From positions 11,292,411 through 11,356,410 of the forward strand of contig NC_087073.1 of assembly GCF_026151205.1 (NCBI RefSeq): DNA of 64,000 nt. The letters are read 5' to 3'. This DNA comes from Bolinopsis microptera (Eukaryota; Ctenophora; Tentaculata; Lobata; Bolinopsidae). Numbering within the stretch: position 1 is the first letter of the stretch; every line of letters starts with the position of its first letter. Below the pieces are notes generated by a model. It was not told where the DNA came from and did no database searches. It saw nothing but the letters and a program-made list of their open reading frames with translations. Position numbers and translations under genes: made by a program. This document shows positions 1-64,000 of the stretch, piece by piece.

Positions 1-3000
1 CTCTCCTCTAGAAGCGCCAAAATCGCTAAAGTTCTCTCCATCTTCGCTGGCTTCGGCTGCTTTTGTGCGGCCATCCCCGCCGTACTTATCGGTAGGTTAC
101 TTATTTAGGTTACTTAGGTCACTGAGGTTACTTAAAGGTTACTCAAATTTAGGTTACTTAGGTTATTTAGGTTACTTAGGTTACTTAGGTTACTTAAGTT
201 ACTTAGTGCTCCTCATTGCTGACCACCCAGGTTCCCCATTATCTAATTTTTGTTGTGCTGGATTTGCAGACGGTATGAAGGTGTTTGTTTAGCCCACAGT
301 GTCCGGCGATAAGGTGCACAGCAGTTATCCAACTTGTGCTCATTTTAATTTCAGTGGGTTCAGAAGTTGCCGCAATGATGTCTTGTCATTAGTACAGACT
401 AGAGACCCTCCATTGTAATCTTAATTCATAAGGAGTGCGTGGCTCATATATTTAACAAACCAGTTTGTCCAGCTTCCAGTCGACTTCATGCTTCTCCCGA
501 AGTCTTTTGTAATTACTGTCGGTCTGATAATACTTCCGTTTCAGTTCCGTTTTCCATACAGAGACTTTTAGTCGCGTGCATAATTAGTAATTACTTTACA
601 TGATTACCATTTACTTCTAATGAAAGAGGTGCTAAAAATGGGAGGTGCTATATAATACAATAATACCTTGGCTGTTGAGTGCTACCCGCGATAATTGCGG
701 GGTACCGAAGCCAAGGCATTATTTGTTATAATTTTTGTGATGCGTGCGCTGATACAATTATTATATGGTGTTTAATATATAGTGCGCAACAGTTATTTGT
801 TTTGAAACTTCCCGCCAGCCAGTCTGAGGTGAATTGCAGTCTGTTCTCATAATACTCTGGCAACCCTTGCAGGAAATTATCGGTAACCAGTGTTCACGAC
901 TTCTCGGGGATATAATTCCCAGAAAGAATTATAAGATTATACCGGATAATGGGTAGATTCATATTCCAGTTCTCACTTCAGAACAATGGATCTTTATGGG
1001 AAATATTTGGTATAATTGGGAGATAACAATTCTTCTATATTCCTTTGGCTGCAGTCCAAAAGTGTTGGCACCAAAACAAATAGCTGATCCCTTAATACCG
1101 AGCGACAGTATTGTGCGTTTAAAATGAGAAGAGGATGTTATTTTCAGTGATCTTAGAGCCAACCTCATCCAACAAAGTTATAAAATTGATTATCATTTTA
1201 ACACTAACAGGTCTCTAATGAAAACAATAACCATCATAATAACGTTATAATCTATGATTTAAACTTTTCGTTTTCAGGAGTAAGAACATTTCGTTTTCAG
1301 GAGTAATAACATTTCGTTTTCAGGAGTAATAACATTTCGTTTTCAGGAGTAGTAACGCTTAACACCGACTGGGCCGCTACCAAGTTCGGAGTTCTAGAAC
1401 CGGGACAGTACAAGTTGGCAGTTCCTCTCTGTCTCAACTACCTCTGCCCCCCAGTCGTTACCTTCATTGGTAAATATTTGATTTTTCCTTTAAATTTAAT
1501 TTGAACTTGGTTTGTTTGTGGTCCCCAAATTTGGTCAATTGAGGTGCAATCGTTAATGGTTTTAGAAATTAAGTTACAACAGGGGAAATCTCTAAATGTT
1601 CCAGAGTTTTTGATTTCTCCTCTAATGACTTAAAGTTAATGATATTAAAGGGCTAATGATATTGGGCTGATGATGTTGAGATTTGAGAAAAGGTCTTGAA
1701 TTGTCCTTAGTCTCTGCGAAGCTGCAACTTTTAATACGGCTGTTGTGGTGCAGAATTCGAAGTATGGTTCAATATTGGTGAATGTGGCAGTTGGTAAAAG
1801 AAAATGCACCCCCATTATTTCTACGCCACCGACTCACCAGTTAAATTAATGAAAGCAGGACTAGATAATATTATATAGATCTGGAAATTAATTAAATTGT
1901 CCGAATTATACGAGCGATTTCACTAATGCACGCAGTTTTTAAAAAGTTTTTAAAAAGTTTCCCATTTTTGAAACTATTAAGTCTGGTAATCAAGACATGG
2001 GAAATCCTGAAAGGGGCCTGGCATGCTATTCTGGATAGAAGCCACACAGTTCTCGTAGCAACCCAAGGATTCCCTGTCAATTAGAGGATGTGCTGGCAAC
2101 ATTTGGTGTCACTTAGTCATGATATAATCATTATTAGTTTTGCAGCACAATTCTAAAGAACACCCCAAAACTGAGAATATTGTTAGAAAAGCAAGTGTGC
2201 AGTTATTCATGTGATGTTATAGGCTGGAACTTCCAGGCACAGAAAGTTGCATTGTTGACACTTGGAATTAGGTTGTGGCACAATAGTGATTATCTGAAAA
2301 GAAACAACGGTCAGATTTTAACTCCAGCATCAAAATACTGGTCAGTACGATGGATCAGTAGCAGGCGTAAAGTTGCATAATTGGTTTAATCTGAGTCACC
2401 TGATTTATTCAGACCTTATGCGATGAATTGGGACAAGGAATAGCCTATTAGTCTGTACGCTGTCAACTAAAGTTGATATACAATATAATCAGTATAAGAG
2501 TGAGTTGACAAATTGTCCCCCCCAGGTCTTGGAGCAGTGAGTGCTGCTGTGATGAGTTCAACTGACAGTTCCATTCTGGGAGTCAGCTGCATGTTCACCA
2601 GGAACGTGTTCCAGAGAGTCTTCCATCCTGCAGCTAGTGACAAGTACGTACTGTTAATGTTAAGTAGGTACTGCTAATGTCACGTGTATCTAGCTGAATT
2701 TATAATACAGTTGTTGATAAAATGCCGTATTATTTGACATCTCGTTAAGGCTAACACTGACTTATGGATTATTAATGTTTTTGTCTTCCAGGCAAATGAT
2801 GTGGGCATTAAGAATAACGATTATCTTCAACACGACCATTGCCATGATCATCGCTATCACTGTCAAATCTGTGTACGGACTTTACCTTATCTGCAGGTAA
2901 CACAACTGAAATAGTACAACAAATTATCCAAAATATATCATCATAATTAAACATCTTGATATCACGTACTTCACAAACTATAATAACCTGAAACTAACCT

Positions 3001-3965
3001 TGTGTCTCCCTCCACAGTGACCTAGTATTCGTCCTCCTCTTCCCACATCTAGTCCTGGTAGTCCACTTCCCCCACCTGGTTAACAGATACGGTATGGTGG
3101 TAGGTTTCTCCACTGCCCTCCTTCTCAGGGCTCTCTCCGGGGAACCTGTACTCGGATACGATGCTGTCCTCAAGTTCCCTAACTATTCCGTGAGTTTCGA
3201 GCTCTGTTATTGTTTGGTGATATTATTGTTGTTTTGACAATTACTTTGCTGAGACTACTTTTAACACTGGTTTACTACAAAATCATTCACAAATATCATC
3301 AATTATCTTGATAAGGTATACACTTAATGAATTAATTAATCGTAATCGCAATTAATTATTAACCATGGTAAAAGTGGTAACCACATGGTAACAATGTTCT
3401 ACTATAGGAGGGAGTAGAGGGAGTAGACAATGGGGTCGGACACCAGAAGTTCCCCTTCAGAATGGTGTGCATGTTAGTCCACCTCTTCCTCGCCATCGGA
3501 GTTTCCTATCTCACAAACTACCTTTATCAAGAGGGTGAGTTGCAAGAAACTGGCGAGCAATATCTTAAATTAATCAATCTTATAATTAATTAATCAACCT
3601 TATTTAATATCTTAATTAATCATTTACCCACGCGATGGTTACCTACTTTAAACCCGTAGTACACAGGTTTAAAATTAATTTTCGAATACAAATGCTACAA
3701 TATTTAATTAGTATTTTCAGAACCCTGTTTACTCAATCTAACAACACCATTTTCAGGTTACTTGACTGATGAACTGGACGTCTTGAAAGAATTCAAAGAA
3801 AAGAAAGAAAATACAAAGACGAATAAAGACCTGGTAATAGAGAACACATACCCCGTGTTGGAGCTCAAGAAGCAAGCAACCAACGGTCACCAAGCAACCA
3901 ACGGTCACACTAACGGCTCATCTAACGGCCACGGAAATGGTCTTCATACGAATGGAAATTGTTAA
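1..3965 (+). CDS. SLC5A7-like: High-affinity choline transporter, C-terminal part (SLC5A7/CHT1-like), 7 exons
   Basis: Na+/Cl--coupled choline uptake at the plasma membrane, which in animals feeds acetylcholine synthesis at nerve terminals (family knowledge). Exons, all with GT-AG borders and consistent phase: 1-91, 1347-1469, 2526-2643, 2792-2896, 3018-3189, 3408-3534 and 3757-3965, giving about 313 residues that match the C-terminal half of CHT1 (human protein about 580 residues). Diagnostic stretches are [34 protein letters not shown] (SLC5 core helix), [17 protein letters not shown] and HQKFPF. The last exon encodes a hydrophilic cytosolic tail with an acidic/dileucine-like part (DLVIEN..PVLEL), then a low-complexity NGH-rich end. 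The stop is TAA at 3963-3965. The 5' exons lie left of the window. No frameshift was seen. The family call is secure; one-to-one orthology is inferred. Confidence 0.93.
96..207 (+). repeat. Period-10 tandem repeat at the start of CHT1 intron 1
   Basis: About eleven degenerate copies of the decamer GGTTACTTAG begin a few bases after the exon 1 donor (GTAGGT at 92-97). The repeat is open in one frame and would read as a GYL repeat, but it lies in the intron and is not coding. Confidence 0.8.
380..1200 (+). repeat. Segment in CHT1 intron 1, duplicated at 11720-12720
   Basis: Two blocks of this intron (about 450-650 and 925-1180) recur in the same order and strand at about 11730-11870 and 12375-12670, with roughly 90% identity by eye. 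Relative to the downstream copy, this copy carries an extra stretch of about 280 bases (650-930). The two copies act as empty-site controls for each other's insertions. Confidence 0.8.
661..722. repeat. Hairpin inside the extra segment of intron 1
   Basis: Arms TAATACCTTGGCT (661-673) and its near-exact reverse complement (710-722) enclose an inner stem of ACCCGC with GCGGGGT. The hairpin lies in the 280-base stretch absent from the 12-kb copy, so it probably belongs to an inserted MITE. Confidence 0.5.
1266..1350 (+). repeat. Fourfold 23-bp tandem repeat of the intron 1 splice acceptor
   Basis: A 23-bp unit carrying TTTCGTTTTCAG|GAGTA is repeated so that AG acceptors fall at 1276-1277, 1299-1300, 1322-1323 and 1345-1346, exactly 23 bases apart. 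Only the last gives the CHT1 reading frame ([10 protein letters not shown]). The first is in frame with it (69 bases upstream) but meets TAA at once. The middle two shift the frame. Confidence 0.9.
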
Positions 3966-4926
3966 CAATACCCGAACTTTAGAGGCTAACTTCCCTTCCC
4001 CTTCGGTTTCAGATGATTACTTAAGTAATTTCTAGTTATAGTGAGTTAAACCAAACGAAAGCAAGTTTAAAAGCCGAATTGCTCAGATAGTTTGGAAGCT
4101 CAGAAGTATACCAGACTCTGCAGCTATTAATTTGTTTAAGAAAACGCAAATCCAGAGCACAGTAACTTAAACAGTAACTTAAACGATTACATCGGAATAT
4201 TTGACTACTGGAATTCAGAGCTTTCCAGGATTTAACACCGGGAATAGTATTTGGAAAGCTGAATGCTAGAAACTACAAGGACGTGTTTCTTGACACCGTG
4301 GAGTAACCAGTGTAAAGACTATTTTGCCACAATTTAAAAGTTTACATAAACTTATTTATAGTAGTGTTGATTAACTGATCTATAATGTTATTCAGTCAGT
4401 TGTATATATTTGTTGTTTTTAACTTTTTACATTAGAAATTGCGTTTCATTGTTTTAAGAGCTTATTTAAAGTTACACTGTTAACATTCACAACTTACAAT
4501 TAATGTGAGTGTTTCCAACGTTGCAAAGTGCTAAATTAACATACATTAGGAGCTATTTATTAATTTTTCTTTGCTTTGTATACAATTTTACATATATATA
4601 TTTTTATAATAATATTGTAATTCTAATACATTTGGCAATCTACCAAAATCTAATGTAATATAATATCAACTAAATTATTAATGTAATATAGAATTTTATG
4701 CAACTGAAAACGTTGAATTTCTACCTAATCGCTTAACGCTAAGTGTTGAAACATGCCAATCCACTTTAATAGTTCAAGGAGTCGTTCTAAAATAGGTTCT
4801 TATCGTATAGGCTGAACATGAAACGGAATCGTGGAAGTTTTCATTATAAGTTTATAAAAGTTTAAGAAAAAATAAGTCAAAACATATCTGCTGAGCTGAC
4901 CGCGTTAGGATCTGAAACATCTTGCT
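3966..4926. other. CHT1 3' flank, no gene seen
   Basis: AT-rich sequence after the CHT1 stop, presumably 3' UTR followed by intergenic DNA. No exon-like open frame or RNA gene was recognised. Confidence 0.5.
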
Positions 4927-5154
4927 CTAGAGTAGAGTTACCCAATCATGTTATATTCCGTATTCGGTACCGAATATTATAATATTCGCTTGACCGTAAT
5001 ATTCGATCTGTTCGGTATTCGGTGACCCATTATATTTGGTCGACCGAATCATCGAATATTCGGTTGAACCGAATACTGAACTCTGAATACTGAATACTGA
5101 ATGCCGAACTCCGGATCCGAATGTTAACCTAACTATTCGGTGACCCTACTCTAG
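4927..5154. mobile_element. Small inverted-repeat element with GAATATTCGGT motifs
   Basis: The ends are CTAGAGTAGAGTTACC and the reverse complement of CTAGAGTAGGGTCACC. The interior is a cluster of short palindromic GAATATTCGGT/ACCGAATA motifs and CTGAATA repeats. The size and termini fit a hAT-type MITE, but I found no clean 8-bp target duplication, so the superfamily is left open. Confidence 0.5.
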
Positions 5155-7770
5155 TACTCTAGAGGGAATGTCCAGTGTCCAGTGTGCTGACTGACTCATT
5201 AGAATTGCTGCATTCTTTTCATTTGTCAAGGCTTGTGAGCGTGTTTAACATTCTGCATTATCTTTAAACTATATTGTAATGAACACAGTAGACCTATGAC
5301 AATGTTCTGTCTTATTAACCTCATGTTAATTGCTTTTATTCTAAATTTTGGCTTTGATTTGCAGTCATCATTTTATTGCTCTATTGATGTGTGTCTCGCT
5401 TCATTTTCTGGGAACCATTCTCCGAGTGACGGAATGCAGCGAGAAAGTATCTGTGGGATAAATATATGGCATGTTGATGGATACCGCAGAAATTAAGAAA
5501 TGCCTACATCTTGTCAGATTATCTTCTTAATTGATTGGGAAAATCGGGGAAAAAGCTTTTATTACCTTGTTGTAGCTTAACTTCAGTTAAACTCCCACAT
5601 TAGTTTGTCGACAGATATGACGTCGGTAATTGCATGACTTGCTACATCAACGTCAAAATTATGTCATTATAAACAAGATTGCCATCTTTATTTAGTGTAG
5701 CCGGTAGCGTGGCACAGGCAATCATCATCATTCAAAACTATTAAAACGCCATTAACAGGCGTTTAATCAGCAGGCGTTTAGTCCCCTGCTTTGGTATCCT
5801 GAATTCCAAGCAATTAGGAATTAGACCATTGGATAACCAGTTTGAAGGTTTCGGATACAATAATTTACTAAAATATATGTGCTAGAAACTATTTAATAGA
5901 TGATGCAGTGCACTGTCACTAACTCGAAGGCCGCTTTTTGTTAGGGCCGAGATATTTGGCTGTTCAACCTTGTCACGGCCACTTTCGGAAGGAATTAAGA
6001 TATAATGAGTTCCTCATTTTTCACAGCGCTCAGAAAATATTGCAATTAGTTACAGCAGCTAGGGCAGCTGATTATGCCGTCTTGTATTTAATAGTTTGTT
6101 TCAACTTTTTCTCATCTCCTTTGACCTCTGAACTTTGCTCGATCATGAGTGGCCAGTGGGTCGAACGTGCATTTTTTTTGGGAACAGCAACGTAGCCCAT
6201 AAATTTATTTTGCCGCTGTGTTTACTTCAAGACATAAACAATTTTTTGCACTGTTTGATTCACTTTAGCAAATTGTTATTTACCTGAATATGTTTTGAAT
6301 TCTGACTACTGTATTTACTTTTCTGTGTCTTACAAACTACTGATTCAGAATGATATTAATGTGATGAAAGTAACGATTATTACCGTCTTCCAGTCCTCTT
6401 CCATCACAACTGATACCAAGTAAGTTGAATAGAAGTATATTATGCTGTGCTCCTCCCCGTTCTATTGAGGTGATTAGTGTATTATATTATCATATTATCA
6501 TTATGCTGAATGACTGTCACGTATTAGCCACCGTGGTAAGTGAGTAAAGTATGTACGCGGCGGTGTCATTCTTATGAGGCAATCGCATCAACGTACATCT
6601 GGTTTTAAAAAAGCGCGCGAATAAATATAATCGGGACACAGTTTATTAATTTAAGCTAAGCGCGCGAAGAGGCTATACCGCATGGTTGGATGAATGATTG
6701 GATGACAATCATTGACAAACATGTATAATTATTAACTTCTTAGTTGTTCCTCGTCCGTAGAGTTCCAAAATTTCTTTTCAATTGCATAGTTTATTGGACA
6801 GACACGACCAGTTTGGGCCTTAAGGCAACGTCGTAGAGATAATTTTATAGTTTATAGCGTCGAAAATAAATGTGAGCAAAATTGAACATAACCCTATTCT
6901 AACCACATGCATCAGAGTTTATTGGAATGAGATCAACTTCTTTGTCGCTCAAATAAGTCCAAGCTGCATGCCTATCCTTTCGTTTTCAACCCAAATACAA
7001 GCAAATGGCAGGTGAGTGTGGCTATCAGCTGTCGAACTTTCAAGTTTAACGGTTGTTGAGACATAATTAGGATCACCCTTGTTGCCTGTGAATCAAGTTC
7101 ATTTTTCATTTGTACTACAATATGTGAAATGAGTTGAAACTCTGCATGGTGCAATCTTAAAAAGTAATTTCATTTGAGCATTTATTGCGACCAAGTTCAA
7201 ACAACCTCTAAACTTTTCCAAGAAAGATGGTCGAATTTATCGACATGTCACAGTATGTAGACCACAGTATGTAGACCACACGTTTACATATAAAAGCCAA
7301 TGTCATTTCATTAAGTGTGACCACTGGCATTGATGACTATATACTAACCAAGAGTGACGAGACACTAGGATATTTGTAGAGATGTCTTTAAACTGCAGCT
7401 GTGAGTTTTTCTTCTGACTTCTTAGTTGTTTGAATTAATTAACAATTAGTTTACAATTCCAACTCTAGTCCAGTAAAGCTTCAAATGAATCGAAATATTG
7501 CAAAATGCAATCGTTTTTAAAAGCCATGCATAAAATACCGAAATTTATTTGCTCCTGCTCTAATGTTTGGTTCAGATTAACTGGCTGAGAGTTTGCTGTT
7601 TCACTAGATTAATAAACTATTGACCACCTTATTAATTTGTTTGAGCCTGTCAGTAATTTATTGTACGTTGATCTAGTATCTACACGATAATTATACATTC
7701 TACCTAAAGATTTAAATCTAAATAACATTTACAATTATACCAAGTTCATATACTGTTTAACTTATCAAAT
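5155..7770. other. Non-coding stretch, no gene recognised
   Basis: Only short chance open frames of up to about 85 codons, without homology I recognise and without paired splice sites. No tRNA, rRNA or clear transposon ends were seen. Confidence 0.4.
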
Positions 7771-7775
7771 TGTTA

Positions 7776-8025
7776 CTTACCTTACTCGGGAATATTATAG
7801 CGGGTTAATTTATGACTGGGAAAATTAATGACCGGGAAAAATATGGCGGAATTTTCCAAAACCCACCAAGCATCAAAATTCAAAATGTATTACTATTAGT
7901 TTACCTTACTCGGGACCATTATAGCGGGTTAATTTATGACTGGGAAAATTAATGACCGGGAAAAATATGGCGGAATTTTCCAAAACCTACCTAACCACTT
8001 TATCCCAGTCATAATATTCCCGAGT
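7776..8025. repeat. Direct duplication of about 93 bp, closed by an inverted end
   Basis: Two near-identical copies (7776-7868 and 7900-7992) begin TTACCTTACTCGGGA and include ATGACTGGGAAAATTAATG. The block ends with TCCCGAGTAAG near 8018-8028, the reverse complement of its start, so the whole looks like a MITE with a duplicated left part. Confidence 0.6.
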
Positions 8026-8096
8026 AAGCTTAAATATGCGGATATATCTTATACCTTACTCAGTAAGGTATAAGAAATATCCGCATATTTAAGCTT
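8026..8096. repeat. Near-perfect 35-bp hairpin with a 1-base loop
   Basis: The arm at 8026-8060 begins AAGCTTAAATATGCGG. The arm at 8062-8096 is its reverse complement with a single mismatch, and only one base separates them. Confidence 0.85.
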
Positions 8097-8144
8097 CTAT
8101 TTCTTTAATTTTTTTGTTCGTACGCTTCAGAAAATTGTAAAATT

Positions 8145-8168
8145 GGGGGGGGGGGGGGGGGGGGGGGG
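8145..8168 (+). repeat. Homopolymer G24
   Basis: An uninterrupted run of 24 G. It is followed by GGCAACCATATTAAAG, whose reverse complement recurs just beyond the TTAA element at about 11475-11500, suggesting the border of an older host element. Confidence 0.8.
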
Positions 8169-8779
8169 CAACCATATTAAAGTATATTAAAGTATATCCC
8201 CGGGTCAAAATCGGAAAAATCCTACATTTTAATATACTTTAATATACCTACAATTAGAAGATTTATATTCTTCGTTAAGATTTACATGATGAACTATATT
8301 TTTCAGTTTTCACTCAGATTCGCAAGATAAGCCTGTTTTAGGACTAGTACATGAATTTCCATCCAGATTGGTCAAAAATTGGCTGAGCTATGAGCTTAAA
8401 AAAATATGCCCATATTTGGGCATACGCTTTAGCCCAAATTCGCTTTTGCCCAAATTCGATAAAATTTCAATATTTTTTAATGAGACTAACTCTATGTGAA
8501 TTGTGAAAGATATAACTCAGTTTTTGTTGAATATAGCGGATACTAAGTAAAAAGACCTCCATGAACAAAATTGGGAAAATTGCACATAATATCTCGGTTC
8601 GGAATACTAGCCAAAATGACTTCATTAAAATTGAAATAACTCCATCTAATCAGTTTTCAATATTTTTTCAAGAACTTTTTGGAATCGATTAAGAATTGCA
8701 TTTCAAGCTTATTTTGGGCAACAATTTTTGATGTAGGCCCCCAAGGAGATAGGTATATATTAACCCATTAGGGACGATA

Positions 8780-10215
8780 GGGTCGTTTACGACCCACCTT
8801 TTCTAGAGGCTATAGAGGACAAACCATAATACTAAACGCAACGAATCTTTCGCACATATGCTCAAAATTTATTGGGCTACATTATTGACTTTCCAGTCGA
8901 GACCCAATTAATTACTAACAACTAAATAATTAGGCTAATTAGTCGTCATAATTGGAAAATATTTCACTTTACTTCTTGCCTTGATTGGGACATTAAAACT
9001 TATGTAGGCTTATTTTGTTGAGGACAAAATAGTTGCGGGCAACGATTTCCTTGAGACATATGAAAAGCCCGTGATAATCAGATGTTCACAAACAGAGCTA
9101 GACGCTGTTTACTAACTGCGGTCGCATACGACCCACTCGTCCGGGTCGCAAACGACCCATCACGGTTTTTCGGCTTTAACTTCTGAAACAAAGACGTTAG
9201 GATAAAATAAAATAAAAAGCATAAGTTAAAAACATATGGTCAATACTGTGTAACTCTAACTTTTTAAAAATAAAGAATTTGGGTCATTAACGACCCACTC
9301 GGCTCACTTGCTTATTACTACATATGTCCATGTAACTTCTTGAATTCAGCCTAAAGCATGACATCATAAGTTCAAAATCGCCTCTCAGCAAGTGATAATC
9401 ATCATGAACTGCGAAAAATCGGTTAAATGGGTCATTAGCGACCCACTAAGACCACAAAATTGATTAATTAAATATAATGTTGTCAAACTTTTACAAATAT
9501 TAGTATAAAAACATGTTATATCTTGGTCATTACTCCTGTACGTTGATTTAACTTTTAAAATCGATCAACTGGGTCAATAACGACCCACTCGGAAGTTGAA
9601 CCACCTCATCAATTATTATCAGTATCATGCTGTTCCACCATCAAGAAAGACACTCGTAGGTCTTAATTCCACGCAAACCACGGGTGGCTGACTACTAGCC
9701 CTTCTGAGATCCAGGGCCAACTGAAGGGCCGTCATCACTCATCAAAGAGCTGCGAGAATAACACTACTGCATATGCCTGGAGTTGCGTCCTGACTATAAT
9801 ACTATGGTGCGTGGAAATCTGTACCGAAAGGACCGTGGCCGTGCCGCAAAAGAAAAGGAATCGGCCCTCGTTCCTAACTTGCTAGGTAATAGCCATGCTG
9901 TTGTTGTTGCTTATTAGATTCTGTTACCTTTTTCGTCAATTTCGAATCTTGGTAAACGACCTGCTACAACCCACCGCTTGAGACCCAGGGTCCCACGGTG
10001 ATCAGATCATGTCACTCAAGAAAAATCCCCTGAACGAAGTATACGAGATATCATGTAACCTTGGGTAAATACTGAAAGACGAGTGGTCAAATTGCATATT
10101 CTAATCCAACATGCCAATATGTTTTTTTCATTCCTAGAAAGTACGAGAATAACTAAACAACTGCTGCATTCAGATGGCTACATCTACAGCTCTGTGAAGA
10201 AGGACAAGGAAAAAG

Positions 10216-10246
<31 letters not shown>

Positions 10247-11318
10247 ATTTGGCTGGCGGTGCTGCAACCTGCAATCTCTCAGACAACTACCTCGTTTTGG
10301 GTAACAAACCCCGCAACAACGAGGCAGCTTTCAAAACGAAAACAAGTATTACGTAATCGGCCGAGAGGGAGGGGAGTTTCCAAATGATTAAGCTTGTGTA
10401 ATTTTGACATAATAGCTATGTGGTGGGGGGGGGGGGGGGGCGTGAAAATTGTCCAATAAGTGATTACGTAATATATGAACGGCCCCTAAGAAGTAAAGAA
10501 AGGGAGCTGCGAAGAGAGTAGATGCAGCCATCTGAAATCTGAATCCAGCAGTTGTATAGTTCTTCTTGGACGTTCTAGGAATCGGGAAAAGATAGGCATG
10601 TTGTTTGCTGTCTCACGACATTACGGTCGTGTACTAACAGCTGATAAACTCACCTACCTATCAATCCAATTCTGCCCATTATTCGTCAGTCATTGGGTGA
10701 CGTGATCTGCAGATTACCGTGAGACTCCAGATCTCAGAAGGGCTAGTAGTCAGCCACCCGTGGTTTGCATGGAATTAAGACCTACGAGTGTCTTTCTTGA
10801 TGGTAGAACAACATGATACTGATAATTAATGTCGTGGTTCAACTTCCGAGTGGGTCGTTATTGACCCAGTTGATCGATTTTAAAATTTAAATCAACGTAC
10901 AGGAGTAATGACCAAGATATAACATGTTTTTATACTAATATTTGTAAAAGTTTGACAACATTATATTTAATTAATCAATTTTGTGGTCTTAGTGGGTCGC
11001 TAATGACCCATTTAACCGATTTTTCGCAGTTTATGATGATTATCACTTGCTGAGAGGCGATTTTGAACTTATGATGTCATGCTTTAGGCTGAATTCAAGA
11101 AGTTACATGGACATATGTAGTAATAAGCAAGTGAGCCGAGTGGGTCGTTAATGACCCAAATTCTTTATTTTAAAAAAGTTAGAGTCACACAGTATTGACC
11201 ATATGTTTTTAACTTATGCTTTTTATTTTATTTTATCCTAACGTCTTTGTTTCAGAATTTAAAGCCGAAAAACCGTGATGGGTCGTTTGCGACCCGGACG
11301 AGTGGGTCGTATGCGACC
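8780..11318. repeat. Spaced GGGTCGTTA..CGACCC palindromic motifs in both arms
   Basis: Motifs of the form GGGTCRTTANCGACCC lie near 8780, 9121, 9143, 9281, 9429 and 9571, and mirrored near 10853, 10993, 11141, 11280 and 11303. Successive sites inside the arms are about 138-148 bases apart. The regular spacing of a perfect dyad suggests protein-binding sites of the element, but this is inference. Confidence 0.7.
10216..10246 (+). repeat. Homopolymer C31 near the centre of the palindromic element
   Basis: A run of 31 C on one side of the element's centre. A G16 run at 10425-10440 is its partner on the other side. Confidence 0.85.
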
Positions 11319-11719
11319 ATAGCTGTATCTTTTAAAGTAAACGAGATACAGATTAGCTTTTTTGGATATCTCATTTTTGCTGTAAAGTGACCTAGTGTGT
11401 TAAACGGCATCAAAATCGGCAAACTTTAAAACTCGTCGTCCCTAATGGGTTAAAGTATATTGTAGGTATATTAAAGTATATTAAAGTGGTTGCCTCGTTC
11501 AAAAGAAACTATTGACAACCAAGTGTTTTTTACAAATTTATTACATTGAAATTAATTCTTGTATTCATGTTAAGATTTTTATAAAATTTTCTGTAAATAT
11601 GTGCCATGAGCAGTCAGCACCGTTATGTGAAATTCTGTAAAAGACCTTTAAATCGCCATATTCAGATGGCTAAAAACCATGTTAAAAAATGGGAAAAGCG
11701 AGCGACAGATTTCTTGTCA

Positions 11720-12720
11720 TTAGTAAAGACCCTCCATTTCAACAAACCAGTTTGTCCAGCTTCCAGTCGACTTCATGCTTCTTCAGAAATCTTTTGTAAT
11801 TACTGTTGGTCTGATAATACTTTCCAGTTCCAGTTCTATTTTCCATACAGAGACTTTTAGTCGCGTACATAATTACCTAAGATGAGAAGTACGGACTCGT
11901 TTAGGGGGAAAAGTACGTACTTGTACGCAACTTTGAAAAGTCCGACTCATACGACGTACGATTCAGATAGAATTTTTTTGTTTTCGAATTGTTATCATCG
12001 GGGCCGTTGTAAAATGTAATTGTTTGCCGATGTTAGAGAAAATATACCGTTCGCGACGGCGAACAAATTAAACACACAACTCTTAGGTCAGGCAAGCATT
12101 TAAAAGTAAAACAAAAATTCTACAAAATTACTGATCAATTTACTTATTTAAAGAGCTTGTTTCTCTTATAGTTAAACTATAAGTTAATCGACGATTGGAA
12201 TAGAGAAACACAAGTTTTTGAAAACGCTCAATATTAGTCCGTACCATGCGATTTAGAACTCTTCCATCGATTTCTAGAAGGATAACTTTTCAGTAGAATT
12301 GAAAAGTAGGTACGATACGAGTAAATTGAAAAGTCCGACTCATTCGTACTTCTCATCTTAGATAATTACCTCATAAGATTACCTCTAATGAAGATATGCT
12401 TAAAAATGGGAGGTGTTATAAGATTATACCGGATGGGTAGATTCATATTCCAGTTCTCACTTCAGAACAATGGATCTTTATGGGAAATATTTGGTATAAT
12501 TGGGAGATAACAAATCTTCTCTATTCCTTTGGCTGCAGTCCAAAAGTGTTGAGACCAAAACAAATAGCTGGTCCCTTAATACCGAGCCATATCAGTTCAG
12601 AAAAGGGCATTGTGCGTCTAAAAATGAGAAGCGGTTGTTATTTTCAGTGATCTTAGAGCCAACTTTATCTAACAACACTATAGAATTGATTGTCGTTTTA
12701 ACATCGACAGTATAGTTGTG
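11720..12720 (+). repeat. Second copy of the CHT1 intron 1 segment
   Basis: This matches 380-1200 in two blocks. It lacks the 280-base stretch of the upstream copy and instead holds the MITE at 11877-12361. Open frames here (11606-11860 and 12500-12715) have diverged counterparts in the intron copy without conserved coding signal and are rejected as genes. Confidence 0.8.
11877..12361. mobile_element. 485-bp MITE with 8-bp target duplication, hAT-like
   Basis: The termini CTAAGATGAGAAGTACG and their reverse complement are flanked by the exact duplication ATAATTAC (11869-11876 and 12362-12369). The paralogous segment near 590 has the unfilled site, which independently proves the insertion. 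An 8-bp duplication fits hAT, although other superfamilies also make 8 bp. There is no coding capacity. Confidence 0.85.
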
Positions 12721-14567
12721 GTGTAATGTATTTGTCGTGCATCATATTGGTATCATTTCGCATTTGAGAACTGCAATCTAAATAAATATAATTTCTTTTT
12801 CTTTGGAATAGGAGAAATCGACGGTCAACTCTAAACAATTTTGATAAACTCACACGGGTGACGGGAAGGATGGAAGCTGGTAATTCTTTCTAATCCTATT
12901 ATAAAGTTATAATCATCATGATAATTATTGTATCACAATTTTGATGGGGCTAACATTGATTCCCATGAGGCTCTTGAAGGCAGATCATCGGTACCGATGA
13001 GCGATGAATGTTAACTATTGCAGTCTTGTAAGTGTTTAATTTTACTTTGTATGTGATTAAGTCAACACTATATAGTTTTTCTGCTTCGTAATAGCAAATA
13101 AGAGGGCAATATTTCCAGGACCTCTCAGTCAATGAAATATTTGACAACCAGCATATCACCACTACTGTCAATCTCCAAACCGCACCAAACGCCTAATTGT
13201 GCCCGAGGAGTTGGACCAGACCACTACTCAGTACTCACATGTTCATCTTTTTATCCTCTCGTGGGACCTGGGCCATTCAAGCCTCTAAGACAATTTTAAA
13301 AATAAGCGGTCTGTAGCTAGCTAGATATTCCACCAAAATTCCCCAACCGTGCACTGACTGCATGTGTATGGAAATCTAGCGTCCACCTACCGTTGAGAAA
13401 GCGGGCGCAATTCTTGTTAGTTGTTACTGATACTCTGATAGGTGCCTTTATAACTTTATAACAAACTTGCGGGTGTGAAACAATTAGATACTGAAATTGA
13501 AAAACTGGTTGGTTCAAACTGACTCATTTGGAATTGTCCTGGAATGAACCATACCCCGGCATAAGAATAATTCACATATCGCTATACTGTCATTTCAGGT
13601 TAAAACATTTGAGTTATTCAGATCTGCCCTTTATCTTATAGATGTTTATATCACATACTTCGATAGCATTTTATTCACCTTAGTCTGGTTCTTTGCGACT
13701 AGACATAATATCTAAAAAACGAAGGCTTGTAATAAAATCACGTATTTTCGGCACTCGAGCTTATTTATCTCTCAGTAACATAATAATATCATATTTTCTG
13801 TCAATATTTAACATGAAACTATGGGGCCACCTGCACGTGAGGCCACCTAAGTTAACTTATTAATTTATCAATTCATCATAAAAAGAACAATAACTTTCAA
13901 AAGTTAGTTATATCAAAATAACCACTCGTACTACGTACATCGTATTGGGGTTATTTTCATAACAATCCCTCGTGTTTAAAGTTTAATTTCAGTCGTCCAA
14001 GTATCTAGCTTACCAAGGGACTGTTTCGTGTTTGACTCTCATACAGGAACTGAGAAACACGTACTCACCACTTTCTACTGTTATATTATTATCATCGGAA
14101 ACAATGCTTTAGTTATGTATAAATTATAATAGATAGCATACAGTTATATTAATGGAATGTCTCCAGTGACCAGTATCAAGTTTTGTCTTTATGATCATCT
14201 TAGCGATAAACTAAAGATGTGTAAAAGGATTAGTTAGAACAAAACAGCATGGCGTCAAGAGGCACCCATGATAAGGTTATCTCTTCCCGAGGTAGTCGCT
14301 TATCGGCTGCTTCGGTATCACGTGGTCATCTCCCTAAATACTGATTGGTTGTAGAATGTAGATGGTTACTCTGTTATCTTTCTCTCTTATGTTACTTGGT
14401 GCTGATAGTCTGATAAGAGAGGGCGTACCTTATCTTTCTTTTATTTGGAAATAATCTGTAACTACAATGTCATCCAGACATCAGTGGTATTATCAGCTGT
14501 TTTAATGCTTGGAAGAACTCGACTTTGTCATGGTAACATGGTTAACTGGTGCGCGTTATCTCGACGT
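12721..14567. other. Non-coding stretch, no gene recognised
   Basis: Short unrelated open frames only (for example 12950-13171 and 13317-13517 on the minus strand). No homology or splice-consistent exon was recognised. Confidence 0.4.
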
Positions 14568-14690
14568 TGATTGGCTCTCATAACAGTCACGTGATCTAAA
14601 AGTGGTCCAATAAGAACGTCCGTGTTGAGTCGGGTGAACCAATCAGAGCGCGGTATCATTCCGGAAGATAATTAAACTTTTCTTTTTATA
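14568..14690. promoter_or_regulatory. Promoter-like cluster: CCAAT boxes, E-box, ETS site
   Basis: Within about 120 bases lie ATTGG (14570), TCACGTGA (14587-14594), CCAAT (14607-14611), CCAATCA (14639-14645) and CCGGAAG (14661-14667), in locally GC-richer DNA, followed by a TTTTTATAC box near 14685. This is the composition of a metazoan core promoter. No adjacent exon was recognised, so the transcript is unknown. Confidence 0.3.
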
Positions 14691-15305
14691 CTACATTTTG
14701 TTTGATTTCTCTGTATCCGAATTTTGAGACGTCAAATTGTCTGCAATAATAATTATAACACCAACTATCAGTCCCAGTCTTTGTTAGAAGGAACTTCATT
14801 AAAGTAATCATTGTCTTTAATTCTATCTCACGCGTGAGTGCTAATTAAGGGTCACTATTTATTATACGTTTAATCTCAAGTGCTCATGCAGTGTACTTTC
14901 AGTCAGCTTACATGTTATCTTACATGGCCAAGTAAGGGTTCTTTTGCGATAGTCAAAACGCGACAACTAGCGCTGGATGGCGACAACTAGCGCTGGCCAG
15001 CGCTAGTTGTCGCCATCCAGCGCTAGTTGTCGCTATCCAGCGCAAAATACAAATTTTTGATAAATTTTCGATAATTGTCGTGACAACTAGCGCTGGATAG
15101 CGACAACTAGCGCTGGCCAGCGCTGGCCATCGATAGCCAGCGCAAAATGTTTGCGATAATACTCGTCAGCTAGCGCTGGCCAGCGCTATCCAGCGCTAAC
15201 CAGCGCTAACCAGCGCTAACCAGCGCAATGCCAATGTATCAAAATCAAATACTTGCGATATTACTATATTAATATACTTGCAATATTACTATTAGTATTA
15301 GAATA

Positions 15306-15342
15306 GAGATTCGGCGGAATGACAGGCTGAGCGCCGCCCAGT
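15306..15342 (+). repeat. Dispersed motif shared with the 41-kb foldback
   Basis: GATTCGGCGGAATGACAGGC followed by TGAGCGCCGCCCAGTAA is also present at 41789-41825 (+) and, inverted, at about 41098-41135. It is a shared sub-module of otherwise different foldback elements. Confidence 0.8.
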
Positions 15343-15760
15343 AAGTTGAGCTCCGCCCAGCTAGTAAGCCAACGCTAGCTGACGATTGTAAATGTAGGTT
15401 TATAACCGTACCTTTACAAATATATGCGCACCGAGTTGGACTTGGATTTGAAAAAATATTTCCAATTTTACGAGTATCACCCGTTGGCGTTAAGCTGACA
15501 AAAAATATCGCAAATATATTGCGCTGGCCAGCGCTGGCTGAAGAGTAATATCGCAAGTATATGATTTTGATACATTGCGCTGGCCAGCGCTGGCTGGCGC
15601 TGGCTGGCGCTGGCCAGCGCTGGTTAGCGCTGGATAGCGCTGGCCAGCGCTAGCTGACGAGTAATATCGCAAACATTTTGCGCTGGCTATCGATGGCCAG
15701 CGCTAGTTGTCGCTATCCAGCGCTAGTTGTCGCTATCCAGCGCTAGTTGTCGCTATCCAG

Positions 15761-16264
15761 GGGGGGGGGGGGGGGTCCAAGGGGAACTTTGGGGAACTTT
15801 GGGAAAGTCCCCCAAGATTTCTGAAGTTCCCCAAAAAAAAGTTCCCCAAAACTCCCCAAAGTTCCCCAAAATTCCCCAAAATTATTCAAAATTGTTCAAA
15901 ATTATTCAAAATTATTCAAAATTATTCAAAATTATTCAAAATTATTCAAAATTATTCAAAATTTCTCTAATATACATTAATACCCATTAATGTTAACATG
16001 TATGTTATTATAAGGTATAATCTTAACTTACTTGTTGATACTTGCAGCATGATAATTTTTTTGGCATGATAATATTTTTGGGGAACTTTGGGGAATTTTG
16101 GGGAACTTTCTGAAGTTCCCCAAAAAAAAGTTCCCCAAAATTCCCCAAAATTATTTGTTTCATTGATAATTTTTTGGGGAACTTTGGGAAAGTCCCCCAG
16201 GTTTCCTGAAGTTCCCCAAAAAAAAGTTCCCCAAAACTCCCCAAAGTTCCCCTTGGACCCCCCC
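15761..16264. mobile_element. Nested element with GGGG...TCCAAGGGGAACTTT ends, 8-bp duplication
   Basis: A G15 run plus TCCAAGGGGAACTTTGGGG at the left is mirrored at the right by CCCCAAAGTTCCCCTTGGA plus a C run. The flanks carry CTATCCAG (15753-15760 and 16265-16272); removing the element and one copy restores the host AGCGCT array. The interior consists of 11-bp TTCCCCAAAA/TTATTCAAAA tandem repeats. Lysine/proline-rich open frames here are repeat artefacts. Confidence 0.8.
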
Positions 16265-16595
16265 CTATCCAGCGCTAGTTATCGAACTGTTTTCTGCGAT
16301 GGCCAGTTGCGCTGGCCATCGCAAACTATCGCGTGCGACAGTGTCGCATAGCCAGCGACAACTAGCGCTGGATAGCGACAACTAGCGCTGGATGGTGACA
16401 ACTAGCGCTGGATGGCGACAACTAGCGCTGGATAGCGACAATTATCGAACATATATATTTTGCGCTGGCCAGCGTTATCCAGCGCTGGATAGCGACAACT
16501 AGCGCTGGATGGCGACAACTAGCGCTGGATAGCGCTAGTTGTCGCCATCCAGCGCTAGTTGTCGCGTTTTGACTATCGCAAAAGAACCCAAGTAA

Positions 16596-17790
16596 GTCCA
16601 GTCGAACTGATTTTCATAGTTTTATTCTCTCAATGATCGACATTATAACTATAAGGAGCGCAGCTGAGAAGTAATTTTCCCGGGTTTTTCCTAAAATTCG
16701 CCGGTGTTACTAATCTTCCATATCTCACATCCGAATAGAGCATAAGCGTAACTGAGGTTCCTCTCTCTCTTTATAAATATTCATAACTTTATGACTACAC
16801 TCACCCGCATAGTTCGTCATAGTTTTTGCTATGATAACCCAATAATCTAACCATGCAACTTGATATTGAGGGACAGGGGCTTCAAGCCATATAGTAAGCT
16901 AATTTGTAACTCTATATGACTCTAAGCCTATATGAGCTTATGGGTATACGATCTGAAGAACATAAAATAGGATTCCATGATTAACTGGGCGCACTTGTCG
17001 TATTTTATTAAGCATTTTTTTATTTATTGGTTTTGATTCGTCTTTGCATGGCAGCTTGATCTAGATTGGGCGGAATTGTCCGGCATAAAATGCTAATCAA
17101 ATGTGAATGGTTTCTCGCCTATAAACAGTGTTTAATGTTTACAGTTACATTCATGATCATATGATCGGGGGTAAATCTTTTGATCATGTGCCGAAAATAA
17201 ATGAACATGGACATTTTAGAACAAAAGCCTTGTGGCTTATACGATACACAACTTTACCTCACGAAATTTTGTCAAGTATTTGCAGTGTAACTTATTAATA
17301 ATAATTTGCTTAACAAGCTTTTTACATTGCCATTATTTTATTTTTATAAGTTCATTTCGATCCTCATATCCTCCTATTCCTAACATGGCTAATTGCGCTA
17401 TTTCGCGTGTAGTGCAGTTAATTCATTATACTTTCCCTATCAGCCTAATATAAGTACTCCGCACAATACATGTTCCTGGCCCTTAACTATTTTTGTAATT
17501 CAAGAAATCTGCAAAAATTTGCCGAATCCCGATCATTCGCAGCACGACGTTAGTTAAATTTACCTTTATAATTATGGTGCATTGCAGCTTTTAAATAGTT
17601 CTTTCGACCAATATTATATATATAGTAACATTTTGCTTAAGATTTGACGTTACCTAATACTCTGTTCTATGGGTGCTCCGCCGCACCGGGCAACTCAGTA
17701 GGCGAGTAATTTTAAAATTAGGGGCCATCATCAGGTAATGACGGGCACTTCAATGGTGGGCCAGGTGGGTGGTTTATTTGTTTATTTCGA
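16596..17790. other. Non-coding stretch, no gene recognised
   Basis: AT-rich, with no exon-like frame, no transposon ends and no RNA gene seen. Confidence 0.4.
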
Positions 17791-17791
17791 G

Positions 17792-17868
17792 TAATGCCCA
17801 CTTTACTTCATAAAGTGGGCATTATACTGGAAACTTCGTAACTCTATAAATAGAGTTACGGAGTTTCC
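17792..17868. repeat. Two adjacent strong hairpins
   Basis: Hairpin 1 has arms TAATGCCCACTTTA (17792-17805) and their perfect complement (17811-17824). Hairpin 2 has a 19-bp stem (17829-17847 with 17850-17868, one mismatch) and a 2-base loop. Confidence 0.85.
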
Positions 17869-19811
17869 ATTATAATCCTCCAGACAGAAATCTGTATGTA
17901 TAAATTTTTGCTTGTCCATACTCAGCAGTCAGCAATACCAATAGAAGTAATCTTGATCGCAGTAGAGCTAAGCTACTTTGCAGGCATTACAAAATTGTTG
18001 ACGTTATCTGTCAATAGCCCGTTTAAGAAATGGTAAGCATGTGCTACATTAACATTAAACGTTACATTTTATTATTTAATATCACCGTAGCGGGTACAGG
18101 ACACGAGGGTATTACAAGATATATTATAAAGTTCTAAGTTATCAGAAACGGTGATGGGTGGTCAATGGGCATGATTCATGATAAAATTGTCATCGCTACC
18201 GTACTTATATTATAGGTAGATAATATTATGGTCATAAACAATCTAAACTTATATATATAAAATAAAATCGTAATGCCAATCAGAGTATTTATAATGTCCA
18301 TGATTGTCGATGGATTGATAAAATCATTTTTATAAACAGCGTAAAAGAATATGTGGAATAAATTAAAATGTCTAGTCGTTCCATTGCTAGAACAATAACA
18401 TTTATAGACGCTCTGTGACTGTTAGTAATTAGTGATGTAGAGTAACACTAACAGGTCACAAAATTACTAGCTCAGGAGTTCCTGTAGAGATGTAATACTC
18501 AAAGTTAACACTACTAACAAAATGTTGATGCATCGGTAAATATTCAGTAAACTGGTCCTAAATAATATAGTGAAGTATTATAATAATATAGCATTTAACC
18601 TCTATAATAGTATAACGTCTGATCATTCCAAGGCGTTCTTGTGATACCGCTGAAAATCATTTGTCATTGTCAAAACGCATCACAATAGTATAAACACATC
18701 GACCTCCGAGTCTTTAATTGAATAATTGTATTGAAAATGCTCTGGCCCCGAGTTCAGGTTCCCCCGTCCTGTTCACTGGGACACACTTTAGGGGGACCAG
18801 TGTTGAGCGACTGAGTTACTGAGCGCCGTACTGCTACTGAGCGGGTCTGGACCAGTTTTACTAGTGCTGAACGTCGCTTTGTTCCCGCCTTCTTTGCTTC
18901 CCTGACGATTCTGGGGTTTGAAGATAATAATATCTGTTGCAATAAATTCTTACTGCTTAGTAGAATATCGTTGTGGACGTATAGCATTAGTTATTAAAGT
19001 TATATAAATATCAAACAAGGAACATTGTAAAGAACTTTTACTGTCAGATCATGTTCCTCAGAGGGGTTGCTGAATCAACACTGTTGATGCCCTGTCTAGA
19101 AACTTCCGGTATATGGTCTACGGTCATTGGTCACCCGACTATATGGGTAGTTTAAACCTTTGTCAGATCACGGTAGAACAGTCCCAACAGTTTGCTTTCC
19201 GGTTTGGTTCAATAATAAATTCTCACATGTGTGGCCAGGCTGAGCAAGTCTTCAATGCAGGGAGCTATATATTATTATCTCAGTTACTCAACAACTAGTC
19301 TCAATTTTGATATGCCTCTTGAAATCCAACCAGTCACTCGTTCAAAAATACACGTTTCACCCAAGTTTTTGGTTCTTAACAGCTTGGCTGCTTGTTTAAA
19401 GTTAGCTGCCTCCCAATTTTATAGCTCTGCGAGGTCGTGTTGATGGGATGTGACTAAGAGCGATGAAAGCCAAACTTGCTGGCTGACCCTTGGCAACAAG
19501 CTGTAAATTATTTCCTTATCCTAGCTACCTATGAAACTTCTTTGTGGTTTAGCTGTTTTGTTATGTGATAAGTATAGTTGACCTGGTCTATTTTATTTCT
19601 CTTCTTACGAAAGTGGGTAAATTAATTGTACAATTATTTTACCCACTTAGCCAATACAACGCGACACAGGCTTGCTCCTTCATAACATTAATTTGCGTGA
19701 GGCGAATGCCCGAACTTCTGTCGTACAAAGTCGTAGTTGAAATAGAATTTAGTTGATTGTATGGTGAATGCGTCAGGTGCTTGTTTATTAGAGGGCACAG
19801 TTTTTCGAAGT
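17869..19811. other. Non-coding stretch, no gene recognised
   Basis: Open frames of up to 77 codons on both strands (for example 18754-18987 on the minus strand) have no recognisable domain. Confidence 0.4.
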
Positions 19812-19815
19812 TTAA

Positions 19816-21948
19816 AGGACCAGTTAACTGAAAAATTTGTAGTCTCTAATTTGGCTAAGATTTAAATCAGCTGTGACAAACTGGTAAAGAATCGTATCGC
19901 CGAAAGAACCAACTCTCTAGCGTACGTGTAACGCGTGTTATTGCAATAATAAGCTGTGGCCTCGTGACGTCATAAAGTCCCTCAGTGCGCGCTTGCATAG
20001 CGTAATTTACATTACAAATGTTTATCATCGTCAATAAAACACGTGTAACTCACTCAAATTTTAGAATTATGACTATTACCCTAGTTCTCCAAAATCCTTA
20101 TAGTTTTGGCTATCATCCTAACTAAAGGAATAGCTGATTGGATGTACAGTGCTCACGTCATGATTTTAAACAGTGATATAGGTTCTTGAACAGTGGCGGG
20201 TGAATGTACGGTTAGAAAGTTTCTGCTATTACAACTTATGAGTATTGCTGAAAGCACAATGTAAGGCCTACACGGACGGCCTCTAACTAGCCAAGCCCTG
20301 TTTACATGCCGTGTAGCAGGGGACTAGCATATGTGATAATTTTGGATTGTTTTCATTGCTTAATTACACAAGCAGGGAGACTGTACCGATTATTTTTCCC
20401 CAGTCCATGAAACTCTAACGAATTTAGAAAGGATACAGATAAGTTATAAATTATAAGTAGGAGTTTGTTCAATTCCGAGAGCAATTATATTTATAGCATA
20501 GCGAAATTTCTAACTTTAATCTGCAAGTGTCTGCCAGTACAGGAGACAAGAAGTCTGGCTACTTTACGACCGTTCCTCTGGGACCATTAGTAGAAGTAGC
20601 TTCTATCAAAACAGTGCCGTGGGAACAGAATTCCCGCCAAAATACCCGGTCTACCAAATAGTAAAATTACTGATTGGAGGTGTGTACGGTGTGAGGTGTG
20701 TTTTGAATTAGACTTCCGGCTTACCTAGTTGTTATCCTAATTGCATTATCATCGGTGCATAACATAAATAAACTACTGGTAAGTTTAAATACCAAGTGCA
20801 AACGTGTTCAGTCGATCGACCCACTGAACAACTATAGAATTTCCAAGACCCTATTATTCTCTGGCCATATATTACGGCACGATCGATTGTTAGATGGCTA
20901 AATGCCCAACGTTAATCTATACAATTCTAAAACTATGAGCTAGCACTTTAATCTAAAAATACCTTTTTTATATTACTCCTGATTTTTACATTTCACGTAA
21001 AACATTGTCGCCAGAGGTTGATCATGGACACTAACAGCTTAATTTGAGATAAATGACTATGAGTTTCTCTAAAGTTAACTCTAAAGTTGTGTAATGTGTA
21101 GTCCAGTCATTTATGGACATTTATGGAAATGAACCTGCAAATGTTCTAATACTCACGAAACTTTGCACAGACCTTCCCGAAGTTATGATTAAACGATTTT
21201 CGTTTGGAGACATTTTTTTGACCGTGGAGAAAACCCAGGAGGGCCACGCCATTATTGACCCAATAACGTAACCGACCCCTTGCTTCTGAAGGTCGTAGAG
21301 ACTTCAAAATAGGCTTGAACGAAGCCGCATATGCATGTTTATATAGGAGTTATTGAGCAACACATGGCCTAAAATCCTTACTTTTCGATAAATTCGCCAA
21401 AAACCATTTTGGGCGTGGTGCTAAGCCCATTTTCGATATGATCGTGATGGAGTCTTCAGACAGGATGCAAAAGAACCGCAATTAGCATATTAATATATGA
21501 CTTACGAACAAACATATGCCTTAAAGTGCTTACTTTTTCAGTTATTGGCGAAAAACTGATTTTCGGTTCCAGAAATCATGCAAAACTATGGGTATCTGGT
21601 TAATTGGGCTATGAAGGCCCTAAAGGTTTTTGAATGTGTGCAAATTGTGCAGAATGGCCATGTTTATATACAACTTATGAAGCAACATGTACCCTAAATT
21701 ACTTACTTTTCGAGTTATTCGGGGGAAAAGATTGTATTATGTCCATTTTTTACCTGTAAAATACAGTCTCACGAGCTACTCTGCGCGCAAGAGGGACTTT
21801 ATGACGTCATCGCCAAAATAATACAAACGCTATTTACACGCGTTAGAGAGCAGTTAGAGATTTAGGAATTTCGACTCGTTGCTTAGTTTGCTATTTGTCA
21901 CAATCTGTCAAAATATGAGGATAACTTTTTTTTCAGTTAACTGGTCCT
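19816..21948. mobile_element. TTAA-flanked non-autonomous element, Kolobok- or piggyBac-like
   Basis: TTAA at 19812-19815 and 21949-21952 borders 2133 bases with ends AGGACCAGTTAACTG and the exact reverse complement. Degenerate inverted similarity extends about 190 bases inward and includes a conserved CRE-like TGACGTCATAAAGTCCCTC in both arms. Three imperfect direct repeats with TTACTTTTCGA lie near 21380, 21520 and 21700. No open frame resembles a transposase. A TTAA duplication fits Kolobok or piggyBac; the AGG start favours Kolobok weakly. Confidence 0.8.
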
Positions 21949-21952
21949 TTAA

Positions 21953-22830
21953 GTTTTATCAACGCTTGCATTTTTCTTCTGGTGAACGGCACATCAATCT
22001 TGAACTAACCTGGCAGTAAAGCATAGGAAGACAAGAGGGTTAAGAAGATTATTTATTGTCAGTAGAGTCATCACAGCTTGTCCTATTCTTAATTCCGAAT
22101 CGTTCCCCACCTCTATTATTCGGTTTGGTCTGAAGACAATATTTTATAATTGGAGTATTCTGACAAATATTCATTATGTGGTATTAGGTGTGACAAGATT
22201 GAGTATACATTTCTATTATTTGCACTCTGAGAGCCTTATTATAAGGTTAGTGGTGTGACGACGATAGTGAAATTTCATTATTTGTGCTATCTTGATTAGA
22301 GTGAAGAATGTGTTTGGTTTTATACTACCATTCTAGTATACTACTATTCTATTCTAGCTAATGCTGTTTTGTATTTGGTAAGCGTTGAAGTCTTTTGTTT
22401 TAGCTTTTATAGTGACGATTTTAAATCTCTCACAACAAATATTATCTATTTTTACATGATTTAAATAAGCCTAGAACTATGAAGGCCTCAGCATTATCTA
22501 ACTCTGACGTATTATCTCACATCATAGTGATAGAAAGGTAGAAAGTAAAGGGTAAGTAGCAGACCAGGAAAGCCAGTAGGAGTGATATTACCATGCAGGT
22601 CAAATTCTGCTCAACTCTCCGCATAATTCTTTGTCCTTGACCCTTCTTTCTCTGAAGTTATTGAGATTATTATTTAATTATTATTTAATTGATTGTTCAT
22701 CTGTTAGAAACTTGAGTTTGATCGTGTGGGTACAACTAGTCTCGCTGTTTAAGAGGACAGCTTTATCATTTGTGTGGTTTGGAATGAAAAGATCGCAAAT
22801 ACCTATAACATAAGTATGTATAATAGTATA
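21953..22830. other. Non-coding stretch, no gene recognised
   Basis: AT-rich, with only short open frames without recognisable content. Confidence 0.4.
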
Positions 22831-22841
22831 ATGCCGACCGG

Positions 22842-22921
22842 CTATAATTAACCGGCTATTAGCCGCCTGTTAGAGGACTGGACCGTAACAACCGGCTACT
22901 AGTCGGCTAATAGCCGGTCGG
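22842..22921. mobile_element. Mini inverted-repeat element, CCGACCGGCTAT ends
   Basis: CCGACCGGCTAT at the left and ATAGCCGGTCGG at the right are perfect inverted repeats. Extra ACCGGCTA motifs between them give a compact foldback of about 80 bases. Confidence 0.6.
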
Positions 22922-22929
22922 AATTGTAC

Positions 22930-23939
22930 CTATTTGCCTGAAACGATTTCAGTTTGGAATGAAAAGATTTCAAATCGGAAACTTTGTATTGCAATAAAGT
23001 GACAAATAAAAAAGCTGTTGATTTATAACGCCATCCTGCTGGTGCCATATACAGATTTAGAGCATGTCACAATGCCTTAACATGTCACAGTATCTCAACA
23101 GGTTCACATAAATACCTTGAACATGCACTCCAACTAATATAACTAAGTCGAAACTAAAAGTAAAATGGCAATAAACTAGACAGATTTTAACTTATAGTTA
23201 AACTAATAGAAGACTTAAATAATTGTAAATTCTTTACCCAACCCCCTTCTAAATAGTCTGAAAACACCACGTGATGGCCATATAAGCAGTCAAATATTTA
23301 ATTGTAACTCACCTTCCTTCTGAGTAGTCTGAAAACGGTTGCAAAACTGAGCACCATAACTGCAAGGTTAGCTGCCAAAAACTCGACTAGTCTGCGAAAT
23401 TCCGTGTTAATCTCTTTTTAAGCTTTTATAAAAGGTGGGAATTTAAAGTATTTCAGTCATTCATTACTAAGTAAGGTGCCGAGGAAATAAAGTAAGCTCA
23501 AAGCGGGGGAGTGGGAGAAAGTTGGGAAACCTGTGGATTAGAAAGAAGTGTTGGGTGTTGCTGGCATATACAAATCTGAAGGACTGGAGACAGATTTTGT
23601 GGCCGTCTCTTTCTATGTACTGAAACTATTTGAACAATTATGTTAATCAAGTTTAAACTAGTTTGAATATGACTTTTTAATCAGTGGTTTACAGTTGGAT
23701 TAGCTTGAATAATCATCTTCAGCAGAAAATCAGGATATCTTTATTCTACTGCTTATTTATTTTCAGCTTTAATATATATATGTTAAGTAGTTAGCTATGT
23801 TGTTAGTTTCAATGTGAGAGTATGGACTGAGAAGTGGGAGGTTCAAGTATGACCTGTTGAGTGCATAAGGCTAAAGGTCCTCTCAAAGCAGGTCCGGATG
23901 TAGGTTTTACTGGTTTGAGGATTTCATCTTAGTTCTCTT
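22930..23939. other. Non-coding stretch, no gene recognised
   Basis: No exon, RNA gene or transposon border recognised. It may be the 3' flank of the GPCR on the minus strand. Confidence 0.35.
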
Positions 23940-24095
23940 TCAACTTTTTGTTAAAATTACATTTTCTTTATTGTTTCGAAGCGCTGATACTCTGAGAGCC
24001 TCGAAGACTGAGCCGCTTCCACTTGCCGGTAATGACAGCAATACATGCAAACTTATTGGTGTGTGAACGACTAATATAATTGAGAGCACACTGCC
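23940..24095 (-). CDS. Candidate fourth exon of the GPCR (weak)
   Basis: On the minus strand a good acceptor (CTACTGTTTTCACAG) is followed in the correct phase 0 by 51 codons and TGA. The product has one hydrophobic segment (LSIILVVHTPISLHVLL) that could be TM5 or an aberrant end. If real, the receptor would stop after about 195 residues, without TM6 and TM7. No homology supports it. Confidence 0.22.
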   Translation of the reverse strand, partial: GSVLSIILVVHTPISLHVLLSLPASGSGSVFEALRVSALRNNKENVILTKS

Positions 24096-24559
24096 CTGTG
24101 AAAACAGTAGTTCGATATACATTGATGTTTGAGAACCCGATTTAACGGACTAATTTTTATTTTCCCGCTCAGTTGACTGGCTTGGCTCCTGCAAACACAT
24201 TAGCCCTTTTGAGTACGGTTCGTGTCAATTCCCACCTCATTAACATTGAAATTGAAGTCCAGAGAAAGCGATTCTAAGAAAAGAAAGTGGCTAATCCAAA
24301 TCAATCATGGGCGGGCGTTTGCTGCTGTTACTATGTCTAATAAGTCTATACACAATATCGCCTTCTAATTTGTTAAAAATCCGTTCACCTCGGCCATTCT
24401 TAAACGCCACGATTCATTCAGCTACAATTATTTGTGACAGTTTTGCAGTTTTTGAAACCGGGTTTAGTTCCCACCTATAGATATTGTAATAGTTGTTTAG
24501 TTCCGACCTAGAAGTTCTTAAGTAGTTGTTGTTTTGCAACATTTAGATAAAACTGTTAC

Positions 24560-26767
24560 CTGATTGGTTGTTGTGTTCATGATAACTACCATGATGGACG
24601 AGTAGAAGACAACCGCCGCTCCGGCTGCTTTTCCGTACCAGACCTTGACTCTGGTTGCGTAGAAGAAAGGTGCGAGAACGGCCGCTACTCTGTCCACTGC
24701 TAGTAGGACTATAGTCCACATTGTACTTCTTATCACCAGACTGGTAGATATCCCGTAGAGCACACAACCCAGCTGTAATGTAAGAAATTATCCTAAATGT
24801 GGTTTAAAGAGATTATAGACTCTAAATGTTAACTCAATAGATAGTAGTACCCCGAGGCCAAATGTTATTTCAAAAGATTTTAGTATCCTAAATGTGGTTC
24901 AAAGAGATTTTAGCATCCCAGCTGTATTTTTAACAATTTTTAGCACCCCAAATGTGATATACAAATATTTTAACACCTCAAATGTAATAAAGGAGATTTT
25001 AGCACCCCAGCGAAGGTTTTAACACACCCAAATGCAAAAGTTTTAGCATAAAAACTTTTGTTTTGTAGTTTGGATTTTATAATCTTAACCAGTCCTTGCT
25101 TCTGGGAGTGGCCTTCTAAAAATAATAGCACAATAGCTCCAGGTTATTAATGAACTCTAAGTCCAGGTACGCTAACTTCATTGTATAGTTAATCTTAACC
25201 CTGGTTACCAGTTAGTGACCCTGGTAACCAGTTAGTTACCCTGGTAACCAGTTGAAATAATATTATAAATCATACAATTATAATTATTAGATTAGGTTCA
25301 CCATGCCAAGATTTCTGTAAGGGTCAGTTAGTTTTATTGTTGTTTAATTTTATATATTTAGTTAGCTTTATAAATTTAGTAATTAACTAACAATCCTTCC
25401 ACATATTCGTCCGACTGTTATCATCACAAAGTAGAGTCATAGCTTATATGAATTAAGCCATTTAGGACTCAGGAGAGTTCCAGACAATTTTTTTTGTCAT
25501 TGTTCATTATTAAATGGAGCGATGTTTGGACTTTAGAATGAACTGCATGGCTTTCAACAAATTCGAATACTGATTTGCCTTAATCATGTTAATAATGGAT
25601 GTTCAAATGGACCTTAATTAAAGCTATTGATATGAAATATATATAATCTAAATTCCCTGATTTTCATTTGTTCTAATTCTTCGCTCGCACAATCCTGTTT
25701 GTCTATTCACCACACAGACTGGTCAGGAAGTCAGCTGTACTCATCATTGAATACACTTTGTTTTCATTTCGATTCGGATAATGATTTACTTAACTGTTAA
25801 TTAAACGTTAATTTAGGCTATCAGTATAAAAGATTTGTCTAGAAATCTAATCGCTATTGAAACCCCTTTTATTTTGTTCGAATAGTTCGATCGTACGATT
25901 ATATTTGTTATTTTATTACCTACACAAAGCAGAGTGACCAACATGCCCCTCTTTCGAGGGGTGCCCCTCTAAACGGCCCTCGTTGGGCCTAATGCCCCTC
26001 TTTTGAAGGGGCATCGGTATTTATCCCTCTGAAGCTCAATAAAGTAAAACTGTTTAAATCAACTAATTTCCCCAAAAATGTTCGCCGGTGGCACTGGTAT
26101 TACTTTCAAAGTCAACCGTTCACCGTTGGCACTATTATTTGAGTTTTCTAATTGCGTATTGAGTTATTATAGGTTACAGGGGTTATTATAGGTTACAGGG
26201 GTGTAGGAAGAGGGAGGGGGGCTAATAATGTACTGGTATTCATGAAAATGGCTGACTAAAAATGTAAACTCTAAGACCCGAAGCTTCATTTAGGGCTAGA
26301 ATGCCCCTCTTTTAGGTCAAAATGTATGCCCCTCCTAGTTATTTTTCTCTGTTGATCAGTGTCACAGAGTGGTACGCCACGTGATCCCCATATAAGGAGT
26401 GTACCTACCTTGCCGAGTGGCCAGTTGTTCTCCCGAGTATCCATTATCAGAGAGGATATTCTCATGGGTAAGATGATGGTACCAATACATAGGTCGTACA
26501 CAGCCAGGAAGCTGAGTAACATCCGTGCAATTCCCTTTCTCGCCTGGGTCAAGGAAGTTATTTGAGACCTTCAGTAATTGTAATAATATATTGGTGTTAA
26601 CATTCACTCTTTGGGGTCGGCTTGATACATCATTATGTTTCTTCATTTTGAAAGAAGTTTTTAAAAGTTTATGTCAACGGTACCTTCTTAAGATGCATCG
26701 CCATTAGAACATTGAGGACAATTATCAGGACAGCTATCGTTATCACCACTCCCACTACGACTCCCAT
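24560..26767 (-). CDS. Class A (rhodopsin-like) GPCR, N-terminal part TM1-TM4, 3 exons
   Basis: Seven-helix G-protein-coupled receptor of unknown ligand. Exons 26767-26684 (28 codons), 26543-26409 (45) and 24772-24560 (71) all have phase 0 GT-AG borders. TM1 carries Asn19 (N1.50). TM2 has LAVYD with Asp45 (D2.50), followed by NNWP in the first loop. Cys76 (C3.25) precedes DRV (Arg101, R3.50) by exactly 25 residues, as in class A. TM4 follows in the same exon. ATG at 26767-26765 is preceded by an in-frame TGA, so the extracellular N-terminus is only a few residues unless another exon exists. No TM5-TM7 exon was confirmed downstream; the gene may continue or be truncated. A satellite with X-box-like motifs lies immediately upstream. 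Confidence 0.85.
25190..25257 (+). repeat. Three CTGGTAACCAG units in GPCR intron 2
   Basis: A short outlier of the large satellite at 26801-27630, in the same orientation, including GTTACCCTGGTAAC. Confidence 0.85.
25935..26012. repeat. GCCCCTCTTTCGAGGGG motif cluster in GPCR intron 2
   Basis: Repeated ATGCCCCTC(TT) words with inverted GAGGGG partners occur here and again near 26300 and 26328. They are probably the remnants of a small foldback element in the intron. Confidence 0.45.
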
Positions 26768-26800
26768 TATTAATCACCTAGATCAGTAACTGTTTAGTAG

Positions 26801-27630
26801 CCCTGGTAACCAGTTAGTAACCCTGGTAACCGGTAGTCACCTTGGTAACCAGTTAGTAACCCTGGTAACCAGTAGTTACCCTGGTAACCAGTAAGTAACC
26901 CTGGTAACCAGTTAGTAACCCTGGTAACCAGTCAGTAACCCTGGTAACCAGTTAGTAACCCTGGAAACCAGTTAGTAACCCTGGTAACCAGTAAGTAACC
27001 CTGTTAACCAGTTAGTAACCATGGTAACCAGTTAGTAACCCAGGTAACCAGTTAGTAACCCTGGTAACCAGTTAGTTACCCTGGTAACCAGTTAGTAACC
27101 CTGGTAACCGGTAGTCACCTTGGTAACCAGTAAGTAACCTTGGTAACCAGTAAGTAACCCTGGTAACCAGTTAGTAACCCTGGTAACCAGTTAGTAACCC
27201 TGGTAACCAGTTAGTAACCCTGGTAACCAGTTAGTTACCCTGGTAACCAGTTAGTAACCCTGGTAACCAGTAGTAACCCTGGTAACCAGTAAGTAACCCT
27301 GGTAACCAGTTAGTAACCCTGGTAACCAGTTAGTAACCCTGGTAACCAGTAGTAACCCTGGTAACCAGTTAGTAACCCTGGTAACCAGTAGTAACCCTGG
27401 TAACCAGTAAGTAACCCTGGTAACCAGTTAGTAACCATGGTAACCAGTTATTAACCCTGGTAACCAGTTAGTAACCCTGGTAACCAGTTAGTTACCCTGG
27501 TAACCAGTTAGTAACCCTGGTAACCAGTTAGTAACCCTGGTAACCAGTTAATAACCCTGGTAACCAGTTAGTAACCCTGGTAACCAGTTAGTAACCCTGG
27601 TAACCAGTGAGTAACCCTGGTAACCAGTTA
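26801..27630 (+). repeat. 19-20 bp satellite, about 43 units, RFX X-box-like, upstream of the GPCR
   Basis: The unit is CCTGGTAACCAGTTAGTAA. Reading across units, nearly every junction gives GTAACCCTGGTAAC or GTTACCCTGGTAAC. These fit the published RFX X-box consensus GTNRCC-N(0-3)-RGYAAC. Variants with an AT core (GTAACCATGGTAAC) occur near 27016 and 27429. The array starts about 35 bases upstream of the GPCR start codon. That it regulates the gene is inference. Confidence 0.9.
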
Positions 27631-27672
27631 TCACCACTCCCACCACAACTCCTTTTATTAATCACATAGATC
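27626..27672 (-). repeat. Duplicate of GPCR exon 1 start and 5' flank beyond the satellite
   Basis: About 47 bases match 26740-26790, which spans the GPCR start codon and the bases before it. In this copy the start codon is lost (CTTTTATTA replaces CCCATTATTA). The two copies bracket the satellite as direct repeats. Confidence 0.85.
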
Positions 27673-28780
27673 AGTACAATGGTGTTCACAAAATAAATAA
27701 TAATCATCGGATAACTTTAGGTTCCGTTAACGGAAATCTCAAAGAAGGCCGAATTTCAGTAACGTAAGGAGGTCATAACTCCTTACGTTACTGATAGCAA
27801 GCTCACGCGACGGTATTGTTAACAATATCACACAGAATATCACACAGAATCGAGTCCATTCAAATATGTGCTTATACACATGGTTGATACAATCATAGCT
27901 CTACCCACAACTAATCGAACCGATTCATTCACAGTGCAGTACCTACTTCACAACGATAACGCGCCTCCCACTAGACATGTTTAATACAGAAAGTAGAAGT
28001 AGTGCTGAACAATCCCGGTAGTTGACTTATTCACCTTCTTTACGATAGAAACATGCCAGTTGTAGGCAATTTACGATTATTGCTGGTGCCTCAGGCACCA
28101 GGTGCCTAGTAACTTTATTATATTGAATGTTAATGAAGATTTATTGCAATATTGCAATATTAGCAGTATTAATAGTATTGCAGTATTGATCATCATCCTT
28201 CAGCGCTAGATGAGAGCCTGAGCCGTTCAGTCGATCTTGATTGGCCTAATCGAGTTACCATCTTATTTACCATGTCAGCAAGCCTATTTATACTCTATTT
28301 CTGCTATCTGTCGAAGTGACTAGTGAGTACAAACAATTTTGCACAATACTTGGTTTTTGCGGAATAGCTAATCGATATTTTGTTTTCTTCATGCTTCCTT
28401 TTTCCCTCCTTGATGTCCAAGTTACAGTTTAACACGAGCTCCTCATTCATACAGAGCTGATGGGAAGGCGTTAGATAAAACGTTCTAATGTAATCACTAA
28501 TTAAATTCGTGTTATCTGTCAGTGTTATGTACTATCTATTATTATTATTACTTACTAAGTACTTGTTGAAAATACATTCACATAGATTAAGAAGTACTTA
28601 TGATTCTGTCATCAAATATATTCGCGTAAATTGAGAAGTACTTATAATACTGTCATCAGGTTTCGCACGTGAGAAGACGAGGGGAGAACTATAATGATTA
28701 CAATACAGAACGAGTTGTTTCAATAAAATCAATGGGTGCTATACTGATATAATAAGAGGCAAGACCATAAGCAATCGAGC
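27673..28780. other. Non-coding stretch, no gene recognised
   Basis: AT-rich intergenic sequence. A short inverted repeat (AGTAACGTAAGGAG with CTCCTTACGTTACT, 27758-27793) is the only structure noted. Confidence 0.4.
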
Positions 28781-28955
28781 AGGGCGATAATACGCCGAAG
28801 TAATGACTACCCAAACCACTTACGAATCGAGCAGGGGAATTAATGACTACCCAAACCACTTACGAATCGAGCAGGGGAATTAATGACTACACAAACCACT
28901 TACCAATCGAGCAGGGGGATAATACGCCGAAGTAATGACTACCCAAACCACTTGA
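28770..28955 (+). repeat. Tandem repeat, 40- and 52-bp versions
   Basis: Four units contain AATCGAGCAGGG and TAATGACTACCCAAACCACT. The outer two carry an extra GATAATACGCCGAAG that the inner two lack. Confidence 0.8.
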
Positions 28956-29336
28956 TTTCAAGCACTCAGCAAACCTAACATAATTGTCGGCTCTATTCGG
29001 CGACAATTCTCACTATAGCGCTATTACTAATGGAAAAGGCGAGAATTATAGCTCCTGCTTTCCCCTTTGTTCAGCCGCCAATCGTGTTTTTAGCGGCTTC
29101 ACAAGTCAATGCAAATGAGATCAATAGGTCAATCGTAATGGGGCACAGTCGGTAAACAGTCACAAGATAGTGCATAGATATCACACTCAGTAAAAGGGAG
29201 TATTGATTAATTTACAGGTCCATATCCCTGGGTTGTGATGAACGGCGAGAGTCCCGGGAAGTGGAGTGGGCCTTATTCATCATGAGAGGGTGTGGTCACT
29301 GTAAGATAGGTCATTATAGGTCTGTACTTATCCTGG

Positions 29337-29372
29337 TAGCGTATTGGTAGAGGGTTAGGCGAGCGACCGTCT
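29337..29372 (+). other. tRNA-like A-box fragment (possible SINE head)
   Basis: GGTAGCGTATTGGTAGAGG resembles a tRNA D-arm with a pol III A box. No B box or acceptor stem was found, so it is not a functional tRNA gene. Confidence 0.25.
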
Positions 29373-29559
29373 CACTAGTAGTAGTATTTTGGGTTTTTGC
29401 TTATTTTTCCATTTTTCCATGGTTAAATGGCTTCAATTCTTATATCATATAATGCCATAATTAATTTGCTTTACTTATCTCGGCGAGGTATAATTTATCC
29501 ATACAGGCAAAAAACTATTGTGAAATTGGTTTTACCTCTCCAACCATTGAAAATTGGCG

Positions 29560-29830
29560 AACACTCAGCTAACCAGAAATTATAGTAAAATGAGAGAAAG
29601 TAAAATGACATTGTCCTCTCATAACTTTATTGTATCACTCATAGCCGACGTTTTGCTACAAAGCTTCGTCAGGACTCAGTAGACCGAGAAAAAATGTTTT
29701 ACTCGCCTTCATTTCAATATGATTGACCCTCTCATATTAGGACGTCACATTTAACCCACATAATCGGATATTGGAGTACAAGCAATCTTAATTCGGTAAT
29801 TGCTCAGAAACTATACCCATTGGTACAGCA
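29560..29830 (+). repeat. Dispersed repeat, copy 1 (copy 2 at 30250-30490)
   Basis: Shared words in the same order include TTTTGCTACAAAGCTTCGTC (copy 2 TTTCGCTACAAATCTTCGTT), AGGACGTCACATTT and GATATTGGAGTACAAGCAATC. The identity is moderate. It is probably an old transposon fragment. Confidence 0.65.
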
Positions 29831-30249
29831 GACCACTCAAGAGTTATATTGCATTTGTATTAGATGCAATTGTGGAGTAGGTGGTCTCCTGCACCTTTTC
29901 CATCTCGACATGGTCAAAAAAACCTGGGCGGTACTCGGTAGGCCTGCAATCCGAGGGTGATCGCAGCCCTTACGGAAAACTGTAAGGTCTTCATTTTCCT
30001 ATATTTAATGATGCAGAACGATAACTAATTGTAAACCCCAGAAGTTTCCACTTCCAGTATCGTTATGAATCGGTACACTTACTAAGCTTGCAAGAGGTCG
30101 TGTCTATAGAGTATAGATGACTCTTATCCGTTTTCCGCATTTGATACATGAAACGTTTCAAAAGAATTGAAGATTATCGCATATATAGTAGACCATGAGT
30201 GTTCCGCACTGGCCAGATATTGGTTTGAATTGACACCAGCTCTTCAAAG

Positions 30250-30490
30250 GATAATAATTTTAACGCAAAAAAGACTATGGTGAAATCGAAATTGGCAAAC
30301 AATTAGATAACGTATTGAATTTAGAATAAAGGAAAATAACTTTTTCTCCTCTGATTATTTCACAAACGTTTCGCTACAAATCTTCGTTTAGACGAACTGA
30401 GAAAAATCTATTTTGTTCTCCGACTTAACTAGGACGTCACATTTCCCCCACATACTCAGATATTAGCGTAGAAGCAATCCTGTGACCTTG
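30250..30490 (+). repeat. Dispersed repeat, copy 2, next to COP1
   Basis: The counterpart of 29560-29830. It ends about 100 bases before the COP1 start codon and so forms part of its upstream region. Confidence 0.65.
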
Positions 30491-30597
30491 CTAGCTAGTT
30501 TACCCTCGTTTATCATCATTGTCAGTAATCACACCTTTATTAGACACCTTTATCACACCTATATCACCTTTATCACACACCACTATCACTAGGAATC

Positions 30598-32267
30598 ATG
30601 TCTCTGGGCATCAATGACGTGTCCATGAGTAGCCTCCCCTCCACCTCCTCAAATCACCTAGCAACTCACCTAGCAACCACCTCCTCAGAGCACTGTGGGA
30701 ACTGTTTACTGAAGATACTGAAACCAGAACTTTTTCTAAAATTATCTTGTGGTCATGTATTCTGTGGTGAATGCTCTAAAGGATCTCCAGAAAGGCCACT
30801 GATATGTCAGCTTCCTTCGTGCGCAATATTATCACGACCACCTACAAAAATTACAGTTAAAGATTCGCTTGCTGATATCGAGATGGAGCTGGAGAGATTG
30901 AAACGGGAAAAGGAGAAGCTGCTTACATCAAAAGAGCGGGAGATTAAGAAGATGGCACTTGAGTTCCTGAATGAATGTAAAAACCAGAAGTTGGTAAAGT
31001 TGGATAAGCTGAAGGCTGAGTTGAAAGTGGTAAAAGAGGAAATTTGTTCTATGACCACTGCATTTATAGATGTCAATATGCCTGCCCAGGAAGGCGAGTT
31101 GAAATCCACCCCGAAAAACACAGATTGTATTAAATTTCCGAAAACGGAACAGATTTCAAACAACTACGCAAACATGCTTAAAAACTTCCCTGACCTAGAA
31201 ACTAATTACTTTTTGACCAAGTCTAAATACCAATCCATCGGCCAGCTAATCTACAATGCTTTCAAATACGAATCATTGGTTGAGGTGGGTAAAATAGTTG
31301 TAGCTGAGACTCCTTCCACCAGAACCTACGTGTACGGAATGGCAGTAGGTATCTCCGGAATGTTATCTGTGGCGGGAACGCTGAAGACAGTGAACATCTA
31401 CAATCCTGCTGTTGAAGACAGCCCTCTACCAATAGTCTACCCCATCACAAAGCTCCCTTCTAACTCCTTTACCTGGTCCTCCGCCTGGAACCCCTGTTCC
31501 CCAAACTTGCTAGCAGTAGGAGACTACAACAGTGAGGTTAAGATCTGGGATGTAGTTGGGAAGGTGGCTACCAACACCTTCCACGGCCACACCGCCAGCA
31601 AGTACCTCCACGTCTCCTGGAGTCCAACCAAACCTCAACAACTCCTCTCTGCGGCGTACGACTCCGCTCAGGTCAGAGTGTGGAGGTTGAACGAGAGGGG
31701 GAGTGTGATGAGTATACGAGCTCCTGATAAACTGCTTAACTTGTCTTGTAAACCTCACTCTCCTTACCACTTTGCGGTATCTTCCATTGATAGAAATATT
31801 TACTCTTATGACATCAGAAAACCAGATAAACCGGTAAAACGCTATCTGGACACGCTAAATCCGTGTTTCAACTAAAGTTCCTCGACAGCAAGACACTCAT
31901 ATCAGCTTCAGTGGACGGGACACTGAGACAGTGGGCCTTCGAAAGTTCCCAGTGCATCAAAACCTACAAGGGGCACCAAAACACCGTGAAATTCATAGGT
32001 CTAGACATGATTGGAGAGCACATAATATGCGGTAGTGAAAACAACTCAATCTATCTCTACCACGAAGCCCTCTCCAAACCAGTAATGACTCACCAGTTTC
32101 CCAAACCAACAAGTCTCCTGGGAAATCCTACTGGAAACGGTCAGGTGAGACACATCAGCGCTGTAGTGACTGCTGGAGACAAGCTGTGTGCTGCAAACGA
32201 TGCCGGGGTTATAAACATTTTGAGGTTCAGTGAGGATGAGAAGCTGAGACGTGTTGGTTCTTGTTGA
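30598..32267 (+). CDS. COP1: COP1-like RING/coiled-coil/WD40 E3 ubiquitin ligase, single exon, one frame break
   Basis: COP1 is a nuclear/cytosolic E3 that binds substrates through its WD40 propeller and works with CUL4-DDB1 or Tribbles (family knowledge). The RING has C33, C36, C51, H53, C56, C59, C70 and C75 (C3HC4, last pair widened). A coiled coil at about 90-155 matches COP1 (ALEFLNECKNQK..LDKLKAELKVVKEEI). The WD40 repeats run from about 235 to the end, with GSENNSIYLYHEALSK near the C-terminus, which is highly typical of COP1. The first frame ends at 31875. The homologous frame continues from about 31840. One extra A in the A run at 31836-31839 would join them into about 556 residues (human about 731). 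It has no introns, unlike vertebrate COP1, so it may be a retrocopy. The break may be a homopolymer sequencing error. Confidence 0.9.
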
Positions 32268-32622
32268 AAGTACCAGCTAGTCTGCTTTTTTTAATTTTCA
32301 AATCTATATTTTATTTCATGCAATCGGTTCGTATTTTTCATGCAATCGGGTTATGTTTTTATTTCCGTTTTTACTACTGCATTATTCTGTCCGTACTTGT
32401 ATATCAGACAGTATTTATATTTGCTTAGCCTCACATTTTTATTCAATCTAGGTATTCTAACTCATTCACAAATCATTTATAGGCTTGTATCACCTTTTGT
32501 ATTTCTGCTTCAAATCAAAATTGTCAACATATTCTACATTTCCTCGAATGTATCTTATTAAATAGGATAGTAGCAAAATTGTTGCTACTACTTGCGTGTA
32601 TGTTATGAAAACTAAGATATCA

Positions 32623-32638
32623 TGCAATAAATAAATAA
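32623..32638 (+). terminator. Candidate polyadenylation signal of COP1
   Basis: Overlapping AATAAATAAATAA about 360 bases after the COP1 stop, the first canonical AATAAA cluster downstream. Confidence 0.45.
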
Positions 32639-32639
32639 C

Positions 32640-34790
32640 TTTCATCATATCAGTAAATCGCTGATTTTTACAAAACACAATTCAGATTAGCACGAAAAGT
32701 TCTGACGAATGTATAAGTATCATCAAGAATAGCAAACTGTTGTTAACGAGACAGTTATTTGAACAATAAAAAGGAGCTGAGGCGCATCCTACCGCGAAAG
32801 AACACCAAGAAAAAGTGAGAAAAGGATCGACAGAAAGCACACACTCTCTACTACTCGACTACTGTTCTTCGTACAGTGAGTAGTTTAATGTAATACCATG
32901 CATTGATCTGTGTTCGTTCGTTCGTAGCCAAGTATAATCAGCGACTAATGTAATGAACTGTCTTATGTTGAGCTTATTGAAACGGCTTATTGAAACGGCT
33001 TATTGAAACGACTTATTGAAACGGCTTATTGAATCGGCTTTCACGATCATCAGATTATGTAGCGTCGCTGGTAATAAATAATCAGTTAATTTATTGTGCC
33101 CGACAGCAGTCACCATTTTACTCGACCTATCTGATTCTGTTACACTTGATTCGTCTTTTTCTGTCACGCGAGATACTTTGAGGTACACGTGACCATTGCC
33201 AGTGAGAGGTTAGGTCACACCTATTTATAGTTTATCACCAGCAAATATTATTAATTCCAATATCATGCTCTTTAAAGATGGGACTGGCAGCATTACATAA
33301 TTATTAAAAATAATAACAGGTTGGGATGAAATGTTTTTGCTCTCTCGAGTCGTACACGTACTATAATCCGTTAAGAAGATCCGTATAATCATTAATCAAG
33401 CTCTGCTATTTAAAATCTTAAACTGTCGTTTGATCCGTCGTTTTAAAATCAGCATTTTTTGTAATCAACTTTGAAACAGCAGTTCCGACTTTACACGTGA
33501 CCTTGCTCTTTAGATTGATCAACCATTAAACAACACCACGGTTAAACTTAATGCTCGAGTATTGGCTGAAAGTTGAAACTAAACTAAACTCAAGCTTGAT
33601 GTGATTTTAAAAGTTAAAACTGTAATCCAAAAAGCAAAGTACGATTTGCCGCAGAGTTTGGGGAATGTAAAAATTGCCATAAATCGGAGTTCGTGGTTGA
33701 ATCGTGGTTTTGTTTATTCAAAAATTCTATGTTAAGGCCCCCTCAAATTCCGGTGGTAATTTTTACAGTTCAAGAATAAAATCAGTAACTTAACAGATCA
33801 AACTAGAATATCATTGTTATTCCAAATCCAACCTCTTATAGTTCAATAGCAGTACGATAAAACAGATATCAAATACCAAACGTCAAACCAGAGTTGAGCA
33901 CTTCAGTTCTCATATCATAAAATATAAGGGCCAGGGTTATTCAATATTCACAGTGTTCAGATGAAATGCAGTATTATTAGAACAATGAAAGGGCGATGGC
34001 CCACCATATAATCGTACAAAAGTTTCTTAAACAGGAAATAGGAGAATCCTATCCGAGCCCTGTTTCGACATGTTAGACGGGATTAGATAACTGGGAGTCT
34101 TGTTATATGGGGTCACATGTTGAACAGACGTTAGGGAGCCATAGCAATGAATGAATGAACCGTTGCTATAGTGATAGAGTATAACTATAAACCTAAGTAA
34201 ATGAATGGTGCATGGATAGTTTACATATTGAGGACTCATCGTTCGAGCTGAGAGCTGCTTTTGGTGAACACCGACCCATTTCAACCTCACGTCTATGGTA
34301 TCTTTAATTCATTTGGTACTTTTTGGTGCATCTGTTTCCGGGGACTACAAAATTAGCTCACTCATTGGTGTGACCATGGTAACAGTTACCCTTGGCGTGA
34401 CCCAGACAGAGCATTATGTAAAGTTACCAGTGTTACAAGCTCTATCAGTGCCTAGGGGCTACACGGTCATCATTGTTAGTTCAGACGTTATCATTATCAT
34501 AACTAACCACTCGCCATATAAAGTGTAAACATCCATTACTTCTAAAAAGTACAGCAAAAGTTACCTGTTTCGTGTACTTTTCTTCTTACGAATTCAGTCC
34601 AACAACGAAAAATGTTGATTTTCGGGTGGGAGAAATGGGTTTGGAACCACCCGTCAATAAAACAAACGATGCTTTACAAATTTCAATAGAGATACCAAGA
34701 TACCGGATATTCACGATCACGACAAAGCTTTATCATATTATATATTAAAGCTTTATCTGTCATTAAAGCTTTATCTGTCAAGCACTTAAC
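32640..34790. other. Non-coding stretch, no gene confirmed
   Basis: A 77-codon frame at 34295-34528 starts with a signal-peptide-like MVSLIHLVLFGASVSG, but nothing supports it further. GTGACCATGGTAAC at about 34370, another X-box-like match, lies inside it. Confidence 0.35.
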
Positions 34791-34797
34791 GTAAATA

Positions 34798-35145
34798 GTT
34801 TCTGCAGAGAAACAACGATTGTAAAATAGGGAAGGGCCCAGAAGATTTTGATTAATTAAACTCGGCTTACTTGTTTATAAGACAAACAAAATTTGATAAC
34901 AAATTAAAGATGTCTAATTTTAAAATAAAATGACTTTTATTTGGAATTTTAACCATAAAGAGTTTCTACAGAGAAACAACGATTGTGAAATAAAGACTCA
35001 ACAGATGTTTATTAATTAAACTCGGCTCACTCGTTTATAAGACAAACAATTTTGATAACATTTTTATCAACTTTGTTATTAACAAATTAAAGATGACTAA
35101 TAAAAATAAATAAAATGACCTTAATTTGGATTGTTAACCAGCGGA
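34798..35145 (+). repeat. Tandem direct duplication of about 170 bp
   Basis: GAGAAACAACGATTGT..AAT, then TTAATTAAACTCGGCT and GTTTATAAGACAAACAA, then ACAAATTAAAGATG, occur in the same order in two consecutive copies. Confidence 0.8.
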
Positions 35146-38100
35146 TAACAGTTAAAACCCTCTATAACTGCCAAGACTTCTCGGTAGACAATAGGACTAC
35201 TGTCGTTAAATAACTATAGAGTATAGAGCATTGAATTGAAAGTGACTTGATGGAAGTAATTTGCCCACGTAGATTCTAGTAATGATACCAATATTCCTGT
35301 CAAATAATGGCGAAAGCAGTTTAATAATACTAGAACATGATCGGATATGATAGCTGTGTCAGTTCAAGAAATATTACGTTATAATAATGGTGAAAAGCAG
35401 TTAACTAACATTACATCATGTGTTTTGAATACGGTTTTATCTTATAATTGCGAAATTGTATGATTCAAAATCAAATGCTGAACAATTCGACAACGGTCGA
35501 TCGGTATCCAGTTACCTCACCTACCGTTAGAATTCACAGCGAAATCAAAGATCTATACTCTATAGCAGTGCTGTGACAAAATAACTATATAGTCTTCTAG
35601 AGATGATATGAAACATTTTTAAAAACCTTATTAAGTGCCATTAAGACTATCGAACACTGGCCAGTTGCAATTATAAAGATGCATTTTGCCTTATATGCTA
35701 AAACAGTAAACGAAAATTTTCAACATTCGGCTCATGCTCGATCTAGACCAAAATGTGTTGTAAACCATAAAATAGATCCCTAAAATGACCAAGTGACATT
35801 CCCGTCGTTGATTAATTGAAATTGCCGTCAAGATTTAAAATTTGTGTCGGCTTCATCAGCTCAATAACTCCGATACGGTTATGGAGCTGAAAGTGCAGTA
35901 TTTGCGTGTTCGCCATTTCGACAAGTTGTCAGCATTCTGGCAGACAGTTAAGGTTAAGTGCTCCACAATTTTCAGATATTGATAGTTGATTTAACGTCGC
36001 TTCAGACGTTTGATGTTTATGGCATAATCACGGGGGGTCTTCTACACTTTCTTACACCATACATAAAAAAAGGCAAAATTGTAGTGTAATATAGCCTAAA
36101 AAGCCTTAAAAGGTGACTTTTTTTTCTCGCCAAAGGTATGGTTAACCTTTGCAAATGTACTATGTGAAGACTGATTGGAAAATAATAGGAAAAAATAAGA
36201 TTTTCAGAAATTAATTTGGTTATAGTGTAATTAAAAGTGTAAAATTGTGTAAAAAAGTGTACCTTTTTTGCTATACATTTTACTACACCATACACCAAAA
36301 AAAGGCAAAGCCAAAAGTGTAGTGTAAAAAAGTGTAAAACATTGTAGTGAACGATTGCCGGTAAGAAGGATTTAAAGTATTTCTCTCCGGATGGGTTATG
36401 CATATTACCATATTATTGCCATATTATTGTAAGTCAAAGTGTCTGTCTATTTTAAGCCAATTTCCCAGATAGTTGTCCTGTTAGATTGTGGGGTCTGTGT
36501 GGAATGTGGATACCTCTGGCGTCTGGCGATGCTTCTTTCAAACATATCATTGAAAGAAATGCTCTACAATTTTAACATACGTTTATTTTAATACTCGCGA
36601 ACACCAGAATGATAATTAAACAGCTTTGCACGTGCCTAAAAGTAGAGATGTTTCTTCATTAATCTTCAAAGTTCAAACGATCAAATTTTAATTTCCAACT
36701 CCCAAGAGGCGAAATTCATACGGTATAATTTCAATCAAATCTGGTTTTTAGAACAAATGCTCCGGGGCTGCTGGATTAATACGATGATCTATCGATCAAG
36801 AGAGATATGTAGATCGATCAGTATAGTGTAGAACTATCGAGTTTTAAAGGGGAGTAGTTTAATTCTTCTCTACCCTTGCCTTGAGTTAATATTATACCCA
36901 AGATAATGCAATAGAAATGAAATTTAAGAAAAGCTTGCACCCGCGCCATGCTTCTTTTTTAAAGAAGTTGACAATACACAAAGGCCTCAGAATGATGAGT
37001 ACTACCAGATCTCGGTGGAACTAATATTATCCACGATATCACAGTAGGCCCTATAAAGCCTCTCCTATATTAAGCTATATTTGAACCGAACACCCCTGAT
37101 TAAAAACGAGAGCAAAAGGAAGATTACAAGAGACCTTGCAAGAGCAGTCCCGGCCTCGATCCCTCGGCCTCAAGTAGACTTATAGAACCGATCAATTTGT
37201 GAAATGAGCTTTATATCTGCACTTCAGTAACCGTTCAGGCCTCAGGAGACATCATTATCTTGATCTCACGGAATTCAGGACTTTAGGCTAGTCTGAAGAC
37301 AGAATTGAGGCCATCTTTTTATATACGGGACGAGTATAATATTAATTGTAATAATTATGATTGCTTGTTCTTTTCTAGTATTTGTCCGTTTAATTGGCCT
37401 AAAATAATGGTTTTCTGGATACTACTTCATCTATTGATTCTCATCAAATTACTCACAATCTAGCAAATTAACTAAAGATACTTTGCAGCTGTGTATTGCA
37501 CTTTACCTTGCTTAAAATGTCTAAAAACGTTTTGAAAACGCCGTAATGACTGACACCAGGAGATAAAGTCACATACAAATAACGATGGAGTTCATGTTCG
37601 AACTCAATCAAATCATTGCGAAGTTTTCAAGAGAACAATGGATTGCACTTTTTGCGACACTCCAGAAAATAGTTCTGATACTAGGGTGGTTGACCAATAA
37701 TTAAGAATTGGTGTCCAAGTTAGATATAAAATGGTTATACGCGGTCTGCTGGGAGAAATTGTGGTTAAATACTACAGCTATTAAAGCAAAACTCAAGAAA
37801 CCATTTCACCGCACAAATTTTTGGTTGTTGAACTTTTTCAACGAAAAGAAATGCAACAAAAATTAACGCGTGAGCCTGGTTCGAGAATCTTTAAATACTG
37901 GATGAACCCGATATCCTACTGTATGCAATGGATAATTCCTTTGGATTTATTTATTAGCGGACCACAGTCCAATAACATTAACATACTAATGAAAACAGGT
38001 ACTAATCAACCTGCAATCCATCCCAACTTAGTGATCAAACGAATCTTATATATTTTGTAATATAAGTTTCAAGTAAAGAATTTTATAATATATTAAATAT

Positions 38101-38219
38101 AATGGTAAGTATAAAACTGTGATAGAGTTCGTTCATTTGTAAATCGAATGGACTATATGGTCATAGACCGTTGGAAATATAATGGCACTTATACCAATCA
38201 TGGATAATATTGCTTTGTA
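35146..38219. other. Non-coding stretch; internal repeat at 36040-36340
   Basis: Two direct copies of TACACCATACA..AAAAAAAGGCAAA (about 36055 and 36288), with AGTGTAGTGTAA words around them, create a spurious 128-codon minus-strand frame (36017-36403). No gene was recognised. Confidence 0.45.
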
Positions 38220-38239
38220 CAAACCAAACATTAGTATGG

Positions 38240-38841
38240 TGGACCATGAGTATCACTAATTCTTTTAGGGGGTGGGACATATTGACCCATGCCCCATCAG
38301 TATCAATGATATTTTTAGGGGGTGGGACATACCTGTCCCATGCCCCATCAGTATCAACAATTTTTTTTCAGAGGGTGGGCCGCCCCATCAGTATCAAGAA
38401 GAAAACATTGGTGGGATTTCGTGTACCATGCCCCATGAATATCAATAAAAATTTTATGGGGTGGGAAATACCTGTCCCATGCCCCATCAGTATCAAAATA
38501 TTTTTTTCAGAGGGTGGGCCGCCCCATCAGTATCAAGAAGAAAACATTGGTGGGATTTCGTGTACCATGCCCCATGAGTATCAATAAAAATTTTATGGGG
38601 TGGGAAATACCTGTCCCATGCCCCATCAGTATCAAAATATTTTTTTCAGAGGGTGGGCCGCCCCATCAGTATCAAGAAGAAAACATTGGTGGGATTTCGT
38701 GTACCATGCCCCATGAGTATCAATCAAATTTTTGTGGGGTGGGACATAGCTGTCCCATGCCCAATCAGTATCAAAAACATTTTCAGAGGGTGGGCCGCCC
38801 CATGAGTATCAAAATTTCTTTTTAACGGGTGGGCCGCCCCA
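38240..38841 (+). repeat. Minisatellite with 139-bp higher-order period, left of the hAT insertion
   Basis: Built on GCCCCATSAGTATCAA words. A larger unit beginning GGGCCGCCCCATCAGTATC recurs at about 38378, 38517 and 38655. Open frames here follow the repeat and are not genes. Before the insertion at 38842 this array was continuous with 40151-40800. Confidence 0.85.
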
Positions 38842-40142
38842 CAGAGGCACATATTAGGTGCGGTAAAAAAAATCGAAATTATGCGGTACCGCACCCGACT
38901 ACAAAGGTAAAATGTGCGGTAAGGTGCGGTAAATTTTTACCAATTATGCGGCAAATGTGCGGCGATTTTGTCGAAATTTGTGCGGGAATTGTGCGGTTTT
39001 CTTTTGCATTTTCTCAAGGACTTTGGAAATTCTAAACGTATAACCGCCGCTCTTCTCAAAAATAGGTCTGTTTATGTGTTACGAGGGTGTAGTTCTTTAC
39101 TAAGACCATGATTGAACCTATTATATATATATTGAGATTCAGTTATCTGAGAACAGTGACTTGATCTGGTAGAGATCAGGAGACAGTTATTTGAAGACGC
39201 CTCTGGATAGAGTCGATCAGATCCCATGCGTGATCGCAAATATGTGACACGCTTGTTGGCATTGATCGTCAGTACTTGTGAACCATTTGATCCAAGATCC
39301 ATTAAGCCCACTATAGATGATGTGGTGAAGTTACGAATGATAACTGATACACTATAATCGAAGTACGGTAACGACGAGGGTTCCATAACGGCCTGGGTCA
39401 CGGTCCCAAAAGGGCCTGGGTCACGGTCCCGAAAGGGCCTGGGTCACGGTCCCGAAAGGGCCTGGGTAACGGTCCCGAAAGGGCCTGGGTCACGGTCCCG
39501 AAAGGGCCTGGGTCACGTGGTAACCGGGTCACGTGGCCTAGGCATGAGTTCCAAAAGGGCCTGGGTCACGGTCCCGAAAGGGCCTGGGTCAGGGTCCCGA
39601 AAGGGCCTGAGTCACGTGGTAACTGGGTCACGTGGCCTAGGTATGAGTTCCAAAAGGGCCTGGGTAACGGTCCCGAAAAGGCCTGGGTCACGGTCCCGAA
39701 AGGGCCTGGGTCACGTGGTAACCGGGTCACGTGGCCTAGGCATGAGTTCCAAAAGGGCCTGGGTCACGGTCCCGAAAGGGCCTGGGTCAGGGTCCCGAAA
39801 TGGCCTGAGTCACGTGGTAACTGGGTCATGTGGCCTAGGTATGAGTTCCAAAAGGGCCTGGGTCACGGTCCCGAAAGGGCCTGGGTCAGGGTCCCGAAAG
39901 GGCCTGAGTCACGGTCCTAAAAGGGCCCGACGTTTAACATATTTTGGTTTTTACACTCGAAAATCTTAACGCGAAAATTTCAAAATTATGCGAAATTACG
40001 CGGAAAATGCTAGATTATGCGGAAATATGCAGAAAATTACAAAATGTGCGGAAATGTGCGGAAAACAATAAATTATGCGGAAATGTGCGGAAAACGGTAA
40101 ATTGTGCGATCCCGCACCCATCGCACCTAATATGTGCCTCTG
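38842..40142. mobile_element. hAT-like non-autonomous element, 1301 bp, 8-bp duplication CCGCCCCA
   Basis: The termini CAGAGGCACATATTAGG..TGCG and their exact reverse complement (21 bases) are flanked by CCGCCCCA (38834-38841 and 40143-40150). CAG...CTG ends with an 8-bp duplication are classic hAT. Deleting the element and one duplicate restores an intact minisatellite unit. Subterminal regions are rich in ATGCGGAAATGTGCGG words on both sides. The middle holds a separate tandem array. No transposase frame. Confidence 0.9.
39395..39935 (+). repeat. Tandem array inside the hAT-like element
   Basis: A 23-bp unit (GGGCCTGGGTCACGGTCC..) with a higher-order period near 101-103 bases, set by CACGTGGTAACYGGGTCACG. 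The 150-codon open frame at 39517-39969 follows this array and is not a gene. Confidence 0.85.
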
Positions 40143-40897
40143 CCGCCCCATGAGTATCAAAATTTCTTTTTAACGGGTGGGACATACCTGACCCATACCC
40201 CATCAGTATCAAAATTTCTTTTTAACGGGTGGGCCGCCCCATGAGTATCAAAATTTCTTTTGAACAGGTGGGCCGCCCCATGAGTATCAAAATTTCTTTT
40301 TAACGGGTGGGCCGCCCCATGAGTATCAAAATTTCTTTTTAACAGGTGGGACATACCTGAACCATGCCCCATGAGTATCAAAATTTCTTTTTAACGGGTG
40401 GGCCGCCCCATGAGTATCAAAATTTCTTTTTAACGGGTGGGCCGCCCCATGAGTATCAAAATTTCTTTTTAACGGGTGGGACATACCTAACCCATGCCCC
40501 ATCAGTATCAAAAACATTTTCAGAGGGTGGGCCGCCCCATGAGTATCAAAATTTCTTTTTAACGGGTGGGCCGCCCCATGAGTATCAACATTTCTTTTTA
40601 ACGGGTGGGACATACCTGACCCATGCCCCATCAGTATCAAAAACATTTTCAGAGGGTGGGCCGCCCCATGAGTATCAAAATTTCTTTTTAACGGGTGGGC
40701 CGCCCCATGAGTATCAAAATTTCTTTTTAACGGGTGGGCCGCCCCATGAGTATCAAAGTTTCTTTTTAAGGGTTGGGACATACCTAACCCATGCCCCATC
40801 AGAGTTAGTGGGGACCATAGGCGGCAGCCCCGGCGGCGATCAGATCAGGGTATCATTAAAACCTGTACGAGTGGGACGGTATGGTTTGGGTAAACGT

Positions 40898-41010
40898 TAG
40901 GGTTAGGGTAAGGGTTAGGGTTAGGGTTTGTGTTAGGGTTAGGGCTACTGCTAGGGATGAGGTTAGGGTTAGGGATGAGGTTAGGGTTAGGGTTAGGGTT
41001 AGGTAATACA
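40898..41010 (+). repeat. Interstitial TTAGGG-type array, forward arm
   Basis: TTAGGG repeats with GGGATGAGG variants, mirrored as CCCTAA at 42455-42558. They sit in the foldback arms, so they are element-borne, not a chromosome end. Confidence 0.85.
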
Positions 41011-41097
41011 AACCGTCCTACCTGTACAGATTACAATTGGACCCATCAGATCAAGGGACAGAGGCCGCTTGCCTTCCGACCAATCTCCGTAAACGTT

Positions 41098-41172
41098 ACT
41101 GGGCCGCGCTCAGCCTGTCATTCCGCCGAATCTCTATGTTAATGAACATGATAGCCTGAGGTCCCCAGGCAA
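41098..41172. mobile_element. 75-bp insertion with 10-bp target duplication
   Basis: Flanked by CGTAAACGTT at 41088-41097 and 41173-41182. The opposite arm (around 42366) has a single uninterrupted copy of the site. The insert contains the inverted form of the motif also seen at 15306 and 41789. Confidence 0.75.
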
Positions 41173-41833
41173 CGTAAACGTTGCTATTTTTCTGAGTCTG
41201 TGCGCGGACGATTCCATTTCCCGTTGGTTTTGGATCGTTACGAAGTCCGAAAGACGTCAAACTGACATGCAACATGGTCACGCACATTCACTGCACTGGT
41301 AAGTTGGGTAATTGTAGCGCAGATCGTCCAAACGATCGCTGTCCTGTCACGTCTTTTGAATCATTCCATGTTATATTGTATATGTGCCGAAATTTAAATT
41401 TAAATTGTGATAGCCTATTTCGAATTTTTCTGTTTATAATTTATATAATTGATCGGTTTTGGATACAGTGCTCCATGCACGCGTAAGAAATAGCGGCCTT
41501 GGCGGAGCATTTTACAGTAACGTAGCTTGGGCCAATAAGAATCTAGTACGGTTTGTATTACCTTATTCTAATATTAATTAGCGCGCGCACTTAATACGCC
41601 GTATTAAATGCACGCGCTAATTAATACGTTTACAGTATCTGCGGTAATTATTAAATTTTATTTTGGCGCGCGTGTCCGAAATTTCAAATTTCAAATTTAC
41701 TGGAACTGTAAAAGTGACATGAGGAACTGACGAGTGACGCTAACCTATATTACCTGGGGACCCCGGCCCAGGCTATTATGTTCATAAAGATTCGGCGGAA
41801 TGACAGGCTGAGCGCCGCCCAGTAAACCTATAT

Positions 41834-41881
41834 GGATAGGGTTCAGGTTAGGGTTACTAACCCTAACCTGAACCCTTATCC
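41834..41881. repeat. Perfect TTAGGG/CCCTAA head-to-head palindrome
   Basis: GGGTTCAGGTTAGGG meets CCCTAACCTGAACCC across a short centre, within the spacer of the foldback structure. Confidence 0.8.
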
Positions 41882-42454
41882 TAACTTGAGACCCGCGCGC
41901 AAGCGTAACATATACCGAAGTGGTAGTGTAACATCACTTGTCAGTTCTCCCGGCGCGCGGGCGTCGCCGCGCGTTGTATTAGAATAATGTAATACAAACC
42001 GTCCTAGATTCTTATTGGCCCAAGCTACGTTACTGTAAAATCAAAAATGCTCCGCCAAGGCCGCTATTTCTTACGCGTGGAGCACTGTATCCAATCCCGA
42101 TCAATTATAATTATAAACAGAAAAATTCGAAATAGGCTATCACAATTTAAATTTAAATTTCGGCACATATAACATGGAATGATTCGAAAGACGCGACAGG
42201 ACAGCGATCGTTTGGACGATCTGCGCTACAATTACCCAATTTACCAGTGCAGTGAATGTGCGTGACCATGTTGCATGTCAGTTTGACGTCTTTCGGACTT
42301 CGTAACGATCCAAAACCAACGGGAAATGGAATCGTCCGCGCACAGACTCAGAAAAATAGCAACGTTTACGGAGATTGGTCGGAAGGCAAGCGGCTTCTGT
42401 CCCTTGATCTGATGGGTCCAATTGTAATCTGTACAGGTAGGACGGTTTGTATTA

Positions 42455-42558
42455 CCTAACCCAAACCCTAACGTAACAACCCTAACCTCATCCCTAACCC
42501 TAACCTCATCCCTAGCCCTAACCCTAACACAAACCCTAACCCTAACCCTTACCCTAAC
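42455..42558 (-). repeat. CCCTAA-type array, reverse arm
   Basis: The mirror of 40898-41010. It continues for about 20 bases at 43163-43185 after the inserted TA element. Confidence 0.85.
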
Positions 42559-42560
42559 TA

Positions 42561-43162
42561 GGTAGTGCGCCATCGACGGTGAGCCGCGCGTGCCGACTGT
42601 AGGATGGTTTTTTAGCGCTAATTTCGGCCAGCACAATTTTCTTCAAACAAATAGATATTAAGTATCCTTCCCGACCTCTGATTGCAACAAAAATTGGAGA
42701 GCTTACTCATAGACTTACAAGGAAAGTGTCCGAAAAGTTTAAAGCATATCCAACAATCAAACATTATGTTACAGCTAAAAGCAGCGTATTTTGCCTCATT
42801 TTGATCACTATATCAACTCTGATATCCACCAAATTTTTCGGACAGTTGTAAAAGCCCTATTGGAAGGTCGTCGCCAATTTTCAGAATGATCTCATACAAG
42901 GAACTGAAGATATATCCAAATAATACGACAAAAATCAACGAATTTGGTCAAATTTGGTCAAATTTGGTCAAATTACGCGACTTTTACAGCTAAATTTGCT
43001 CCAAAAGCCGCGCACTATCAAATATGGCACCTAGGCGAAACTCACTGATCTCTCCAAAAAGGTATAACAAATTTGGTATTGTGAAAATTCTCACAGTCTC
43101 TAGAAAACAATGGTACAAAAATTTTTAAAATCCGAGCAAGTTTATTTTTATGGTGCACCTCC
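42561..43162. mobile_element. 602-bp TA-flanked MITE inside the CCCTAA array
   Basis: TA at 42559-42560 and 43163-43164. The ends are GGTAGTGCGCCAT and the reverse complement of GGAGGTGCACCAT (10 of 13 match). It is absent from the opposite arm, and its removal restores the CCCTAA array. A TA duplication suggests a Tc1/mariner-type element. It contains a triple AATTTGGTCA repeat and no gene. Confidence 0.65.
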
Positions 43163-43765
43163 TACCCTAACCCTAACGTTTACCCAAACCATACCGTCCC
43201 ACTCGTACAGGTTTTAAAGATTCCCTGATCTGATCGCCGCCGGGGCTGCCACCTATGGTCCCCACTAACTCTGATGGGGCATGGGTCAGGTATGTCCCAA
43301 CCCTTAAAAAGAAACTTTGATACTCATGGGGCGGCCCACTCGTTAAAAAGAAATTTTGATACTCATGGGGCGGCCGACCCGTTAAAAAGAAATTTTGATA
43401 CTCATGGGGCGGCCCACCCTCTGAAAATGTTTTTGATACTGATGGGGCATGGGTCAGGTATGTCCCACCCGTTAAAAAGAAATGTTGATACTCATGGGGC
43501 GGCCCACCCGTTAAAAAGAAATTTTGATACTCATGGGGCGGCCCACCCGTTAAAAAGAAATTTTGATATTCATGGGGCGGCCCACCCTCTGAAAATGTTT
43601 TTGATACTGATGGGGTATGGGTCAGGTATGTCCCACTCGTTAAAAAGAAATTTTGATACTCATGGGGCGGCCCACCCGTTAAAAAGAAATTTTGATACTC
43701 ATGGGGCGGCCCACCCTCTGAAAGTGTTTTTGATACTGATGGGGCATGGGTCAGGAGTAGTATGA

Positions 43766-44104
43766 CTATGCCGGGCCAGACTCATTTCGAGAACAGTGGA
43801 TTTCAGGCGGAAATAGGGTGTTTTGAAAATCTGACATATAAATTTGTGTGTAAAAAAGGATGTAATTGGTTTCCGGGTTAACCCTAGGTAGCTGGATTGA
43901 GTGAGCTTTCCGGGTATGGTAACCCTAGTCAACCCTAGCTAGAATGGGGAATGTATGTTCTCAAAATATTTGCTGTATAGTTCCGGGTTATATAGGATAT
44001 GTGTAGGAAGTGTGGCCTTGAAATTTTTACGTGCTCAACAGTTTGAGATCTGACAGTAATGTGTTTGAATAGGAGCTGTTGAGCTAACCCTAATTAGTAG
44101 AGCT
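43766..44104. other. Short non-coding link between foldback and P450 region
   Basis: No gene or repeat border beyond a few CCCTAG words was recognised. Confidence 0.4.
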
Positions 44105-44629
44105 ATATTAAATTGGGAAAGTGGGAACATTAATCAATCTTCTGCATTTAATTGGACTGTCGTACAGTGGTCACGATAAAATACATTGGAGTAATTTACA
44201 CAAGATTGTTACAGTGCATTCGGGGGCTTTGCTTAGACTGATTTATTTTCCGGACAGTTTCTTGGAAGTTCAATTAAAAACAGTGCAAGTAGAGAGTAAT
44301 CTTCATGAGATTTAAATTGGTACTATTTTATTTGTGTTGTAGGAAGATTTTCGTTTTCACTTTGATACATTGGTATGGATTTTATATGCTGATTAAAGAT
44401 TACCGATTAAAGAATGTTTAAATGTACAATTCGAAAACTGTGTACATCATATGAGAGTTAACCTGTCTTCTCATTTTCAACTCTTAACTGAAAGTGACAT
44501 GTCAGAAAACATGAGTCGTCTTGTATAATGATACAAACATATATAATAATATGATTTTCACGTTAAGTAGTCAGCTTGACCTTGATTGGTTGCAGACAAT
44601 GTTAAATGTGGATTGTGATACCGAGTTAA

Positions 44630-45455
44630 TCTTTATTTTAAGTGCTATCACTAATTAGGTACCAATCAGATATGAATCCTAAAATTTGGACTGCAGCCAC
44701 AAACCGCTCGCATCCTGATTGGCCGCGGTATTAACGATAAAGCCGCCCCATTTCAGAGCCAATCAATATATGACACTCACACCGGGCCCACCATTTATGA
44801 GGTTTCTCGATAAGTTTATTAGCATTATTAGACAAGTTGTTAAAATACATTAAAATTCCTTTGACAGATATTATATCAATATTTTCCTAGTCTGTTCATA
44901 GTTGCGAGATTGTAACTATGTCTTGCTGTTGCTGAGGGGACAATAAAGTCACGCGGTCCGCAGCTCAAAAACTTGCCCTCAAAAATATATGAGGGCACGG
45001 TTATGGGTGGTCTTCGTAGGTCGCGAGTCAAAATTTACTTTTGAAAAACTTCTTGTGAGGTGTTTTGAAGCCAACTTAATGTCTAAAGAGGATGAAATCT
45101 ATGACTAGCACTACCTGAATAGGATTTTATCGATCGGTTTATCTCAGATTTTCGATATCTCACTTCCTTTTTCGCAGGTGACCGAAACGTACACCGCCAT
45201 TCTCTCGTAAAGGCGAGTACAACTCTCTACTGAAACAAGAGCTGTGCGACACATGATTATCCTTGGATGATGGGTTTGTTTCTGGGAAACGCCCTAACGA
45301 TGCTTTAAAACGATAGGAATCTGAAAAGGTTTATGAAATATTATTGAAAACTTGTCCCCAGCACTTCGTTGAAGTCGCGAGATTCGATATCCATAAAAGT
45401 TAATGTGCAAAAATTACTAGCAAAAGTGCCCTCAGCGCGGGGGGGTGCTTATGTA
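44630..45455 (+). repeat. About 830-bp repeat, first of three copies
   Basis: It begins TACCGAGTTAATC and ends at CCCTCAGCGCGGGGGGGTG. Copies lie at about 54910-55740 (-, in the right arm) and 56815-57645 (+). It contains CCAAT-type boxes (GATTGGCCGC, AGCCAATCA). It could be a dispersed element or a duplicated promoter block. Confidence 0.75.
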
Positions 45456-45849
45456 ATGAATAAGTATTGTGACGATGTTTTTATCATTGACCGAATTTGA
45501 TAATTCTGAAAAATAGTGTGAAATGTACTTACAATCTTTAGTAGATACACATAGATTTATTAATGATGTGTAGTTATATTTGTTTGTTTGACCGATTCAA
45601 TGCTTTACTTCACTCGAACTAATTACAAGCCTGAGCCATTTTCGCAATCTTTTTTGCTTTTTTACATGGTCGATCATTTATAGGGATATAATTTGATATC
45701 AAATTATACTTAGCATTTTCACGGGTTAAAGGTAGGTACTATGTATTGATCTTTGATTAAGGTCCACATCCAGAAAAGTTTCAAAATTCCTTGTGCGTTA
45801 CATACTTTGGTTACTTTGGTGTGCTTCATAAGGAATCATCTATCGGGTA

Positions 45850-46555
45850 TCAGGAGTTGTTGACCCACCGGACAGCGAGATCGCTGCCTTTATTAACTCC
45901 ATCCAGTATACGAATTTCCCATTCCGACAGCTGTATCCTGCCACTAGCGGCTCCTCAGGGAATGATATTCAAAACGTTGTATGTATTTCTTTATAGTGCA
46001 GGGGGATTTTTGCTAGTATGCAGTTTGGTTGGGATTAAGTTTCACAAGCAGGTCCCAAATTACTGGCAAATGAATTGTCATAGCGCCGTTTGGTTGCGTC
46101 GATGCTAGATTTATTCAGAGGGAATAACTGCTTTTGGCCATGTCGGAGTGTTGCAGAGAACTTGCAGATGTTGGACATTCATTTGGCACCTTGCGTGCAG
46201 CACTTTCCATATGAGGTCTGATGTCAGTATATTCGTTTCTCTCCGTGCAACGACATCAAAATTTTAAGCCTGAGTCTCTGCCAGTAGTTAGATGCTGTAG
46301 GCCGTCTATTGTCTCGTCGTGAAGTGCGCTGAAACCCTTCCAGTTGTTGGACGTCCGTATTCTTGGAATATTTAATAAGGGGCAACGTACTCGAGGTGGC
46401 TTCTGATGAGAGATTTGTAAAGGGTCATCCTGTGACTTTGTTCTCGTTTTATAAAGCACTCAGAACCCAGCAGCAACTTTACGAAAGCACGTTCGGCTAT
46501 AAGGGTAAACGTGGGGCTCCAGGATACTGTAAGTCAAGCGAAAACCATCACCCCT
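45850..46555 (+). CDS. Two unidentified exon-like segments upstream of the P450
   Basis: Segments at about 45850-45990 and 46330-46530 are preserved in both arms and end at donor-like GTAAGT sites (near 45979 and 46527). Comparing arms suggests reading frames with PTAVILPL in the first and ASDERFVKGH and STFGYKG in the second. I do not recognise the family. They may be exons of another gene or upstream exons of a neighbouring P450. Confidence 0.3.
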
Positions 46556-47445
46556 AAATCTTTACCACTTTAGGAGGGTTAAACATGTTGCGTCCGAGAC
46601 TTGGTTCCTTGGGTTAGGATGGCAAAAGGGTGGTCTAGCAGTGTTTTGAGGGACAATGTTTGAGGACAAGCAGCTCAACTTTATCTTCGTGAAGTGCCAT
46701 GTTGTTGCTTTTGCCCACTTATCGACACAGTTGAGATCATGCTGTATATCTGAGCATCTGTTAGACTATAGATGGTGCCGTACAATTCGGGTATCATAGA
46801 CTGAAATAAAAACCTGATGATTGTCATCAGTTTCCAACTTAAAGATTTTGTTATGCCCCCCTAACTCATAACTGCCAACATTTCCACTAACTGTAGTTAT
46901 TTTGTGATCAGAAGAATTTACAAAGTCTCTCAGAACTTTCATTACTTTCGAATTATCTTTATATATAGAAACTCTGCACCCATCGTCAGAAGGTGAGAAG
47001 TTAAACTTCCTCTGAAAAATAGGTTTTTCGGAATTCCACGACTCAGCGTGAGAGCATTCTTTATGTTGTCCCGGGAATTTTGAAGATAATGTGGGAAATT
47101 CAGTGTCTTTTGATACTAATTTGAATTAGATTTTTCATTTCTGAGAAAGCTGTTCACTTAAAGGACTTAAGTATTCAATGACTCCTATAGCATAAGTATT
47201 ACGTATGTGATTGTGTAGGTGATGTTAAACTGTGGTACGTGAAGGCATTCCATGTAACGCCCTGGCAAACTTTTAAACTTTCATACAAACCATAGTAAAC
47301 CATTTGCATGGTTTGTTCTCATTCTCTTGATTCCAACATGCCATTGGCGTCCATGCAACAGTGGTTCAAAAAGGTCATTTCGTATACGTAAGTGGAGCAC
47401 CTTAATTCTTTATTTGAAGATTCTTCCTAATATTGAATAGGCATT

Positions 47446-49425
47446 TTGTTACTTACACCACTTTATCTAGATGAAACATGCTGTTCACTTCTAATCGGAG
47501 TCACACTGTTGGTTTGTTTCCTGATTTATACTTCATGTGAAAACTTAGCCTTGAAAGAAACGTTATATCACATTCCCAGTCTCCCATTCCCAATATCTGG
47601 AAATGGTACTTCGAACACACTACGGCAAACAAAAAAGTGGTTGGAGGCTTGGCGGGACGGGTTTTGATTTCGCAGTTCTGTTGAAAGCTCGCTCCGAAAG
47701 AAACTTGGGGTATGACACGTATGTTTTGTAGTATTTTTGGGGGAAGTATAATTTACACACTTCGCGTGCCAGTAATTGCTAAGGTGCTTAGTGATCATAG
47801 GCCTTTATGAAAAAGAAAGCCCGAGGAAACGGGTTGTGTTATGTTGCTGGCGTCAGAGTTTTTGGACTCAAACGGAATCCTAACCGAGCCCGGAACCGAG
47901 AAATGGTATCTAAAACGGGAAAATGATGGATCCGGGGCATTCCAAAAAGAAGTTCCTCCGAATTTTGATGGCGATATAACGAAAAGTGCTGAGAAATGTG
48001 TCAGTTTTGGAATGGATAACAAGACAGAAGACCATAGATATTTACATGCTCATGAATTGAGTTGCATAGAAGTTGTTTGTTCTTGTGGATTTGACCTGAA
48101 AGAGGATTTTATTATGGCCGAAGATTAAAACTGATAAAGCTGTCGCTGATGTGTTTGATCGATTTTTGGCACTTTCAATTCTGGAATCTTTAACCTTTCC
48201 GTTGCCATGGAAGTTTTAGGTCCGAGAAAAGGGTTGAAGGAGTCCAATGGTTTGTTAAGAGGTATGATGAAGGGAACATCTTTCAGTAAGATTAGAGCAA
48301 GATCACCAAAGACCCTGACGCTCTCCAATGACATCTTAGACCTATTATCCGATGAGGTTTGAATATAATATAAGATTGTTCACCTACTCAACATTTAAAA
48401 CTGGTATTGTATCTTTTTCGTGTTTGTGATATCAAGTTGACTGATAAACATAATATAATAATATAGGTTAAAGCATGCCACGTTTTATTTGTTTTCATGG
48501 GAAAAACTATGCGGGTTCCATATTAATTAAAAGGAGATTTTTATCCAGGGAACATGACTGGAGAGGAGTTTCAATGGATTGTACATCATTGATGCTTTCT
48601 TTGTGTTCAGGAGCCGGTATGGAAAACTACTGCTATTACATTGTCTACCCTCATCTGGTTGTTACTTAAAACACCCCGAGATATCTCTGAAAGTGGTTGG
48701 CGAGGTACTTAGCTAGTTTCACCTCCCTGGTATGAATTCAAATAGTCATGGTTTAACTATCGTCAATATTGTTGTAACTGTTGATTTGTATCCTGCAAGG
48801 TGATATCAATATTTGCTGGCTTTTCTATTTCCGGTCACGGAAGTATACGGAAGCAAAGAAACTTTAGATTATGATGACTTGATAAGTTTGGTGTACCTTG
48901 AACAATGTATTAAAGAGTGTCTGAGAATGCACCCTCCAGCAGATACTTCTCGAGTGTGTTCTACAAAGTGATGAAACAGTGGCGGGTCTCCTTATTCCAA
49001 AGGTGTTCCACCCTTTCTACTTATTTTCTTTATTTAATCTCCAAACAAACATAAGATACCACTATATGGCTAAGATGGACGAATTAAATTTATTTGTCTT
49101 TTTTTTCAGGAGCTATAGTGATGTTACCCACAGAAGCTGGTTCACATTTAGAGGAATTCGGTCAGATCCATACACATTTGATCCGGACAGATTCGCTCCT
49201 GGCAAGAAAATAGAGCCCTTCACTTACTTTCCGTTTTACGGCTGGACCCCGAATGGTATGGTAAAACAATTTCGCATTATGGAGGGCAAAAGTTGTTCTG
49301 GCTAAGTCTGTACCACACTTTTCAGTTTTATGTCCATATCCTGAGGAAATGAAACTTGAGAAGATCAATACCTTGACTGCTAAACCAAGAAATGGGGTTT
49401 TTGTGGGGATAGCTAAACTAGATCT
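47446..49425 (+). CDS. Cytochrome P450, CYP46-like, frame-broken copy in the left arm
   Basis: Haem monooxygenase, ER-anchored; CYP46 enzymes hydroxylate sterols (family knowledge, substrate unknown here). In order: membrane anchor LLIGVTLLVCFLIYT and hinge IPSLPFPI (about 47460-47590); GTEKWYLKR, the C-helix WxxxR (47890-47920); AMEV..LLR segment (48205-48360); I-helix AGMETT around 48612, split by an extra A; K-helix ECLRMHPPA (ExxR, 48915-48945); then after an intron AIVMLPTEA and FDPDRFAPGKKIEPFTYFPF (49110-49240). The haem-Cys loop at 49245-49270 is unreadable in one frame, though comparison with the right arm implies GPRNCIG. Many 1-base indels break the frame. Exon borders are approximate. 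Confidence 0.8.
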
Positions 49426-50112
49426 CATGGGGAGTGCATTGTTTTCCCCTAGACTGAGTTTAAGTAATTTTATGGTATTTAGTTAAAACTTAAACCTTAG
49501 GTACATTCTAGCACCATACATGATAGGAAAATATATAATGATTATTGTTACAATATCAGTCTATTTAGCGGTTAGTTTTAGCATATTTTATTTCAGAAAG
49601 TTATGTTTCATTCGTTTTATTGAGTTTATCAGATAAATTTCAGACTTTGATTAAATTATTCTCGTTTCGTATCTTCTTTAAAGTAAGAAAGACAGTTTTA
49701 GTGTTTAAATTTTACGAACTTTAGTAGTGTATTAATCCTGTTTTTTAAAAGTTAGAAAATTTTGCTTATAGTATGTCAAATAAAAAATAGAAATAACCAG
49801 CAAATAAGTTGTATAACCTTATAAACGTATCTTGATATAGATCAACTTACTCAATTACATAATCAGAGTAGTGAGCTGGGTTATCTTCTCAAAATTGCTC
49901 ATGAAACCTTATTACGCCAATTAATTAATTATATAATATAATTATCTATATCATTTTAAACTTGTAGAAAATTTCCCCGGCAACGGGGACTAGGAAGAAA
50001 AAACACCGAAATCGACCTCAAACTGAACCTCTGGTGATGCACAAACCCAGCTCGCATTGGAGTTGAAACCCTCGCCACTTTTAGCAGGGGTGTAGAAAAA
50101 GGATAGGAATAG

Positions 50113-50209
50113 GACTATTGCAATATTCTAACGATTATATAACTCTCACTTCCGACGTTAATTATAAAAAATCTAAAGCCATAAATCAAATTCTAAGAAT
50201 GCTATAGCC
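50113..50209. other. Centre of the inverted repeat
   Basis: About 95 bases between the arms, with weak residual symmetry (CTATTGCAATATTC against GCTATAGCATTC reversed). No recognisable gene. Confidence 0.6.
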
Positions 50210-50924
50210 TATTCCTATCCTCTTTTCTACAACACTGATAAAAATGGCGAGGTTTCAACTCCATTTGCGAGCTGGGTTTGGCATCACTCCAGCGGGTTCC
50301 ATTTTGAGGTCGATTTTCGTGTTTTTTCTTCTATTGTCCCGTTGCCGGGGAAATTTTCGTCGTCAATGTTTAAAATATAATATAGATAGATTAAGTATAG
50401 AATGTAATTAATTGCGTAATAGGTTTCATGAGCAATTTTGAGAAGATAACCCAGCTCTCACTAATCTGAGATTGTAATTGAGTCAATTGATCTATACATG
50501 ATATCTGTTATAAGGTTATACAACTTATTTTGTGGTTATTTCATATTTTATTTGAAATACACTATGACAATAATATCTAACTTTTAAAAAACCAATTTAC
50601 ACTCTAAAGTTCGTTATAAAATTTAAACAACTAAACCTGTTCTTCCTTACTTTAAAGAAGTAGATACGAAACGGAGATAATTAGTTAAAACAGTCTGAAA
50701 TTTATGATAAACGTCAATAAAAGAATGAACCATAACTTTTGAATAAAAATTATGATAAAACTAACGCTTAAAATAGAACAGATATTGTAAAAATATTCAT
50801 ATCATATATTTTCCTATCATGTATGGTGCCAATGACATGTTACCTAGTTTAAGTTTTAACTAATACCATTAAAAATAGCCATTTAAAACTCAGTCGTAGG
50901 GGGAAAACCAATGCACTCCCCATG

Positions 50925-52900
50925 AGATCCTAGATAGCTATCCAACTAAAACCCCATTTCTTGGTTTAGAGTCAAGGTAGTGATCTTCCAAGTTCAGTTC
51001 TAGGGATATGATCATATAAAACTGAAAAGTGTGGTACAACTTAGCCAAGAACAACTTTTGCTCCATAATGGCGAATGTTTACCAATACATATTCGGGGTG
51101 TCCATGCCGTAAACGGAAGTAAGTGAGGGCTCTTTTTCTTGCCAGGAGCGAATCTGTCCGGATCAAATGTGTAAGTAATGACCAGAAATTCCTCTACATG
51201 TGAACAGCTTCTGTGGGTAACATCACTATAGCTCCTGAAAAAAAGACAAAATATAAATTAATTCGTCTCTTAGCATATTGTGGTTTATCTTATGTTTGTT
51301 AGGAGATTAATAAAGAAAATAAAGTTGAAAGGGTGAACAACCCTTTTGGAATAAGGAGACCGCCACTGTTTATCACTTGTAAGAACCAACCACTCGAGAC
51401 GTCATCTGGGCTGGGGGTGCATTCTCAGACCACTCTTTAATACATTGTTCAAGGTAACCAACTTATTCAGTATCATAATCTAAAGTTCTTTGCTTCCGTA
51501 TTCTTCGTGCTGACTAGAGAAAGCAAGCAAATTATTGAATCTCCTTGCAGGATACAACTCAACCATTTACAACAATATGTGACGATAGTTAATCATGAAC
51601 AGTTTGAAATGTTCATTACCAGGTTAGGTGAAACTTAATAAGTACTCGGCAACCACTTTCTGAGATATCTCGGGGTGTTTAAGAAAGCAACCAGATGAGG
51701 GTTTTGACATTGTAATAGCAGTAGTTTCCATACCGGCTACCATGAGATCACAAAGAATCATCTGATGTCATCCATTGAAACTTCACTCTCCAATCATGTT
51801 CCCTGGATAAAAATCTCCTTTTAATTAAATGGAAACCCATCATAGTTTTTCCATGAAAAACAAATAAAACGTGGCATATGCTTTAACTTATATTATTATT
51901 ATTATGTTTTATCATCAACTGATATCACAAACAAGAAAAAAGATACATACCAGTTGTTAATGTTGATAGGTGAACATTTATATTATATCAACCTCGGATC
52001 AATATGGTCTAAGATGTCATTGGAGATGCCGTCAGGGGGTTTCTTTGGTGATCTTTCTAATGCTGACTGAAAGATGTTCCTTCATCATAACTCTTAACAA
52101 ACCATTGGCTCCTTCAACCTCTTTTTATCGGACCAAAAACTTCCATGGCAACGGAAAGGTAAAGAATTCCAGAATGAAAGTGCGAAAATATCAAACACAT
52201 CAGCGACAGCTGTATTCAGTTTTTGAATCTTCGGCATAATTAAAATCATCTTTCAGGTCAAATCCACATGAACAAAACAACTTCTAATGCAAACTCTTAT
52301 TCATGAGGCAGTAAATATTCTATGGTCTTCTGGTCCTTGTTTCTTCCAATTACTGACACATTTTCTCTGCACTTTTCGTTATATCGCCCATTCAAAATGC
52401 GGAGGAAAGGACTTCTTTTGGAATGCCGGATCCATCATTTTCCGTTTATCGATACCCATTTCTCGGTGCCGGGATCGGTTAGGAATCAGTTTGGTCCAAA
52501 AAACTCTGTCGCCAGCAACATAACACAATCCCGTTTTCCTCGGGCTTTCTTTCATAAAGGTTCTATGGATCCACTAAGCACTTAGCAATTACTGAAACGC
52601 GATGTGTGTAAATTATACTTCCCCCAAAAATATACAAAACATACGTGTCAACCCAAGTTCTTTCGGAGAGCTTCGAACAGAACTGCGAAATCGCAAACCC
52701 TTCCCTCCAAGCTCCAACCTCTTTTTTTGTATTGCAGTAGTGTGTCCGAAGTACCATTTCCAGGATATTGGGATGGGGTACTGGAAAGATTGATAGAAAC
52801 GTTTTCTTTCAAGGTAAGTTTTCACATGAAGATAAAAATCAGGAAACAAACAACAGGTGACTCCGATATAGATAGTGAACAGCATGTTTCCTCTCGATAA
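50925..52900 (-). CDS. Cytochrome P450, CYP46-like, frame-broken copy in the right arm
   Basis: The mirror of the gene at 47.4-49.4 kb. On the minus strand: N-terminal part with TYVLYIFGGSIIYTHRV..VIAK (52565-52680); C-helix region (52400-52500); I-helix METTAIT-like part near 51710-51730; K-helix at about 51415-51450 with one extra G; and the last exon (51240-50925) with AIVMLPTEA, TFDPDRFAPGKK and a readable CIG of the haem loop near 51085. Indels fall at different places than in the left copy, so each copy clarifies the other. Likely one ancestral functional gene. It faces the left copy tail to tail. Confidence 0.78.
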
Positions 52901-53819
52901 GGTTGGTTAGTAACAAATTTGCCTTATAAAATATCGGAGAACGTCAAATAAAGAAATTAAGTGCTCCACTTACGGAATACGAAATGAACCTTGTTGAACC
53001 ACTGTTGCATTGGACGCCCAATGGCATGTAAGAGATCATAAATGATATCAAATGGCAAATGGTTACTATGGTTTGTATGAACGTTTAAAAGTTTGCCAGT
53101 GACTTTACAGGAATGCATTCACGTGACCCAGTTTACCAACCTACACAAGTCACATACATATTACTTTTGCCTATAGGTAGTCTGTAATACTTAAGTCTTA
53201 AGGTGAACAGCTTTCTCAGACAATGAAATCTAATGCAAATTTAGTTCAATAGGACACGGATTCCAAAGTAATCTATAGAAATCCGGGTAACATAAAGATG
53301 CTCTCACTCTGAGTCGTGGATTTCGAAAAAACCTATTTTCAGGACAGTTTAACATATCACCTGCTGACGATGGCGTGCAGAGATTTCTAATATAAAGATA
53401 ATTCTAAATTAAGAAGTTCGAGAGATTTGTAAAATTCTACTGGATCAGCAAAATAAACTACAGTTAGTGGAAAATTGTTGGCAGTTAGAGTTAGGGCCAT
53501 AACACAAAATCTTTAAGTTGGAAACCTGATGGATCAATCATCAGGTTCTTTGCCGTCTTGATACCGAAAATGTACGGCCCATCTATGTCTAACAGATGAC
53601 TCGATATTTCAGCATGCTCTCAACTGTGTCGATAAGGAGGGCAAATGCAACAACATGGCACTTCACGATGATAAATTTGAGCTGTCTTGTCTCTCAAACA
53701 TTGTCCTCAAAAACCTTTGCTAGACCCACCCATTTTTGCCATCCTAACACAAGTAATAGAAGTCTCGGACGGCAAAATGTTTATACCCTCTAAAGTGGTT
53801 AAAGATTTAGGGTGATTGT

Positions 53820-54510
53820 TTCAGCTTGACTTTTCAGTATCCTGGATTCCCCACCGTTACCCTTATAGCCGAACGTGCTCGTAAAGTTGCTGCTTGGTTC
53901 TGAGGTGCGTTTAAAACGAGGAAACAAAGTACCATGCTGACCCCCCTTTACAAAATCTTCATCAGAAGCCCACCTCGAGTACTGTTTGCCCTTATGAAAT
54001 ATTTCCAAGAATCGGACCGTCCAACAACTGGGAAGGGGTTTCAGCGCACGTTCCGACGAGAATAGATGGCCTACAGCATCTAAACTACTGGCAGAGACTC
54101 AACGGCCTTAAATTTGATGTCGTTTTTTGCAACGGAGGAGAGAACGATATACCATCATCCACATATGGAAAGTGCTGCGCACGGGCAAGTGCTCAAATGA
54201 TGTCAACATCCAGTTCTCTGCAACACTCCGAATGGCCAAAAGGCAGTTATTCCCACTGAATACACTAGCAGTTCAGCGCAACCAAACGCTATATGACAAT
54301 TCATTCTGCAGTAATTGGACCTTCGAATGTGGAACTTAATCCCACCACAAACATTGCATACTATCGAAAATCCCCTGCACTTTAAAGAAATACTTACAAC
54401 GTTTGTGAAATCCTTCCCGGAGAGCCTCTAGTGGCAGGATCACAGCTGTCGGAATGGAAATTTCGTTACTGGACTGGAGTAGAATAAAGCAGCGATCTGC
54501 TGTCCGGGTG
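53820..54510 (-). CDS. Mirror of the unidentified exon-like segments
   Basis: Right-arm counterparts of 45850-45990 and 46330-46530 (frames with PTAVILPLEALREGFHKR and ASDEDFVKGG..TSTFGYKGNGG). They are conserved enough to suggest coding, but the family is not recognised. Confidence 0.3.
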
Positions 54511-56349
54511 GTCAAAACTTGAATGACCGAAGAGGATACTATGAAGCACACAAAGTAACAATGTATGTAACTGCAAAGGAAATTTGAAACTTTTCTGGAA
54601 TGTTGGGACCTTAATTCAAAGATCATACATAGTACCTTTAACCCGTGAAAATGGCTAAGTATAATTTGATATCAAATTTAAGTATCTCTAAATATGATGA
54701 CCATTTAAAAAAAGCGAAAAAAAAGCTTGCGAAAAATGGCTCAGGCTGTAAATTATTTCGCGTGAAAGTAAACATTGAATCGGTTCAAACAAACAAAATA
54801 ATACGACATCATTAATAAAATCTATTGTATCTACTAAAGGATAGTAAACATTTCACATATTTCAGATTAACAAATTCGTTCAGTGATAAAAAACTACAAT
54901 ACTTATTCATTACATAAGCACCCCCGCGCGTGAGGGACGTTTTTTGCTAGTAATTTGCGACATTACTTTATGGATATCGAATCTCGCGACTTCAACGAAG
55001 GTGCTGGGGTCACGTTTACAATAATTCAAAACTTTTCAGTTCCTATCGTTTTAAGCATTCGTTAGTGGGCTTTCCCAGAAAACTAACTCTCATCTTCCTA
55101 GGTAATTCATGTTGCGCACAGCACTTGTTCAGTAGAGAGTGTACTCGCCTATCGAGAGAATGACGTGTTACGTTTCGTCACCTGCGGAAAAAGGAAGTGA
55201 GATATCGGAAACTCTGAGATTAACCGATCGATAATAAAATCCTTTCAGGTAGGTGGCTAGTCAAGATTTCATCTCTTTTGACATTAAGATGGCTTCAAAC
55301 ACCTCACAAAAAGTTTTCAAAAGTAAATTTGGTCTCGCGACTACAAATACCCACCATAAAACTTGCCTCATATATTTTTTGAGGGCAAGTTTTTGAGCGC
55401 GCCGCGTGTCTTTGTCTCAGCAACAGCAAGACATAGTTACAATCTCGCAAAATATGGAACAGACAAGGAAAAATATTGTATATTAATAACTGTCAAGGAA
55501 TTTAATGTATTTTAACAACTTGTTCTAATAATGCTAATAACTAATCGTGAACCTCATTAATGGTCGGCCCGGTGTGAGTGTATAGTATGGATTGGGCTTG
55601 AAATGGGGCGCTGGTATCGGTTAATACAGCGGCCAATTCAGGATCGAGCTGGTTTGTGGCTGCAGTCCAAATTTGGATATATCTGATTAGGTACCTAATT
55701 AGTGATTATGCACTTTAAAAGTAAGATTTAAACTCGGTATTACAATAAACATTAACAATTGTCTGCAACAATCAAGGTCAAGCTGACTAACTTAACTTGA
55801 AAATCATATTATTATATAGTGTTTGTATCATTATAAGACGACTAGTTTCTGACATGTCACTTGTCTGTGAAAAGGTGAAATGAGAGACGTTAGAATCTCA
55901 ATGATGATACAACATTTTTCTTGAATGGTACTGTAACAATCTTTATCGGTAATCTGTCGAATCACGCATATTAAATCCCATACCAATGTTCAAAGTGAAA
56001 AACTGAAATCTACCTGACAAACAAATTATAATAGTACCATTTTAACTCTCATGCAAGTTTACTCTTCTACGGCACTGGTTTTACATTGATATTCCCAAGA
56101 AAACCTGTCCGGAAAACTAAAATCAGTCAAAAGCAAAGCCCCCGAATGCACTGTACACAATCTTTGTAAATTACCCAATGTATTTTATCGTGTACACTGT
56201 ACAGACAGTTCCAATTAATGCAGTAGAGTTGTTTATGTTCCGACATTCCAATTACAATCATAACAAAACTCAAAAGTGAGGGTTGTATTGCAGGTTACTA
56301 ATTTCTGGCCAAATAAGCACTATATAGACATCACAATTTTAATGAGCGT

Positions 56350-56435
56350 ATATCTCCCGTTGTGGCGTGACGCTAGAGCGTCGAGTGCCTCGCAGGGGCG
56401 GGCGGTCGCACGTTCGATTTCCCGTGGTGTTAAAA
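56350..56435 (+). other. tRNA-derived SINE-like head (A and B boxes)
   Basis: TGGCGTGACGCTAGAGCG (56363-56380) resembles a pol III A box. CGTTCGATTTCCC (56411-56423) fits the B box GGTTCGANTCC closely. They are about 40 bases apart, as in tRNA genes. A clean cloverleaf is not visible, so a SINE or tRNA pseudogene is more likely than a functional tRNA. Confidence 0.4.
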
Positions 56436-56814
56436 TTAATTTTTTGCCCGATCACTCCGAAGCACAAATCATTTTTCATGATAAATTAGACATAAAACAA
56501 AAACTGCATTGGGGCCCCTGGCTATATCTAATTTTTAAAACATAACCCAGGCCAGAATTTCTTGAAATAATGTTGAGCATCTGTAACCAGTGCAGAAAAA
56601 GAGAAGATATTTAATCTCACTCCACATCTTTCTGCTGTTCTTAACTGTTCTCACCCTCTGTTTTAGGGTCATTAACCGCTGCTGGTTCTTTCTATCTGAA
56701 TGCTTGTTATTAAACCGGGGACCTGTTTTAAATATATAAGTGACAACTATTTTTAACGTTACAAATATCAGCCTGATTTGCAAAATGTAGCGATTTAATG
56801 TTGGATTGTCCCCA
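56436..56814. other. Non-coding link, no gene recognised
   Basis: No homology or transposon ends were seen between the SINE-like head and the third 830-bp repeat. Confidence 0.4.
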
Positions 56815-57645
56815 ATACCGAGTTAATCTTACTTTAAAGTGCATAATCACTAATTAGTACCTAATCAGATATAGATCCTAAATCTGGGACTGCAGCACAA
56901 CTACCACAGCACAGTGCTCGATCCTGATTGGCCGCTGTTATTACCTATAAACAGAGCCCCATTTCAGAGCTCAATCCATATATCCACTCACACCGGGCCG
57001 TACCATTTATGAGGATTCATCGATAGTTATTAGCATTATTGAACAAGTTGTTAAAATACATTAAATTCCTTTGCAGATATTAATACAATATTTTCCTTGT
57101 CTGTTCCTAGTGGCGAGATTGTAACTATGTCTTGCTGTTGCTGAGGACAAAGTCACGCGGGGCGGGCACAAAAACTTGCCCTCAAAAATATATTAGGGCA
57201 AGTTTTATGGTGGTATTTGGTAGGTGCGAGTCAAATTTACTTTTGAATCTTTTTGTGAGGTGTTTGAAGCCATCTTAATGTCTTAAAGAGTGAAATCTTG
57301 GACTAGCACCTACCTGCAGGATTTTTATCGATCGGGGGGTTTATCTCAGATTTTGATATCTCACTTCCTTTTTCCGCAGGGGACCGAAACGTACACGTCA
57401 TTCTCTGTAAAAGGTGAGTACACTCTGACTTGCAACAAGTGCTGGCGGACACATGATTATCCTAGGATGATGAGTAGTTTCTGGGAAAGCCCTACGTGCT
57501 TTAAAACGATAGGACTGAAAAGTTTGATGAATTATTGAAAACTTGTCCCAGCACTCTCGTTGAAAGGTCGGCGAGTTCGATATCCATAAAGTAATGTCGC
57601 AAATTACTAGCAACAACGTTGCCCTCACGCGCGGCGGGGTGATAA
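56815..57645 (+). repeat. Third copy of the 830-bp repeat
   Basis: Same strand and order as 44630-45455, with many small indels. It shows that this block was duplicated independently of the inverted repeat. Confidence 0.8.
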
Positions 57646-57759
57646 GGTTTTATCTCATAAACACATAAACCGAGTATTCTAGAAACGATTTTATAAAATG
57701 CAAATCAGTGTCTGAAAAAAAATAATCGCACTACCTAATCAAAAGCAAAACCTAATCAT

Positions 57760-58338
57760 TAGGGGGGGGTCTTTATTCAAAATCATCTCGAAATCGACTT
57801 TTTAGTTATTTCTGATAGAGGGGAGTAGAGTAATATCTATCAGTGCTTTTGGTCCCATGGAAAAATATTGCTTCCTAGCCGAAATTATCGCCGGTCAAAG
57901 GTCAGCGCTTTGTGTAATTTTATTGCCCGAATTTTCAATCGCAGTTCTGTAAAATCGAGTCTAAAAAATCTATCTTCTTTGTCGATTTTTAGAGGTCCAC
58001 TTTTTCAAAATCGAATTTAAATTCTTTTTAAAAGCCTCTCTTTATAATCTGGCTCTCGAGTTCTTATTCTAACTGATCTTAAGAACATATCACTGAAGGT
58101 TTGAGGGTGCATTGCTCGAAAAAATGTAGGAGAAGATAGATTTTCAGAACGTGCATTGAAAATCGCTCGCGCATACAATTACACACAAGCGCTGACCTTT
58201 GAAGCTTTGACCAAGGATAATTTCTGCTCGGAACAATTATTTTTTCCAATGTGACGAAAAGCAGCTGATAGATATCACTCCCCCTCTATCAGAAAACAAC
58301 TATAAAGATTTCGAGAAAATTTTGAATGAAGACCCTTA
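57760..58338. mobile_element. Foldback MITE, about 580 bp
   Basis: The left end TTAGGGGGGGGTCTTTATTC runs inverted to GAATGAAGACCCTTA at the right. Symmetry continues inward (TTCTGATAGAGGGG with CCCCTCTATCAGAA; GGTCAAAGGTCAGCGCTT with AAGCGCTGACCTTTGAA). The arms fill nearly the whole element. A TTA duplication is possible. Confidence 0.75.
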
Positions 58339-58639
58339 GATAAATTCAAAATAAAATAACTTTGCAAAGTCCACCGATTTGATTTAAATGGATCAGTAGT
58401 ATTTAAATATCGTAATAAAAAAACAACGTTTTTTATGATATTAGTTATTAAGTGTTAGTAAAACAATAATTGTTATTAAAATTGTATAAAAACGAATGAG
58501 AATGAATACAGTTTAAAAATTACATACTTATAACCCATTAATTCATGCTTTCTGAGATATTGTAAACTAAAAATAAAAATCTTACTTGATTTTACACGGT
58601 TTTAGCACGGTTTAACAGGCACGGTAAAAAAAACATTAG

Positions 58640-61060
58640 TGTTCAAATTCCAATGAAAACCCCGTTCTCTGGGTTAGCGGTAAGTGTTATCTTCTTTTCT
58701 AGTATCCGTTTCCTCCGGGTATTGGTCATAGTCAGTTGAAGGTGCGGTAAAACTTGGCTACACAATCTAGCTTCCCTGATAGCAAAATGTTGTCCCTCAT
58801 ACACTGTCTGGACGGCCAGTGAATGGGGAAGTAAGTGAAGGGCTCAATTTTCTTGACAGGTTGAAATCTGTCTGGTATCGAATAGTGTGGGTCCGGCCAA
58901 TGTGCTTCAAGACTCTGTATTGGCTTCTAGTTGGTAGCATTATAATACGCTCTGAAATGATTTAATGAATAAACAAATAACAGACATTAATACGACCACA
59001 CGATCTATATATATAATACGTGGCAACGGAACGTAGTAATAAGTTCATAATTTGGATGATTTGAAAGTCCTGAATCATCTCAACTTCTCCGGGTAAACAG
59101 TATCTTTCGTTTAAACAACTTAAATACTTATAAGATGCTGTTAGTTGTGATTTAAAGAAAACTTACTCCCAGGGGATGAGAAGACCATTAATTGTAACAT
59201 GTTTTTTTCGGGCTGACTCTGTAGATAGTTGAGCAGGATGGTGAATTCTGAGGCACTCACTTAATGCACTGTTCTAGGAAAACAAAGTCTATTCAAGTCT
59301 TCGTAATCAAACTCGTCTTTTTCTCCTATACTTCGTTAACCTGGAAAGAAGTTGTACAGGGAATGATAATTTTGACTGATATAAACAGATCTCTGACTGG
59401 GGGTCCATATATTTACTATATTAGTACAGAAGCCAGAAACCCTGGATCGGAAATAGGTTCAATATAAAATTAGAGTTCCGTACCGCTCCCTCCACTCGTG
59501 TAGAGTGTACCTTGGACACAATGACGCATTATTATCGTACGGTATTAATCTATATTGTTGGTTTTTGATCATCCAATATAACATAAGGTGAGGAGAGGAC
59601 ACAAACTTTGGAGTAGCGACTAGTTAAAAAGGGCATTGATGACTTTTGTCTGTGTTATATAAATTTCTTTCAAGTTTAATTCTAAAACTGACGAAGCAAT
59701 ATTTAAAAAGCTATTATTTGTACTGGTTACCCAGTATTCAAATCTTTTGGACATGCTATCGAATCATTCACTATTTCAACGACTTCTGGGATCTTTCAGG
59801 TTGGTTTTAGGAGAAGCCAAATCGATCGACAGTTATAGCAAGTAGTCTCCATTCCAGCACCAAAAAGGCAAAGATAAGGGGTTCTGGGGGTTCATTCGCC
59901 CCCAAAAAAATGTCCTCGACTGATATTTTTGTCCGGAAAAAATTGTCTGAAGAAGACAGGAATGTGAAACTGTGAAATATTTTAGCTACAGTAATGTGAC
60001 AAGGTAGCTGAATAAAAAATATATTTTATTGCGTATAATAATTTAATTCTTATCCTACACAACCTGAAATGGTGCGGTTCGTAATATATTGTATTATACA
60101 ATTAATTCTTATATTATACTAATTTAAAACTATCCTATGCTAAATTCATTGCTTCAATGCCAGCATGGATTAATCCATCCCTCGTACCAAAAGTACTAAC
60201 AATTTAGAACATTGATGATAAAAGCAGATGAAAGGATTCGTTTTTATCAAGATCCTCCAAACACAAGATCTACCCTTTTGATGATTTTTTTTTTTGGGTG
60301 ACTAAAAACATCGTTGGAAATGCTTTCTGGTCTTCTGCGTTTTTCTTAATCCGTTCAGCTATTAAAGCTCGCTTTGTCCCCCTAACAAGTGCACAAGCAT
60401 CTTTTAACCGTTTTTTTCCTTCTCGGAATGTCCAAGGAAGCCTAAAACGAAAAAGGCCTCTTGTACGGAAATTCAATGTCAAGGCTTCAAAAAATAGTTT
60501 CCGTAGCTTTGTTAGATCGGATGTTTCAGATGATGAAATGTCCTTCAAGCTAAAACCCACAAGTACATAATACTTCTAGTGCTACCTGTTCATTGATACC
60601 CAAAATCGTCAAAGTCATTTTGGCTTTCTTTCCCTCCAAATATTGGCACACTATTTATTTCGCACTATTTGTCATGTCCCCATTAGGCATTTCAAGAAAC
60701 TTTTCCTGGATAAGCTGTGGATCAACATTTTACGCTTATAGTACCATACATCAGTTCCAGCTTTTGTAAGGCTTCCATTATGCCCCAAAGACCTTTCTCC
60801 ATACACATTAGGCCACAATTTCCCGCACGGGATCCTCCTTCAAAAAGGTTTTGTGGTCACTGAACACTTTGGAGACGACAGGAATTGAAACTGTGTCTAC
60901 CAAGGCAATACCAGGAAAGAAGATAACATAAACGTTCAGTTTCAGTTCCTTTTTAAGAGCTTCTGCTACTTGGGACATGCAAAAAGAAAAGGAGCCTTCC
61001 AGCCCATTTCTGAACCCTTTTTCCGTTTTTGATCAAATTTACAAACATTGCCAGTGACCA
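58640..61060 (-). CDS. Cytochrome P450, CYP46-like, tandem copy A (frame-broken)
   Basis: On the minus strand, N- to C-terminal: ALKKELKLNVYVIFF..PVVSKVFSDHKTFLKED (61000-60850); VFGHNGSLTKAGTDVWYYKR with the C-helix W..R (about 60800-60730); an uninterrupted stretch SSETSDLTKLRKLFFEA..IAERIKKNAEDQ (60560-60290), which matches the CYP46 segment before the I-helix; I-helix AGMETT (59858-59841); K-helix region ECLRIHPPA (about 59275-59230); and a last exon with IIMLPTEA- and FDP-like parts (58955-58640). It is a paralogue of the 47-53 kb genes with clearly different sequence. The anchor exon was not identified. Small indels break the frame in several exons. Confidence 0.75.
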
Positions 61061-61799
61061 CCTCAAGTTAAAGGAATGGGAAGACGGATAGAGAGTATGA
61101 TCTTCGCTTTAGATGATAGTAGAAAATGTGTACGTAGACGACATAGATGAACGAAAGCTGCGATCACAGCATATAAAAAACAGTCATACCATGCCTAGTA
61201 TTAGATCAAACCTAGTCAGTAAAAATTAATGTTTCAATATTCAACTGTTTCAACATACATGATACGGGAAGAGCTTCTAATATAAGGATAATATCTTTAG
61301 AGTAACAGGTACAAATCAATTCGCCACCAATAAGTTCACCATTACTTATTCGCACTTTCGAAAAAATCGTTTTTTAAAAAGCTTATTTTTCATAAGGACA
61401 AGGTGATATCTGAAGTTCGTGGAGATGTCAGCAAGAAGTCAAGAAGCCAGCTCCTGAAAGTTCGAAACAGAACTGTGTTTAAAGGGGGGAAACAAAAAAA
61501 ATTACAAAAATTACTTTATAGGCAATTTTTTCTTAGAAACCATAATCGTTAAATTAATTCAAAAATAAAAATACATTATCTGAAAACAAATGAGAAAGAA
61601 TGAATAAGTTTACTGAAAAAACATGACCAAGCTCATATTAATTTATTTAATTTAATACAGCATTTGAAAAAAATTTGAGGGTATGGCCAAATGTCTCCTA
61701 ATGAAAACTTAAGAAACATAACCAAATAATTAATAGTGGAGAATCGTGATTGTTCATAAAAAATCTAACTTGATTTACATGGTTTAATCAGGGCCCGGG
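61061..61799. other. Intergenic DNA between the tandem P450 copies
   Basis: AT-rich. It may contain the unrecognised first (anchor) exon of copy A. Nothing else was seen. Confidence 0.4.
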
Positions 61800-64000
61800 T
61801 ACGGTAAAAACATTAGTGTTCGATTCCAATGAAGACTCCGTTCTTCGGTTTAGCGGTTAGAGCAGTCTTTTTTTCAGTATCGTATCCTACGGGTAAGGGT
61901 CATAGTAGTTGATAGTCGGTTTAAACCTTGGCTAACACAACCTTCGCTTCCATGATAGCAAAATTGCTTCCCTATACACTTGTCTTGGACCGGCAGTGAA
62001 TGGAAAGTAAGTTGAAGGGCCTCAATTTTTCTTGCCAGTGCAAATCGTCTGGATCGAATTGTGTGGGTCCGGCCAAATGTGCTTCAAGACTCTGTAATGC
62101 TTCGGTTGGTAGCATTATAATACCTCTCTGAAATTGATTTAATGATAAACAAATAAAGACTATTCGACCACACGATTTCCTATAGATTAATACGTGCACT
62201 AAGTAGATAATAATTTACATATTTTGGATAATTTGAAAGTCCTGAATCATCTCAATTGCCTGGGTTACACAGAATTTTGTAAAACAACTAATTACTTACA
62301 AGATCTGTTAGGTTGTGATTGTAAAGAAAACTTAATCCCAGGGATGTGAAGGACCATAGTTGTAACATCGGTGGTTGGGGATGACTCTGCTGGATAGTTG
62401 AGCAGGAGGGGGGTGCATTCTGAGGCCACTCCATAATGCACTGTTTAGGAAACAAAGTCTATTCAGTCTTCGTAATCTCAACTCGTCTTTTCTCATATAC
62501 TTCGTAACTGGAAGTTGATACTAGACTTTAAAACACATGTCGTGATAGCGATTGTAAACCTAAGACTTCGCCACAGCACGATAATCATAAAAAATCATAA
62601 CCACTTTACAGGTTAAAGCAAATCGAGGGCAGATTGATTATCGGGGGGTTGGGACACAACACATTGACACACTTAGAATTTTATTTTTAATTTTTAAACA
62701 CCACTTGGGAAAATTTGAAAAAAATAATAACTATCTCAGACACTGTCGTCTATCACGACCCGGTTATTTTTCTATTTAATTACAATTCTTTTAAAGAGCT
62801 ATTATAGTTTGTAATGGTCACCAGTATTCGAAATCTTTTGAACATGTATCGGAAACTTTCACCTCTTTAAACGACTTTTTCTGATATTTCAGGATGTTTT
62901 AGGAGAAGCCCATATGTGATCGACATAGTTTAGCAGTGTCACCATTCCGCCACCCAAAAGCAAGAAGTCGTCGCAAATGTCATCGATTGATATTTTGTCG
63001 GAAAAAAATTGTTCCTTGAAGAGAGACAGGAATGTGACAATGGTAGCGTATACAAAATAAAAATATATTTTTCGTAATTCAGGGTTGGCCTTTTGTATGA
63101 CTTTTGGCCCACCCTGTATTTATATACAATATTTAATATCTATGTATTATTACAATTACAATTCAAAACTATCCTACGCGAATACCTGATTCAAATCACA
63201 GAAATAAAATTATATCTTCATTCCTCGCTACACAAATTTATGGTGACATCGATATAAAAGCAGATCAAAGAATTCGCTATAATCAAGATTATCACACACA
63301 AGATCCCTCCTCTTGTGATGTGATCGCTAAAAACATCGTTAGGAAATGCTTTCTGGTTCTTTGAGTTTTTCTTCATCCGTTCAGTAATAAGCTCGCATTG
63401 TCCCCCTCATCAAGGCACAAGCATATTTCAGTCGTCTTTTTATCTTTCGGAATGTCCAAGGAAGCCGAAATGAAAAGCCACCTCTATGAACGAAAATTCA
63501 TGTCAAGACTTCATAAAAATCTTTCGTAGCTTGTAAGGTCGGATGTTTCACGCATGATGAAATCGTCCTTCAGGCTAAAACCCACAAGTACATACTATTT
63601 CTAGTGCAACCCTGTTCTGCAGACCATAAATATCGTTGGCACTTTTGGCTTTCTTTCCCTCCAAATATTGGCACAATTTTTTAGCACTATTCGTCTGTCC
63701 CCATTAGGCATGTCAAGAACTTTTTTTGAAAAGCTGGATCCATCATTTTACGCTTATGAGTACCATACATCAGTTCGGCTTCTGTAAGGAGTCCTTATGT
63801 CCAAAGACCCTTTTTCCATTCACATTAGGGCCAACCTCCAGCACGAGGATCTTGTTTCAAAAAAGGTTTTGTGGTCACTGAACACTTTGGGAAACGACAG
63901 GAATTGAAACTGTGTTATACCAAGGCACACCAGGAAAGAAGATAACATAACTTTCAGTTTTCAAGTTCCTTTCTAAGAGCTTCTGTTACCTTGGAGAAGC
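61800..64000 (-). CDS. Cytochrome P450, CYP46-like, tandem copy B (frame-broken, cut by window end)
   Basis: It aligns through exons and introns with copy A, offset by about 3150 bases at the C-terminus and 3000 bases at the N-terminal part. The last exon (62140-61820) reads IIMLPTEALQSLEAH, then a shifted FDPDDL/RPF region, and an implied CIG haem loop. The K-helix lies near 62430, the pre-I-helix segment at about 63590-63300 (broken, unlike copy A), the C-helix region at about 63800-63720 and the N-terminal VSKVFSDHKTF-like part at 63910-63850. Indels are denser than in copy A. The 5' end lies right of the window. Confidence 0.7.

Follow-up and report, generated by a model that had tools for sequence, protein, structure and literature searches.

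An X-box-like minisatellite between duplicated 5′ ends of a putative receptor gene in Bolinopsis microptera

Minisatellites lengthen through slippage or unequal exchange, and polymerase theta end joining gives rise to templated insertions with tandem duplications. In Tribolium castaneum, the TCAST families are euchromatic satellites that are dispersed, often as single repeats by genes; the excerpted part of the report on them proposes a spread by transposition or recombination and possible effects on neighbouring genes (PMC5844308). For RFX proteins, an excerpt of PMC10530576 gives the monomer site as GTTRCY and the dimer site, the X-box, as GTNRCC-N0-3-RGYAAC. X-boxes are prevalent in conserved human non-coding elements, beyond promoters, according to an excerpt of PMC2797782. 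A search of one open library returned no literature tying the RFX X-box to satellite DNA, tandem repeats or transposable elements, and a search there with the motif letters returned, among the matches listed, no full 14-mer of the core described below.

Here we describe an array in a 64,000-nucleotide stretch of the Bolinopsis microptera genome (hereafter the window) that resembles each of these systems in part. As with TCAST, satellite-like units are dispersed over many genomic places. Compared with what the excerpt says of TCAST, the Bolinopsis arrays differ in that they share just a 14-bp core while their spacers vary, and in that some core sites carry host duplications of 9–58 bp. Tandem, near-identical short units stand at many places, as in a dispersed satellite, but an identical unit across these places was not found. 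The head-to-tail arrangement of short near-identical units and their local homogenisation are those of minisatellites; unlike in usual minisatellites, one core is common to many arrays, and some arrays lie between duplicated host flanks. Filler between duplicated host flanks is also a feature of polymerase theta insertions, and at two sites the host flank contributes part of the core. In contrast to such insertions, the filler at many places is one and the same motif, an outcome not expected from ordinary end joining. The core agrees with the loose dimer consensus of the X-box, and its centre is AT in 31 of 35 isolated direct-form cores, but unlike an X-box it also stands in arrays, and the commonest of its forms counted has one half outside the consensus. 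A further departure from the isolated cores is the CT centre in 36 of the 42 units of the window array.

The array at 26794–27630 (no strand assigned) is a 20-bp minisatellite, delimited by TRF and characterised by splitting into units, a variant table and consensus counts. TRF reports the consensus TTAGTAACCCTGGTAACCAG with period 20, 42.2 copies and 92% matches. Unit-by-unit splitting yields 42 units with a left part of 8 bp in 36 and 7 bp in 6. The first-pass annotation had noticed a tandem array of X-box-like sites at this position by a receptor start; the array is confirmed, with about 42 units by either method in place of the 43 proposed. Nearly every unit carries the loose X-box core GTAACC-CT-GGTAAC. 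The proposed fit to the loose RFX consensus also holds, with 41 plus-strand matches to GTNRCC-N0-3-RGYAAC within the array, 38 of the N2 and 3 of the N3 type; four of the 41 are palindromic and are matched again on the minus strand. If GTTRCY is required on both sides, 4 dimers are left in the 42-unit array. Single GTTRCY half-sites number 77, of which one strand carries 73 and the other 4. Good half-sites on both sides are confined to 4 units, which would limit any RFX binding at this array.

Related sequence is found elsewhere in the window. A small cluster of about three units of the CCTGG/CAGTTAG type, reported by the first-pass annotation as an intron outlier, is real (25190–25257, no strand assigned; TRF 25198–25253, 2.8 copies) and lies between putative exons 2 and 3 of the receptor gene. 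In the 63 kb outside the array, both strands together contain 9 loose matches, compared to 0.35 expected from a first-order Markov model. Three of these fall in the intron cluster, three in a 9-bp minisatellite at 101–206, and three at other positions. This nine-base minisatellite, TTACTTAGG, gives its three loose X-box matches on the minus strand; 9-bp GTAACNNNN arrays occur here and at one other sampled locus (L118). A genome-wide search for the unit type of the window array with up to 3 mismatches found 47 matches, 37 of them in the receptor gene. The remaining 10 are relatives of the CATGG/CTAG type, all at exactly 3 mismatches, and at up to 2 mismatches the unit type was found nowhere in the genome except in the receptor gene (array and intron cluster).

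The putative receptor gene is read from the minus strand in three exons that share one frame when read by eye. Exon 1 (26684–26767), also assigned by eye, comprises the ATG and a TM1-like segment, MGVVVGVVITIAVLIIVLNVLMAMHLKK, and ends at a GT donor. Exon 2 (26409–26543) would encode the TM2 region; its match to Pfam 7tm_1 is weak (E 0.037; 13.9 bits, under the cut-off of 30.5), and its splice sites were placed by eye. Exon 3 (24560–24772), covering the TM3–TM4 region, scores 25.4 bits against Pfam 7TM_GPCR_Srsx, above the cut-off of 24.1, and 17.7 bits against 7tm_1, under the cut-off. No paralog of exon 3 was found in the genome at E 0.001, where the sole match is exon 3 itself. Scanning 20000–25258 in the three minus-strand frames with stops read as X returned no Pfam receptor family. 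Because this read-through scan missed the known exon 3 too, it is weak evidence about later receptor exons. The putative start codon is the CAT at 26765–26767, which places the array 26 bp away; the first-pass annotation was right about the nearness, although its distance of about 35 bases was too long. Beside the receptor, a 443-aa open frame (30544–31875) shows a RING-like finger and WD40 repeats, with Pfam scores below cut-off.

The last array unit leads directly into a second copy of the receptor 5′ end, a feature absent from the first-pass annotation. Local alignment of the gene-proximal flank (26739–26788, minus strand), which contains the putative start codon, with the distal flank (27627–27676, minus strand) gives 45 identical positions out of 50 and a score of 75, compared to a maximum of 23 in 200 shuffles. 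In the distal copy, the position of the start codon reads AAA instead of ATG. An array between two diverged copies of a 5′ end looks like what an insertion leaves when it duplicates its target, here over about 50 bp. The array would then adjoin the start codon because this insertion hit the receptor 5′ end. We favour, with some reservation, the explanation that break repair brought core-bearing DNA into this place, where it subsequently expanded. A short piece of such DNA would have entered the first exon or 5′ leader of the receptor at a staggered break, and about 50 bp of host sequence would have been doubled when this break was filled in. Templated repair from a different core-bearing site is the probable source of the insert. 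Slippage or unequal exchange would then have expanded it to 42 units, and homogenisation of these units would have produced the locus-specific subtype CCTGG/CCAG. On this account, proximity to the start codon would reflect where the break fell and not selection of a promoter element; the array would probably have no function there, and RFX binding, if any, would be a side effect.

Flanking duplications are also present at other core sites. We scored a direct repeat near both edges of a core site, with a threshold of at least 9, in a sample that is weighted, among the matches listed, to the first 8 Mb of contig C1. Sufficient flank was available for 38 array rows and 59 isolated rows; 27 of 388 cores fell outside both sets. 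A duplication was found at 10 of the 38 array rows and 6 of the 59 isolated rows, and none at this score at the other 28 and 53 rows. These row counts still hold repeats, either the same places twice (L016/L139 and L078/L109) or near-identical loci. Merging rows with alike flanks into groups leaves 9 of 31 array groups and 6 of 51 isolated groups. The duplications at L005 and L015 are internal to longer tandem units, which reduces the array count to 7 of 31 independent loci; the flanking repeats of L034 were set aside with those of L015 and the L005 rows on the same grounds. With mismatched flanks as control, the rate is 0.6% for arrays and 0.4% for isolated cores, and random positions outside tandem arrays give 0.5% at a gap of 80 and 1.1% at a gap of 14. 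A broader count of 21 of 108 clusters includes six L005 rows, and its 5% random control is inflated by positions inside arrays. In neither set are 10 cores that occur singly within a TRF array, of which three (L023, L032 and L066) score at least 9.

The seven array loci with duplications are the window (46–50 bp), L011 (57–58 bp), L012 (45–48 bp), L013 (37–39 bp, exact), L051/L053 (40–43 bp; one segment, 97.7% identical), L061 (14 bp) and L135 (13 bp). At isolated cores the duplications measure 15 bp at L138 (exact) and L057, 14 bp at L041, 11 bp at L063 and 9 bp at L031 and L048; the context of L041 is locally repeated. At L138 and L066, the core is composite, with one half taken from the host flank and the other added at the junction. 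Since most sampled sites have no duplication, the insertion route is shown for a minority only. The missing duplications could be due to age, or to slippage without insertion.

How widespread the core itself is became clear from genome-wide counts of five of its forms, with the reversed pattern as control. These counts refer to sites and not to loci, so that arrays are counted many times and palindromic forms once. The commonest form counted is GTAACC-NN-GGTAAC (6123 sites, 22 reversed), whose GTAACC half breaks the GTTRCY monomer rule. It is followed by GTTACC-NN-GGTAAC (1221 and 10), GTTGCC-NN-GGTAAC (910 and 8), GTAACC-NN-GGTTAC with two poor RFX halves (373 and 6) and GTTGCC-NN-GGCAAC (164 and 0). 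In sum, isolated sites and arrays together, the five forms occur 8,791 times compared to 46 in the reversed control. Genome-wide spread of the satellite without promoter bias had been named at the outset as an outcome that would speak against a promoter role; as to the spread, it holds for the core, whereas the exact unit type was found only at the receptor gene.

The 35 isolated direct-form cores have little common flank, with no column outside the core above 0.45 bits. Three of them (L055 twice and L064) sit in a common repeat, and several have extra half-sites nearby. The neighbouring columns hardly show period 9, and we dropped the nine-base minisatellite as sole origin of the core. Isolated cores fall into open frames of at least 100 aa in 14 of 66 cases, compared to 13.9% of random window positions, which shows open frames to be neither clearly avoided nor clearly preferred; at L048 the core lies within an apparently coding frame of 155 aa. 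For the canonical X-box match GTTGCCATGGCAAC, 4 of 15 sampled places (L073, L106, L111 and L117) are in copies of one repeat. L106 and L111 are alike over 4 kb, and the match is repeat-borne there. The recurrence of a core with little common flank is the remaining oddity, and could be caused by RFX selection or by self-spreading through repair.

Periods of the sampled core arrays range between 9 and about 56 bp, including 18, 20, 21, 22, 24, 25, 30, 31, 33, 43 and 53 bp. Two exact cores 20 bp apart were found at 42 places and at none in the reversed control. The 20-bp arrays elsewhere differ from each other in the 6-bp spacer (TAGTTA, ACACAC, AGTCCA, AATACT, AACAGT, ACCCGG, GCCACA, CATATA and others) and have mainly the core in common. 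The window array is most likely one of many local minisatellites that share the core GTWACC-NN-GGTWAC. At L093, the array spacer AACAGT is present also just outside the array, as expected if a seed had been extended by local slippage. A similar derivation of the L089 and L092 spacers from their flanks was dropped, since the flank there is part of the array. Copying is visible as well. The arrays L011 and L012, about 1 Mb apart, end in the same succession of unit variants, from which we conclude that a block of units was copied. One unit type is common to six sampled loci in C1:0.16–1.8 Mb, and the exact unit ACTAGTTAGTAACCATGGTAACTAG has 12 matches, all within this same region, which suggests local copying. 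A further array, L134 (C3:291300–294300), contains at least 40 cores, mostly GTTGCC-AG-GGTAAC, with spacings mainly of 25 and 51 bp.

The genome encodes candidate partners for an X-box. A genome search for the RFX DNA-binding domain returned three exon matches at two loci above the cut-off, and the exon on C9 closely matches human RFX1 (2.3e-24). In L087 (C4:11983800–11987700), a palindromic X-box, GTTGCCAAGGCAAC, stands at C4:11985293, about 1.9 kb upstream of an exon for an RFX DNA-binding domain; RFX autoregulation through this site is possible. At ciliary genes, eight loci with tektin exons, several of them from one gene, contain no loose site, although most of these loci stop short of promoters. 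The 20 open reading frames of 12 GTTGCC-NN-GGTAAC loci gave Pfam matches above cut-off only for a kinesin (L123), a sulfotransferase (L124) and WD40 (L127), and the 10 open reading frames of nine GTTGCCATGGCAAC loci only for a LIM protein (L112).

Variants within the window array comprise 5 events in the 11 RFX-specified positions and 16 in the 9 free positions, and one of 19 circular shifts of the pattern is as low. L088 (1 of 20 shifts) and L118 (1 of 8) have the same leaning; the corresponding values are 3 of 19 each for L094 and its copy L095, and 3 of 8 for the minisatellite at 101–206. No such constraint was found at L005 (34 of 52 shifts), L006 (9 of 21) or L089 (12 of 19), and we therefore set aside variant constraint within arrays as proof of selection.

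The first-pass annotation had suggested that the array might act as a homotypic enhancer of the receptor. Such a receptor-specific RFX enhancer would fit the 26 bp between array and putative start codon, the 41 loose sites together with the 77 half-sites, and the presence of RFX genes in the genome. It would have to work with 4 two-good-half dimers among 42 units, and it does not account for the copies of the receptor 5′ end on either side of the array, nor for the recurrence of the core, with varied spacers, in other arrays genome-wide. That the read-through scan of 20000–25258 names no receptor family counts weakly in the same direction. We consider this enhancer very improbable, and the alternative raised along with it, that the unit expands for mechanical reasons, was judged right. 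A role for RFX beyond this one gene has more to build on, and yet seems rather unlikely. The core would be the organism's X-box, with RFX dimers binding the palindrome; isolated copies would be regulatory, arrays would be by-products of local duplication, and the array beside the receptor may give some RFX input. Apart from the DNA-binding domains, one of them close to that of human RFX1, this would explain why each of the three counted forms in which both halves are good shows an enrichment of about 110-fold or more and why the enriched forms show the purine/pyrimidine freedom that RFX allows. The AT centre of the isolated cores without much common flank, the avoidance of RFX-specified positions by variants in the window array with the leaning at L088 and L118, and the prevalence of X-boxes in conserved human non-coding elements point the same way. 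Against it stands the commonest form, one half of which breaks the monomer rule as given in the excerpt of PMC10530576. The form with two broken halves is enriched all the same (373 to 6), which RFX selection alone does not predict. The repeat copies among the GTTGCCATGGCAAC places, the core in an apparently coding frame at L048 and the three arrays without constraint also disagree with selected sites.

Mobility could be provided instead by a dedicated transposable element with the X-box array as its body, an enzyme of its own and long, variable target duplications. The range of duplications from 9 to 58 bp, the agreement of L011 and L012 in the order of their terminal variants and the occurrence of a fold-back-like element with 20-bp tandem units in the same window (about 14936–16589) are compatible with this proposal. 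We regard it as improbable, since no constant ends or common body were seen, spacers differ between arrays, the isolated direct-form cores have little common flank, and the confinement of exact ACTAGTTAGTAACCATGGTAACTAG units to one region suggests local copying. Possible, if doubtful, is a reading in which the 14-bp X-box-like palindrome is itself a minimal self-spreading sequence, copied by repair into staggered breaks with duplication of 9–58 bp of host DNA each time and then expanded into local satellites. Insertion during repair alone would leave the kept core of the isolated sites unexplained, and a selected binding site would look alike. RFX binding of part of the genome-wide core load is possible, and so is a decoy or sponge effect. 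As to the array beside the receptor, it is more likely a chance neighbour.

If one short motif of the transcription factor type can seed many different minisatellites and travel with duplicated host flanks, binding sites would have a simple way to spread without a transposon, and Bolinopsis would be a natural test case for asking if mutation and repair drive RFX-like sites or selection keeps them. If the palindrome spreads by itself, thousands of RFX-compatible sites would be scattered over the genome, some of which might be recruited as regulatory elements or act jointly as an RFX decoy. The window contains further repeats of other kinds. The fold-back-like element at 14936–16589 has inverted ends (GGGTTCTTTTGCGATAGTCAAAACGCGACAAC and its complement) and AGCGCT tandem units of 10–20 bp, with AAGTAA on both sides. 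A telomere-like GTTAGG repeat and its inverse CCTAAC, at 40896–41003 and 42455–42558, lie within a larger inverted structure, and 39-bp CCCATGAGTATCAAAATT units at 40198–40777 recur in inverted orientation at 43271–43755.
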